The position numbers and the translations under genes were made by a program. 43,691 nt of DNA, from assembly GCA_021817065.1 (NCBI GenBank), contig JAKAWH010000010.1, positions 1-43,691 on the forward strand, read 5' to 3'. The notes under the pieces were generated by a model. That model made no database searches. It saw only the letters and a program-made list of their open reading frames with translations, and was not told the DNA's origin. The first letter of the stretch is position 1, and each line of letters starts with the position of its first letter. Below are positions 1 through 43,691 of this stretch, piece by piece. This DNA is from Actinomycetes bacterium (GTDB lineage Bacteria; Actinomycetota; Acidimicrobiia; Acidimicrobiales; JAKAVM01).

Positions 1-1209
1 GGTTCCGAAGCGGCTGGCGATTTCGTGCATGTCGGCCACTCCGTCTGCGCCGGTGTAGTCGACGCAGACGTCGATCAGATGAGCACCTTCCTTGACCTGC
101 TCGGTACCCATTGCCAGGCAGGTATCCCAGTCGCCCGACAGCATCGCCTCGCGAAACCTCCTTGAACCGTTGGCGTTGGTCCGTTCGCCTATTGCGAGGA
201 ACGAAGTTTCCTGAGAAAAGGGCACTTGGGTGTAGATAGACGATGCTCCCGGCTCGAACTGGTTCCGGCGGGCAGCCGGGGTAAGCGCCGCGCATCGTTC
301 CACCACCGCTGCCAGGTGCGCGGGAGTGGTCCCGCAGCATCCTCCGATCACCGATACCCCGAGTTCGGTGACGAACTGGGCATGGGCGGTCGCCAGCCCA
401 TCTGGTGTGAGGTCGTAGTGCATCGCTCCGTCCACAACCGAGGGAAGGCCGGCATTAGGGAGGGCGGAGAGCGGCACCCTGGCGTGGCGGGAAAGGTGGC
501 GCAGGTGTTCGGTCATCTCGGTAGGACCGGTGGCGCAATTCATCCCGATCACATCGGGGTGCATCGCGTCGATGGCGCACAACGCGGCACCGATCTCGGT
601 TCCCAGCAGCATCCGGCCGGTGAGCTCGACGGTCACCTGTACCTGGATAGGGAGCTCCCGCCCGGCATGGCGGAGGGCGCGCCGGGCACCGATCATCGCC
701 GCCTTCACCTGGAGGAGGTCGTAACAGGTCTCGATGAGGAGAAGGTCGACGCCGCCCTCGATCAATCCCGCGGACTGCACCTCGTAGGCGTCGCGCAACT
801 CGTCGAAGCTGATCTGGCCGAGCGAGGGCAACTTGGTGCCCGGTCCCATAGAGCCGGCCACCCAGCGGGGGCGGCCGCTGGTGGCGAAGTCGGAGGCAAC
901 CTCGCGGGCGAGACGGGCAGCGATCGCATTGAGCTCATGGGCGCGATCGGCGATGCCGTACTCGGCGAGGACGGTGGGGATGGATCCGAAGCTGTCGGTC
1001 TCCACGACGTCCACACCCACCTCGAGGAAGGATGCGTGAAGCTGGCGAATGGCGTCGGGCCGGGTGGATACCAGCACTTCGTTGCAGCCTTCGAGGTGGG
1101 GACCGCCGAAGTCGTCGGGCCCGAGGCCGAGCATCTGGAGGTTGGTGCCGGTTGCGCCGTCGAAGACGACCACCCGCGATGCCACCGCAGACAGATAGGT
1201 GCTCTCCAT
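1..1209 (-). CDS. metH: Methionine synthase, cobalamin-dependent (N-terminal part; runs off the window)
   Basis: Transfers a methyl group from methyltetrahydrofolate to homocysteine through cobalamin, giving methionine in the cytoplasm. The 403 visible residues begin at ATG 1209 and are open to base 1, so the C-terminal part lies outside. Residues 1 to about 310 are the homocysteine methyltransferase barrel: FDGATGTNLQ near the start and the zinc-binding cysteines C225 (in MNCATGP) and C291/C292 (in GGCCGT). From about residue 340 the pterin-binding domain starts, with IGERTNANGSRRF and DVCVDYTGADGVADM, very close to the mycobacterial MetH consensus as I remember it. It diverges from a cobalamin adenosyltransferase gene 112 bp away, which fits a B12-related pair. 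No B12 or SAM riboswitch was recognised upstream. Confidence is high despite truncation. Confidence 0.93.
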   Translation of the reverse strand, partial: MESTYLSAVASRVVVFDGATGTNLQMLGLGPDDFGGPHLEGCNEVLVSTRPDAIRQLHASFLEVGVDVVETDSFGSIPTVLAEYGIADRAHELNAIAARLAREVASDFATSGRPRWVAGSMGPGTKLPSLGQISFDELRDAYEVQSAGLIEGGVDLLLIETCYDLLQVKAAMIGARRALRHAGRELPIQVQVTVELTGRMLLGTEIGAALCAIDAMHPDVIGMNCATGPTEMTEHLRHLSRHARVPLSALPNAGLPSVVDGAMHYDLTPDGLATAHAQFVTELGVSVIGGCCGTTPAHLAAVVERCAALTPAARRNQFEPGASSIYTQVPFSQETSFLAIGERTNANGSRRFREAMLSGDWDTCLAMGTEQVKEGAHLIDVCVDYTGADGVADMHEIASRFGT

Positions 1210-1229
1210 CGGTACAGGTTAGGCCACCC

Positions 1230-1245
1230 GACAGACGTCTCTGTC
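1230..1245. promoter_or_regulatory. Small inverted repeat between metH and the adenosyltransferase gene
   Basis: GACAGA-CGTC-TCTGTC forms a perfect 6-bp dyad with a 4-base spacer, 21 bp upstream of the metH start in the 112-bp divergent region. It could be an operator or arise by chance; no regulator is implied. Confidence 0.2.
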
Positions 1246-1321
1246 CCGCAACCAGTTCTCCTCACCGCCCCGGTCCTCATGCGGCAGCCAGCTAGATTGG
1301 CTCCGTGCAGGCCCACCAGCG

Positions 1322-1858
1322 ATGAAGGTCTATACGAAAAAGGGGGACAGCGGCACCACCGGTCTCTTGTACGGCGGCCGGGTGTCCAAGGACTCGGCAG
1401 TCATCGAGGCGAACGGTGCGGTCGACGAGGCCCAGGCGGCGCTAGGAGCTGCCCGGGCGGAAGCCGAGAAGGGTTCGGAGCTGGACGGGTTGCTGATCGA
1501 CCTCGAGCGGGACTTGTGGGTGCTGATGGCCGAGGTGGCCACCGCAAAGGAGAACCGGTCCAAACTGGTTGCCGGCACGACGCTGGTGACGGCGGAGATG
1601 GTTGTAGCCCTCGAGCACCGGATCGATGCTTTGGACGAGAGATTCACCATGCCCGACCAGTTCGTGGTTCCCGGTCAAGATCGCGTTTCGGCGCTGCTTG
1701 ACCTGGCGCGCACCGCGGTACGCCGCGCCGAGAGGAGGGTCGTCGAGGTGGCGGCCGACGGCTCGAACGTGGTGTCCTACTTGAACCGCCTGTCCGACCT
1801 GGTGTGGACGATGGCGCGATGGCAGGAGGGTGAGCACCTGTTGAGCAAGGACCGCTGA
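1322..1858 (+). CDS. Cob(I)yrinic acid a,c-diamide / cobalamin adenosyltransferase, PduO type
   Basis: Transfers the 5'-deoxyadenosyl group of ATP to cob(I)alamin, making adenosylcobalamin. The 178-residue protein has the family signatures: the ATP-binding N-terminal loop YTKKGDSGTTGLL (residues 4-16), the arginine-rich helix RTAVRRAERRVVE near residue 130, and YLNRLSDLVWTMARW near residues 152-166. Length is normal for the PduO family, which is unrelated to CobA/BtuR. Adenosylcobalamin is needed by methylmalonyl-CoA mutase, encoded about 10 kb downstream, and the divergent neighbour metH is also B12-dependent. Start ATG 1322 was chosen because MKVYTKKGD is the usual family start. Nine bases separate it from the aminopeptidase gene, so the two are probably cotranscribed. 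Confidence 0.92.
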   Translation: MKVYTKKGDSGTTGLLYGGRVSKDSAVIEANGAVDEAQAALGAARAEAEKGSELDGLLIDLERDLWVLMAEVATAKENRSKLVAGTTLVTAEMVVALEHRIDALDERFTMPDQFVVPGQDRVSALLDLARTAVRRAERRVVEVAADGSNVVSYLNRLSDLVWTMARWQEGEHLLSKDR

Positions 1859-1867
1859 GGAGGGTAA

Positions 1868-3418
1868 ATGGGAATCGCTACGTCATTCGACGTCGCCACC
1901 TCGGTGCCGCGTGGCACCGCTGCCGTTGGCGTCGGCGTCTTCCGGACCGCTCGGGGGATGAGTACGGCGAGCCGTTCCGCCGCACACCCGAAGCCGGACC
2001 TGGCATTTCTGGAGGCACGGGGCTTCACTGCAAAGCCCGGTGAGGCACAGGCGCTCCCCGCAGGTTCCGGCAGAGTGCTCGTCGCGCTCGGTCTCGGCGA
2101 GCAGGGCTCGCTCGACGCTGAGGTGTTGCGCAAGGCGGGAGCCGCCCTCGCCCGTTCCGCTCGCGTGAATCGTGTGGCGATTGTGATGTCTGGGCTGGCA
2201 CGCGGCTCGCTCGACGCGGCGGGATCTGCCCAGGCAGTGGCGGAAGGGGTGGCACTCGCCGCCTACGAATTTCGCACCTACAAGAGCGGGTCGCGCTCAC
2301 TCGGCAAGACTGCCACCCCGAACGGAAGCGACACGCGGCCGAAGGTGGAGCGGCTCACCCTGGTGGGAGCGCCCTCCTTGCCACTCGCCGCCGGGATCGA
2401 CCGTGCCGGCACCATCGCCAGCGCGGTCGGATGGGCCCGGGACATGGTCAACGAGCCGGCGGGGTCGCTGCCCCCGGTGGCCTTCGCCGAGAAGGCGGCC
2501 GACCTCATGGAGGCTACAGGCATCGAGGTCGAGGTGTGGGATGAAGATCGTATTGCGATGGAGCACCTTGGTGGAGTGCTCGGGGTCAGTGCAGGATCGG
2601 TGCAGCCTCCCCGCTTCCTGCGGCTCTCCTACCGCGGGGCAGGCCGCACAAAGCCAGCACCGGTGGCCCTGGTGGGGAAGGGCGTTTGCTTCGATTCGGG
2701 CGGCCTCTCGCTCAAGACCGCGAGTGGCATGGAGACCATGAAGACCGACATGAGCGGGGCGGCAGCGGTGGTGGCGGGTATGGCCGCGTGTGCGGGACTC
2801 GCGGTGAACACTCCTCTGGTCGGGTACGTTCCACTGGTGGAGAACATGCCTGGAGGCCGGGCGATCAAGCCGGGCGATGTAGTGATCCCCCGCAACGGCA
2901 CCACCGTCGAGGTACTCAACACCGACGCCGAGGGACGTCTCATCCTGGCCGACGCACTGTCTCTCGCTGCTGAGTCGTCGCCCCAGGCGATTGTTGATCT
3001 GGCCACCTTGACCGGCGCATGCACCATTGCGCTGGGTGACCGGATCGCCGGGCTGATGGGCACGGGCGACACGTTGCTGGGAGCGGTGGAATCGGCCTCC
3101 CGGCGTTCGGGCGAATTGGTGTGGCGGATGCCCCTGCCGGGGGAGTACCGCAAGCACATTGACTCCGACATCGCTGACATCAAGAACATCGGCGCTTCCG
3201 GGGGGCTTGCCGGGAGTCTCACCGCGGGCCTTTTCCTCAAGGAGTTCGCCGGCTCAGGGCCCTGGGTACATCTGGACATAGCAGGTCCCGCCCGCTCGTC
3301 TACCGACGAAAGCTATATCCGAAAAGGCGGCACCGGCTTCGGCGTGCGCCTCTTGGTGGAGTTGCTGGAGACCTGGCAAAGATCTGCAGGGCGAATGCGG
3401 GCTACAACTCCCCGCTGA
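1868..3418 (+). CDS. pepA: Leucyl aminopeptidase, M17 family
   Basis: A dimetal cytosolic aminopeptidase that removes N-terminal residues from peptides. The 516 residues match the usual PepA length. The C-terminal catalytic domain carries every expected ligand: K271 and D276 in GKGVCFDSGG, catalytic K283, D294 in KTDMSGA, and the signature NTDAEGRL at 351-358 giving D353, E355 and R357. These positions are offset by one from the E. coli enzyme as I recall it. The N-terminal domain is divergent, as is normal. ATG 1868 follows a GAGGAGGG Shine-Dalgarno just after the adenosyltransferase stop. The 3' end overlaps the convergent DUF4177-like gene by 17 bp. Confidence 0.94.
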   Translation: MGIATSFDVATSVPRGTAAVGVGVFRTARGMSTASRSAAHPKPDLAFLEARGFTAKPGEAQALPAGSGRVLVALGLGEQGSLDAEVLRKAGAALARSARVNRVAIVMSGLARGSLDAAGSAQAVAEGVALAAYEFRTYKSGSRSLGKTATPNGSDTRPKVERLTLVGAPSLPLAAGIDRAGTIASAVGWARDMVNEPAGSLPPVAFAEKAADLMEATGIEVEVWDEDRIAMEHLGGVLGVSAGSVQPPRFLRLSYRGAGRTKPAPVALVGKGVCFDSGGLSLKTASGMETMKTDMSGAAAVVAGMAACAGLAVNTPLVGYVPLVENMPGGRAIKPGDVVIPRNGTTVEVLNTDAEGRLILADALSLAAESSPQAIVDLATLTGACTIALGDRIAGLMGTGDTLLGAVESASRRSGELVWRMPLPGEYRKHIDSDIADIKNIGASGGLAGSLTAGLFLKEFAGSGPWVHLDIAGPARSSTDESYIRKGGTGFGVRLLVELLETWQRSAGRMRATTPR

Positions 3419-3674
3419 GATAGTCGCGGTCGGGGCGCCGGTAGTCGGCCTCGCCGCTCGGACCCTTGCGCCGCAGGACTAGGTAAGTCTGGGCAAGGAT
3501 TCCTCCCAGCTCGACCGGACGGTCGATCGCTTGGACCAGCTCGAAGCCGTCCTCCCCGAGTCTACGGAGCATGGTCGCCAGGGCGTCGGCGTAATCATCG
3601 ACGTCGAGACCGGCCACCCGTGCTGGCTCGGTCGGCCATGGGACCACCCGGTACTCCCATCGCTGCACGTGCAA
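3402..3674 (-). CDS. Small DUF4177-like protein
   Basis: A 90-residue protein beginning HVQRWEYRVVPWP and continuing with LRRLGEDGFELVQA and TYLVLRRK. This is the beta-strand, helix, 'GxxGWELV', strand layout of DUF4177 proteins, whose function is unknown. The first codon of the longest frame is TTG at 3674; a GTG two codons later is an alternative. It overlaps the 3' end of pepA by 17 bp and diverges from the gene starting at 3757, sharing an AT-rich 82-bp control region. The similarity to DUF4177 is from memory of the motif spacing, not a search. Confidence 0.6.
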   Translation of the reverse strand: MHVQRWEYRVVPWPTEPARVAGLDVDDYADALATMLRRLGEDGFELVQAIDRPVELGGILAQTYLVLRRKGPSGEADYRRPDRDYLSGEL

Positions 3675-3720
3675 AGAGTACTTGGCAAAGGTGGGTACTT
3701 TCTATGATGCTGTTTACTAC

Positions 3721-3750
3721 TTGACAGCCTATTTCATTCCGTTTTATTAT
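3721..3750 (+). promoter_or_regulatory. Sigma70-like promoter of an apparently leaderless gene
   Basis: TTGACA at 3721-3726 and TATTAT at 3745-3750 are separated by 18 bases in an unusually AT-rich stretch. The ATG at 3757 lies 7 bases after the -10 element, where transcription would start, so the transcript is probably leaderless. No Shine-Dalgarno precedes the ATG, which agrees. Confidence 0.6.
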
Positions 3751-3756
3751 CTTTCC

Positions 3757-4770
3757 ATGTCCAACGTTCTCGATCTAGCACGCAACGGAGGAAACCGGTC
3801 GCCGCAACAGGCCCAGTCGGGAGGCGAGGCTGCTCACCAGCTCCTCCCTGATCTCGACGTGACCGTGCGCCCCTGGCCCGATCTGTACCTGGACGCGGCC
3901 GGACATGATCCCCGCTCTGGGTATGTCGAGACCTACTGGCTGGGGATTCTCGGGCCCTCAGCGACCTGGTTCCTCCGCCGAGTTGCAAGCCATCTCGAAG
4001 CCGAGCCCGAGGGTTTCACCTTCGACGCGGCCGAGTGGGCGCGGTGGATGGGGGTGAGCTGCGGGGGACGTGGCGACAGTTCCTTTTCCCGGGCTGTGCG
4101 GCGGTGCGTATCCTTCGGGATGGCGCGGGTGCCGCCCGTTCCGGTTGATCGCGCCCGGCGCCGTCGCCCCGATCTGGGGGCGGGAGACTGCGGCCCGGGC
4201 GCGCTGGGCGCGCCGGAGGCTCACGCCGACGGGTGGGGGGAGAGGGATTCTGGAGCGGGCCTGCCGCGGCTCATCGAAGTGCGGCGAAAGGCCCCCACCT
4301 TGTGTGCAACCCAAGTGGGCCGGCTTCCCGAAGACCTCCGTCACCGTCACCGCCTGGCCGTCGAGAGCGGAGAGGTGAGGCCGGTGATCGAGGTGATGCG
4401 CCAGCGAGCCAGGTCTCTCGCCCTCAGCCTGATCCGGATGGGCGAGGAATTGCCCGCCGTCGAGCGTCAGTTGGCGCGCTGGCGGTTCCACCCGGCTCTC
4501 GCCAGGGAGTCGGCGACCTGGGCGTGGTCTGCCTCCTCCGTCGACTCCGCGGTCGGCTCGGATTCGGCAGAATCACCGGCAGTCGGCTCGGAGTCGGCAG
4601 AATCACCGGCAGTCGGCTCGGAGTCGGCAGAATCACCGGCAGTCGGCTCGGAGTCGGCAGAATCACCGGCAGTCGGCTCGGATTCGGCAGTCGGCTCGGA
4701 TTCGGCAGTCGGCTCGGACTCGGCAAGCTCGCTCACCAGGGCGTCCCAAGACTCGCCGGGGACCTTGTAG
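3757..4770 (+). CDS. Conserved actinobacterial hypothetical protein with a repeat-derived C-terminal tail
   Basis: The function is unknown. The 337-residue product has a core I recognise from uncharacterised actinobacterial proteins: VRPWPDLYLDAAGHDPRSGYVETYWLGILGPSATWFLRR, then SPFxRAxxRCxxFGMAR-like text, VRRKAPTL, RLPEDLRHRH, and RARSLALSLIRMGEELPAVERQLARWRFHPALA. Between the 'FGMAR' and 'VRRKAP' blocks sits a stretch of about 45 residues rich in Gly, Ala and Asp that looks inserted. After about residue 255 the frame runs through the reverse complement of the next gene's repeats, giving SAVGSDSAESPAVGSE-type low complexity. ATG 3757 is preferred over the in-frame TTG at 3682 because the promoter ends just before it. 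It overlaps the convergent protease-like gene by 304 bp. Confidence 0.6.
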   Translation: MSNVLDLARNGGNRSPQQAQSGGEAAHQLLPDLDVTVRPWPDLYLDAAGHDPRSGYVETYWLGILGPSATWFLRRVASHLEAEPEGFTFDAAEWARWMGVSCGGRGDSSFSRAVRRCVSFGMARVPPVPVDRARRRRPDLGAGDCGPGALGAPEAHADGWGERDSGAGLPRLIEVRRKAPTLCATQVGRLPEDLRHRHRLAVESGEVRPVIEVMRQRARSLALSLIRMGEELPAVERQLARWRFHPALARESATWAWSASSVDSAVGSDSAESPAVGSESAESPAVGSESAESPAVGSESAESPAVGSDSAVGSDSAVGSDSASSLTRASQDSPGTL

Positions 4771-6437
4771 CCGGCAGTGGGGAATGCGCGCTCGTCCCGG
4801 CTGGCAGGAGGAATCACCGACGGGTGGTCGGTCCAGCGGGGCTTCTGGCGTGCATGCCGGTGTCCGCGCCGGGTATAGCGCACCATCGGGAAGACGACGA
4901 GGCGAAGGAGGATGGCGCCCACGATCACGATCAAGGCAGTCGTCCATGGAGACATCGGGGTGCGATCCTGTCCTGCTGCGATTAGCGCTCGGGATGCTGC
5001 TGCATAACGGGGGGCGTAGGGATCGCCGGTGGCGGTCGCCTGGATTTGCTCGAAGAGGGGGAGAGCCTGTGAATAGTGCCGGGCGAACCATGCGTCGAGC
5101 GCTCGGGAGTAGATTTCATTGGAGGACGAAGTGGTCGCCGGCAGGTGATTCCGGGCTACGAAGCGGGCGACCGTGGAGATCGGGGCCGCATACGAGAAAT
5201 TGCGCCCCGTTCCGTACCGGCCTCCCGACGGAGCGACCACCATCGCCACCCACTGGCCGTCCGGACCGGCGACCGCACTTCCTGCTGAAGCCGGAGAGAG
5301 TGCGGACATCACCAATGCCTGGTCGGTGGCAACTTGCCGGGAACCCGTGTGCTGCGAGGTCTCCGTGGTCGGAGTGGAACCCGTGTGCTGCGAGGTCTCC
5401 GTGGTCGGAGTGGAACCCGTGTGCTGCGAGGTCTCCGTGGTCGGAGTGGAACCCGTGTGCTTCCGGGCTGCCGCCGGCATCCGGATACGGGTTGGTGCCG
5501 GGGTGGGCGCCACCGTCTGAACCGACTTCCCGCTCGCGAAGTCCTCTCCCAGCTGATAACCGACGACCACAGCTGAAACCGTCTTGCCAGATCCCTCCGA
5601 GCGGGCAGTGAGGTCCACGGTCGGCATTCCGTGGACGCCGGCGACCTGGAGCAGGGCGAGGCCGTCGGAAACCGTCCCTGCCGAACGCGAGGAGGGCTGG
5701 ATGGCCACAAGCCGGGCAGTCCGACCCGGGCGGCCGAAGGCGAGTCCTACCGATCCACGTCCCCACTGGACGGTGATCTGGGAGGAGGTCTTGCCCACCG
5801 TGACATAGTGGGAGTTGTACTTGGTCGCCGCATCGGTCAACGTCGCAAGTGCGACACCGCTCAACGCGCCGCCCTGGTTGGCTGCGAGAGCCTGTGTATC
5901 CTGACGGGCCAGGTTCTCCAGCCCCTCGAGGGCGAACGCACCCCCGAGCACTGTCTTCGACGGCTCGACGACGTGGGCGGGGGTGACCAGCCAGCCGTCC
6001 GGGCCGACCTCCCAGGCCGTCCCGAACTCGACCGCCTGGACATCGGTGGTCTCGGTCTGGGGTGTCGGCTTGAGATAGGTAAGGGGTGACCCGTCGATCG
6101 CGCTCACCAGGGCCTGCTGGATGCTTACCTGGTCGCTTCCCACCTGGCCGCTTGCGACTTGCTGGGCCAGGGACGACTCCAGCGAGGTGAGGGCTCCTTG
6201 ATCGAGTTGAGGGGCGGGAACCGAGAGCTGGGCGGTAAAAGACGTCTGGACCAGTGCGATCGCAGGGGCGATCCGGGCTAGGTCCTCCTCGGAGGTGGTC
6301 GGATGGAGGGGAGCGCCGTTGACCGGATGGCGAGTCGTAGCCCCCACCGGTCCTACCATCGCCCAAAAGGCCACTCCTGCCAGGGCGGCACCCGACACGC
6401 TGTGTCGGCGGGAGGAGTGCAGCGGCAGTCGTCGCAT
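4467..6437 (-). CDS. Secreted, membrane-anchored trypsin-like protein with two repeat regions; catalytic serine probably missing
   Basis: A 656-residue envelope protein. Residues 1 to about 33 look like a signal peptide with an RR pair (RRHSVSGAALAGVAFWAMVGPVGA). A trypsin/HtrA-like fold is suggested by FGTAWEVGPDGWLVTPAHVV (candidate H155), SDGLALLQV (candidate D258) and AGSAVAGPDGQWVAMVV. In the last motif the position of the catalytic serine (GxSGxP) aligns with A385, so activity is doubtful. HTGSTPTTETSQ is repeated three times before that motif. A membrane segment near residues 490-515 (TTALIVIVGAILLRLVVF) leads to a basic then acidic cytoplasmic tail with ESEPTAGDSAD repeats. It is divergent from the flavoprotein gene and overlaps the convergent gene at its 3' end. 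Family assignment is moderate. Confidence 0.75.
   Translation of the reverse strand: MRRLPLHSSRRHSVSGAALAGVAFWAMVGPVGATTRHPVNGAPLHPTTSEEDLARIAPAIALVQTSFTAQLSVPAPQLDQGALTSLESSLAQQVASGQVGSDQVSIQQALVSAIDGSPLTYLKPTPQTETTDVQAVEFGTAWEVGPDGWLVTPAHVVEPSKTVLGGAFALEGLENLARQDTQALAANQGGALSGVALATLTDAATKYNSHYVTVGKTSSQITVQWGRGSVGLAFGRPGRTARLVAIQPSSRSAGTVSDGLALLQVAGVHGMPTVDLTARSEGSGKTVSAVVVGYQLGEDFASGKSVQTVAPTPAPTRIRMPAAARKHTGSTPTTETSQHTGSTPTTETSQHTGSTPTTETSQHTGSRQVATDQALVMSALSPASAGSAVAGPDGQWVAMVVAPSGGRYGTGRNFSYAAPISTVARFVARNHLPATTSSSNEIYSRALDAWFARHYSQALPLFEQIQATATGDPYAPRYAAASRALIAAGQDRTPMSPWTTALIVIVGAILLRLVVFPMVRYTRRGHRHARQKPRWTDHPSVIPPASRDERAFPTAGYKVPGESWDALVSELAESEPTAESEPTAESEPTAGDSADSEPTAGDSADSEPTAGDSADSEPTAGDSAESEPTAESTEEADHAQVADSLARAGWNRQRAN
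4561..4716. repeat. Coding tandem repeat, 30 bp x4 then 18 bp x2
   Basis: Four 30-bp units (4561-4680) are followed by two 18-bp units (4681-4716) and a diverged third. The shorter unit is the longer with 12 bp removed. All periods are multiples of three. The array is open on both strands: acidic ESEPTAGDSAD repeats on minus and SESAESPAVG repeats on plus. Confidence 0.95.
5341..5461. repeat. Coding tandem repeat, 36 bp x3 plus a partial copy
   Basis: Three perfect 36-bp copies start at 5341, 5377 and 5413, with a partial fourth from 5449. On the minus strand they encode HTGSTPTTETSQ, a Thr/Ser-rich linker just before the degenerate serine motif of the trypsin-like protein. Perfect identity suggests recent expansion. 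Confidence 0.95.
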
Positions 6438-6540
6438 GGGTGCGGTGGGTTCCGAGTCAGGGGCCCGCCTATGCCCCCGAGCGCTCGTGGAGGGCGCAAC
6501 CCCTGCATGCTACCACGCCAAATCCGAGCTGTGCTTGCAA

Positions 6541-6560
6541 ACTTGACCGACTGGTCAAGT
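6541..6560. promoter_or_regulatory. 20-bp perfect dyad, candidate TetR-type operator
   Basis: ACTTGACCGACTGGTCAAGT has 8-bp arms and a 4-base spacer. It lies in the 182-bp divergent region between the protease-like gene and the flavoprotein/acyl-CoA dehydrogenase operon, 60 bp before the latter's start. Length and symmetry resemble operators of TetR-family lipid-catabolism regulators. No regulator gene is adjacent, so the partner is unknown. Confidence 0.5.
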
Positions 6561-6619
6561 AGCATCCCTGAAGTGACCTCGCTGACCGATGGCGCTGCTG
6601 GTCTCCCCTGGGGGTCGTG

Positions 6620-8380
6620 ATGGCTCCGTCCCGGCGGCGCTCCTGGTGGGGGTGGGGATTCGAAGATCAGGCGATCGACCTCGCACAGCGCCAGGCGCTC
6701 GCTTCCGGTCTCGGTTCCCTTTTCGGCGTGCCTGGTTCGAGGGCGGCGGACCTCCAGGTGCGAGAACCACCGGCGCTCGGTTCGATCGACCTCCCGGCGC
6801 CCCGGGTGAGCATGCCTCCTTCCCTGAGCCCGATCGCAAGCACCGACCTGTATCATCGGGCCTCCCACACCCACGGCAAGAGCTTCGTCGACGTGGTCCG
6901 GGCATTCCATGGGGACTTTTCCCGCCCACCCGACCTGGTCGTCTTCCCCCGCGACGAGTGCGAGGTGAGCGCCGTGCTGGATTGGTGCGGGGACCACGGC
7001 GTAGCGGTGGTTCCCTTCGGGGGAGGCTCCAGTGTTGTGGGTGGAGTGAGTTGCGAGGTGGACGATGGGTTTCCTGCAGTGGTGTCGCTGGACCTCTCCC
7101 GCCTCGATGGGGTGGTCGAGATCGACGGGACGTCTCGTTCCGCCTGTATCGGCGCAGGAGCATTCGGTCCGGATATCGAGGATGCGCTGCGTCCTCACGG
7201 CTACACCCTTCGCCATTTCCCCCAGTCCTTCGAGCACTCCACCCTGGGCGGATGGATCGCAACACGAGCTGGTGGCCATTTCGCCACCAACTACACGCAC
7301 ATCGACGACTTCGTGGAATCGTTGCGGGTGATCGCTCCTGCCGGGGTCGTCGAGACCCGACGCCTTCCCGGATCGGGCGCGGGGCCTTCGCCCGATCGGC
7401 TCTTCCTGGGTTCGGAGGGAACGTTGGGGGTGATCACCCAGGCCTGGATGCGGCTGCAGGACCGTCCCCGCTTCACGACATCGGCCGTCGCTCACTTTGC
7501 CGGGTTCGCTCAGGGAGTCGTGGCCGCCAGGGGAATGGCACAGTCGGGCTTGTTTCCTTCCAACTGTCGATTGCTGGACGCCGGCGAGGCGGCCACAGCG
7601 GCAGGCGTGGCGGACAACACGACGCTGCTGGTGGTCGGATTCGAGTCGGCCGACCATCCCGTCGATGCCTGGATGGAACGTGCCGTGGAGATTTGCCGCG
7701 ACGCTGGGGGCCGAGTCCCCGAGGGAGTGAAGCATTCGTCCACCCAGGGATTCGCCGGGACGTGGAGGACGTCGTTCATGGCTGCTCCGTACTGGCGCGA
7801 CGCGTTGATAAGCGCCGGGTGCATTGCCGAGACGTTTGAAACGGCGGTCACCTGGGACCGCTTCGACGCTCTCCATGCCGCGGTGACCGGCGAGGTGCGG
7901 CGCACACTGGAGCGGGTGTGCGGTGGAGGCAGGGTGACCTGCCGCTTCACTCACGTCTATCCAGACGGTCCGGCGCCCTACTTCACGGTGATCGCGCCCT
8001 CCTCCCATGGGTCCCAGATCGCCCAATGGAAAGAGATCAAGGCAGCCGCCAGCGAGGCGATCCTTGCCAACGGGGGAACGATCACCCACCACCACGCGGT
8101 CGGTCGCGACCATCGCCCGTGGTACGACCGGCAGCGGCCGGACCTCTTTGCAGGGGTGATGGCCTCGGCCAAAGCACGTCTCGATCCGGCCGGGATCCTC
8201 AATCCAGGCGTGCTGTTCGATCCGATCTCCTCCTCGCCGCCCTTCGACACGTCGGGGGGCCAGTGCTGTGCACCTCCCTGCATCGGAGAGGGCGATCCGC
8301 CTTCCACCCCATCGGAACCTCCGCTCCAATCCTTCGCTTCTCCTCTGTCCGACCCACTGAGAAAAGGGGGCTCCCTGTGA
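6620..8380 (+). CDS. FAD-linked oxidase, alkyldihydroxyacetonephosphate synthase-like
   Basis: A 586-residue flavoprotein of the VAO/FAD-binding type 4 family. The PP-loop VVPFGGGSSVVGG (near residue 133), FPQSFEHSTLGGWIATRAGGHFATNYTHIDD and LFLGSEGTLGVITQAWMRL are typical of alkyl-DHAP synthases. The active-site triple histidine is present in GGTITHHHAVGRDH near residue 490. In eukaryotes this enzyme makes the ether bond of ether lipids; bacterial relatives are less well defined, so the substrate is not certain. ATG 6620 has a GGGGG run at suitable distance; GTG 6617 is the alternative. The stop overlaps the start of the acyl-CoA dehydrogenase (GTGA), so the two are translationally coupled and probably act in one lipid pathway. 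The last 40 residues are low-complexity and Pro/Ser rich. Confidence 0.85.
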   Translation: MAPSRRRSWWGWGFEDQAIDLAQRQALASGLGSLFGVPGSRAADLQVREPPALGSIDLPAPRVSMPPSLSPIASTDLYHRASHTHGKSFVDVVRAFHGDFSRPPDLVVFPRDECEVSAVLDWCGDHGVAVVPFGGGSSVVGGVSCEVDDGFPAVVSLDLSRLDGVVEIDGTSRSACIGAGAFGPDIEDALRPHGYTLRHFPQSFEHSTLGGWIATRAGGHFATNYTHIDDFVESLRVIAPAGVVETRRLPGSGAGPSPDRLFLGSEGTLGVITQAWMRLQDRPRFTTSAVAHFAGFAQGVVAARGMAQSGLFPSNCRLLDAGEAATAAGVADNTTLLVVGFESADHPVDAWMERAVEICRDAGGRVPEGVKHSSTQGFAGTWRTSFMAAPYWRDALISAGCIAETFETAVTWDRFDALHAAVTGEVRRTLERVCGGGRVTCRFTHVYPDGPAPYFTVIAPSSHGSQIAQWKEIKAAASEAILANGGTITHHHAVGRDHRPWYDRQRPDLFAGVMASAKARLDPAGILNPGVLFDPISSSPPFDTSGGQCCAPPCIGEGDPPSTPSEPPLQSFASPLSDPLRKGGSL

Positions 8381-9624
8381 AATGGCAGCTTGATGACACA
8401 CCAGCAATGGCCGTTTTCCGCAACGACTTTCGCTCGTGGCTCAGAACACAGTTGAAGCCCGGATGGACGGAGTCCATCGAGTCGGGCGACGACAAATCGT
8501 TTGCCGAGATATCCGCCGGCTTCGACTTCATGGGGTGGATGCGAGTGATCGGGGGAAGCGGGTACGGGGCGCCGCTGTGGCCGCGCGAGTATGGCGGGCT
8601 CTCTGGCGAGTCATGGATGGTCCAGACGATCCGCGAGGAGTTGGGGCGCTATCGGCTTCCCCTGTTCGGGGTCAACCTTCTCGGCGTTGGCCTGGCCGGG
8701 CCTACCCTGATCGATCACGGCAGCGATGAACAGAAGTCGCGCTATCTCTCCAAGATATTGACCGGCGAGGAGATCTGGTGCCAGCTCTTCTCGGAGCCTG
8801 GTTCGGGGTCGGACCTTTCCTCGTTGTCGACCCGGGCGGTGGCAGACGGCGACGAGTGGGTGGTGAACGGGCAGAAAGTGTGGACCACACTCGCTCAATT
8901 CGCCAACTACGGAATGCTGCTCGCCCGCACCGATCCCGAGGTTCCCAAGCACGACGGGCTCACCTACTTCATCCTCGATATGAAGAGCCCGGGTGTTCAA
9001 GTGCGCCCCCTGCGCCAGATGACCGGAAGCTCCGAGTTCAATGAGGTGTACCTCACCGACGTACGCATTCCCGACGAACGGCGAGTGGGGGCGGTTGGCG
9101 ACGGGTGGCGCTGCGCCCGGACCACACTGATGAACGAGAGGGTGGCGCTGTCGGGCGTCTCCCTCGACGTCACTTCCATCACCGGCGGTTCCCGCAAGGA
9201 CCCCTGGGCGACCTTCCTGGACGGGCTCTCCGACCGGTCAGATCCGGTGGCGCGCCAGGCGATCGCTCAGCTCTACATCGAGCAGGAGTGCAAGGAGATC
9301 ACTACTTTTCGGGCCAATTCCGCTCGACTCCGGGGAGAGACGCCCGGTGCCGAGGGAGGGGTCAACAAGGTATTCAATGCCGAGTACAACCAGAGGAGGT
9401 CCACTTTTGCGGTGGATTCCGCCGGGATGGGCGGGATCGCGTGGCTCCCCGGGAACGACCTCGCGCAGAACCGCGCACAAGCGTTTCTCAGAGCACGGGC
9501 CAATACCATCGAGGGCGGGACGTCCGAGATCCTGCGCAACCAGATAGCCGAACGCATCCTTGGCCTTCCTCGCGACATCGACGTCGACAAAGGGGCCGCT
9601 TGGAAGGACAATCGCCGGAACTGA
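8377..9624 (+). CDS. Acyl-CoA dehydrogenase
   Basis: Oxidises an acyl-CoA to the 2-enoyl-CoA with FAD. The 415-residue protein has the normal N-terminal helical, central beta and C-terminal helical domains: WPREYGGLSGES, the FAD-contacting block WCQLFSEPGSGSDLSSLSTRA, GDEWVVNGQKVWTT, and the C-terminal ARANTIEGGTSEILRNQIAERILGLPRD. The start is GTG 8377, overlapping the upstream stop by 4 bases; the much longer open frame before it is the shadow of the flavoprotein gene. Coupling to an alkyl-DHAP-synthase-like protein and the nearby lipid-type operator suggest fatty acid or ether-lipid metabolism. Chain-length specificity cannot be read from sequence. Confidence 0.92.
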   Translation: MKWQLDDTPAMAVFRNDFRSWLRTQLKPGWTESIESGDDKSFAEISAGFDFMGWMRVIGGSGYGAPLWPREYGGLSGESWMVQTIREELGRYRLPLFGVNLLGVGLAGPTLIDHGSDEQKSRYLSKILTGEEIWCQLFSEPGSGSDLSSLSTRAVADGDEWVVNGQKVWTTLAQFANYGMLLARTDPEVPKHDGLTYFILDMKSPGVQVRPLRQMTGSSEFNEVYLTDVRIPDERRVGAVGDGWRCARTTLMNERVALSGVSLDVTSITGGSRKDPWATFLDGLSDRSDPVARQAIAQLYIEQECKEITTFRANSARLRGETPGAEGGVNKVFNAEYNQRRSTFAVDSAGMGGIAWLPGNDLAQNRAQAFLRARANTIEGGTSEILRNQIAERILGLPRDIDVDKGAAWKDNRRN

Positions 9625-9655
9625 TTGATACCCTGCAGTTATCGAACCAAATAGA

Positions 9656-10381
9656 ATGTCCGTCGTCGAACTGGTCGAATTCGCCCTCCGCGAGGTCGAC
9701 CGCGAGAGCCCGCTCCGGTGGGAGGCGATCGGCGAGCTGGCCCGGCGGTCCAATCCGCGCGTGTTCGAGGCGACACGCGAGCTGCTCGCTTCCGGGCACG
9801 CTCGCCGGACGCTCCTCGGAGCCGACATTGGTGCCCGGTTCGGACTGGAGGACGCCACTTTCCAGAGCATCGAGGACCCTTCCTTCACCGAACGCAGCCG
9901 TCTCCAGGTGGTGTCCGATCTGGTGAAGGTGTGCGGTGAGTCCGACGATCCGGTTCTCCTGTCGGCCGCCTTGATCGGCTTGGGGAATCATGCGGTTCCC
10001 CTGAGCTGCGAGGCGGTCGTGGCACACTGCGGACACCCGTCCGAGGAGGTTCGGCAGGCTGTTGCCTACGCGCTGGCGCCCATGGCCGCTGCCGATCCCG
10101 ATCCGGGATCGCCGATCCGTGCCCGTGCGGTGTCTGCACTGGTGACCCTGGGGGACGATCCAGCGGGGGAGGTCCGGAACTGGGCATTATTCGGACTCGG
10201 CCAGATTCTCGACGACGAAGGCGAGGAGATCCGCGAGGTGTTTATCCGCCACCTCCACGATCCCCACGAGGAGGCGCGCCGCGAAGCCGAAGCCGGGTTG
10301 GCCCGATTGTCGCCGGCGGCCGTCGTAGATGGCCTCTCCGAACCGGTGCCGGCTCCCCCTACCAGGACCCCCGGTGGATGA
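9656..10381 (+). CDS. HEAT-repeat (PBS-lyase-like) protein
   Basis: A 241-residue soluble alpha-helical repeat protein. Several repeats can be seen: LLSAALIGLGNHAVPLSCEAVVAHCGHPSEEVRQAVAYALAP, RARAVSALVTLGDDPAGEVRNWALFGLGQILD, and REVFIRHLHDPHEEARREAEAGLARL. These have the 'D.. .VR..A..ALG' pattern of HEAT repeats found in PBS-lyase-like scaffold proteins. No catalytic domain is present, so a protein-protein interaction role is inferred. It begins 31 bp after the acyl-CoA dehydrogenase and may share its transcript. Its 3' end overlaps the convergent nitroreductase gene by 23 bp. Confidence 0.8.
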   Translation: MSVVELVEFALREVDRESPLRWEAIGELARRSNPRVFEATRELLASGHARRTLLGADIGARFGLEDATFQSIEDPSFTERSRLQVVSDLVKVCGESDDPVLLSAALIGLGNHAVPLSCEAVVAHCGHPSEEVRQAVAYALAPMAAADPDPGSPIRARAVSALVTLGDDPAGEVRNWALFGLGQILDDEGEEIREVFIRHLHDPHEEARREAEAGLARLSPAAVVDGLSEPVPAPPTRTPGG

Positions 10382-10958
10382 CCTCATCCGGTGGGCGCCG
10401 GCCCCGCCCGAGGGAAGCTGAGGCGGGGTCCGGCTCGGCCGGCTGCCCGAGGAGCACAGCTCCCAGCGCCCGGTACCCGCTAGGGACGCCGAAGGATGTC
10501 AGTACCTCGTCTTCCCCCCGGAACATTCCCAGGAATCCGGCGGCAAGTCCGTTGTCCACTGCTGCCAGCAGGATGTTCATGGTGGCAAAGGCAGCATCCA
10601 CCCACCAGTAGGGGACCGGCCAGCTCTCGATCCGGTCCAGCCCAGACCCAGTCTTGTCGGGCTCGCCGTACCGATCGGCGTAGGCAGCGGGGTTGCAGAG
10701 GGGAAGGACGATCACCGGTGCACGCATCATCCCCGCACGGCGGGTCGCGGCGTTCCACTCAGGGGTGGTGGTCGCCTCCCAGTAACGAGCCAGCTGATCG
10801 GGGTGAACGAGGACCAGAAGGTCAACGCCCTGGGTGAAGCCTGCAGAGGGGGCCTTCAAGGCAGCGACCAGCACTTTTTCCAGAATGTTTGGCGGAACTG
10901 GCGTGTCGGAAAAGTTGCGGACCATCTTCCGGCGAGCGAGGACGGCATCGAAATCCAC
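10359..10958 (-). CDS. Nitroreductase family protein (FMN-dependent)
   Basis: A 199-residue flavin reductase-fold protein. RRKMVRNFSDTPVPPNILEKVLVAALKAPSAGFTQG is the typical N-terminal FMN-phosphate-binding region, and WWVDAAFATMNILLAAVDNGLAAGFLGMF the conserved central helix that contacts the cofactor, followed by GYRALGAVLLGQP. Members reduce nitro compounds, quinones or enones with NAD(P)H, so the physiological substrate is not known. It stands alone on the minus strand between the HEAT-repeat gene and the rhodanese-E1 gene. The C-terminal 20 residues are Arg/Pro rich and encoded in the overlap with the HEAT gene. Confidence 0.88.
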   Translation of the reverse strand: MDFDAVLARRKMVRNFSDTPVPPNILEKVLVAALKAPSAGFTQGVDLLVLVHPDQLARYWEATTTPEWNAATRRAGMMRAPVIVLPLCNPAAYADRYGEPDKTGSGLDRIESWPVPYWWVDAAFATMNILLAAVDNGLAAGFLGMFRGEDEVLTSFGVPSGYRALGAVLLGQPAEPDPASASLGRGRRPPDEVIHRGSW

Positions 10959-11148
10959 CGTGGGAACCTACCGCTGGAGGGTGCCGACCTGCAGCAGATC
11001 GGCACACAAACCGCTGGACTACCCCTGGCGGGAATGTTGACCTAAATGGTAGGGTTTTAAGAAATGACCGGTCGGGAGACGGTTATTCAACACACACCGA
11101 GAGCCGGTGCCGCCGGCAATCCCATCACCAGAGCAAAAGGGACTTCAG

Positions 11149-12309
11149 ATGGCGAGCTTTCGAGACATCCTCACCGCTACCAAGGCGTCGATCACCGAGG
11201 TGGACACCGCCGAGGCCGAACGCCGGACCGGCACGGCAGTCTTTCTCGACGTGCGCGAGTCAGACGAGTACGAGCAGGGCGCGCTACCCGGCGCAGTGCA
11301 CATCCCCCGGGGACGTTTGGAAATCTCGGTGGAGGCGCGCATCTCCGACAAGAGCGCCCCGATCGTCGCCTATTGCGCCGGAGGAGTCCGCTCCGCCTTC
11401 GCAGCCAAGACGTTGACCGAGCTGGGCTACACCGACGTGGTCTCGATGCTCGGTGGGTTCAACCGGTGGAAGGACGAGGGGCGCGCCTGGAGCACTCCCG
11501 CCGCCCTCACTCCCGAGCAGCGCAACCGGTACCACCGCCACCTTCTCCTCCCCGAGGTGGGGGAGGAGGGGCAGATGAAGCTGCTCGACTCCAAGGTGCT
11601 CCTGCTCGGGGCGGGCGGGCTCGGCTCCCCGGCCGCGCTCTACCTGGCTGCTGCCGGCGTAGGGACGCTCGGCATCATCGACATGGATGTTGTCGACGCC
11701 TCCAATCTCCAGCGCCAGGTGCTGCACAACCTGGACCGGATAGGCGAGCCCAAGGTCGATTCGGCCAAGAAGACCATCACCTTGATGAATCCGGACGTGA
11801 ACGTGGTGACCTACGACACCCGCCTGGGCGCTGACAACATTCTTGACATCATCGACGGGTACGACGTCATCGTGGACGGCACCGATAACTTCCCGACCCG
11901 CTACCTCGTCAACGACGCCTCGTTGGTCAAGGCGATCCCAGTGGTGCACGGGTCAATCTTCCGCTTCGAGGGGCAGGTGACCGTCTTCTCGCCCTACGAG
12001 GGACCCTGCTACCGGTGCATGATCCCCGAGCCGCCTCCCGCCGAGTTGGCACCCTCCTGCGCCGAAGCCGGAGTACTGGGAGTGCTCTGCGGAATCATCG
12101 GGTCGATGCAGGCCATGGAGGCGATCAAGCTGTTGCTCGGGCTGGGCGATTCCCTGGTCGGGAGACTCATGGCCTACGACTCCTTGGAGCAGACATGGCG
12201 GACCTTCAAGGTCCACCGCGACCCGGAGTGCCCCACCTGCGGCCCTCATGCGGGCGAGATCGTCATCGCCGAGTACGACGAGTACTGCCTGCCTCATACC
12301 AGCCGCTGA
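11149..12309 (+). CDS. Rhodanese-E1 fusion, MoeB/MoeZ/ThiF-like sulfur-carrier activating enzyme
   Basis: A 386-residue protein expected to adenylate a ThiS/MoaD-like carrier C-terminus and pass sulfur to it. Residues 1-115 are a rhodanese domain with candidate cysteine C76 in YCAGGVRS. From about 125 comes the E1 domain: LLGAGGLGSPAALYLAAAGVG (ATP loop), D-x-V-DASNLQRQVLH, VDGTDNFPTRYLVND, C304 in SCAEAGVLG, and zinc pairs CYRC and CPTC. The order rhodanese-then-E1 is the reverse of mycobacterial MoeZ. ATG 11149 was chosen for the AAAAGGGA sequence upstream. Likely pathways are molybdopterin, thiamine or a cysteine/thiocarboxylate route; no carrier gene is nearby, so the pathway is open. Confidence 0.9.
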   Translation: MASFRDILTATKASITEVDTAEAERRTGTAVFLDVRESDEYEQGALPGAVHIPRGRLEISVEARISDKSAPIVAYCAGGVRSAFAAKTLTELGYTDVVSMLGGFNRWKDEGRAWSTPAALTPEQRNRYHRHLLLPEVGEEGQMKLLDSKVLLLGAGGLGSPAALYLAAAGVGTLGIIDMDVVDASNLQRQVLHNLDRIGEPKVDSAKKTITLMNPDVNVVTYDTRLGADNILDIIDGYDVIVDGTDNFPTRYLVNDASLVKAIPVVHGSIFRFEGQVTVFSPYEGPCYRCMIPEPPPAELAPSCAEAGVLGVLCGIIGSMQAMEAIKLLLGLGDSLVGRLMAYDSLEQTWRTFKVHRDPECPTCGPHAGEIVIAEYDEYCLPHTSR

Positions 12310-12355
12310 CCCGGCCCCGGCGCCTGCTCGAGTGCAGGCTCTAACCTAGGTTGCC

Positions 12356-13933
12356 ATGCCGTCCGACGCACGACTGACCGACTCGGGTATCGAGATCCGC
12401 CCTGCCTACCTGCCCGCCGACCTGGCGGGTTGGGACCCGGCCATGAGCCTTGGAGAGCCTGGTGGGTACCCCTACACCCGCGGGGTCCACGCTTCGATGT
12501 ACCGCCAGCGTCTGTGGACCATGCGCCAGTACGCCGGGTTCGGAACGGCCGAGGCCACCAACCAGCGATTCAAGTTCCTCTTGGAGAACGGCCAGACCGG
12601 GCTGTCGTGCGCCTTTGATCTTCCCACCCAGATGGGATACGACTCCGACCATCCCCGCGCCGACGGAGAAGTTGGAAAAGTGGGGGTCGCCATCGACTCG
12701 ATCGAGGACATGCGTCGCCTCTTCGACGGGATACCGCTCGACAAGGTCACCACCTCGATGACCATCAACGCCACCGCTTCCATTCTCCTTCTGCTCTACC
12801 AGTTGGTCGCTGAGGAGCAGGGAGCCGATGCCAGCAAGATCGGCGGCACCATTCAGAATGATCTCTTGAAGGAGTACGTGGCTCGGGGGACCTACATTTA
12901 CCCGCCCCGCCCGTCCATGCGGATCATAACCAACGTGTTCCAGTACTGTGCGGCCAACCTCCCCCAGTGGAACACCATCTCCATTTCCGGCTACCACATC
13001 CGCGAAGCAGGATCTACAGCCGTGCAGGAGATTGCTTTTACCCTCTCCAACGGAATCGCCTACGTTCAGGCGGCGCTCGATGCAGGGCTCTCCGTCGAGC
13101 AGTTCGCGCCCCGGCTCTCGTTCTTCTTCAACGCCCACAACAATCTTTTCGAAGAGGTGGCCAAGTACCGGGCGGCGCGGCGGATGTGGGCGAAGATCAT
13201 GACGGAGCGTTTCGGTGCGACCGACGAACGCTCGACCAAGCTCCGGTTCCACACCCAGACCGGCGGTTCCACTCTCACTGCGCAGCAACCGGAGAACAAC
13301 ATCGTCCGGGTCACACTCCAGGGCCTTGCCGCGGTTCTGGGTGGGACCCAGAGCCTCCATACCAACGGATTCGACGAGGCGCTGGGCCTTCCCACCGAGC
13401 GGGCAGCCAAGATCGCCCTTCGCACCCAGCAGATCATCGGATACGAGTCGGGCGTGGTGGACACGGTGGATCCTCTGGCCGGTTCCTACTTCGTCGAGAC
13501 TCTCACCGACCAGGTGGAGGCGGCGGCCTGGGAGTACATCGAGCGCATCGACGCTATGGGCGGAGCGGTGGCGGCCATCGAAGCCGGTTACATGCAAGAG
13601 GAGATCGAGCAGGCTTCTTATGCCTATACCAAGGCGATGGAATCGGAGGAGAAGATCATCGTGGGGGTGAACAAGTTCGCCGATTCGGTGGAAGCACCTG
13701 CGGAGGTATTCCCTATCGACCCCGAACTGCAGCGCGCGCAAGCCGAGAGGGTGCGCACGCTCAAGGAAACCCGCGGCTCCATCGACGACGCGCTGGCGAC
13801 CCTCGAGAAGGCTGCCAGGGGCGCGGACAACCTTCTCCCCCCGATGAAAGAGGCGCTCCGCCGCCGCGCCACCCTCGGCGAAGTCTCTGATGTCTTGCGG
13901 GGGGTGTTCGGGGTGTACCAACCGAACAGGTGA
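12356..13933 (+). CDS. Methylmalonyl-CoA mutase large (alpha) subunit-type protein, without B12 domain
   Basis: Catalyses, with a separate B12-binding subunit, the carbon-skeleton rearrangement between methylmalonyl-CoA and succinyl-CoA or a related acyl-CoA pair. The 525 residues cover the substrate-binding barrel: [81 protein letters not shown], and [20 protein letters not shown]. The tyrosine of the 'MY' motif and the histidine in SGYH, both near the active site of characterised mutases, are kept, which favours methylmalonyl-CoA over 2-hydroxyisobutyryl-CoA as substrate; this is inference. The cobalamin-binding domain is absent, so a small subunit must be encoded elsewhere. Its stop overlaps the sedolisin start (GTGA). 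Confidence 0.88.
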
Positions 13934-16740
13934 GCATCGCATTACGCTGCGTTGTCGTCGCAGCGGCGCTTTCGGCGGTGCTTTCGGGGGCGTGGCCGGT
14001 CGCAGCGGCGCCCGCCGCGTCCTTGCCGCTCGGACCGGAGGTGCTGCTGCCACACGTGGCGGCTCTTCCTCTTCCCCGGGGAGCGAAAGTGATCGGACCG
14101 GCAGATCCCGCAGGGCTCATCACCGTGGATGTGGTGCTGGCGTTGGGCGACCCGCTCGGTGCAGCTCAGGCGGTTCGTGCGCTGTACGACGCCGGTTCGC
14201 CGTCGTACCACCACTGGATGGCGCCCGGGGATTTTCTCGATAGGTTCGGTCCCTCGCCGTCGACCCGGGCGATGGTCGAATCATGGCTGGCGTCGGGAGG
14301 CCTCGATGCCGTTCGCAACGAGGGCACCGCCGTTCAGGCATCAGGAACGCTCGCGCGCGTCGCGAGCCTCTTGGGCATATCGTTCGAACGGGTGCGAACG
14401 GCTGGGGGAAGGGTCGCCCGGACTTTTCACGATGTGCCGCGTGTACCTGCCGGTATCGCTGGGGAGGTCGTCGCGTTGACCGGCTTGGATTCGGTGCCGT
14501 TTGCCCTTCCTCTCGAACCAGCCACTGCGGCCTACGCCGCCGCCGCCGCTGCTATCACCACTGCTACCGGGGCCACCACCACCACCACCACCATTACTAC
14601 TACTACTACTACTACGTCGTCGACAACCCAACCTCCGGGCACAACCGGGACCTTGTCGGCTCCGTGTTCTCAAGCAACCCAGTTGCAGGGACCGTCCACG
14701 TTCTTGATGACCCAGGTGGGCGCTCACTACGGTATCGACCGTTTGCAGGCAGGAGGGCTCGACGGGCGAGGCGAGACCATCGGGCTCTACGAGATCGGTG
14801 CGCACAATCCCGACGATGTCGCCCAGTACTTTTCCTGCTTCGGGCTGTCCAATTCGCTGAGAACGGTGAAGGTGGACGGCGGCGGGTTCACCGATTCCAC
14901 CGCGATCACCGAAGCCGACCTCGACATCGAGCAGGCCGCCACCCAGGCGCCGGGCGCCTCCCTCATCAGCTACGAAGGTCCGCTCACCCCGAGTGGAATC
15001 GTGGACACTGCCGAGGCGATCGTCACCGACGACCTGGCGATTGCGGTGACCGCGAGCGTGGCGATCTGCGAAGCCGATGCAGCGGGGGCCGGCTTGACCG
15101 CTTCGATCGACCCACTTCTCGAACAGGCTGCCGCACAAGGTCAGTCGGTCTTCGTCGCGGCGGGTGATTACGGCTCGGAAGGGTGCTACCTCGACGGCTC
15201 TACCTCTTTGGCGGCGATGTACCCGGCATCGGATCCCTGGGCGACTGCGGTGGGCGGGTCCTCGCTTTCGGCATGGGTTCCCGAGCAGGTTTGGAACAGC
15301 TGTTCGGGATCTGCTGATTTGAGCCCGTGCCTGTCCCAGTGGGCAGGGATGGTCGCCGGGGGCGGTGGCTATTCGGGGGTGTTCCCGCGGCCGGCGTGGC
15401 AACGGGGACTCTCCCTTCCCCCTGGCCCGGGAGGTGCCGCCTGCGGATCGGATTGCCGGGCAGTGCCCGACATCGCCGCCGACGCCGGCCCGCAGGTCTT
15501 TCGCACCTCGTCGGGTTGGGTGGCGGGAGGAGGAACGTCTGCTGCCGCGCCTCTGATGGCCGCCTTGGTCGCGGATGCGGTCAGCGGGTGCACCGAGCGT
15601 ATCGGCGACTGGGCGCCTGCGCTCTACCAATTGTCCGAACAGGGTATCGGCGGCACGGGGATCACCGACATCACCGCAGGGAACAACGACGCGACCCGTT
15701 CTCACGGGGGGCAGTATCCAGCCGGCCCGGGTTACGACCTGGCGTCTGGGTGGGGCACCCCACTTGCTCCCGGTCTCGCCTGTCCCGAAGTCGATTCGGT
15801 GACACCGGCGGTCGCTCCTGCGGGATCGGCGGTGACCGTTACCGGTCTCGGACTGGAGCGTGCCGCGATCTACGTCGGGGATGTGCGGGCGCGGGTGATC
15901 TCGGCAACGGCCACCTCGGCGACGGTGGCGGTCCCCGCCGGGGCAGGCACCCAGGTCGTGTCCGCGGTAGATCCGATGGGAACGGGTACGGCGACCTCCC
16001 GGTTCACCTACCCGTCGGGAACGATCGGGCCGTCACCGGGTGCCGGCTACTGGATGATCGCCCGGGACGGCAGCGTCTACCCGTTCGGTTCGGTGCCCGA
16101 CCTCGGACCCCTGCCGAGCACCGCCGATGTTACGGCCTTCTGCTCCGATCCGGCCGGGGAAGGCTACTGGGCTACATCGGTGTTCGGCTTCACCGCCGGG
16201 AGGGGCGCGGCGGCACCCTATCCATTGAACGGGAAGCTCGATTCCTTCGTCACCGCGATGGCGGCACTCCCAGCGGCCGCAGGAGCCGCGCCGGGAACAC
16301 CGTCGGGTGGCACGGGCTACTGGATCGCCACTGCAAACGGTCAGGTGGAGACGGCAGGAAACGCTCCGGCGCTCGGGTCACCCCAGGGCGATGGGGTGGC
16401 TCTGGCAGCTCCGATTGTGGGCATGGCGGCGCTACCGGCAGCGGCAGGAACCGGATCGGCAACGGCAGGAACCGGATCGGCAACCCAGGCCGGCGGCACG
16501 GGCTACTGGCTGGTCGCAGCCGATGGAGGCGTGTTCAGCTTCGGTGACGCTTCGTTCTACGGCTCGATGGGCGGGAAGCCTCTGGCCAAGCCGGTGGTAG
16601 GCATCGCGTCCACGAGTGATGGCAAGGGCTACTGGCTGGTCGCAGCCGATGGAGGCGTGTTCAGCTTCGGTGACGCTTCGTTCTACGGCTCGATGGGCTC
16701 CGATCCCCCTGCCGCGCCGATCGTGGGAATTGCAACCTGA
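13930..16740 (+). CDS. Secreted sedolisin (S53 peptidase, kumamolisin-like) with IPT domain and GYW repeats
   Basis: A 936-residue exported acid-type serine-carboxyl peptidase. A signal peptide (residues 1 to about 27, ending PVAAAPA) is followed by a pro-kumamolisin activation domain ([20 protein letters not shown]) and a Thr-rich linker. The catalytic domain begins near residue 255 and has E328 and D332 in [10 protein letters not shown], oxyanion D413 in [10 protein letters not shown] and nucleophile S537 in GGGTSAAAP, so it should be active. An IPT/TIG domain ([17 protein letters not shown]) and four or five GYW-type repeats ending [17 protein letters not shown] complete it. The start GTG 13930 overlaps the mutase stop by 4 bases, an odd pairing of a metabolic and an exported enzyme. 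Confidence 0.92.
14575..14616 (+). repeat. Trinucleotide microsatellite encoding poly-threonine
   Basis: ACC repeated six times, ATT, then ACT repeated six times, then ACG. It encodes a Thr-rich linker between the pro-domain and catalytic domain of the sedolisin. Homogeneous codons within each half suggest slippage. Confidence 0.9.
16443..16484 (+). repeat. 21-bp direct repeat, two copies, in the sedolisin gene
   Basis: Two perfect adjacent copies (16443-16463 and 16464-16484) encode AGTGSAT twice, between two GYW units. The period keeps the reading frame. Confidence 0.9.
16501..16698 (+). repeat. Identical 72-bp segments of two GYW units, spacing 126 bp
   Basis: Bases 16501-16572 and 16627-16698 are identical and encode the [20 protein letters not shown] core of consecutive 42-residue units. 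Identity at the third codon positions points to recent duplication or gene conversion. Confidence 0.9.
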
Positions 16741-16825
16741 GGGCGGCATGCCGGCGACTGGGCTACCAGTGCGCCAGTCACCTGAGGGCGGCATGCCGGC
16801 GGCTGGGCTACCAGCGCGCCAACGA
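16736..16825 (+). repeat. 45-bp tandem repeat x2 at the sedolisin stop codon
   Basis: Copy one (16736-16780) begins CCTGAGGGCGGCATGCCGGC and contains the sedolisin stop TGA; copy two (16781-16825) differs at only a few bases. The array lies wholly at the end of the gene and in the convergent intergenic space. Confidence 0.9.
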
Positions 16826-16835
16826 ACCAGTCATT

Positions 16836-16886
16836 GGCCTGATCCCCACGGTGGCCTGATCCCCACGGTGGCCTGACCCCCACGGG
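16836..16886 (+). repeat. 17-bp tandem repeat x3 between convergent genes
   Basis: GGCCTGATCCCCACGGT recurs at 16836, 16853 and 16870 (the last copy with one change). It lies between the sedolisin and MFS genes, next to the 45-bp array. No terminator hairpin with a T-run was seen in this 168-bp interval. Confidence 0.85.
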
Positions 16887-16908
16887 TAGGGAGCGGCCAA
16901 ACGACGTC

Positions 16909-18552
16909 CTACCGGGATGTGGCTGGTTCTGGTTCGGGGGAGGAGGCCGGGTCGGGTCGCGAACCGCTTTCGGATCCAGCACCCGGCGAGGCCCCGAAGA
17001 AATGTCGCGCACGGACAAGAGCGAACGCTGCCAGTGCACCGGCGGCAACGATCACCGCACCGATCACGAATATCTCGTTCATCGCCCCGGCAAATGCCAC
17101 TCCGGCCGCATGGATGAAGGGTCCGGTGATCTGCGGGCGTCCCCCTCCGAATGAGTACGCCGCCTGCGTTCCTCCTGCAGCCACTCCTTCGGCCAGGCCT
17201 CGAGGTACCGTGTGCAGGACAGCGGTCAGTCCTGAAGAGATCCTGTCCTGGAAGGCGGCGCCAATGGCGGCGATCCCGGTTGCCAGGCCCGCGATTCTCA
17301 TGGTGTTGGAGATACCGGAGGCCATGCCGGTACGGGCGGGGTGAACCACTCCAAGGCCGATCTTGGCAATGGAGGGGTTGGCCAGCCCGACCCCCAGGCC
17401 GGTCAGAATCAAACCGGCCAAGAGGGCCGTCCATCCGGAGTGGATTGTGAGCATATCCATGGTGGCCAGCCCCACCGCGGTGAGCATCAGGGACGATCCG
17501 AGCACCACCCCGGCCGGGATCTTCTCGGTCAACCGGCGGGTGGCGAGGGGCACGGCGAAGGCGAGGAGGGTTGACGGAAGCATCCGCAAACCGCCGGCGA
17601 ACGGTGAGTAGCCCAGGTCATTCTGGAGGTAGAGAGTGATGTAGGGGTACATGGCGAACATCCCCATTCCGATGGCGAAGGTCGCAATGGACACTCCACA
17701 GAAACCCGCATTGCGGAACAAGGACATATCGAACATGGGTCGAACTTGCCGAGTTTCAACGACGATGAAGGCGACCAGGAGGAGGGCGGAACCGGCGAAG
17801 CAGGCGACGATGAGCGGGTCGGACCAGCCCTTGGCGGTCCCCCGCAGCAGGGCGAAGTTGAGGAGGAAAAGAACCCCCGAGAAGGTGAGCAGACCGCCAG
17901 CGTCCACTCGGCGCGCCTCTGGATCGCCGACATTGGGCAGGAGCCGGATCGCCATGACGACGGTGGCGACGCCGACAGGGACGTTGATGAAAAAGATCCA
18001 TCGCCAGCCGAGCCCGCTGGTGATAGCTCCACCCACCAAGGGGCCGATCGCCACCGCGCCTCCGACGGTCGCCCCCCATATACCGATCGCCTTGGCCCGA
18101 TCCGACCCATGGAACTCCTGGCCGATAAGAGCGAGGGAGGTGGCAAACATCGCAGCCCCCCCCACCCCCTGAAGTGCGCGGGCAAGGTTGAGGAACACCG
18201 GACCGGTGGCGGCTCCGCACATCACCGAGGACACGGTAAATACGGCCACTCCGGCGACGAAGATGCGGGTCCGGCCGAACCGGTCGGCCAGCGATCCGCT
18301 AGTGAGGATGAACGCAGACAGGGTCAGCGCGTAGGCGGAGATGACCCACTGCAGGTCAGTGAAGCTAGCGTGAAAAGCCCTCTGGATGGTGGGCAGGGCC
18401 ACCTGGACGATGGTGACGTCCACCAGGAGCATGAACGTGGCGCCACAGATGGCGACCATTCCCAGCCAGCGCTGGCGTGGCGTGCGGGCGGCGGCCGTTC
18501 GCCGAGCCCGTTCGGCGACCGGGTGGTGGCTGAGCTTGCGGACCCGGTTCAC
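16909..18552 (-). CDS. MFS transporter, DHA2 (14-TM, EmrB/QacA-like) drug/proton antiporter family
   Basis: A 547-residue inner-membrane exporter, expected to expel drugs or metabolites using the proton gradient. Motif A-like SGSLADRFGRTRIFV, the first helix MVAICGATFMLLVDVTIVQVALPTIQ and the motif C-like AIGPLVGGAITSGLGWRWIFFINVPVG are typical of DHA2 proteins; hydrophobic segments fit 14 helices. The frame is open upstream to 18660, but that start would overlap the carboxylase gene by 62 bp, so GTG 18552 is preferred. The C-terminus is hydrophilic, Ser/Pro rich. It follows the carboxylase gene closely on the same strand and is probably cotranscribed. Substrate unknown. Confidence 0.88.
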   Translation of the reverse strand: MNRVRKLSHHPVAERARRTAAARTPRQRWLGMVAICGATFMLLVDVTIVQVALPTIQRAFHASFTDLQWVISAYALTLSAFILTSGSLADRFGRTRIFVAGVAVFTVSSVMCGAATGPVFLNLARALQGVGGAAMFATSLALIGQEFHGSDRAKAIGIWGATVGGAVAIGPLVGGAITSGLGWRWIFFINVPVGVATVVMAIRLLPNVGDPEARRVDAGGLLTFSGVLFLLNFALLRGTAKGWSDPLIVACFAGSALLLVAFIVVETRQVRPMFDMSLFRNAGFCGVSIATFAIGMGMFAMYPYITLYLQNDLGYSPFAGGLRMLPSTLLAFAVPLATRRLTEKIPAGVVLGSSLMLTAVGLATMDMLTIHSGWTALLAGLILTGLGVGLANPSIAKIGLGVVHPARTGMASGISNTMRIAGLATGIAAIGAAFQDRISSGLTAVLHTVPRGLAEGVAAGGTQAAYSFGGGRPQITGPFIHAAGVAFAGAMNEIFVIGAVIVAAGALAAFALVRARHFFGASPGAGSESGSRPDPASSPEPEPATSR

Positions 18553-18598
18553 GCGGTGGCAGGTCGGAAGGCGGCAGAGCGCCGAGGCGGCAGGATCC

Positions 18599-20374
18599 TC
18601 ATTCGATAGTGAGAATAACGTCTCCCGGTCCCACCGAGTCGCCGGGGCCCGCCTTGACATCCCCGATCGTGCCCGCCACCGGTGCGGCGATGGTGTTCTC
18701 CATCTTCATCGCCTCCAGGACGCAGACGCCCTGACCCTCCTCAACCTGGTCGCCGACGGCCACCAGCAACTTGATGATGGTTCCCTGCATGGGGACGCTC
18801 ACCGTCCCGTCGGTTGAACCGGCATGCTGGGCACCGCCCGAGTGAGGCCGGGAAGGCTTCTTCATGGTGCCGGGACGGGGTGCCATGGTTTCCAGGTCGG
18901 GGACCCACAGCTTCACCCGATAGAGTCGCCCGTCCACCTCCGCCTGCACCTCCCTCAGGGCAAGAGGCTCCGCGGAGGTCGCGTCGGGGTCGGCAACGGG
19001 GGGAGTGGCCACGACCGGTGGGTCCAAGAGGCTCGAATCCAGCCTCTCCTCCACCCACTTGGTAGAATGTCGCGCAGCAATAAAATCGTCCGATGAGAGA
19101 ATGGCAACGTGGGCGGGGATGGTGGTGGCCACTCCCTCGATCCGGGTTTCCGCCAGTGCCCGGAGGGCCCGCCGGCGGGCCTGTTCACGATCCTCGCCCC
19201 AGACCACCAGCTTGGCGATCAGGTTGTCGTAGAACTGGCTTACCGTGTCGCGGGCTTCGTAACCGGCGTCGGTGCGCACCCCGAACCCGTCGGCACGGCG
19301 GAACCGGGTGATCACACCCGGAGAGGGGAGGAATTTGCCCCCGGTCGGGTCCTCGGCATTTAGGCGGCACTCGATGGCCCATCCCCGGCGGACGATGTCC
19401 TCCTGCTCGAAACCGAGCGGCTCACCGGCCGCCACCCTTAGCTGGAGGGCAACCAGATCGCGACCGCAGATAAGTTCAGTGACCGGGTGCTCGACCTGGA
19501 GCCGGGTGTTCATCTCCAGGAAATAGAACTCACCGTCCTGGTAGAGGAACTCGACGGTCCCGGCATTTACGTACCCGCACGCCTTGGTGACTGCCACCGC
19601 GGCCTGTCCCATTGCCTGGCGAACCTCGTCGGGGAAGTCAGGGGCCGGACTCTCCTCGATCAGCTTCTGATGGCGGCGCTGGCAGGAGCAGTCTCGCTCT
19701 CCCAACCACACCGCGTTGCCGTGGGCGTCGGCGAACACCTGCATCTCGATGTGCCGAGGCCAGCCCAGGTAACGCTCCAAGTAGATCTCGGGGCGACCGA
19801 AATAAGCCTGTGCCTCCCGCTGTGCCGATTCCATGGCGGCGGCAGCGTCGTCGGCGGAGTGGACCACCTTCATCCCCCGGCCTCCGCCCCCATATGCCGC
19901 CTTGATCGCCACCGGCCATCCGTGCTCAGTGGCGAAGTCAACGATCTCCGACACGTCGGTCAGCGGTTCGGAGCGCCCTGGCACCCCCGGTACACCTGCT
20001 GCCTCGGCTGCCAGGCGGGAGCTGATCTTGTCTCCCATTACTTCGACCGCCTCGGGCGGGGGACCGACAAAAGTCGCCCCGGCGTCCGCGACCGCCCGCG
20101 CGAAATCGGCGTTCTCGGCAAAAAAGCCGTACCCGGGGTGGACCGCGTCGGCGCCGCTCCGGCGGATTGCATCCAGGATGGCTTCGGTGTTCAGGTAGCT
20201 CTCTGCAGCCGTCTGGCCACCCAGTGCGTAGGCCTCGTCGGCCATACGGACGTGAAGTGCCTCCCGGTCCAGGTCGGAGTACACCGCCACAGTAGAAATT
20301 CCCATCTCCTGGCACGTTCGGATGACGCGAGCGGCTATCTCCCCCCGGTTCGCAATGAGGACTTTCGAGAACAC
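18599..20374 (-). CDS. Acetyl-/propionyl-CoA carboxylase alpha chain (biotin carboxylase + biotin carboxyl carrier)
   Basis: Carboxylates its biotin with bicarbonate and ATP, and hands the carboxyl group to a separate carboxyltransferase beta chain. The 591 residues contain FSKVLIANRGEIAARVIRTC at the start, HPGYGFFAEN, the glycine-rich ATP loop AAYGGGGRGMKVV, EMNTRLQVEHPVTE, and RxDAGYE-type C-terminal biotin carboxylase text. A linker of about 100 residues leads to the carrier domain with the biotinylation motif EAMKMENTIAAPVAG (lysine is the attachment site). Start GTG 20374 is at the family start; the frame continues upstream without protein-like content. Biotin ligase is encoded divergently 152 bp away. 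Acetyl and propionyl specificity cannot be separated here. Confidence 0.92.
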   Translation of the reverse strand: MFSKVLIANRGEIAARVIRTCQEMGISTVAVYSDLDREALHVRMADEAYALGGQTAAESYLNTEAILDAIRRSGADAVHPGYGFFAENADFARAVADAGATFVGPPPEAVEVMGDKISSRLAAEAAGVPGVPGRSEPLTDVSEIVDFATEHGWPVAIKAAYGGGGRGMKVVHSADDAAAAMESAQREAQAYFGRPEIYLERYLGWPRHIEMQVFADAHGNAVWLGERDCSCQRRHQKLIEESPAPDFPDEVRQAMGQAAVAVTKACGYVNAGTVEFLYQDGEFYFLEMNTRLQVEHPVTELICGRDLVALQLRVAAGEPLGFEQEDIVRRGWAIECRLNAEDPTGGKFLPSPGVITRFRRADGFGVRTDAGYEARDTVSQFYDNLIAKLVVWGEDREQARRRALRALAETRIEGVATTIPAHVAILSSDDFIAARHSTKWVEERLDSSLLDPPVVATPPVADPDATSAEPLALREVQAEVDGRLYRVKLWVPDLETMAPRPGTMKKPSRPHSGGAQHAGSTDGTVSVPMQGTIIKLLVAVGDQVEEGQGVCVLEAMKMENTIAAPVAGTIGDVKAGPGDSVGPGDVILTIE

Positions 20375-20526
20375 GGTGAGCAGCCTAGGCGCTCCGCGCA
20401 TGCCGTCGCAGCCCCGGTTCGCCTCGATTTTCGGGAAAAGGGCGGTCGCTGACCGGCCGCAGGTGGAGAAAGCGGGCTCTGCGTCCCGTAGCATGGAGAC
20501 AATGCCGGATGCGAGCAAGGGGGGAC

Positions 20527-21327
20527 ATGGCAGGTTCTGACGCGGGGGCGGACGGGGTAATCCACTGGGATGTGCGGCGCTTCGACGTACTCGACTCCAC
20601 CAATCGCTTCCTCCTCGACGAGGCGCGCACCGGGGCACCGGAGGGGACTGTGGTCGTGGCTGACTTCCAGGATGCCGGGCGGGGGAGGCTGGACCGGAGG
20701 TGGCTGGCGCCGCCGGGTTCGTCTCTCCTGGTCTCCCTCTTGCTGCGTCCGGCTCTGGCCGCCGAAGACCTCCATCTGGTCGTAGCGGCTACCGCGCTGT
20801 CGGCATCGGACGCCTGCGAAGTGGCTGGCGGCTCCCGGCCCGCCATCAAATGGCCGAACGATCTCGTAGCTGGCGACGGCGCCGGATCTCTCGCAGGCCG
20901 GAAGCTCGCGGGGATACTGGCCGAGGCGGACTGGTCGACCTCGCCCCCCGCAGTGGTCGTCGGGATCGGGATCAACGTCAACTGGCCTGAAGACCTTCAG
21001 CCCGACCACGCGCTGGCGGAAGCGACAGCACTCAACCGGATCGGCGGAATCGACCGGGACCGGGACGCGCTCCTCGAAGCGTTTCTCGGGGCGATGTCCG
21101 TGCGGTATCGGGACCTGGCGACCGACGGCGGCCGTCGTCGCCAGATGGGCGAGTACCGCCAGCGATGCAACACCATCGGGCAGCCGGTGTCGGTCGCAAC
21201 CCATGACGAAACGTTCGGCGGCACCGCTCTCGACGTCGACGATGGCGGGCGGTTGCTCGTCGACGTTGGTGCCTGCATTCGGACCGTAGCGGTGGGGGAT
21301 GTCGTTCACCTGCGCCCTGCCGGCTAG
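20527..21327 (+). CDS. birA: Biotin-[acetyl-CoA-carboxylase] ligase
   Basis: Activates biotin with ATP and attaches it to the carrier lysine of biotin carboxylases. The 266 residues hold the class signatures: VLDSTNRFLLDEA, the biotinyl-AMP loop DAGRGRLDRRWLAPPGSSLLVSLLL, KWPNDLV, RKLAGILAE and VGIGINVNWP, followed by a small SH3-like C-terminal domain. There is no N-terminal helix-turn-helix, so it is a class I ligase that is not a repressor. ATG 20527 is preferred over ATG 20509 because AAGGGGGG precedes it at normal spacing. Its divergent neighbour is its likely substrate, the acyl-CoA carboxylase alpha chain. Confidence 0.93.
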   Translation: MAGSDAGADGVIHWDVRRFDVLDSTNRFLLDEARTGAPEGTVVVADFQDAGRGRLDRRWLAPPGSSLLVSLLLRPALAAEDLHLVVAATALSASDACEVAGGSRPAIKWPNDLVAGDGAGSLAGRKLAGILAEADWSTSPPAVVVGIGINVNWPEDLQPDHALAEATALNRIGGIDRDRDALLEAFLGAMSVRYRDLATDGGRRRQMGEYRQRCNTIGQPVSVATHDETFGGTALDVDDGGRLLVDVGACIRTVAVGDVVHLRPAG

Positions 21328-21337
21328 GAGCCGGTAG

Positions 21338-22903
21338 GTGGACGAGATCTCGCTCCTGCCGGAGCACTGGGAGGAAGTCCCGGACCCGCCGGCTTTCGAG
21401 GCGGCGCCTGCCCCTCCGCCGCCCGCGGCGCCATCCGCGCCGCCTTCCCCTGCGCCCCCCGAAGTTGGCGGGTGGCTGCCGCCCACCGTCCAGGCCGCCC
21501 AGGAGATGTCCCAGGAGATGCAGTGGGCAATCAGCGTCGCCGATCCTCTTCCTTTTGGCGCGGTCCCCCCTCCCGTACTTGGCGGCGTGGCAGCCCGGGG
21601 CACTGGCACCATCGTCCTGCCCCGACCGGCCGTTCTCCCCGCCGGAGGTCCCCCGACAGGCGCGCCCTCTCCGGTGCCGGTCCACGGCAGGCACCGGAGG
21701 AAGAAGCCCCATTGGATCACGACCACCTGGCTGCGCAGGACCCTGAAGATCTTCCTAGCTCTGGTCTTGCTCGTCGCGTTACTCCTCGGGGGCGCGGTCG
21801 GATACGTCTACTACCGCTACTCCCAGGTGAAGAAGGTCACCATTCCTGCCATCGTCCCGGTGAACCCTGCGATCGACCCGGGGGAGAACATCATCCTTGT
21901 AGGCTCCGACGTGCTGCCCCCTCCGGGTGGAGCGGGAGCGGGCGGCTCGCCGGTGAACGCCAGCGCGGCCTCCCACGTCAACGTCATCATGGTCTTCCAC
22001 CTGAACCTTGCCAACGGGACCGCGTCGGTGCTGTCGATCCCTCCCCAACTGGACGTGGAAATCTCCGGGGTGACCGAAACCATGGATACGGTGTTCGGGA
22101 GGGGTCCGGCCGCCCTGGTCGGGACGGTCACCCAGGTGTTCGGCATCCCGATCAACCACTACGTCGGGGTCGACGACGCCGGCATCGAGAGCATGGTCAA
22201 CGAGGTGGGTGGGGTAAAGCTGCGTTTCGACTATCCCGTACAGGATCCCTACAGCGGCCTTTCCATCTCTCACAGCGGATGTTCGAGCCTGAACGGCTCG
22301 CAGGCCCTTGCCCTGGTTCGAAGTGTCGACTATCAGTACGAATCCGGCTTCACCTGGATCACCGACACCACCAGCTCCTTCGGGGTGGCCCAGCGGCAAC
22401 GCACCGTCCTGGGGGCACTCGGGTCCAAAGCGGTTGCATCTGGTGTGACCAATCCTCTCACCGGCAACCGGTTCGTCGGCTCCCTGGTGAACGACGTCAC
22501 ATTGGACTCGACCTTCTCGATCACCGATCTCTTTTCCCTGGTCAGCCAGGTCAGCTCGGAGAATCTCGCGCGCTCGCCCACCTATACCTTTGCCACCTAT
22601 CCGGTGGCCGGGCCCGACAAGTCGGTCGACTTGGGCTATGACCCGGCTGCGGCGCGCCGGGTGGTCCTGGCGTTCTTGGGGGCGAGTGTGGGCGCCCAGG
22701 GTCCTTCGCCGCTCGCAAGTACCACCGGCTCATCCCCCGGGTCCGGTGCATCGGACAGTTCCGTAGCACCCCCGGGGTTGGCCACGGGCGGGGCCACCGG
22801 AGCCTCCCCTGGGTTGGCGACCACCGGCACCACGGGCACTACCATTGCCTCCGTGCCCGGTCAGGCAGCTCAGCCGACGTTCTTCGACCCCAAGACTTGC
22901 TGA
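21338..22903 (+). CDS. LytR-CpsA-Psr (LCP) family protein, divergent
   Basis: LCP enzymes attach polysaccharides from lipid carriers to peptidoglycan outside the membrane. This 521-residue protein has a long Pro/Ala-rich cytoplasmic N-terminus (to about 125), a basic stretch HGRHRRKK, one membrane helix near 136-158, and an extracellular LCP domain: NIILVGSDV, VFHLNLANGTASVLSIP, NHYVGVDDAGIESMVNEVGGVKL, LNGSQALALVRSVDYQYE and FGVAQRQRTVLGAL. Several arginines usual in the active site are not seen: the SIPRD motif reads SIPPQ (about 233-237), and the R-S-D-T motif reads SHVNV. The tail is Gly/Ser/Thr rich. GTG 21338 follows AGGAG. Genes for nucleotide sugars follow directly, supporting a wall-polysaccharide role. 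Confidence 0.82.
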   Translation: MDEISLLPEHWEEVPDPPAFEAAPAPPPPAAPSAPPSPAPPEVGGWLPPTVQAAQEMSQEMQWAISVADPLPFGAVPPPVLGGVAARGTGTIVLPRPAVLPAGGPPTGAPSPVPVHGRHRRKKPHWITTTWLRRTLKIFLALVLLVALLLGGAVGYVYYRYSQVKKVTIPAIVPVNPAIDPGENIILVGSDVLPPPGGAGAGGSPVNASAASHVNVIMVFHLNLANGTASVLSIPPQLDVEISGVTETMDTVFGRGPAALVGTVTQVFGIPINHYVGVDDAGIESMVNEVGGVKLRFDYPVQDPYSGLSISHSGCSSLNGSQALALVRSVDYQYESGFTWITDTTSSFGVAQRQRTVLGALGSKAVASGVTNPLTGNRFVGSLVNDVTLDSTFSITDLFSLVSQVSSENLARSPTYTFATYPVAGPDKSVDLGYDPAAARRVVLAFLGASVGAQGPSPLASTTGSSPGSGASDSSVAPPGLATGGATGASPGLATTGTTGTTIASVPGQAAQPTFFDPKTC

Positions 22904-22912
22904 ACGGACGCG

Positions 22913-23911
22913 ATGAACATCCTCATCACCGGCGGAGCGGGCTTCATCGGGTCCAACTTCACCCGCCACTGGTCGGAGAACCATCCCGACGACTCGATCG
23001 TCGTATTCGACGCCCTCACCTATGCGGGCAACCCGGAGAACCTGGCCGGAGTCCAGGATGTGGTCGAGATGGTCGAGGGCGACATCTGCGATGCCTCCAC
23101 GGTCGCCCGGACCATCGAGAGGCATGGTACCGAGCTGATCGTCCACTTTGCAGCCGAATCGCACAACTCCCTGGCGGTGGTCGACCCGACCCGGTTCTTC
23201 GCCACCAACGTGATCGGCACCCAGACGATGCTGGAGGCAGCCCGCCGGGCCGGGGTCGGCCGCTTTCACCACATATCCACCTGCGAGGTGTACGGGGATC
23301 TGGCGCTCGACGCGGACGAATCGTTCTCCGAGACGTCTCCGTACCGGCCCCGCACGCCCTACAACGCGTCGAAGGCGGGGGCCGATCATGCGGTGCGCGC
23401 GTACTACGAGACATATGGATTGCCGGTCACCATCACCAATTGCTCGAACAACTACGGTCCGTACCAGTTTCCGGAGAAGGTCATCCCTCTCTTCGCCACC
23501 AACGCACTCGATCGCCAGCCGCTCCCTCTCTACGCGTCGACCAAGAACATGCGCGAGTGGCTCCACGTCGACGACCATTGCTCGGCGATCGAGGCGGTGA
23601 TCGAAGGCGGGCGCATCGGGGAGACCTACAACGTGGGGTCGGGTCGGGAGGCGACCATCGAGGAGATCGCCGAACTGGTGCTCGAAGCGCTGGGTGCCCC
23701 CCACGAGCTGTGCACCATCGTCCCCGACCGTCCCGGTCACGATCGCCGCTACCTGCTCGACTCCTCCAAGATTCGCGACGAGCTGGGATGGGAACCCAAG
23801 GTCGCCTTCGAGGAGGGACTCTCGGAAACAGTGGAGTGGTACCGCTACAACCGGAACTGGTGGGAGCCCCTCAAGGGCCGCGCTCCGGTCGACGAGAGGT
23901 CGTGGCGCTGA
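22913..23911 (+). CDS. rmlB: dTDP-glucose 4,6-dehydratase (RmlB-like)
   Basis: Converts dTDP-glucose to dTDP-4-keto-6-deoxyglucose with bound NAD, the second step to dTDP-rhamnose. The 332 residues include the NAD loop ITGGAGFIGSNF, FDALTYAGNPENL, HFAAESHNSLAVVDP, YGDL, the YxxxK pair in RTPYNASKAGADH, NNYGPYQFPEKVIPL and MREWLHVDDHCSAI. All are RmlB-like. One oddity is that the catalytic STDEVYG motif reads STCEVYG: C124 stands where the general-acid aspartate is expected, while E125 is kept. The gene is 10 bp after the LCP gene and 14 bp before rmlD. No rmlC or classical short rmlA is in the window. Confidence 0.87.
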   Translation: MNILITGGAGFIGSNFTRHWSENHPDDSIVVFDALTYAGNPENLAGVQDVVEMVEGDICDASTVARTIERHGTELIVHFAAESHNSLAVVDPTRFFATNVIGTQTMLEAARRAGVGRFHHISTCEVYGDLALDADESFSETSPYRPRTPYNASKAGADHAVRAYYETYGLPVTITNCSNNYGPYQFPEKVIPLFATNALDRQPLPLYASTKNMREWLHVDDHCSAIEAVIEGGRIGETYNVGSGREATIEEIAELVLEALGAPHELCTIVPDRPGHDRRYLLDSSKIRDELGWEPKVAFEEGLSETVEWYRYNRNWWEPLKGRAPVDERSWR

Positions 23912-23924
23912 TCGCGGCTTGCCG

Positions 23925-24797
23925 ATGGTGACCCGAGTCCTGGTGACGGGGGCGGGCGGCCAACTGGGACACGACGTCGTCGAATACGCCACACGGAGCA
24001 CCGGCAACGACGTGATCGGTCTTACCCACCGCGAACTGGACGTGGCCGATCGTCACCAGGTTCGCTCGGTGGTGCCGGACCTTCGTCCCGATGTCATCGT
24101 TCACGCTGCGGCGTGGACCGACGTGGACGGCTGCGAAATGGACCCGGACCGGGCCTTCGCGGTCAACGCGCTCGGCACCCGCCATCTCGCCGAGGTGGCC
24201 CGGTTGCTTGGAGCCCATCTCGCTTTCGTCTCTACCGACTATGTGTTCGACGGGGAGGCGACCCGCGCGTACGCCGAATGGGACGTTCCCCGCCCACTGG
24301 GCGTTTACGGCGCCTCCAAGCTGGCCGGCGAGAGGGAGCTGGACCCGTCGTTCACGATCGTGCGGACTTCCTGGCTCAGCGGGGTCGCCGGTCGCAACAT
24401 CGTTAGCACCGTTCTCGGTCTTGCTCGGCAGAGCGATCGCATTCTCCGTTTCGTGGACGACCAGAAGGGATGCCCGACTTTCACAGAGGACCTCGCGCCG
24501 GCCCTATGGCGGCTGGCGCTGGATCGCCGTCCGGGGATCTTCCACGTGACCAATCAGGGTGACACCACCTGGTACGGGTTTGTCAAAGCGATCCTCGAAG
24601 AAGCGGGCCACAGTCCCGACCGGGTGCAGCCAATCGCCACCTCCGAGCTCGACCCGCCTCGCCCGGCCCCGCGCCCCACCAATTCGGTGCTCGACAACGC
24701 GGCGCTGCGCTTGGGTGGCGAGCCACTCCTTCCCCACTGGCGGGACGGCTTGGCCCGCCTGGTTCGTGCGTGCCACCGCAGCGAGCAGGCAGAATAG
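23925..24797 (+). CDS. rmlD: dTDP-4-dehydrorhamnose reductase (RmlD-like)
   Basis: Reduces dTDP-4-keto-rhamnose to dTDP-rhamnose with NAD(P)H. The 290 residues show VLVTGAGGQLGHDVVEY (nucleotide loop), ELDVAD, DVIVHAAAWTDVDGCEMDPDRAFAVNA, FVSTDYVFDG, the YGASKLAGE catalytic pair, RTSWLSG and FVDDQKGCPTFTEDLA, all standard for RmlD. ATG 23925 is the family-like start (MVTRVLVTGAGG); upstream in-frame sequence is the rmlB shadow. It sits between rmlB and the UDP-glucose dehydrogenase gene on one transcript. The epimerase RmlC needed before this step must be elsewhere. Confidence 0.92.
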   Translation: MVTRVLVTGAGGQLGHDVVEYATRSTGNDVIGLTHRELDVADRHQVRSVVPDLRPDVIVHAAAWTDVDGCEMDPDRAFAVNALGTRHLAEVARLLGAHLAFVSTDYVFDGEATRAYAEWDVPRPLGVYGASKLAGERELDPSFTIVRTSWLSGVAGRNIVSTVLGLARQSDRILRFVDDQKGCPTFTEDLAPALWRLALDRRPGIFHVTNQGDTTWYGFVKAILEEAGHSPDRVQPIATSELDPPRPAPRPTNSVLDNAALRLGGEPLLPHWRDGLARLVRACHRSEQAE

Positions 24798-24801
24798 ATC
24801 G

Positions 24802-26211
24802 GTGACTTCCAAGGCATCTTCCTCCGGGCGTGCCCGGCAAGCTCGATCACCCCGCTCACCCCAGATACCGAGCACCGCCGGCCGTCAGGCTCCCTCTGCC
24901 CGGATCGGGGTGGTCGGAGCGGGATACGTCGGGCTCGCCACTGCCGCCTGCCTCGCCCATCTGGGTCACCGGGTGGTGTGTGCCGACGTGGTGGAAGAGA
25001 AGATCGCCGCACTTTCGGATGGAATCATCCCCATCGTGGAGGAGGGTCTCGACGATCTGGTGTCCGAGGGGCTCACCTCGGGACGGCTCTCCTTCGTGGT
25101 CGGGGCTTCCGGAGCGGCCAAGGGGGCGGAAGTGGTGTTCCTGTGCGTTCCCACCCCCCAGCGATCCGACGGGTCCGCCGACATGAGCTTTATCGAGGCG
25201 GCAGCTCGTGAGATCGCGCCGGTGCTGGCCAGCGAGTCCATCGTGGTCAACAAGTCGACCGTTCCGGTGGGATCGGCCCGGGTGGTGGAGGAGTTCCTCC
25301 GCCGGGTCGACGTGGCGGTGGTGTCCAATCCCGAGTTCCTCCGCGAGGGGTCCGCCATCCACGACTTCCTCAATCCGGATCGCATCGTGATCGGAGCCGA
25401 CGACCGGGAGGCGGCCATGCGGGTCGCCGCCCTCTACTCGGGACTCGGGGCACCTCTGGTTATCACCGACCCGGCATCGGCGGAGACCATCAAGTACGCC
25501 TCCAATGCTTTTCTCGCCACCAAGATCAGCTTCGTCAACACGGTTGCCAACGTGTGTGAGGCGGTAGGTGCCGACGTGCACGACGTGATCCTCGGAATCG
25601 GATACGACACCAGGATCGGTTTCGAGTTCCTCAAGCCCGGCCCCGGGTGGGGAGGCTCGTGCTTCCCGAAGGACACTTTGGCGATGGTGCGTATCGCCGA
25701 GGATGCCGGATACGACTTTCGCTTCCTAAAGGGGGTGATCGAGGTCAACGAGGAGCAGAAGGACATCATGGTCGGGAAGATCCGCAGGGCGGCCGGAGGA
25801 TCCCTGGCCGGGGTGACCATCGCTCTCTGGGGGCTGACCTTCAAGGCACGCACCGACGACGTGCGGGACTCGCCGGCGATCTCGATCGGGTCCCGGCTCA
25901 TTGCCGAGGGGGCAGCGGTACGCGCATATGACCCGACCTTTGCGAATGCCGCCTCGGGCCATGCCGATCGGGGGCGCTCACCGAACCTCGAAGTGCTGCC
26001 TGGTGCGCTCATCTGCGCCGATCCATACGGAGCAGTGGAGGGGGCGCGGGTCCTGGCGGTGCTCACCGAGTGGGAGGAGCTGAAGAGGCTGGATTTCTCC
26101 AAGGTGCATGAACTGATGGCCGAGCCGCACGTTATCGACGGGCGGAACCTCCTGAACGGAGCGGCGCTCAAGCGCCTGGGCTTCTCCTATGTTGGGGTCG
26201 GCCGGTCGTGA
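24802..26211 (+). CDS. UDP-glucose 6-dehydrogenase
   Basis: Oxidises UDP-glucose to UDP-glucuronate with two NAD. The 469-residue protein has a basic N-terminal extension of about 30 residues, then the NAD loop GVVGAGYVGLATAACLAHLGH, FLCVPTPQ, VNKSTVPVGS, NPEFLREGSAIHDFLNPDRIVIG, the helix ETIKYASNAFLATKISFVN, and the catalytic cysteine C287 in GWGGSCFPKD. The UDP-binding domain follows with LWGLTFKARTDDVRDSPA and VIDGRNLLN. GTG 24802 starts just after the rmlD stop. The next gene is a UDP-glucuronate decarboxylase, so the product is probably turned into UDP-xylose. Confidence 0.93.
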   Translation: MTSKASSSGRARQARSPRSPQIPSTAGRQAPSARIGVVGAGYVGLATAACLAHLGHRVVCADVVEEKIAALSDGIIPIVEEGLDDLVSEGLTSGRLSFVVGASGAAKGAEVVFLCVPTPQRSDGSADMSFIEAAAREIAPVLASESIVVNKSTVPVGSARVVEEFLRRVDVAVVSNPEFLREGSAIHDFLNPDRIVIGADDREAAMRVAALYSGLGAPLVITDPASAETIKYASNAFLATKISFVNTVANVCEAVGADVHDVILGIGYDTRIGFEFLKPGPGWGGSCFPKDTLAMVRIAEDAGYDFRFLKGVIEVNEEQKDIMVGKIRRAAGGSLAGVTIALWGLTFKARTDDVRDSPAISIGSRLIAEGAAVRAYDPTFANAASGHADRGRSPNLEVLPGALICADPYGAVEGARVLAVLTEWEELKRLDFSKVHELMAEPHVIDGRNLLNGAALKRLGFSYVGVGRS

Positions 26212-26228
26212 GGAGGGTGTGCCAGTCC

Positions 26229-26299
26229 CGGAGTCCCCGCTCTCCATCCTCCCGGCCGTCTTCGCGGAGTCCCCGCTTTCCGTCTTTCCGGAGTCCCCG
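26229..26299 (+). repeat. SD-containing leader repeat before the UDP-glucuronate decarboxylase
   Basis: GGAGTCCCCG occurs three times (GAGTCCCC at 26231, 26267 and 26291; spacings 36 and 24). The last GGAG serves as the Shine-Dalgarno of ATG 26300. Spacings are multiples of 12, and flanking CTCTCC/CTTTCC text is also shared. Confidence 0.7.
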
Positions 26300-27232
26300 A
26301 TGAGGGCGGTCGTCGCCGGGGGCGCCGGTTTCATCGGTTCCTACCTGTGCACCGCGCTGGCGGATCGGGGCGACGAGGTCCACTGCGTCGACGACCTCTC
26401 GTCGGGCTCCGAGGAGAACATCGCCCACCTGATCGACCGCCCGGGGTTCTCCTTTTCCCGGCACGACATCACGGTGGGACTGGATGTGCCCGGCACGATC
26501 GACGCCGTGCTCGATCTGGCCAGCCCGGCTTCTCCGAAGGACTACCTGGCCCGGCCGATACCCACTCTGGAAGTGGGGAGCGCGGGCACCCGCAATTGCC
26601 TGGAGCTGGCCGAGAAGGCGGGAGCGGTGTTCCTGCTCACCTCGACCAGCGAGGTGTACGGAGACCCCGAAGTCCATCCCCAGCCGGAGTCCTACTGGGG
26701 ACGGGTAAATCCGATCGGAATACGATCTGTATACGACGAGGCGAAACGCTATGCGGAAGCCCTGACCTTCGCCTTCCAGCGGGACCGGGGCGCGGACGTC
26801 CGGGTGGCTCGCATCTTCAATACCTACGGTCCTCGGCTGCGGCCATCTGATGGTCGGGTAGTGTCCAACTTTCTCGACCAGGCCCTCACTGGGCGTCCCC
26901 TCTCCGTCTACGGGGACGGGTCCCAGACCCGGAGCCTCTGTTTCGTGGACGACCAGGTCGCTGGCCTCCTCGCCCTCCTGGCCAGCGGGTGTTCCGGCCC
27001 AGTGAACATCGGAAATCCCGAGGAAGTGACCGTACTCGAGCTGGCCGAGAGGGTGATCGCGCTCACCGGAACCTCGTCGGGCATAGTTTTCGAGCCGCTA
27101 CCCGCCGACGACCCCACCCGCCGTTGCCCGGACATTTCCCGTGCCCGCGAAATGCTGGGGTGGGAGCCTCGGATCCCTCTGGACGAGGGGCTTGCCCGCA
27201 CTGCGGAGTGGATGAAGACGATCGTCGCCTGA
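26300..27232 (+). CDS. UDP-glucuronate decarboxylase (UDP-xylose synthase)-like epimerase/dehydratase
   Basis: An extended short-chain dehydrogenase, probably decarboxylating UDP-glucuronate to UDP-xylose with bound NAD. The 310 residues contain VVAGGAGFIGSYLC, DLASPASPKDYLARPI, LTSTSEVYGDPEVHPQPESYWGRVNPIGIRSVYDEAKRYAE, RIFNTYGPRL and GDGSQTRSLCFVDD. The ESYWGNVNPIGxRxxYDExKR region is diagnostic of UDP-xylose synthases. Gene order after UDP-glucose dehydrogenase supports this. ATG 26300 is chosen for its GGAG at 6 bases; the frame is open further upstream through a repeated leader and GTG 26219, which has too short an SD spacing. Its stop overlaps the next start (TGATG). Confidence 0.9.
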   Translation: MRAVVAGGAGFIGSYLCTALADRGDEVHCVDDLSSGSEENIAHLIDRPGFSFSRHDITVGLDVPGTIDAVLDLASPASPKDYLARPIPTLEVGSAGTRNCLELAEKAGAVFLLTSTSEVYGDPEVHPQPESYWGRVNPIGIRSVYDEAKRYAEALTFAFQRDRGADVRVARIFNTYGPRLRPSDGRVVSNFLDQALTGRPLSVYGDGSQTRSLCFVDDQVAGLLALLASGCSGPVNIGNPEEVTVLELAERVIALTGTSSGIVFEPLPADDPTRRCPDISRAREMLGWEPRIPLDEGLARTAEWMKTIVA

Positions 27233-28173
27233 TGGCCTCCCGAACCGGGATGGGGGGCTCCGGCATTCCACCGGCTCCCGCCGGCTCCGTTCCCCGGTCG
27301 GTTCCTGTTCCGGCGGTCGGGGCGGTGGTGGTCAACTACCACTCCACCCCGGCGACCATCCGATGCCTGGCCAGCCTGCGCGCCGAGGGCGTAGGTGAGG
27401 TGGTGGTGGTGGACAATGACCCTGGTGACCCGTGCAGTAAGGCGGTAGCCCGGGAGGACCCAGCAGCGACCGTGCTTGTTCCCGGTGTGAATCTCGGGTA
27501 CGGGGCTGCCGCCAACCGGGGAGCGGCGGTGCTGGGGGAGGGGATCGAGTGGGTGCTCGTCTGCAATCCTGATCTGGTCTTCAGCCCGGGGAGCGTTGCG
27601 GCTCTGTTGTCCACTTGCTCGGTTCCCGGCTCGCGGGTGGGGATTGCCGGCCCCCAGCTCGTGAATCCCGATGGCACCACCTATCCGTCGGCGCGGCGGA
27701 TGCCGGACCCACTCACCGCCGGTCTCCACGCGGTGGTAGGACTTTTCTCACCGGACAATCGATTCAGCAGGCGGTACCGGATGCAGGATGGCTCCCTTTC
27801 CGGCAGGACGGTGGTGGACTGGGTGTCCGGTGCCTGCTTGCTGGTGCGGCGGCAGGCATTCGAGGCACTGGGGGGCTTCGACGAGTCCTTCTTCATGTAT
27901 GTGGAAGACGTCGATTTGTGCCGCCGGGCCCGGGATGCGGGGTATTCGGTGGTTTTCGAGCCCTCCGCACGTGTCGAGCATGCTCAGGGGACTTCCACCG
28001 CCACCCGGCCTATCGCCATGGTCCTCGCCCACCATCGCTCGGCGATGCGCTACTCGGTCAAGACCATGCGGGGATGGCGGCGGCCCCTGGTGCCGGTCGC
28101 CGCCGGGGTGCTGGCGATCCGGGCGACGATGGCGGTTGGCACCCAGCTCCTCCGGTCCCGCCGGGGCGGCTGA
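27232..28173 (+). CDS. Glycosyltransferase family 2 (WbbL-like, rhamnosyltransferase type)
   Basis: A 313-residue cytoplasmic GT-A glycosyltransferase. VGAVVVNYHSTPATIRCLASL, VVVVDNDP, GVNLGYGAAANRGA, VLVCNPDLVF (the DxD-like site), WVSGACLLVRRQAFEALGGFDESFFMYVEDVDLCRRARDAGYSVVF and ARVEHAQGTST are the WbbL-type signatures. Such enzymes often use dTDP-rhamnose, which fits rmlB/rmlD upstream, but the donor is inferred. ATG 27232 overlaps the previous stop as TGATG. The last ten residues (TQLLRSRRGG) are encoded by the first copy of a 35-bp repeat that continues beyond the stop. Confidence 0.88.
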   Translation: MASRTGMGGSGIPPAPAGSVPRSVPVPAVGAVVVNYHSTPATIRCLASLRAEGVGEVVVVDNDPGDPCSKAVAREDPAATVLVPGVNLGYGAAANRGAAVLGEGIEWVLVCNPDLVFSPGSVAALLSTCSVPGSRVGIAGPQLVNPDGTTYPSARRMPDPLTAGLHAVVGLFSPDNRFSRRYRMQDGSLSGRTVVDWVSGACLLVRRQAFEALGGFDESFFMYVEDVDLCRRARDAGYSVVFEPSARVEHAQGTSTATRPIAMVLAHHRSAMRYSVKTMRGWRRPLVPVAAGVLAIRATMAVGTQLLRSRRGG

Positions 28174-28273
28174 CCCCCCAGCTCCTCCGGTCCCGCCGGG
28201 GCGGCTAACCCCCCAGCTCCTCCGGTCCCGCCGGGGCGGCTGACCCCCCAGCTCCTCCGGTCCCGCCGGGGCG
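28145..28273 (+). repeat. 35-bp tandem repeat, 3.7 copies, at the glycosyltransferase 3' end
   Basis: Units start at 28145, 28180, 28215 and 28250 (AGCTCCTCCGGTCCCGCCGG onwards). Copy one encodes the end of the glycosyltransferase and its stop TGA; the rest are untranslated in that frame. Copies differ only at one base (TGA/TAA). The array fills most of the 166-bp gap to the next gene. Confidence 0.95.
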
Positions 28274-28339
28274 CTCTCATCCCGCCTGCCCCCGCCGGGC
28301 AGGAAGGGGGCCCGGCAGCGCTGCTAGGGTGTCCCCGAA

Positions 28340-29215
28340 ATGCCACGAGACTCCATCGGTCGTATGGTCGCGCGCGCCGCCCGTACCGGCGGTCGCCGCC
28401 CCGGGGTGCAGCGTTCCGTCGAGGGCTTCCACATCGTGCTGGCGGTCATCATTGTGCTCGGCGTGTTCCTGGTGTGGTACAGCCGTTACCAGGCGGAGAA
28501 CGGTTCTACCGCCAACTCGATTCCGCCTACCACCAAGCAGACCTGGATCACCGGCATCTCCTTCGATGTGTGCGGGACGGTGGAGCCCAACCTGCCCACC
28601 AATCCGAACCTCTACACCGGCACCGCCAATTCCTCGACGGCATCGAAGACGCCTGCGAGCGGAACGATCAAGCTTGGCCTCTATACCAAGGGGGACGGAA
28701 TTATCCGCATCCATCCTCTGAGTCATGCCGACGCGGGAGATAACGCCACACTCGGCCGGTTCGTAACCCACTATCCCGGTTTGGCTCTGAGCCAGACCGA
28801 GTTCGTCTACCCGGGTAAGCCCGCCAAGCACAACGGGGACACCTGCGGGGGCAAGCCCGGCACGGTGCAGGTGAAGATCTGGCCGAATACCCTCACCACC
28901 ACCCAGGGCATCCTCGTCTCCGGCAATCCGGCGGATCAGAAGCTCGGCAACGACCAGTTGATCACAGTCGCTTTTCTTCCCAAGGGTGCCCACATTCCCC
29001 GGCCGCCCCAATCGGTGATCACAACCTTGCTGTCGACGTCCACCGCCTCGACCACCACCACCACTCCGGCGTCCGCCAGTACGACAGCTCCCGCGATCAC
29101 TGCCTCGACCGTTCCCCCGATCATCCCGTCGAGCGTGCCCCACATCGTTCCCACAACCGCTCCCAGGACGATCCCAACCACTTCGAAGGCCCCCACCACC
29201 TCCAAGCATCCATGA
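28340..29215 (+). CDS. Membrane-anchored extracellular protein of unknown function
   Basis: Function not recognised. The 291-residue product has a basic N-terminus, one membrane helix near residues 31-47 (FHIVLAVIIVLGVFLVWY), and an extracytoplasmic domain of about 170 residues: ITGISFDVCGTVEPNLPTNPNLYTG, DGIIRIHPLSHADAGDNATLGRF, FVYPGKPAKHNGDTCGG and GTVQVKIWPN. Two cysteines (in DVCG and DTCGG) could form a disulfide. The tail (from about 230) is Thr/Ser/Pro rich, a likely wall-spanning stalk. The stop overlaps the start of the nucleotidyltransferase (ATGA), so it is expressed with the polysaccharide genes and may act in export or assembly; that role is inferred from context only. Confidence 0.75.
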   Translation: MPRDSIGRMVARAARTGGRRPGVQRSVEGFHIVLAVIIVLGVFLVWYSRYQAENGSTANSIPPTTKQTWITGISFDVCGTVEPNLPTNPNLYTGTANSSTASKTPASGTIKLGLYTKGDGIIRIHPLSHADAGDNATLGRFVTHYPGLALSQTEFVYPGKPAKHNGDTCGGKPGTVQVKIWPNTLTTTQGILVSGNPADQKLGNDQLITVAFLPKGAHIPRPPQSVITTLLSTSTASTTTTTPASASTTAPAITASTVPPIIPSSVPHIVPTTAPRTIPTTSKAPTTSKHP

Positions 29216-30285
29216 AATGCGTGGTGCTGGTCGGTGGTGAGGGGACCCGGCTGCGGCCCCTCACCTACGCGGTCCCCAAGCAGATGCTCCCGATCGTGGA
29301 GATGGCCATGGTGGAGCGGGTGCTCTCCCGCCTGGCGCGGGCGGGCGTGGACGAGGCGGTACTTTCTCTGGGCTACAAGCCGGACGCATTCGTGGAGGCG
29401 TACCCCGACGGGGTGGCTCAGGGAGTGCGCCTCACCTACGCGGTCGAGCCCGAGCCGCTCGATACCGCGGGGGCCATCGCTTTCGCAGCGAGGGCCGGCG
29501 GGATCACCGACACGTTCCTGGCCGTCAACGGGGACGTTCTGACCGATGCATCGCTCGACGAGCTGATCGCACTACACCGGTCCTCCGGTGCAGCGGCCAC
29601 CATCGCCCTGACGCCGGTGGAGGACCCCTCTGCGTTCGGGGTGGTGGATGTCGACCTGTCGGGGCGCGTGCAGGCTTTTGTCGAGAAGCCGCCACCCGGA
29701 ACGGAGCTTACCGACATGATCAACGCAGGCACCTACGTCCTGGAGCCCTCGGTGCTCGCTTCGATCGATCCGAGCCGGCGGGTCTCCATCGAACGGGAGA
29801 TTTTCCCTGCACTGGTTGCCGAGGGGTCCCTCTACGCGGTCGGCAGCGACGCCTACTGGCTGGACACCGGGATGCCCGCGCAGTATCTCACCGCACACCG
29901 GGACCTGATATCGGGAGTGCGGGGGATGGCGCCCCACCCGTCGGCCCGGCGGGTCGACGACGCATTGTGGGTGATCGGGGACCCGGATGTGGAGGGTGAC
30001 GTCGACGAGTCGTTCGTCGGGGAAGGCGCGCATATCGCCGCAGGAGCGACAGTGGACGAGTCGACGGTCGGGGCGCGCTGCACGGTGGCCGCGGGTGCCG
30101 TGGTGCGCTGCTCGGTCCTCCTACCCGGCGTGGTGGTGGAAGCTGGCGCGACCGTCGAGGACTCCATCATCGGAGCCGGCGCCACAGTGGGGTCGATCGC
30201 GTCGCTGTCGAACCTGTCTGTCATCGGAATGGGCGAGAAGATCGAGTCGGGTGCCATGCTGTCGGGCGCGCGGGTGCCCGAATGA
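29212..30285 (+). CDS. Sugar-1-phosphate nucleotidyltransferase with C-terminal beta-helix
   Basis: Forms an NDP-sugar from NTP and a sugar 1-phosphate. The 357 residues begin with MKCVVLVGGEGTRLRPLTYAVPKQMLPI, the pyrophosphorylase signature, then VNGDVLTD (metal-binding Asp), AFGVVDVD, FVEKPP and YWLDTGMPAQYL. From about 235 a left-handed beta-helix of hexapeptide repeats follows (VGEGAHIAAGATVDESTVGARCTVAAGAVVRCSVLLPGVVV). This layout suits mannose-1-phosphate guanylyltransferases and long RmlA-like enzymes; I cannot tell GDP-mannose from dTDP-glucose as product. ATG 29212 overlaps the preceding stop by 4 bases, and the stop overlaps a 17-codon mini-ORF that leads to the epimerase gene. 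Confidence 0.85.
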   Translation: MKCVVLVGGEGTRLRPLTYAVPKQMLPIVEMAMVERVLSRLARAGVDEAVLSLGYKPDAFVEAYPDGVAQGVRLTYAVEPEPLDTAGAIAFAARAGGITDTFLAVNGDVLTDASLDELIALHRSSGAAATIALTPVEDPSAFGVVDVDLSGRVQAFVEKPPPGTELTDMINAGTYVLEPSVLASIDPSRRVSIEREIFPALVAEGSLYAVGSDAYWLDTGMPAQYLTAHRDLISGVRGMAPHPSARRVDDALWVIGDPDVEGDVDESFVGEGAHIAAGATVDESTVGARCTVAAGAVVRCSVLLPGVVVEAGATVEDSIIGAGATVGSIASLSNLSVIGMGEKIESGAMLSGARVPE

Positions 30286-30335
30286 AAGCGCTGGCGGCCT
30301 TTTTTGCCTCGGCCTGCCCCGGGTACCTGCAATGA
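30282..30335 (+). CDS. 17-residue mini-ORF bridging two genes by ATGA overlaps
   Basis: ATG 30282 overlaps the nucleotidyltransferase stop (ATGA), and the stop 30333-30335 overlaps the epimerase ATG at 30332 (again ATGA). The peptide MKALAAFFASACPGYLQ begins like the epimerase (MKALVTGG), and AATGAAAGCGCTGG resembles AATGAAGGCTCTGG, hinting at an old duplication of the start region with a 50-bp spacing. Its role, if any, would be to pass ribosomes along. Whether it is translated is unknown. Confidence 0.4.
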   Translation: MKALAAFFASACPGYLQ

Positions 30336-31267
30336 AGGCTCTGGTCACCGGGGGAGCCGGGTTCATCGGCTCCCACCTGGTCGACCGCCTCCTCGCCGAA
30401 GGATGGATGGTGGAGGTGGTGGACAATCTGGCGACCGGCTCTCTTGCCAACCTTGGCCCCGCCCGTAACGAATATCCCCATCAGGTCCGCTTCACCGAAC
30501 TGGACATCCGCGCTCCCGAGATCGAGGAGTATGTCGTGCTGTGCAGGCCGGAGGTGGTCTTCCACCTCGCTGCCCAGGCGGACGTGCGGGTGAGCGTGGC
30601 CGATCCGGCGCTCGACGCCGAGGTGAACGTGGTGGGCAGCCTCCGCATCGCCGAAGCGGCCCGGAAGGCGGGAGCCCGCAAGATCGTCTTTGCCGCGAGC
30701 GGCGGTACTCTCTACGGCGAGCCCGCCACGATCCCGGTCCGCGAGTCGGCACCCCACAACCCGCTCTCTCCCTACGGCATCGCAAAAAGAGTCGTCTGCG
30801 ACTATCTCGCCGCGTTCCGGGCGCTCCACGGTTTCGAGTTCACCGCCCTGGCGCTCGGCAATGTCTACGGTCCCCGCCAGGATCCCCATGGTGAGGCGGG
30901 AGTGGTCGCCATCTTCGCGGGACTGCTGAGCGAGGGGCGGCCCTGCACTATTTTCGGCGACGGGAACCAGACGCGTGACTTCGTGTTCGTGGACGACGTG
31001 GTGGATGCTTTCGCCAAGGCGGCGTCGAAGGGGGACGGGCAGATCATCAACATCGGGACCGCTACAGAAACATCGGTGAACGACTTGTACGCCACGATGG
31101 CCTCAGTGGCGGGAGTCACCAGCGATCCGGTGTATGCGCCGCCCCGCCCCGGCGAGCTGGACCGCTCTGCTCTCGATGTGCACCGGGCCAAATCCCAGCT
31201 CGCCTGGAAGCCATGGACGACCCTTGCCGAGGGGACCCGGGCAGTGATCGAGGAGGCGCGCGGGTGA
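30332..31267 (+). CDS. NAD-dependent epimerase/dehydratase, UDP-glucose 4-epimerase-like
   Basis: A 311-residue extended short-chain dehydrogenase acting on a nucleotide sugar. ALVTGGAGFIGSHLVDRLL is the NAD loop, VVFHLAAQADVRVSVADPALDAEVNVVGS and FAASGGTLYGE hold the catalytic Ser/Thr region, SPYGIAKRVVCDYL the Tyr-Lys pair, and ALGNVYGPRQDPHGEAGVVAIF and DGNQTRDFVFVDDVV the substrate loop. The pattern fits actinobacterial GalE-type 4-epimerases; the exact sugar is uncertain. It is preceded by a mini-ORF with ATGA overlaps at both ends, and its stop overlaps the first of two tandem mini-ORFs that lead to fabZ. Confidence 0.87.
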   Translation: MKALVTGGAGFIGSHLVDRLLAEGWMVEVVDNLATGSLANLGPARNEYPHQVRFTELDIRAPEIEEYVVLCRPEVVFHLAAQADVRVSVADPALDAEVNVVGSLRIAEAARKAGARKIVFAASGGTLYGEPATIPVRESAPHNPLSPYGIAKRVVCDYLAAFRALHGFEFTALALGNVYGPRQDPHGEAGVVAIFAGLLSEGRPCTIFGDGNQTRDFVFVDDVVDAFAKAASKGDGQIINIGTATETSVNDLYATMASVAGVTSDPVYAPPRPGELDRSALDVHRAKSQLAWKPWTTLAEGTRAVIEEARG

Positions 31268-31302
31268 TCCCCGCCACTGTGGATAAGGGAGCCCGCTGGT
31301 GA
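31264..31302 (+). CDS. 12-residue mini-ORF, first of two coupled repeats before the FabZ-like gene
   Basis: GTG 31264 overlaps the epimerase stop (GTGA); stop 31300-31302 overlaps the next GTG at 31299. The peptide is MIPATVDKGARW. AAGGGAG near its end is the Shine-Dalgarno for the following start. Translation is unproven. Confidence 0.4.
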   Translation: MIPATVDKGARW

Positions 31303-31337
31303 ACCCCGCCTCTCGCAATAAGGGAGCCCGCTGGTGA
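31299..31337 (+). CDS. 12-residue mini-ORF, second of two coupled repeats before the FabZ-like gene
   Basis: GTG 31299 has AAGGGAG at seven bases; stop 31335-31337 overlaps the FabZ-like GTG 31334. The peptide MNPASRNKGARW shares MNPA with the FabZ-like N-terminus and KGARW with the first mini-ORF. Translation is unproven. Confidence 0.4.
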   Translation: MNPASRNKGARW

Positions 31338-31750
31338 ACCCCGCCGACGTCCTGCCACACCGGCCGCCGTTCCTCTTGGTCGACGAGGTGAGCGATGTGG
31401 TCCCCGGGGTGTCTGCCTCCGGGTACTGGAACCTGGTCGGGGATGAGTGGTTCTTCGCTGGCCACTTCCCAGGGCGCCCCACCCTGCCCGGGGTGCTCAT
31501 GATCGAGTCGATGGCTCAGCTCGGAGGGGTGGCGGTGCTGACCCACGAGCGGTACGCAGGCAAGCTGGCGCTCTTCGGGGGGATCGACAAGGCGCGCTTC
31601 CGCCGCCAGGTGGTCCCCGGTGAGCGACTGGACCTCTCGGTCACCATGAATCGGCTGGGCTCCACCGCCGGGCGCGGGCACGGGGTGGCCTCGGTGGGAG
31701 GCGACGTGGCCTGCGAGACGGACCTGCTCTTCGTGGTGGTGGAGGCGTAG
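31334..31750 (+). CDS. fabZ: (3R)-hydroxyacyl-ACP dehydratase, FabZ-like hot-dog protein
   Basis: Removes water from 3-hydroxyacyl-ACP in fatty acid synthesis. The 138-residue single hot-dog protein has LPHRPPFLLVDEV near the start and the active-site block GHFPGRPTLPGVLMIESMAQLGG, containing the catalytic His and Glu. Then come FGGIDKARFRRQVVPGERLDL and a normal C-terminal strand; length is typical. The start GTG 31334 has AAGGGAG at seven bases and matches the family start. It is coupled to the epimerase through two mini-ORFs. Lying between sugar genes and exonuclease III, it may serve lipid-carrier or general fatty acid synthesis; a related thioester dehydratase is an alternative. Confidence 0.85.
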   Translation: MNPADVLPHRPPFLLVDEVSDVVPGVSASGYWNLVGDEWFFAGHFPGRPTLPGVLMIESMAQLGGVAVLTHERYAGKLALFGGIDKARFRRQVVPGERLDLSVTMNRLGSTAGRGHGVASVGGDVACETDLLFVVVEA

Positions 31751-31782
31751 TTACGCCGGTGTGGCGGCGGTAACGTCGGCTC

Positions 31783-32568
31783 GTGCGGATCGCCACCTGG
31801 AACGTCAATTCGCTGAAAGCGCGGCTTTCCTTCGTCGAATCCTGGATCGGCGAGGTGCAGCCCGATGTCTTGTGCCTGCAGGAGACCAAGATGAAGGACG
31901 CCGCCTTCCCGTCCGGTGTATTCGCCGCACTCGGCTACGAGACGGTGCACTTCGGCAACAGCCAATGGAACGGTGTGGCCATCGCCAGCAGGGTGGGTCT
32001 TGTGTCGGCACAGCAGGGCTTCGACGGGGAAGACCCTTCACAGGTCCCCGAGGCCCGCATCGTTTCGGCCACCTGCGGAAGTGTGCGGGTATCCAGTGTC
32101 TATGTTCCCAACGGCCGGTCAGTGGGAAGCGAGCACTATGCCTACAAGCTGGATTGGTTAGCGCGCCTGACCACCCACCTGGAGGCCACCTGCACTCCCG
32201 ACCAGCCGGTAGCGGTATGTGGCGACTTCAACGTGGCGCCCGACGATCGGGACGTGTGGGATCCGGCTGCATGCACGGGGATGACCCATGTTTCGTCCGC
32301 CGAACGGGAGGCGCTGGAGGCGCTGGAGAGGTGGGGCCTCACGGACTCATTTCGCCTCTTCCACAAGGACGGGGGACTTTACTCGTGGTGGGACTACCAG
32401 GGGGGATCTTTTCACAAGGGGATTGGAATGCGGATCGATCTGGTGCTGGTGTCGAGGCCGCTTGCCGACCGGGCAATCAGCGCGCTGGTGGATCGCAATG
32501 CGCGCAAGAAGCGGGACGGGATGTCCCCGTCGGATCACGCGCCGGTGGTGGTTGAGTTCGCCGACTGA
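31783..32568 (+). CDS. xthA: Exodeoxyribonuclease III
   Basis: A magnesium-dependent AP endonuclease and 3'-5' exonuclease for base-excision repair. The 261 residues carry the family motifs in order: MRIATWNVNSLKAR, LCLQETKM (metal-binding Glu), VSSVYVPNGR, AVCGDFNVAPDDRDVWDP (Asp and Asn), WWDYQGGSFHKGIGMRIDLVL and the catalytic SDHAPVVVEF at the end. Length is normal for XthA. Start GTG 31783 lies 33 bp after the FabZ-like gene, so it may end the same transcript. A hairpin with 7-bp arms follows 19 bp after the stop. Confidence 0.95.
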   Translation: MRIATWNVNSLKARLSFVESWIGEVQPDVLCLQETKMKDAAFPSGVFAALGYETVHFGNSQWNGVAIASRVGLVSAQQGFDGEDPSQVPEARIVSATCGSVRVSSVYVPNGRSVGSEHYAYKLDWLARLTTHLEATCTPDQPVAVCGDFNVAPDDRDVWDPAACTGMTHVSSAEREALEALERWGLTDSFRLFHKDGGLYSWWDYQGGSFHKGIGMRIDLVLVSRPLADRAISALVDRNARKKRDGMSPSDHAPVVVEFAD

Positions 32569-32586
32569 CGGCGAGGGTCCCCGGCG

Positions 32587-32609
32587 GCTCTGCCGGCCGA
32601 ACGCAGAGC
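32587..32609 (+). terminator. Hairpin after exonuclease III
   Basis: GCTCTGC (32587-32593) and GCAGAGC (32603-32609) form a perfect 7-bp stem with a 9-base loop. There is no T-run, so it is only a candidate terminator for the long polysaccharide cluster transcript. Confidence 0.35.
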
Positions 32610-32703
32610 GGGAGATATCCTCACAACGAAGTCACAATTCTTGCTCTGAAATCGGTGACCCGCTTCACGAAACCGATGAACCGGCCGATATCACTGCTTG
32701 GCG

Positions 32704-34857
32704 ATGTCGAGAGGGCTCTTTCCACTGCTCGCCGGGGGCATGTGCTCAACCCTCGGCCTTTTCCTGTCCTTCGGGACAGCACAGAATCCCGCGCTGGGTG
32801 CGACCCCGCCAGCTTCGTCGAGCCACCTGATCCTTCCGCCTGCCAACCCGCCCGCGAACATCCCGGCGAACCCGAACGTGGAGAACTACGGCCCTCCGTG
32901 CTTTTCCCCCTCCTTTGCAGCCCAGTTCTCCAGCCCGGCGTGCATCGATGAGCAGGTGAAGGCCATCGACAATGCCCGGGCGGCGGAGGGGATCGGGCCG
33001 ATGTACCTGCCGTCGGACTTTTCGAGCCTGAGCCTCGACGAGCAGATCTTCGTGGTGACCGACCTCGAACGGGTCGACCGTGGTCTGGTTCCATTCGCTG
33101 GGTTGGTCGACTCGCTCGACCAGGTGGCTCAGACCGGAGCCCAGCCGCCGGGCAAACCGGCCGGATACTGGGGTGACCCGATCCTCCCCTCGGGGTTCAG
33201 CCTTGGTCCTTCGACCGGGCTGGCATATGCGTGCACGGTCTCCGGCAACTCGTGGAGCTGCCCCGGCCTTGGCGATCCGGGAGCCTCCATCGCAGCGGCC
33301 GGCCAGATCAGCCCACTGGACGCCGACTACGGATGGATGTACGAAGACGGATACGGGACATTCAACATCGACTGCACCTCGCCGAGCGACCCGGGTTGCT
33401 GGGGGCACCGGGACAACATCCTGGGGCCATATCCGACCTCGGTGAGCTTCGATGCATCCGCCTTCGGCCAGCCCATCGTGCAGCTATCCGCGGTCATCCC
33501 GGCCACATTGGTGATGGGGGCCGGAGCGCTGCAACCGATCGGCAGCGGTAACCCGGGAGGAACCTGGTCGGCCATTTTCACTTCGATGGTGGGGACGCCA
33601 CCGCCCTTCGTGTACTCCTGGAGCCAGGCACTGGCCGCCGGGGCGGACAGCCCGCCGTTCCCCATCGTGGCGGGCATCTCCCCGAGTCGTGGAGGCACAT
33701 CAGGAGGCACGACGGTGACCATCACCGGATCCGACTTCAGCGGAGCCTCATCGGTGACCATCGGGGGAGTCCCGGCTACTGGCGTGACGGTCGTCTCGCA
33801 GTCCGAGATCACCGCGGTTGTACCAGCTCACGGGCCGGGGACGGTGGACGTGGTGGTGACCACCCCCAACGGTACAAGTGCTGTCTCGTGCGCCGATCAG
33901 TACCGCTTCGGGACACCGACCGGTGCGGGTTACTGGATCGCCGACGTGACCGGTGACGTCTTCGCCTGCGGGGATACTTCTCCATTGGGCTCACTTTCCC
34001 AGCTCGATCCCTCCTCTCCGCCGGGGGGTGCAAACGCGGCATACCTGTCTGGCCTGATCGTATCCCTGGCGATCACTCCGGATGCGCGGGGATACTGGCT
34101 GACCGACACCTCCGGCAACGTGTACGCCTTCGGGGATGCCGCCTATCGAGGGTCGATCTCGCAGCTCGATCCCGCCGCGCAACCCGGCGGCGCCAACGCT
34201 GCCACACTTCCCGCACCCGTCGTCTCTATGGCTGCCACCCCAGACGGACGAGGGTACTGGTACGTGGACACCTCCGGCGACGTGTATTCGTTCGGCGACG
34301 CGTCCTACCTCGGGAGCATCTCACAACTCGATCCCGCCGCTCAGCCCGGCGGCGCCAACGCTGCCACACTTCCCGCACCCGTCGTCTCGATGGCTGCCAC
34401 CCCCGATGCGAAGGGCTACTGGATGATCGATGATGCGGGCGACGTGTACTCGTTCGGCGACGCCTCCTACCAGGGATCGATCGGCCAGCTCTCTCCTACC
34501 GCAGCACCCGGGGGTGCCAACGCAGCACACCTCGCCCACCCCATGGTGGAGGTGTGCGCGACCCCCGATGCGAAGGGCTACTGGATGATCGATGATGCGG
34601 GCGACGTGTACTCGTTCGGCGACGCCTCCTACCAGGGATCGATCGGCCAGCTCTCTCCCACCGCAGCACCCGGGGGTGCCAACGCGGCAGTACTGTCAGC
34701 CCCGATCGTTTCGATGACGCCCACTTCCGGCGGCGGAGGCTACTGGATGCTGTCGGCCAATGGGGGAGTGTTCAGCTTCGGCAACGCGGGCTTTGCCGGG
34801 TCGGTGGCCGATCTGAGTGGCATCCAGCGGACGGTTGGGATCGCAGGGGTGGGGTAG
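32704..34857 (+). CDS. Secreted CAP-like/IPT protein with GYW beta repeats
   Basis: A 717-residue exported protein, function not assigned. A signal peptide (to about residue 33) is followed by a domain resembling CAP/SCP proteins: IDNARAAEGIGPMYLPSDFSSLSLDEQIFVVTDLERVDRGL, then YGWMYEDGYG and CWGHRDNILG, the usual 'W..HR.NIL' motif. An IPT/TIG domain (GISPSRGGTSGGTTVTITGSDF) links to five or six GYW units with DGDVYSFGDASYxGS, here 54 residues each because of a QLxPxxxPGGANAA insertion. The second half shows near-identical DNA copies. ATG 32704 is preferred to TTG 32698. It shares repeats and IPT with the sedolisin, suggesting a common surface-attachment or binding module. Confidence 0.82.
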   Translation: MSRGLFPLLAGGMCSTLGLFLSFGTAQNPALGATPPASSSHLILPPANPPANIPANPNVENYGPPCFSPSFAAQFSSPACIDEQVKAIDNARAAEGIGPMYLPSDFSSLSLDEQIFVVTDLERVDRGLVPFAGLVDSLDQVAQTGAQPPGKPAGYWGDPILPSGFSLGPSTGLAYACTVSGNSWSCPGLGDPGASIAAAGQISPLDADYGWMYEDGYGTFNIDCTSPSDPGCWGHRDNILGPYPTSVSFDASAFGQPIVQLSAVIPATLVMGAGALQPIGSGNPGGTWSAIFTSMVGTPPPFVYSWSQALAAGADSPPFPIVAGISPSRGGTSGGTTVTITGSDFSGASSVTIGGVPATGVTVVSQSEITAVVPAHGPGTVDVVVTTPNGTSAVSCADQYRFGTPTGAGYWIADVTGDVFACGDTSPLGSLSQLDPSSPPGGANAAYLSGLIVSLAITPDARGYWLTDTSGNVYAFGDAAYRGSISQLDPAAQPGGANAATLPAPVVSMAATPDGRGYWYVDTSGDVYSFGDASYLGSISQLDPAAQPGGANAATLPAPVVSMAATPDAKGYWMIDDAGDVYSFGDASYQGSIGQLSPTAAPGGANAAHLAHPMVEVCATPDAKGYWMIDDAGDVYSFGDASYQGSIGQLSPTAAPGGANAAVLSAPIVSMTPTSGGGGYWMLSANGGVFSFGNAGFAGSVADLSGIQRTVGIAGVG
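34161..34684 (+). repeat. 162-bp coding repeats with near-identical pairs
   Basis: Bases 34399-34522 nearly match 34561-34684, and 34161-34241 nearly match 34323-34403, all at 162-bp spacing (54 residues). Neighbouring pairs are more alike than distant ones, a sign of stepwise duplication or conversion. Confidence 0.88.
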
Positions 34858-34865
34858 GGGCCCGG

Positions 34866-34879
34866 CCCTGACGACAGGG
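34866..34879. terminator. Small hairpin between convergent genes
   Basis: CCCTG-acga-CAGGG directly after the GYW-repeat gene; a weak candidate terminator without a T-run. Confidence 0.25.
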
Positions 34880-34880
34880 T

Positions 34881-34940
34881 CTCACACCACAATCGGCGGG
34901 CAGGCCGGGTTTCACACCACAATAGGCGGGCAGGCCGGTC
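34881..34940 (-). repeat. 30-bp tandem repeat x2 downstream of the DUF2786 gene
   Basis: Two copies (34881-34910, 34911-34940) adjoin the DUF2786 stop. Read on minus they continue in frame as stop-GPACPPIVV-stop-NPACPPIVV-stop, so each unit carries its own TGA. The period is a multiple of three. Confidence 0.9.
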
Positions 34941-34941
34941 C

Positions 34942-36267
34942 TCAACCTACCAGCGGCAACTCCTGGTGGGTCACCAGTTCTGCCATCTCGGCCGCTGCCA
35001 TGCCGGCCACCCAGCCGTTCCGATCGCTGACCGTCACGCTCATCCGGTCGAGCTTGCCAAAAAGACTGTCCACCGCGTCATCGACAGCCTCGCTCCGGCG
35101 TGCCAGGATCGGAAGGAGCCGCCCGCCTGCCTGTTCCGCAGCGCCGGCGGTGGCTGCATCGGCCGCTTCACGCAGGCGATCCCCGATCCGGTGTGCATAT
35201 CCGGCGAAGAACGAACGCCGGTAGGAGGGCCGCCGCGAACGCTGCGACATGGCCGGGTCGGTCTTCAGCGCATTGATCCGCTGGGTGGCCTGGACCAGCA
35301 GCGAGGTGAAGAGCAGTTCCACCGAATCGAGGTCGTCGGGATGGCCGACCAGGGTCGAAAAGCCGACGTCTCCGCACGCCACCGACCGGCACCGGTTCGC
35401 CCCGGCCACCACCGAAAGGAGGATCGCCTTCGCATCCAGGTACGGGTCTTCCAGCCAACACCGCCTCGCTTCGACGAGTGGGCGCTGCCCGCCTGCCAAC
35501 CCTTCCTCGACCAGGGCGCGATCCAGGCAGTGGCGCGCCATCAGCTCCTGTGCCTTGGCCATCAGGGCATCCGCCTCGTCGGGGAACTCGCTGGATTCAG
35601 CCTTGGCGAGCAGTCCCCGCACCCGGGCCAGGAGCCGTTCCTCTTCCCCCGATCTTGCTACCCGTGCCTTCGCACCGACCAAGCCGCTGTCGGGCATGGG
35701 AGACAGGTGCTCCAGCACGCCAAGGGAGCGGAGAGCAGCCTCCACGTCGGAGGACCAATGCGATGTGTCGGGATCGAGAACACGGGCGTCACCCAACCAG
35801 TCCTCCACCTCTTGCCTCCACGCCTCCCGGTCCTCCGGCGCGCAATGGTCCAGCGCCTTCCGCAGAGCGGAAACCGTTACTCTGGCCCCTGTAGTGCCCG
35901 TCTTCCGGCGCAGCACCCGCTGGATCTCATGAGGTTCCCAGCGATTCTGCAGAAGGAGAGCCTGGGAGCGGGTCATGCGGGAGGTCAACCGGCGACTCAC
36001 CGCCTTCTGCCCGCCCGGGTGGTCGCAGCCCCCGCAGAGGAATTCAACCAGGGCCTCTGGCTCGTCCACCTCCAAACAGTCGGCATGCGCCGCCGACACG
36101 ATCAGGTCGTCGAGGACCTCGTCGTCGAGGCAGTGGCATGCCCCCAGTCCGCTTTCGTCGAAGTTCCGGCCACCCACGCCCTTGCGGCCGGCAGATCGTT
36201 GCTGCTTGCGCCGCCTGGCCTTATTGAGGCGGCGGCGTTCCTTGTTCTTTACGCTCGTGGGAGGCAT
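34942..36267 (-). CDS. DUF2786 domain protein
   Basis: A 441-residue cytoplasmic protein of unknown function. A very basic N-terminus (KNKERRRLNKARRRKQQRS) and a Cys/His cluster (GACHCLDDE and FLCGGCDHPGG) suggest nucleic-acid or metal binding. The DUF2786 helical motif is LLARVRGLLAKAESSEFPDEADALMAKAQELMARHCLD near residues 215-255, followed by FSTLVGHPDDLDSVELLFTSLLVQATQRI and SYRRSFFAGYAHRIGDRLREA, both typical of the family. It is convergent with the GYW-repeat gene; a 30-bp repeat lies just beyond its stop. I know of no defined role for DUF2786, so none is given. Confidence 0.85.
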   Translation of the reverse strand: MPPTSVKNKERRRLNKARRRKQQRSAGRKGVGGRNFDESGLGACHCLDDEVLDDLIVSAAHADCLEVDEPEALVEFLCGGCDHPGGQKAVSRRLTSRMTRSQALLLQNRWEPHEIQRVLRRKTGTTGARVTVSALRKALDHCAPEDREAWRQEVEDWLGDARVLDPDTSHWSSDVEAALRSLGVLEHLSPMPDSGLVGAKARVARSGEEERLLARVRGLLAKAESSEFPDEADALMAKAQELMARHCLDRALVEEGLAGGQRPLVEARRCWLEDPYLDAKAILLSVVAGANRCRSVACGDVGFSTLVGHPDDLDSVELLFTSLLVQATQRINALKTDPAMSQRSRRPSYRRSFFAGYAHRIGDRLREAADAATAGAAEQAGGRLLPILARRSEAVDDAVDSLFGKLDRMSVTVSDRNGWVAGMAAAEMAELVTHQELPLVG

Positions 36268-36463
36268 TGTGCCACGGGGGTGTGACCATCACGCGGACCG
36301 CGGAAGGTGGCGGCTCGGCGCTTCTCGTACCGGCGGATTTGCGTTGGGTGGCGTGGTGGGCCTCTTCCCGTGATTGTGCGCCTTCCCCTTGGGTGGAAGG
36401 TCAAGAAACTGGCTCTTTGGGAGTGGCCGGGACCAAAGAAAGCCGGCGCAGTCGGAGTTTCGC
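36268..36463. other. 196-bp interval between the DUF2786 and toxin genes
   Basis: No convincing gene. One small hairpin is visible (CCTTCC-ccttgggt-GGAAGG, about 36383-36402), which could end transcription of the toxin gene. The control region of the DUF2786 gene must lie here, but no clear promoter was recognised. Confidence 0.4.
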
Positions 36464-36805
36464 TCAGGGCGCAGGGCAGCCGATCGCCTCGGCCGTTGCT
36501 GCACAGATCGCTTTCAGGGTGGCCGGCGTCGCCCTGCCCACGCGTCTCACCAGGTTTGCTCGCGGGACGAGTTGAAGGTTGTCGAGATTCACGACCGAAG
36601 GCTTGCGGACGCCGTCGTCCTCGCTCAGGTCGACTTCTGTGTTCAGGCCGCGTACAGTCGAAGTGACCGGGCCGACGATCACCGAATGCAGTATCCGTCC
36701 CAGGGGATCCCGGGTAAGTACTACGACCGGGCGGTGCTTGTCCAGCTCGGCCAGCCAGATCTCGCCTCGCCGGACTGCCGGCGCGCTCAGCTCTCTTCGG
36801 GCCAC
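36464..36805 (-). CDS. MazF/PemK-family toxin (endoribonuclease)
   Basis: Probable sequence-specific mRNA interferase of a type II toxin-antitoxin pair. The 113-residue product contains VRRGEIWLAELDKHRPVVVLTRDPLGR, SVIVGPVTSTVRGLNTEVDLSEDDGVRKPSVVNLDNLQLVPRANL, and a C-terminal helix LKAICAATAEAIG. These are the conserved PemK/MazF strands, including the R-G-E-I-W start and the T-S-T-V-R-G strand with its catalytic-type Arg. GTG 36805 is chosen as start; it overlaps the antitoxin gene by 19 bp. The frame is open further upstream inside the antitoxin. Order antitoxin-then-toxin with overlap is typical. Confidence 0.87.
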   Translation of the reverse strand: MARRELSAPAVRRGEIWLAELDKHRPVVVLTRDPLGRILHSVIVGPVTSTVRGLNTEVDLSEDDGVRKPSVVNLDNLQLVPRANLVRRVGRATPATLKAICAATAEAIGCPAP

Positions 36806-37050
36806 TGGGCGTCCCAGTCGGTGTCGTCGGCGAGATCGCTCCAATCGGGAAGGGTGTGGCTCAGTGCGGCCTCCTCATCAGTGGGAGGCGTCCTGGTGTA
36901 GGCCTTGACGTCGTGGAGCACGCGATAACGACGGATCAACTCGGAGAGAGCGATGTCAATAGCGGCTGAAGCCGAGGGCGCTCCCAGCACAGCCCGTGCC
37001 TCGGACAGCTTGGCCCGATCGACGGTAATCGTTGCCTTCTCCTTTGCCAT
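36787..37050 (-). CDS. Antitoxin of the MazF-type pair, ribbon-helix-helix-like
   Basis: An 87-residue DNA-binding antitoxin expected to neutralise the toxin and repress its own promoter. The N-terminal half, KATITVDRAKLSEARAVLGAPSASAAIDIALSELIRRYR, fits a ribbon-helix-helix fold (beta strand, then two helices). The C-terminal half is acidic (DEEAALSHTLPDWSDLADDTDWDAQWPEES), as in toxin-binding tails. ATG 37050 is preferred over ATG 37059 because a 20-bp palindrome covers 37058-37077, better placed just before the start. There is no clear Shine-Dalgarno. Confidence 0.82.
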   Translation of the reverse strand: MAKEKATITVDRAKLSEARAVLGAPSASAAIDIALSELIRRYRVLHDVKAYTRTPPTDEEAALSHTLPDWSDLADDTDWDAQWPEES

Positions 37051-37057
37051 ACCATAC

Positions 37058-37077
37058 ATACTATCAATTGGTCGTAT
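37058..37077. promoter_or_regulatory. Palindrome at the toxin-antitoxin promoter, candidate autoregulatory operator
   Basis: ATACTATCAATTGGTCGTAT has 4-bp outer arms (ATAC/GTAT) around a CAATTG core. It lies 8 bp before the antitoxin ATG in an AT-rich stretch, where a ribbon-helix-helix antitoxin would be expected to bind. Confidence 0.5.
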
Positions 37078-37326
37078 TTATCTCCTGCAAGGCTGGCTGA
37101 GCTGGCCGGACAAGAGGCTTGATTTTTCCCCGCAGGGGAGGGTTACCGTGGAAGTCGTGAGTACGGTCACCGTCGAGACGATCGCCCCAGGCGGGTCGGG
37201 GAGAGCCCCGTACGGGTCGGGGACGGTTTCGGATGGGTCGAAGAGGCCCGGCGCCGCCCGACTCCTGGCTGGCGGACAGGGTGCGCCTGTCCGGGGACGG
37301 CACCGCCCTGCTCCAGTTGACCTCCT

Positions 37327-37346
37327 CCCACGGCTGAAGCCGTGGG
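37327..37346. mobile_element. IS200/IS605-type end hairpin (remnant)
   Basis: CCCACGGCTGAAGCCGTGGG forms a 9-bp stem with a 2-base loop. Hairpins of nearly this sequence are common at the ends of IS200/IS605 (TnpA/TnpB) elements. No TnpA or TnpB reading frame can be followed next to it, so only a remnant or a solo end is proposed. Confidence 0.45.
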
Positions 37347-37789
37347 ATTCCATCTGTGGCGACCATCGAAGAGGGGGTCGGCCGCTTGGACGGTGTCGAT
37401 TCGGCCTCGGTCTCCCTCGCCCACGAGGAGGGCCTGGTTACGGCGAGCCCGCTCCGGCGCGGTCTGGGTTGCAGACCGGTGGATCTGGCCTCGGGATTTA
37501 CACACGCCTTCCCGGAGGCCCCAGTAGAGAAGTCCCGGCTACCCTTCGCAGCGGCACCCCGATCTCGATGCCGGGGAGCTGCGAGTCAGCTCCACCAAGC
37601 AGTTCGGCGCGGCCGTCGGCGAAGGCATCACCGGCCTCCTCATGGTGCGCCACCACCTCCAGAGCCACGCGCACCTCTAGCCGCGGGATGTGATCCTCCC
37701 CACGGATAGCATCGCGGTACAACCGGTTCGTTCTGCGTCACCTGCCGGCAACCGGGAATAACCAGCGGGACTCCCGCGTTCTCCAAAGT

Positions 37790-37855
37790 GGCTCTGCTGA
37801 AGTTGACGGCGCATCCACCCCCAGGGATGTGGCGGTATCCCAGCAGAGCCTTTTT
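37790..37855. other. 10-bp perfect inverted repeat with following T-run
   Basis: GGCTCTGCTG (37790-37799) pairs with CAGCAGAGCC (37841-37850), followed by TTTTT (37851-37855). The 41-base interior could fold further. It resembles a terminator with a long loop, the 3' end of a small RNA, or a mobile-element end. Confidence 0.35.
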
Positions 37856-38112
37856 GTCAGAGCCGGGCGCCGGCGCCATAGGCGGCGGCTGCCCGGGTGC
37901 ACTACTCGCGAATTCCAGGTAGCCGACGTGGCGCCTTTTGTCGGAGCGAATCGGTACCTCACCGGCAACACGATCAAGCGTCGGTACCACGAGGCATCGA
38001 GCTGCGCTGTGGGAGTCTCACAATTTCCCCTTCTTTCAGCACATCGCTCGCCGATCTGCTGCCGAGTCGCACCCTCCGGCGTTCTGGCCCGCTGCCGAAC
38101 GCCCTTCGCCAG

Positions 38113-39012
38113 TCACCCTCCCGAGATCACCGACTCGATCTGTTCCACCCGGAGGCTGGCGCTTCCGGTGGAACTGAGGTTGCCCAGCGACCCCGACCCC
38201 GATGCCGCGCCGGAGGCCACCCAAGTGACCGTCCAGGTGATGGTGGCCGACAGGGAGAACGCGTCGTCGTTGGGATTGCCGTCGGGACTGGGTTGGCCGT
38301 AGGACGAGATCGTGTAGGTGTGGGAGCAGTCGGTGGATTGGGACGTTTCGGGCAGCGATGTGTCGTAGGCGGTACCCGGGCCGTTGCAGGTGATTCCGGA
38401 ACCGTCACCGGTGTTGATGTACAGCGAGCTCGGCGTGGCGGTGGCAGTGGCCGAAACGCATCCTCCGGCATTGCAGGCGGTGGCGGTGGTGGAAACCGGA
38501 TGCCAGATCGAGGCGTCCACCCAGAACCACTCCGGGAAGTTGACCACCCCGAAGCTCGACGGGTTCTTTTCCAAAACCGGAGAGGGGAGACTGATCTGGG
38601 ATTCGGCTTGGGCTGCAACCGTTCCCGGGTCCGGAGGCGGCGGGGGAGGAGGAGGGGCGGGAGGGGTGACCTGCACCTGTTGACAATTGCCCATGCCGAG
38701 TTCTTCGTTGCCGGCTGGGCAGCACATGAGGACGGTTTCCTGCGCACCCGAATTGTCGGTGGTCGACGTGGAAATGCACTCGAAGGGGCTGGGGGCTCCA
38801 CCGCCCCCGGGAGTGCTCGGTCCGCCAGGGACGCTGGTGCCGGGGGAGCCGGGGACTCCTGCGGAGACGACGATGCCCCCGGAGGAGGTTTCGTAGGCGC
38901 CGCCAGACGGTCCGTTCAAACCATCGGCTGATGCGGAGGGCGATGTGGCATAGAGCATTGCGATCGTCACAGCAGTCGTTGCCCCGAAATGTCGGATCGC
39001 CCGTTTCAGCAT
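38113..39012 (-). CDS. Secreted protein of unknown function in the Tad locus
   Basis: A 299-residue exported protein. Start ATG 39012 gives a clear signal peptide (MLKRAIRHFGATTAVTIAMLYATSPSASA). A Gly/Pro/Ser-rich region with ECISTSTTDNSGAQETVLMCCPAG and a poly-proline run follows, then a domain with FPEWFWVDASIWHPVSTTATACNAGGCVSATATATPSSLYINTGDGSGITCNGPGTAYD and SATITWTVTWVASG. Several cysteine pairs suggest disulfides. Similar proteins sit beside Tad pilus genes in actinobacteria as I recall, so it may be surface or pilus associated; no function is claimed. Its start overlaps the end of the lipoprotein gene by 7 bases, so both are on one transcript. Confidence 0.75.
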   Translation of the reverse strand: MLKRAIRHFGATTAVTIAMLYATSPSASADGLNGPSGGAYETSSGGIVVSAGVPGSPGTSVPGGPSTPGGGGAPSPFECISTSTTDNSGAQETVLMCCPAGNEELGMGNCQQVQVTPPAPPPPPPPPDPGTVAAQAESQISLPSPVLEKNPSSFGVVNFPEWFWVDASIWHPVSTTATACNAGGCVSATATATPSSLYINTGDGSGITCNGPGTAYDTSLPETSQSTDCSHTYTISSYGQPSPDGNPNDDAFSLSATITWTVTWVASGAASGSGSLGNLSSTGSASLRVEQIESVISGG

Positions 39013-39608
39013 GGCTGCTTCCGGTCGGTATTGGTTCCCCCGGTCTCGTACCAACTGCCCGCGACAAGTTGGAACGGAGCGACGTTGTTGCTCTGCCCGT
39101 CATAGGGCCAGGCGAACCCGGATGGTGGCGGGGTCGAGGGCACCACCCAGCCCCGCACGGTGACGCAACTGGTGACCGTCGCGCTGGTGGGCGATTGCAC
39201 GGTCACCACCGGGCGACCGAGGGAGTAGGTCGCAGGACCGGACACGCCGTAATTCCAGAAGCCCTCGATCGAGAGTTCATCCTGAGCAAGTGCCTTGCCG
39301 GCTTCATACCGGGCGAGTGTGGGGAAGAATTGATTGAAAACTCCCGTTGGACCGTGGTTCGCTCCACCGGGTTGGATCGAAGCCATCGCGGCCTGGAAAC
39401 CCGCCGGTGGGCCGCCTCGCGTTAGTTGATAGGCGGCCTCCTCCGCGTTCACCCACGCTCGCAGCACCGCCTGCTTTTCCTGAGCCAAAGCGAGCTGCTT
39501 GGCACTCGGCCTCGGCTGGGCGGGTCCCGCCGCTGACGAACACCCGCCAAGCACGAGCGCAATTACAGCGAGCAACATCACCGCTGGCACCAACTGCATC
39601 CGCTTCAC
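39006..39608 (-). CDS. Lipoprotein in the Tad locus
   Basis: A 200-residue predicted lipoprotein. The signal peptide KRMQLVPAVMLLAVIALVLGGCSS ends in a lipobox (LGGC), so the cysteine would be acylated and the protein held at the outer face of the membrane. The mature part has a helical region (KQLALAQEKQAVLRAWVNAEEAAYQLTRGGPPAGFQAAM) and a strand-rich end with SCVTVRGWVVPSTPP and FQLVAGSWYETGG. GTG 39608, with AGAGGTGG upstream, is preferred over the upstream ATG 39665. It is cotranscribed with the following secreted protein and divergent from the Tad ATPase operon. No domain name is assigned. Confidence 0.75.
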   Translation of the reverse strand: MKRMQLVPAVMLLAVIALVLGGCSSAAGPAQPRPSAKQLALAQEKQAVLRAWVNAEEAAYQLTRGGPPAGFQAAMASIQPGGANHGPTGVFNQFFPTLARYEAGKALAQDELSIEGFWNYGVSGPATYSLGRPVVTVQSPTSATVTSCVTVRGWVVPSTPPPSGFAWPYDGQSNNVAPFQLVAGSWYETGGTNTDRKQPC

Positions 39609-40090
39609 GGTCGCACCACCTCTTTGTCTGGCGTTTCCGGCCAGTAACACCATCATTGAATCCACGCATCCTTCCCGTCTTACCCGTTGTGCCTATCCTT
39701 CGGACCGAGACATTGCCACCAGATGGTGTACAGCGCAAGAAGTTTTCTGAAATTGTTCTGCTTCGTGCACTTTCAGGTGTATCCGGGCCAGCGAGGGCGG
39801 TAGGCCGTCGTGGCTTGCCGACTGCGCGGGGCACTCCGCGAACAATGATCTCATGCCGGATGCCCCTGCTCGTGTGTATCGGCGCGCGCAACGCGCGCAA
39901 CTGTTCACGCGGCAATGACGGGAGTTCGAATCGCCGATCACCGCGCGGCGACTCCACTTTTCCCGGAAATGCAGGAACCGAGCGCCGGTGCGGCGCGCGC
40001 TGCATGCTTCCACCATGTCCCGTCTCCCTTCTGGCTCCCGAGCGGGCGCCGATGGCTCGCAATGCTGTCACGGACATGATGTGTGCAATA

Positions 40091-40104
40091 GGGACTTTGG
40101 TCCC
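40091..40104. promoter_or_regulatory. GGGACTTTGGTCCC palindrome, DevR/DosR-box-like
   Basis: A perfect 5-bp-arm palindrome (GGGAC-tttg-GTCCC). With its flanks it matches most of the mycobacterial dormancy-regulator consensus TTSGGGACTWWAGTCCCSAA. It is 115 bp before the cpaB-like gene and about 480 bp before the lipoprotein start. Confidence 0.45.
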
Positions 40105-40160
40105 AAGAAATCCGAGCGCGCGATCGGCTAATCGTATAACGATAGAGAGAGTTATCCGGA

Positions 40161-40178
40161 AATTACACGTGGGTAATT
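40161..40178. promoter_or_regulatory. AATTAC/GTAATT dyad upstream of the cpaB-like gene
   Basis: AATTACACGTGGGTAATT has 6-bp perfect arms around ACGTGG, in an AT-rich patch 41 bp before the start at 40219. Placement suits an operator; no regulator is known. Confidence 0.35.
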
Positions 40179-40218
40179 CACCCGGGAGAATATCGGAGAC
40201 CGAGAGGACATCTGTCGA

Positions 40219-41385
40219 ATGTCCTGGTCGGAGGGTTTTCGATATTCCTCCTTGACATGTCCCGGTGAGATCGGCAACAGTTCTCGGCTCGTGGATACGA
40301 ATGAATCGTTGAACGAGGCGACTCCCCCGTGGCGGAAGGCGCCGGAAGCCGGCACGGATGGGTCGAACATCGGTCGATCGAGTGCGCGTGATCCCGAGCG
40401 CGCGCTCGGATTGACGGTGCAGGAACGCCCTCGGGAATCAGGCAGTCGCGAAGAGCGCGAGCGGTCGCGACGGCAATCCGGGACGGTGTCGGCGGGGGAC
40501 CGAAGCGGAAGGGAAGCTTTCCGGAGAGATCTGACCGGTGAGCGAGCAGGTGGAGCCACGGACAGGCCGGCAAGGAACTCCGCCGGTAACGGATTCGAGC
40601 GCGGGAAGCCGCTGTCCGGCGTCCGACCGAACACCGAGGCGAATGTCCGGGGTCCGGTGTTCCCGGGACTTGCGGTCAGGCGCCGGCCAGTGGCCGCTGC
40701 GGCATCCGCGCTCCTGGTGGTGGTGTCGGCCGCGATAGCCGCCGGGCTCTACGGTGCAGCCGGTCACAAGGCGTCCGTCCTGGCTGTGGCGCGCGAAGTC
40801 GCCCAGGGAGCCACCATCTCGGAACACGATCTACGGGTGGTGCGCCTGTCGCCGACGGGAGGCGTGGCGACGATCCCAGCGTCGATGGCGGCACGGGTGC
40901 TTGGTCGGCGGGCGAGGGAAGAACTCACTCCGGGGATGCTGCTCAGCCCCGATGATGTTGGTGACCAGGTGGCCATCGCCCCAGGCGACGCGGTGGTGGG
41001 GTTGGCACTCAAGGACGGGCAACTCCCCGCGGGAGGGATCGCCCCGGGTGACCCGGTGATGGTGGTGTTCACCAACCCTCCCGGTGAGGCGATGAACAGT
41101 GTGCCGGGGAGCGCTCCGGCAGCCGGGAGCGCCGTCGCCTCCCAGAATTCGCTGTGGGGGACGGATGCGGGGGGTGCTCCGGCTGGCAATTCAGGATCGG
41201 GTCCCGGAACGGTGCTGGTCAAGGACGCGCTGGTGACGGGCAGCGCGCCGGTGCTCGCCTCCAGCTCGACCTACCGAGCGGTGGTCTCGGTAGAAGTGCC
41301 CGGCGCGGTGGCAGGCACGCTTGCCTCGGCGGCGGCCGCCGGGCAGGTGAGCCTGGTCCTGATCCCTCCGATCCAGCAGGGATAG
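40219..41385 (+). CDS. Tad pilus assembly protein, CpaB/RcpC-like (SAF domain)
   Basis: A 388-residue protein probably acting in the periplasmic or outer part of the Tad machine. The N-terminal 150 residues are hydrophilic and Arg/Ser/Gly rich with no known domain, unusually long for CpaB. A membrane helix follows near 157-177 (AAAASALLVVVSAAIAAGLY). Then comes an SAF domain, VLAVAREVAQGATISEHDLRVVRLSP and VLGRRAREELTPGMLLSPDDV, continued by VGLALKDGQLPAGGIAPGDPVMVVF as in RcpC. The C-terminus ends in a hydrophobic strand. ATG 40219 is the first start in the frame; an internal start is possible and would remove much of the hydrophilic region. The CpaE-like gene follows after 7 bases. Confidence 0.78.
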   Translation: MSWSEGFRYSSLTCPGEIGNSSRLVDTNESLNEATPPWRKAPEAGTDGSNIGRSSARDPERALGLTVQERPRESGSREERERSRRQSGTVSAGDRSGREAFRRDLTGERAGGATDRPARNSAGNGFERGKPLSGVRPNTEANVRGPVFPGLAVRRRPVAAAASALLVVVSAAIAAGLYGAAGHKASVLAVAREVAQGATISEHDLRVVRLSPTGGVATIPASMAARVLGRRAREELTPGMLLSPDDVGDQVAIAPGDAVVGLALKDGQLPAGGIAPGDPVMVVFTNPPGEAMNSVPGSAPAAGSAVASQNSLWGTDAGGAPAGNSGSGPGTVLVKDALVTGSAPVLASSSTYRAVVSVEVPGAVAGTLASAAAAGQVSLVLIPPIQQG

Positions 41386-41392
41386 GTCTGAG

Positions 41393-42217
41393 ATGCTGGT
41401 ATTCGCTTCGCTATGGGGCTCGCCCGGGGTGACCACGGTGGCCTACCAGGTGGCCTCGGCACTCGTCGGGTCGCAGGGGAACTTCGCTCTGCTCGCCGAG
41501 TGCGATCCGTCGGGAGGGGACTTGGCCGTTCGTCTGGCCATGCCTGTCGCACCCGGCATGGCAACCTTGATGGCAGCGGCGCGTCGTGGTCTGGTTGTCG
41601 ACGACATCTGGGAGCATGTGCAGGAGTCGCCCCATCGGGTGGGGATGCTTTTCGGGTTGGATTGCGCCGAGCATTCTGCGGGGGCGGGCGGGATGTGGGA
41701 GACCTGCGCCCGAGCGCTGGCGCGGGTGGACGAATTACAGGTGCTGGTCGACGTGGGACGGTTGGAACCGGGGATGGCAGGCTCGCGCGCGTTTCTCGAG
41801 AGCGCAGGGTCGGTGGTCCTCTGTGCTCGGCCTGATGCGTCGTCTCTGGTTCATACGGCTCGACGCATCGACACTCTGCGGGCCGTGACCCCTGACGTTC
41901 GTCTTGTACTGATCGGTGAGGGTCCCTACGGTCCCCGGGAGGCAACCGAGGCGACAGGAATCGAGGTGGTCCGGTCGATGGGAAGAGAACCGTCGGATCG
42001 GGACTGGGTGGAGCTTGCGTCCGGGCTCGCGGAGAGTTCCTGCCGGAGCGCGCCACCGGCCGCCAAGGACATTGTCTCATCCCACACCCCGCCGGCAGAG
42101 GAATGCTTCAGCGTCGATTCGCCGCGGGAAAGGGACGGACTAGGCGCCATCGCGGGAGTATCGATTCACGAGGTGCGTGCCCGGATGGGCCTTCGGGTGG
42201 GGTCGGGAAGCCGATGA
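41393..42217 (+). CDS. CpaE/MinD-like ATPase-fold protein with degenerate Walker A
   Basis: A 274-residue P-loop-fold protein of the Tad locus, thought to help localise the pilus machine. LVFASLWGSPGVTTVAYQVASAL stands where MinD/CpaE proteins have KGGxGKT; both lysines are absent, so ATP hydrolysis is uncertain. LLAECDPSGGDLAVRL is the following switch-like block, and VLVDVGRLEP and VVLCARPDASSLVHTARRI complete the Rossmann-like core. The GSPGVTT variant recurs in actinobacterial Tad loci as I recall. The C-terminal 60 residues are low complexity. Its stop overlaps the cpaF start (ATGA). Confidence 0.82.
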   Translation: MLVFASLWGSPGVTTVAYQVASALVGSQGNFALLAECDPSGGDLAVRLAMPVAPGMATLMAAARRGLVVDDIWEHVQESPHRVGMLFGLDCAEHSAGAGGMWETCARALARVDELQVLVDVGRLEPGMAGSRAFLESAGSVVLCARPDASSLVHTARRIDTLRAVTPDVRLVLIGEGPYGPREATEATGIEVVRSMGREPSDRDWVELASGLAESSCRSAPPAAKDIVSSHTPPAEECFSVDSPRERDGLGAIAGVSIHEVRARMGLRVGSGSR

Positions 42218-43578
42218 GGCACGACCTGGTCCGGCAAATCCGGATGGAAGTGGCAGAGTCGCTGTCTTCGGCCCCCGGTCCTGCGGTGGCCGGGAGCGAA
42301 CGGCGTGCCTTTGCGCGCCGGAGGGCCATCGAGGCACTGGACGCGCGGTGGGCAGCCGGCATCGCCCATGGTGAGGACCATCTGGCCCCGGAAGAAGAAG
42401 AGGAAATCGTCGAAGCAGTAATGGCCGCGCTTTTCGGGCTGGGGCGGCTCCAGCGGCTCATCGATGATCCGGAGGTGGAGAACATCGACGTGAACGGCCA
42501 CGACGTGGTCTGGGTCCGGTACGCCGACGGGGCCAAAGTCCTCGCAGATCCGGTGGCCGATTCGGACGGCGAGCTGATCGAGCTGATCCGGATGGCAGCG
42601 TCCCGGCTCGGACTTTCCGAGAGGCGCTTCGACGCAGCCCGCCCTGAACTGGACCTGCGCCTTCCTGATGGGAGCCGCCTGTCCGCGGTGATGTCGGTGT
42701 GCGAGAGGCCGTGCCTTTCGGTTCGGCGCCATCGCTATTCCGATCTAGGGCTGGACGATCTTGTGGCGATGGAGATGCTCGACTTGCAGGTGGCCGAGCT
42801 GCTGGCGGCCGCGGTTCGGGCGCGCAAGAACATCATCGTCTCGGGAGCGATGAACTCGGGCAAGACCACTTTGCTCCGCGGCCTGGCGTCGGAGATTCCG
42901 CCCAGCGAGCGGATCGTGACCATCGAGCAGGCGTTGGAGCTCGGTCTCGAGCGGATGGTCGATCGGCATCCCGACTGCGTCGCATTGGAGGCTAGAGAAC
43001 CCAATACCGAAGGTCAGGGCGAGATCGGCATGTCGCGGCTTGTCCGCCGCAGCCTGCGGATGGACGCAGATCGGGTGATTGTGGGGGAAGTTCTCGGGGA
43101 AGAAGTCATCCCGATGTTGAACGCGATGTCTCAGGGGCGCTCCGGGTCGATGTGCACGATTCATTCGGATTCCTCAGCGGGAGTATTCCGCCGGATCGCC
43201 GCATATGCTGCGCAAGCTCCCGAGAGGTTGTCCCTGGAGGCGGCTAATCTCCTGATCGCCGGCTCCGTGCATTTCGTCGTCTACATCGAGTCGCGCTACG
43301 AGGTGGCTGAAGCGGCGGTGGATGCGTGGGGCGACCCGGTGTCAGACGTCTTTTCGGGATCGCCGTACATCACGGGCCGCCTGGTGCGCCGGGTGTCATC
43401 GGTCCGCGAGGTGGTCGATGCCGACGGGCCGCAGGTGATGTCCAACGAGGTGTGGCGGCCCGCACCCGGCGGGGGAACGATGCCAGGGGCGCCCCTGCAA
43501 TCGGCAACCCTGGAGGAGCTGGTCGAGCAGGGCTATTCGCGCCAGGGGGCCGGCACTACTGCAGAGGCGTGGCAATGA
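42214..43578 (+). CDS. Tad pilus secretion ATPase, CpaF/TadA-like
   Basis: A hexameric type II/IV secretion ATPase powering Tad pilus assembly. The 454 residues show an N-terminal domain with LFGLGRLQRLIDDPEVENIDVNGHDVVWVRYADG, RRHRYSDLGLDDLV, Walker A GAMNSGKTT (K217), the Asp/Glu box ERIVTIEQALELGL, Walker B-like ADRVIVGEVLGEEV and the His-box GRSGSMCTIHSDSS. All are standard for CpaF. ATG 42214 overlaps the preceding stop by 4 bases. The last eleven residues (QGAGTTAEAWQ) are encoded by the first copy of a 35-bp repeat that continues past the stop as coupled mini-ORFs. Confidence 0.93.
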   Translation: MRHDLVRQIRMEVAESLSSAPGPAVAGSERRAFARRRAIEALDARWAAGIAHGEDHLAPEEEEEIVEAVMAALFGLGRLQRLIDDPEVENIDVNGHDVVWVRYADGAKVLADPVADSDGELIELIRMAASRLGLSERRFDAARPELDLRLPDGSRLSAVMSVCERPCLSVRRHRYSDLGLDDLVAMEMLDLQVAELLAAAVRARKNIIVSGAMNSGKTTLLRGLASEIPPSERIVTIEQALELGLERMVDRHPDCVALEAREPNTEGQGEIGMSRLVRRSLRMDADRVIVGEVLGEEVIPMLNAMSQGRSGSMCTIHSDSSAGVFRRIAAYAAQAPERLSLEAANLLIAGSVHFVVYIESRYEVAEAAVDAWGDPVSDVFSGSPYITGRLVRRVSSVREVVDADGPQVMSNEVWRPAPGGGTMPGAPLQSATLEELVEQGYSRQGAGTTAEAWQ

Positions 43579-43613
43579 TCGGGGCCGGCACTACTGCAGA
43601 GGCGTGGCAATGA
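43575..43613 (+). CDS. 12-residue mini-ORF, first coupled repeat after cpaF
   Basis: ATG 43575 overlaps the cpaF stop; stop 43611-43613 overlaps ATG 43610. Peptide MIGAGTTAEAWQ repeats the cpaF C-terminus. AGAGG at seven bases is a suitable Shine-Dalgarno. Translation is unproven. Confidence 0.4.
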   Translation: MIGAGTTAEAWQ

Positions 43614-43648
43614 CGGGGGCCGGCACTACTGCAGAGGCGTGGCAATGA
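43610..43648 (+). CDS. 12-residue mini-ORF, second coupled repeat after cpaF
   Basis: ATG 43610 to stop 43646-43648, which overlaps ATG 43645. Peptide MTGAGTTAEAWQ. Same SD arrangement as the first. Translation is unproven. Confidence 0.4.
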   Translation: MTGAGTTAEAWQ

Positions 43649-43691
43649 CGGGGGCCGGCACTACTGCAGAGGCGGGGGCGGAATGGGGTGG
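43645..43691 (+). CDS. Start of the next Tad gene (partial, runs off the window)
   Basis: ATG 43645 opens a frame without stop to the window end: MTGAGTTAEAGAEWG. Its first ten residues come from the repeat. By position after cpaF the gene is probably tadB, a membrane platform protein, but nothing in the 15 visible residues proves that. Confidence 0.4.
   Translation, partial: MTGAGTTAEAGAEWG

Follow-up and report, generated by a model that had tools for sequence, protein, structure and literature searches.

Genes joined by a 4-nt overlap of stop and start codon (-4 nt, NTGA) are translationally coupled by termination-reinitiation (PMC6728339, PMC10666635, review PMC12548453); reporter work puts the optimum for reinitiation at -4/-1 nt and finds little of it left at gaps of about 20-40 nt (PMC10666635; review PMC12548453). 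Short upstream ORFs may also deliver ribosomes to a gene, a principle used in the bicistronic designs of biotechnology (PMC12548453). The same review summarises the work of Supply et al. 1997 on the mycobacterial interspersed repetitive units (MIRUs), short junction repeats with a small ORF coupled to the flanking gene at -4 nt spacing (PMC12548453).

The locus described here, a 35-bp tandem array at the 3' end of the Tad pilus gene cpaF, shares features with each of these systems and coincides with none. As in ordinary NTGA coupling, ATGA/GTGA start/stop overlaps with an upstream SD-like motif link genes of one operon; unlike in plain NTGA coupling, one to three tiny ORFs lie between the genes and the hand-over would be multi-step. 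As in MIRUs, small ORFs overlap their flanks at what was apparently once a direct stop/start junction. MIRUs can occur in tandem and form a dispersed, apparently mobile family, whereas the 35-bp unit was copied locally from the 3' end of cpaF and is not dispersed. Similar to the ribosome-delivering upstream ORFs, the mini-ORFs may serve just to bring the ribosome to the next start; unlike them, they occur naturally one after another between two complete genes, and do so at dozens of junctions in a single genome. The array also resembles VNTR or slippage arrays in its near-identical head-to-tail copies with a period of 35, but differs from them in that it straddles a stop/start junction and its period keeps successive reading frames linked. 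Overall, the chemistry of each step is that of ordinary NTGA coupling and MIRUs are nearest in anatomy. Within the open-licence literature, no paper was found that describes serial relay mini-ORFs as a feature of a whole genome.

The window, i.e., the whole stretch of DNA analysed (43,691 nt), is contig C11 (G000:C11) of the 2.99-Mb draft genome of an uncultured acidimicrobial bacterium, in 169 contigs and 93% complete. A preliminary description, made from the sequence alone, had reported a 35-bp unit repeated 3.7 times across the cpaF stop, each copy with AGAGG, a 7-nt gap and ATG, giving 12-codon mini-ORFs joined by ATGA; TRF recovered the array with a 96% match as the strongest of the last 9 kb of the window, and inspection of the sequence confirmed the arrangement within the units (Table 1). 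The cpaF stop TGA (43576-43578) lies inside unit 1 and overlaps the first mini-ORF ATG. All stop/start overlaps are of the 4-nt or 1-nt kind that is typical of coupling: ATGA at 43575, 43610 and 43645, each 7 nt after an AGAGG, and TAATG at tadB. An SD-like motif, a helpful and not obligatory feature of NTGA coupling, is thus present ahead of each reinitiation start in the array. Mini-ORFs 1 and 2 are exact 12-codon frames. It had also been pointed out that 35+4=39 is divisible by three, which holds: the period of 35 is 2 mod 3, and therefore the chain stays intact at any copy number. The C-terminal peptide of cpaF, GAGTTAEAWQ-stop, is kept, since the duplication reproduced one and the same stop.

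Table 1. Positions of cpaF, the array and the relay mini-ORFs (window coordinates unless a locus is named)
Feature	Position	Strand	Remarks
Relay mini-ORF MRILPPRRSAAFRPATA-stop	18549..18602	-	Upstream of MFS transporter
Relay mini-ORF, 31 codons	26208..26303	+	UDP-glucose/GDP-mannose dehydrogenase / epimerase
Relay mini-ORF MKALAAFFASACPGYLQ-stop	30282..30335	+	Nucleotidyltransferase / epimerase (N-terminus MKAL)
Relay chain, two 12-codon mini-ORFs, VIPATVDKGARW-stop and VNPASRNKGARW-stop	31264..31337	+	Period 35 duplication; NAD-dependent epimerase / FabA-like gene
Upstream ORF	41393..42217	+	Directly coupled to cpaF by ATGA at 42214; CpaE/TadZ suggested by position; no Pfam match at 1e-3
cpaF/tadA, Tad pilus ATPase	42214..43578	+	Pfam T2SSE 5.7e-31; NCBIfam TadA-family ATPase 2.6e-66, below curated cut-off
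35-bp array, 3.7 copies	43545..43674	+	TRF; runs on into contig C158 (L003 1-131)
SD-like AGAGG, 7 nt ahead of mini-ORF 1	43563..43567	+	Repeats: 43598-43602, 43633-43637, 43668-43672
Mini-ORF 1, MIGAGTTAEAWQ-stop	43575..43613	+	ATGA overlaps with cpaF stop and mini-ORF 2; frame open to 43613
Mini-ORF 2, MTGAGTTAEAWQ-stop	43610..43648	+	Sequence
Mini-ORF 3	43645..43691	+	Cut at contig end; C158 version MTGAGTTAEVWS-stop (L003 99-137)
19-nt contig tail	43673..43691	+	Conflicts with C158 at five T positions (contig comparison)
tadB	L003 137-979		C158; start overlaps TAA of mini-ORF 3

The right end of the window coincides with the end of contig C11, and a search of the organism's own genome revealed that contig C158 (locus L003) starts with 126 nt identical to window positions 43547-43672. 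Past these shared bases the window reads CGGGGGCGGAATGGGGTGG and C158 TGTGGTCGTAATGGTGTGG. Because all five differences are T to G (four) or T to C (one), the last 19 nt of the window probably stem from sequencing error, a pattern typical of a noisy read end retained as the contig tip, with C158 as the true continuation. In C158 a third mini-ORF follows, the TAA of which overlaps the tadB ATG by 1 nt (TAATG, L003 137); the idea that the next gene begins directly after mini-ORF 2 must therefore be abandoned. Near-identical arrays in this assembly are rarely longer than ~140 bp, whatever their period (TRF), so that arrays may have been collapsed and the copy number carries some uncertainty. The count of 3.7 copies is favoured, if not certain, as the variant unit ATGATC adjoins both flanks within one 126-mer.

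The junction of tadB and tadC, both coding for T2SSF proteins, carries a chain of its own (L003:976-1055, C158): two 13-codon mini-ORFs, MTRSVRTAGGGSQ-stop and MTRALGAVGVEGR-stop, joined by ATGA, with a period of 38 (2 mod 3) and two units that are 25/38 identical. This chain is older than the cpaF-tadB array, and two adjacent junctions of one operon hence harbour chains differing in age and sequence. The MIRU-like feature of small-ORF ends overlapping the flanking ORFs is present at both junctions, and the VNTR feature of near-identical tandem copies in the 35-bp array (TRF).

Comparison was made with 59 relatives (Acidimicrobiales MAGs), of which 55 have cpaF homologues; no further genome of the same genus was among the genomes searched, and the analysis is that of a single draft MAG. 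The array sequence had no good match in these relatives, the two matches obtained (E about 0.007-0.009 over 21-29 nt) being chance-like. In 38 of the 43 classifiable Acidimicrobiales loci tadB starts, in the direct frame, within or upstream of the cpaF stop, mostly as ATGA/GTGA, and tadB-tadC is likewise direct (ATGA/GTGA) in nearly all closer relatives. Because the relatives are mostly direct at both junctions, the chains are insertions into directly coupled junctions.

Other Tad loci of Acidimicrobiales (L147, L148 and L155, about 1160-1260) have in common a relay mini-ORF of 68 nt, diverged in sequence and identical in length, which is possibly a conserved relay. At the end of cpaF in Streptomyces (L189-L224) we often observed a tiny GTGA...ATGA step to tadB of 5, 8 or 11 nt, all 2 mod 3, with two steps of 5 in some loci; other spacings are also present.

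To place the array in its genomic context, chains were surveyed in 1.10 Mb of the genome including the window and C158, about a third of the draft MAG, with a home-made codon-usage gene caller; a chain was defined as one or more mini-ORFs in which every start overlaps the stop before it and every stop the start after it. Chains link 73 of 447 close co-oriented gene pairs (16%): 60 consist of one mini-ORF, 12 of two and one of three, with step lengths clustering at 32-65 nt. A direct RTGA overlap was found in 121 of the 447 pairs, and a further 30 pairs with an RTGA stop were neither direct nor chained. The chained pairs are real genes, since 18 of the 20 proteins from 10 randomly sampled pairs have Pfam domains.

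The phase of these chains was tested next. Of the 103 pairs that have an RTGA stop and no direct overlap with the following start, 73 are chained. Lengthening the stretch from the upstream stop to the downstream start in silico by 1 or 2 nt reduced the number to ~16 and ~10, respectively, whereas insertion of 3 nt left ~70 chains of 103. The result holds without the 13 chains that have visible repeats (60/90 vs 11.7 and 9.8 in the shifted phases). Bacterial genes in general favour an A as the fourth base, directly after the start codon (PMC5850271), an effect that is covered by the phase-shift control. Dozens of chains in the sole phase that links the two genes suggest that coupling is actively preserved.

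Compared to other genomes, the share of chained pairs is unusually high. Among close pairs it amounts to 4.5% in a Streptomyces replicon (750 kb), 5.6% in Rhodococcus pRHL1 (500 kb), 1.5% in E. coli and 2.9% in Acidimicrobiales Tad loci. Four Acidimicrobiales controls, all small, gave 2.1% (G005, 200 kb, 75% GC), 10% (G011, 112 kb, 4/39), 1.8% (G002, 140 kb) and 0% (G003, 159 kb). Against an earlier, smaller control pool (23/683), in which Streptomyces was represented by 350 kb and Rhodococcus by 200 kb, the 73/447 of this genome are in clear excess (Fisher P = 4e-14). Control chains also tend to exceed the shifted expectation (Streptomyces, 10 vs 2-3; Rhodococcus, 9 vs 5.5 and 0.6), for which reason relays may be general, with this genome as an extreme case.

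Signs of use were sought at the mini-ORF starts. SD-like motifs occur 9-14 nt ahead of them at a frequency of 0.31, close to that of directly coupled starts (0.33) and above the background at random RTGA (0.12) and at stops that are not RTGA (0.17); just about a third of mini-ORF starts thus have the motif, as is the case for direct starts. Taken together with the phase test, this supports, with more force than any single locus could, the suggestion in the preliminary description that ribosomes are handed over from cpaF to the next gene: chains in the coupling phase are in large excess and the mini-ORF starts carry SD motifs as true starts do. Codons of the mini-ORFs weakly resemble the coding sequence of the genome (log-odds -0.04 vs -0.26 and -0.18 in the other frames), which is expected if some derive from gene ends and is no argument for functional peptides. 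No match to a known RNA element was found in Rfam for L003 1-2000.

The origin of the chains was approached through tandem arrays. Arrays with a period of at least 20 and at least 90% identity reach 55/Mb in this genome vs 11/Mb and 12/Mb in the Streptomyces and Rhodococcus replicons (~5x; TRF). Five clear junction arrays bridge two coding ORFs, and the periods of all five are 2 mod 3: 35 (cpaF-tadB), 35 (window 31264), 35 (L070), 53 (L080) and 62 (L124). A general bias of tandem arrays to 2 mod 3 was considered and found unconvincing: over all arrays with a period of at least 20, no clear preference over 1 mod 3 was apparent (10 vs 8). Because these two non-coding phases are about equal, the bias is confined to junctions, the sites at which coupling matters; it comes from few arrays, and the broad phase test carries the weight.

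In-register repeats are clear in just 13 chains, and 4 of 66 reached P<0.01 in a local alignment test. In the remaining chains, the 20 nt preceding the mini-ORF start match those preceding the gene start at 6.96 positions of 20 vs 5.87 in permuted pairs (0/3000 permutations), and this likeness hints that more chains arose by duplication than show visible repeats; duplication as the origin of every chain is not proven. An interspersed or mobile repeat was rejected, as the 35-bp unit was found neither elsewhere in the genome nor in the 59 relatives, and mini-ORFs of different junctions had no cross-matches at E<=1e-3.

Coupling-phase junction duplications were located in L124 (11808-11949, 62-nt), L080 (10093-10235, 53-nt) and L070 (10835-10924, 35-nt arrays), and a 65-nt junction repeat in coupling phase on the minus strand of L119 (about 8437). 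In L003 (5105-5213), a long ORF carries at its 3' end a 50-nt array (2 mod 3) that has a GTGA relay frame with no coding ORF directly after it. The window contains another 35-bp array (28142-28273, 3.8 copies) near a gene end and without an RTGA relay; the period shared with the cpaF array is possibly a coincidence. Two degenerate coding repeats of 126 and 162 bp (16494-16737 and 34114-34685) were also noted, one with 'GYWLVA...GGVFSFGDA'-like text and the other with 'GDVYSFGDASYQG'.

We consider it fairly likely that a stop/start junction duplicated in tandem persists where it serves as a termination-reinitiation relay. The cpaF/tadB junction would at first have been a direct or near-direct stop/start overlap, later tandemly amplified in this lineage, with each 35-nt copy supplying an SD-like motif, a start and a -1-phase stop overlapping the next start. 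A ribosome finishing cpaF would reinitiate on a 12-codon mini-ORF, terminate at the next overlap and so step on to tadB; the mini-ORFs would be relays for termination-reinitiation and not peptides. An insertion of ~105 nt should uncouple cpaF and tadB, because reinitiation is nearly lost at gaps of 20-40 nt, and relays would matter for the same reason (PMC10666635), as each hop would be held at -4 or -1 nt. A junction duplication of any length would spare both proteins, and hand-over would be kept just by a period of 2 mod 3; copies could then be gained with limited harm to coupling, the chain being intact at any number. Use of the relays by ribosomes, and selection on coupling as the force behind the phase bias, are what we infer from these patterns.

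The main rival is neutral slippage, in which the genome expands short tandem repeats everywhere and the junction array is tolerated and idle. The ~5x density of arrays compared to both control replicons speaks for it, as do the copies themselves, which are almost identical and hence recent, in a unit confined to this one locus. Slippage of this kind predicts an even spread over phases, however, at odds with 73/103 chains in the coupling phase and 10-16 in the shifted ones, and it leaves aside that two adjacent junctions of one operon both have periods of 2 mod 3. We regard it as rather unlikely as the whole account; the 'harmless slippage' of the preliminary description is retained as an origin of the arrays and not as their full explanation. 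A copy-number rheostat, the tuning proposed in the preliminary description, would have the unit count decide what fraction of ribosomes gets through to tadB, with slippage as the source of heritable, phase-variation-like differences in pilus expression. The three near-identical units at the pilus operon would suit it, as would the period, under which the chain survives any change in copy number. Were some ribosomes lost at every hop, each added copy would be expected to bring TadB down a further step relative to CpaF. The array RNA has a moderately stable fold, better than that of shuffles (z = -2.5), so ribosome passage could expose SD sites; the fold is at least partly due to copies pairing with each other, and RNA structure was set aside as evidence. 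Similar chains at housekeeping pairs (such as sugar-nucleotide genes and P5C reductase/AMP-binding enzyme) make a pilus-specific cause unneeded, and we hold the rheostat to be improbable. We think an artefact very unlikely, in which a k-mer assembler would have produced the copy number or the array itself where a contig ends: the window does end in the array with a conflicting 19-nt tail, the overlap of C11 and C158 (126 nt) is about one large k-mer, and near-identical arrays in the assembly seldom pass ~140 bp, but the array occurs with identical unit variants in both contigs, chains with diverged units (25/38) cannot stem from mis-assembly and many relay chains lie deep inside contigs.

Beyond this locus, the relay reading leads to a wider proposal, which we consider about as likely as not: relay mini-ORFs would be widespread and unannotated, gene pairs with apparent gaps of 20-90 nt being coupled via one or more ATGA/GTGA-linked mini-ORFs often born by junction duplication, with this lineage as an extreme (~66 per Mb) and the cpaF-tadB array caught in the act. 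Chained pairs would, by our reasoning, score as uncoupled in surveys of intergenic distance. The service by post-termination ribosomes of genes tens of bases apart is debated; if unannotated mini-ORFs span such gaps, coupling extends to many pairs now taken as 'uncoupled', and the phase test lets the sequence of any genome answer this question. The young arrays, having one, two or three relay steps, can serve as natural intermediates. If the proposal is true, many of the short ORFs seen in ribosome profiling have a purpose without a functional peptide.
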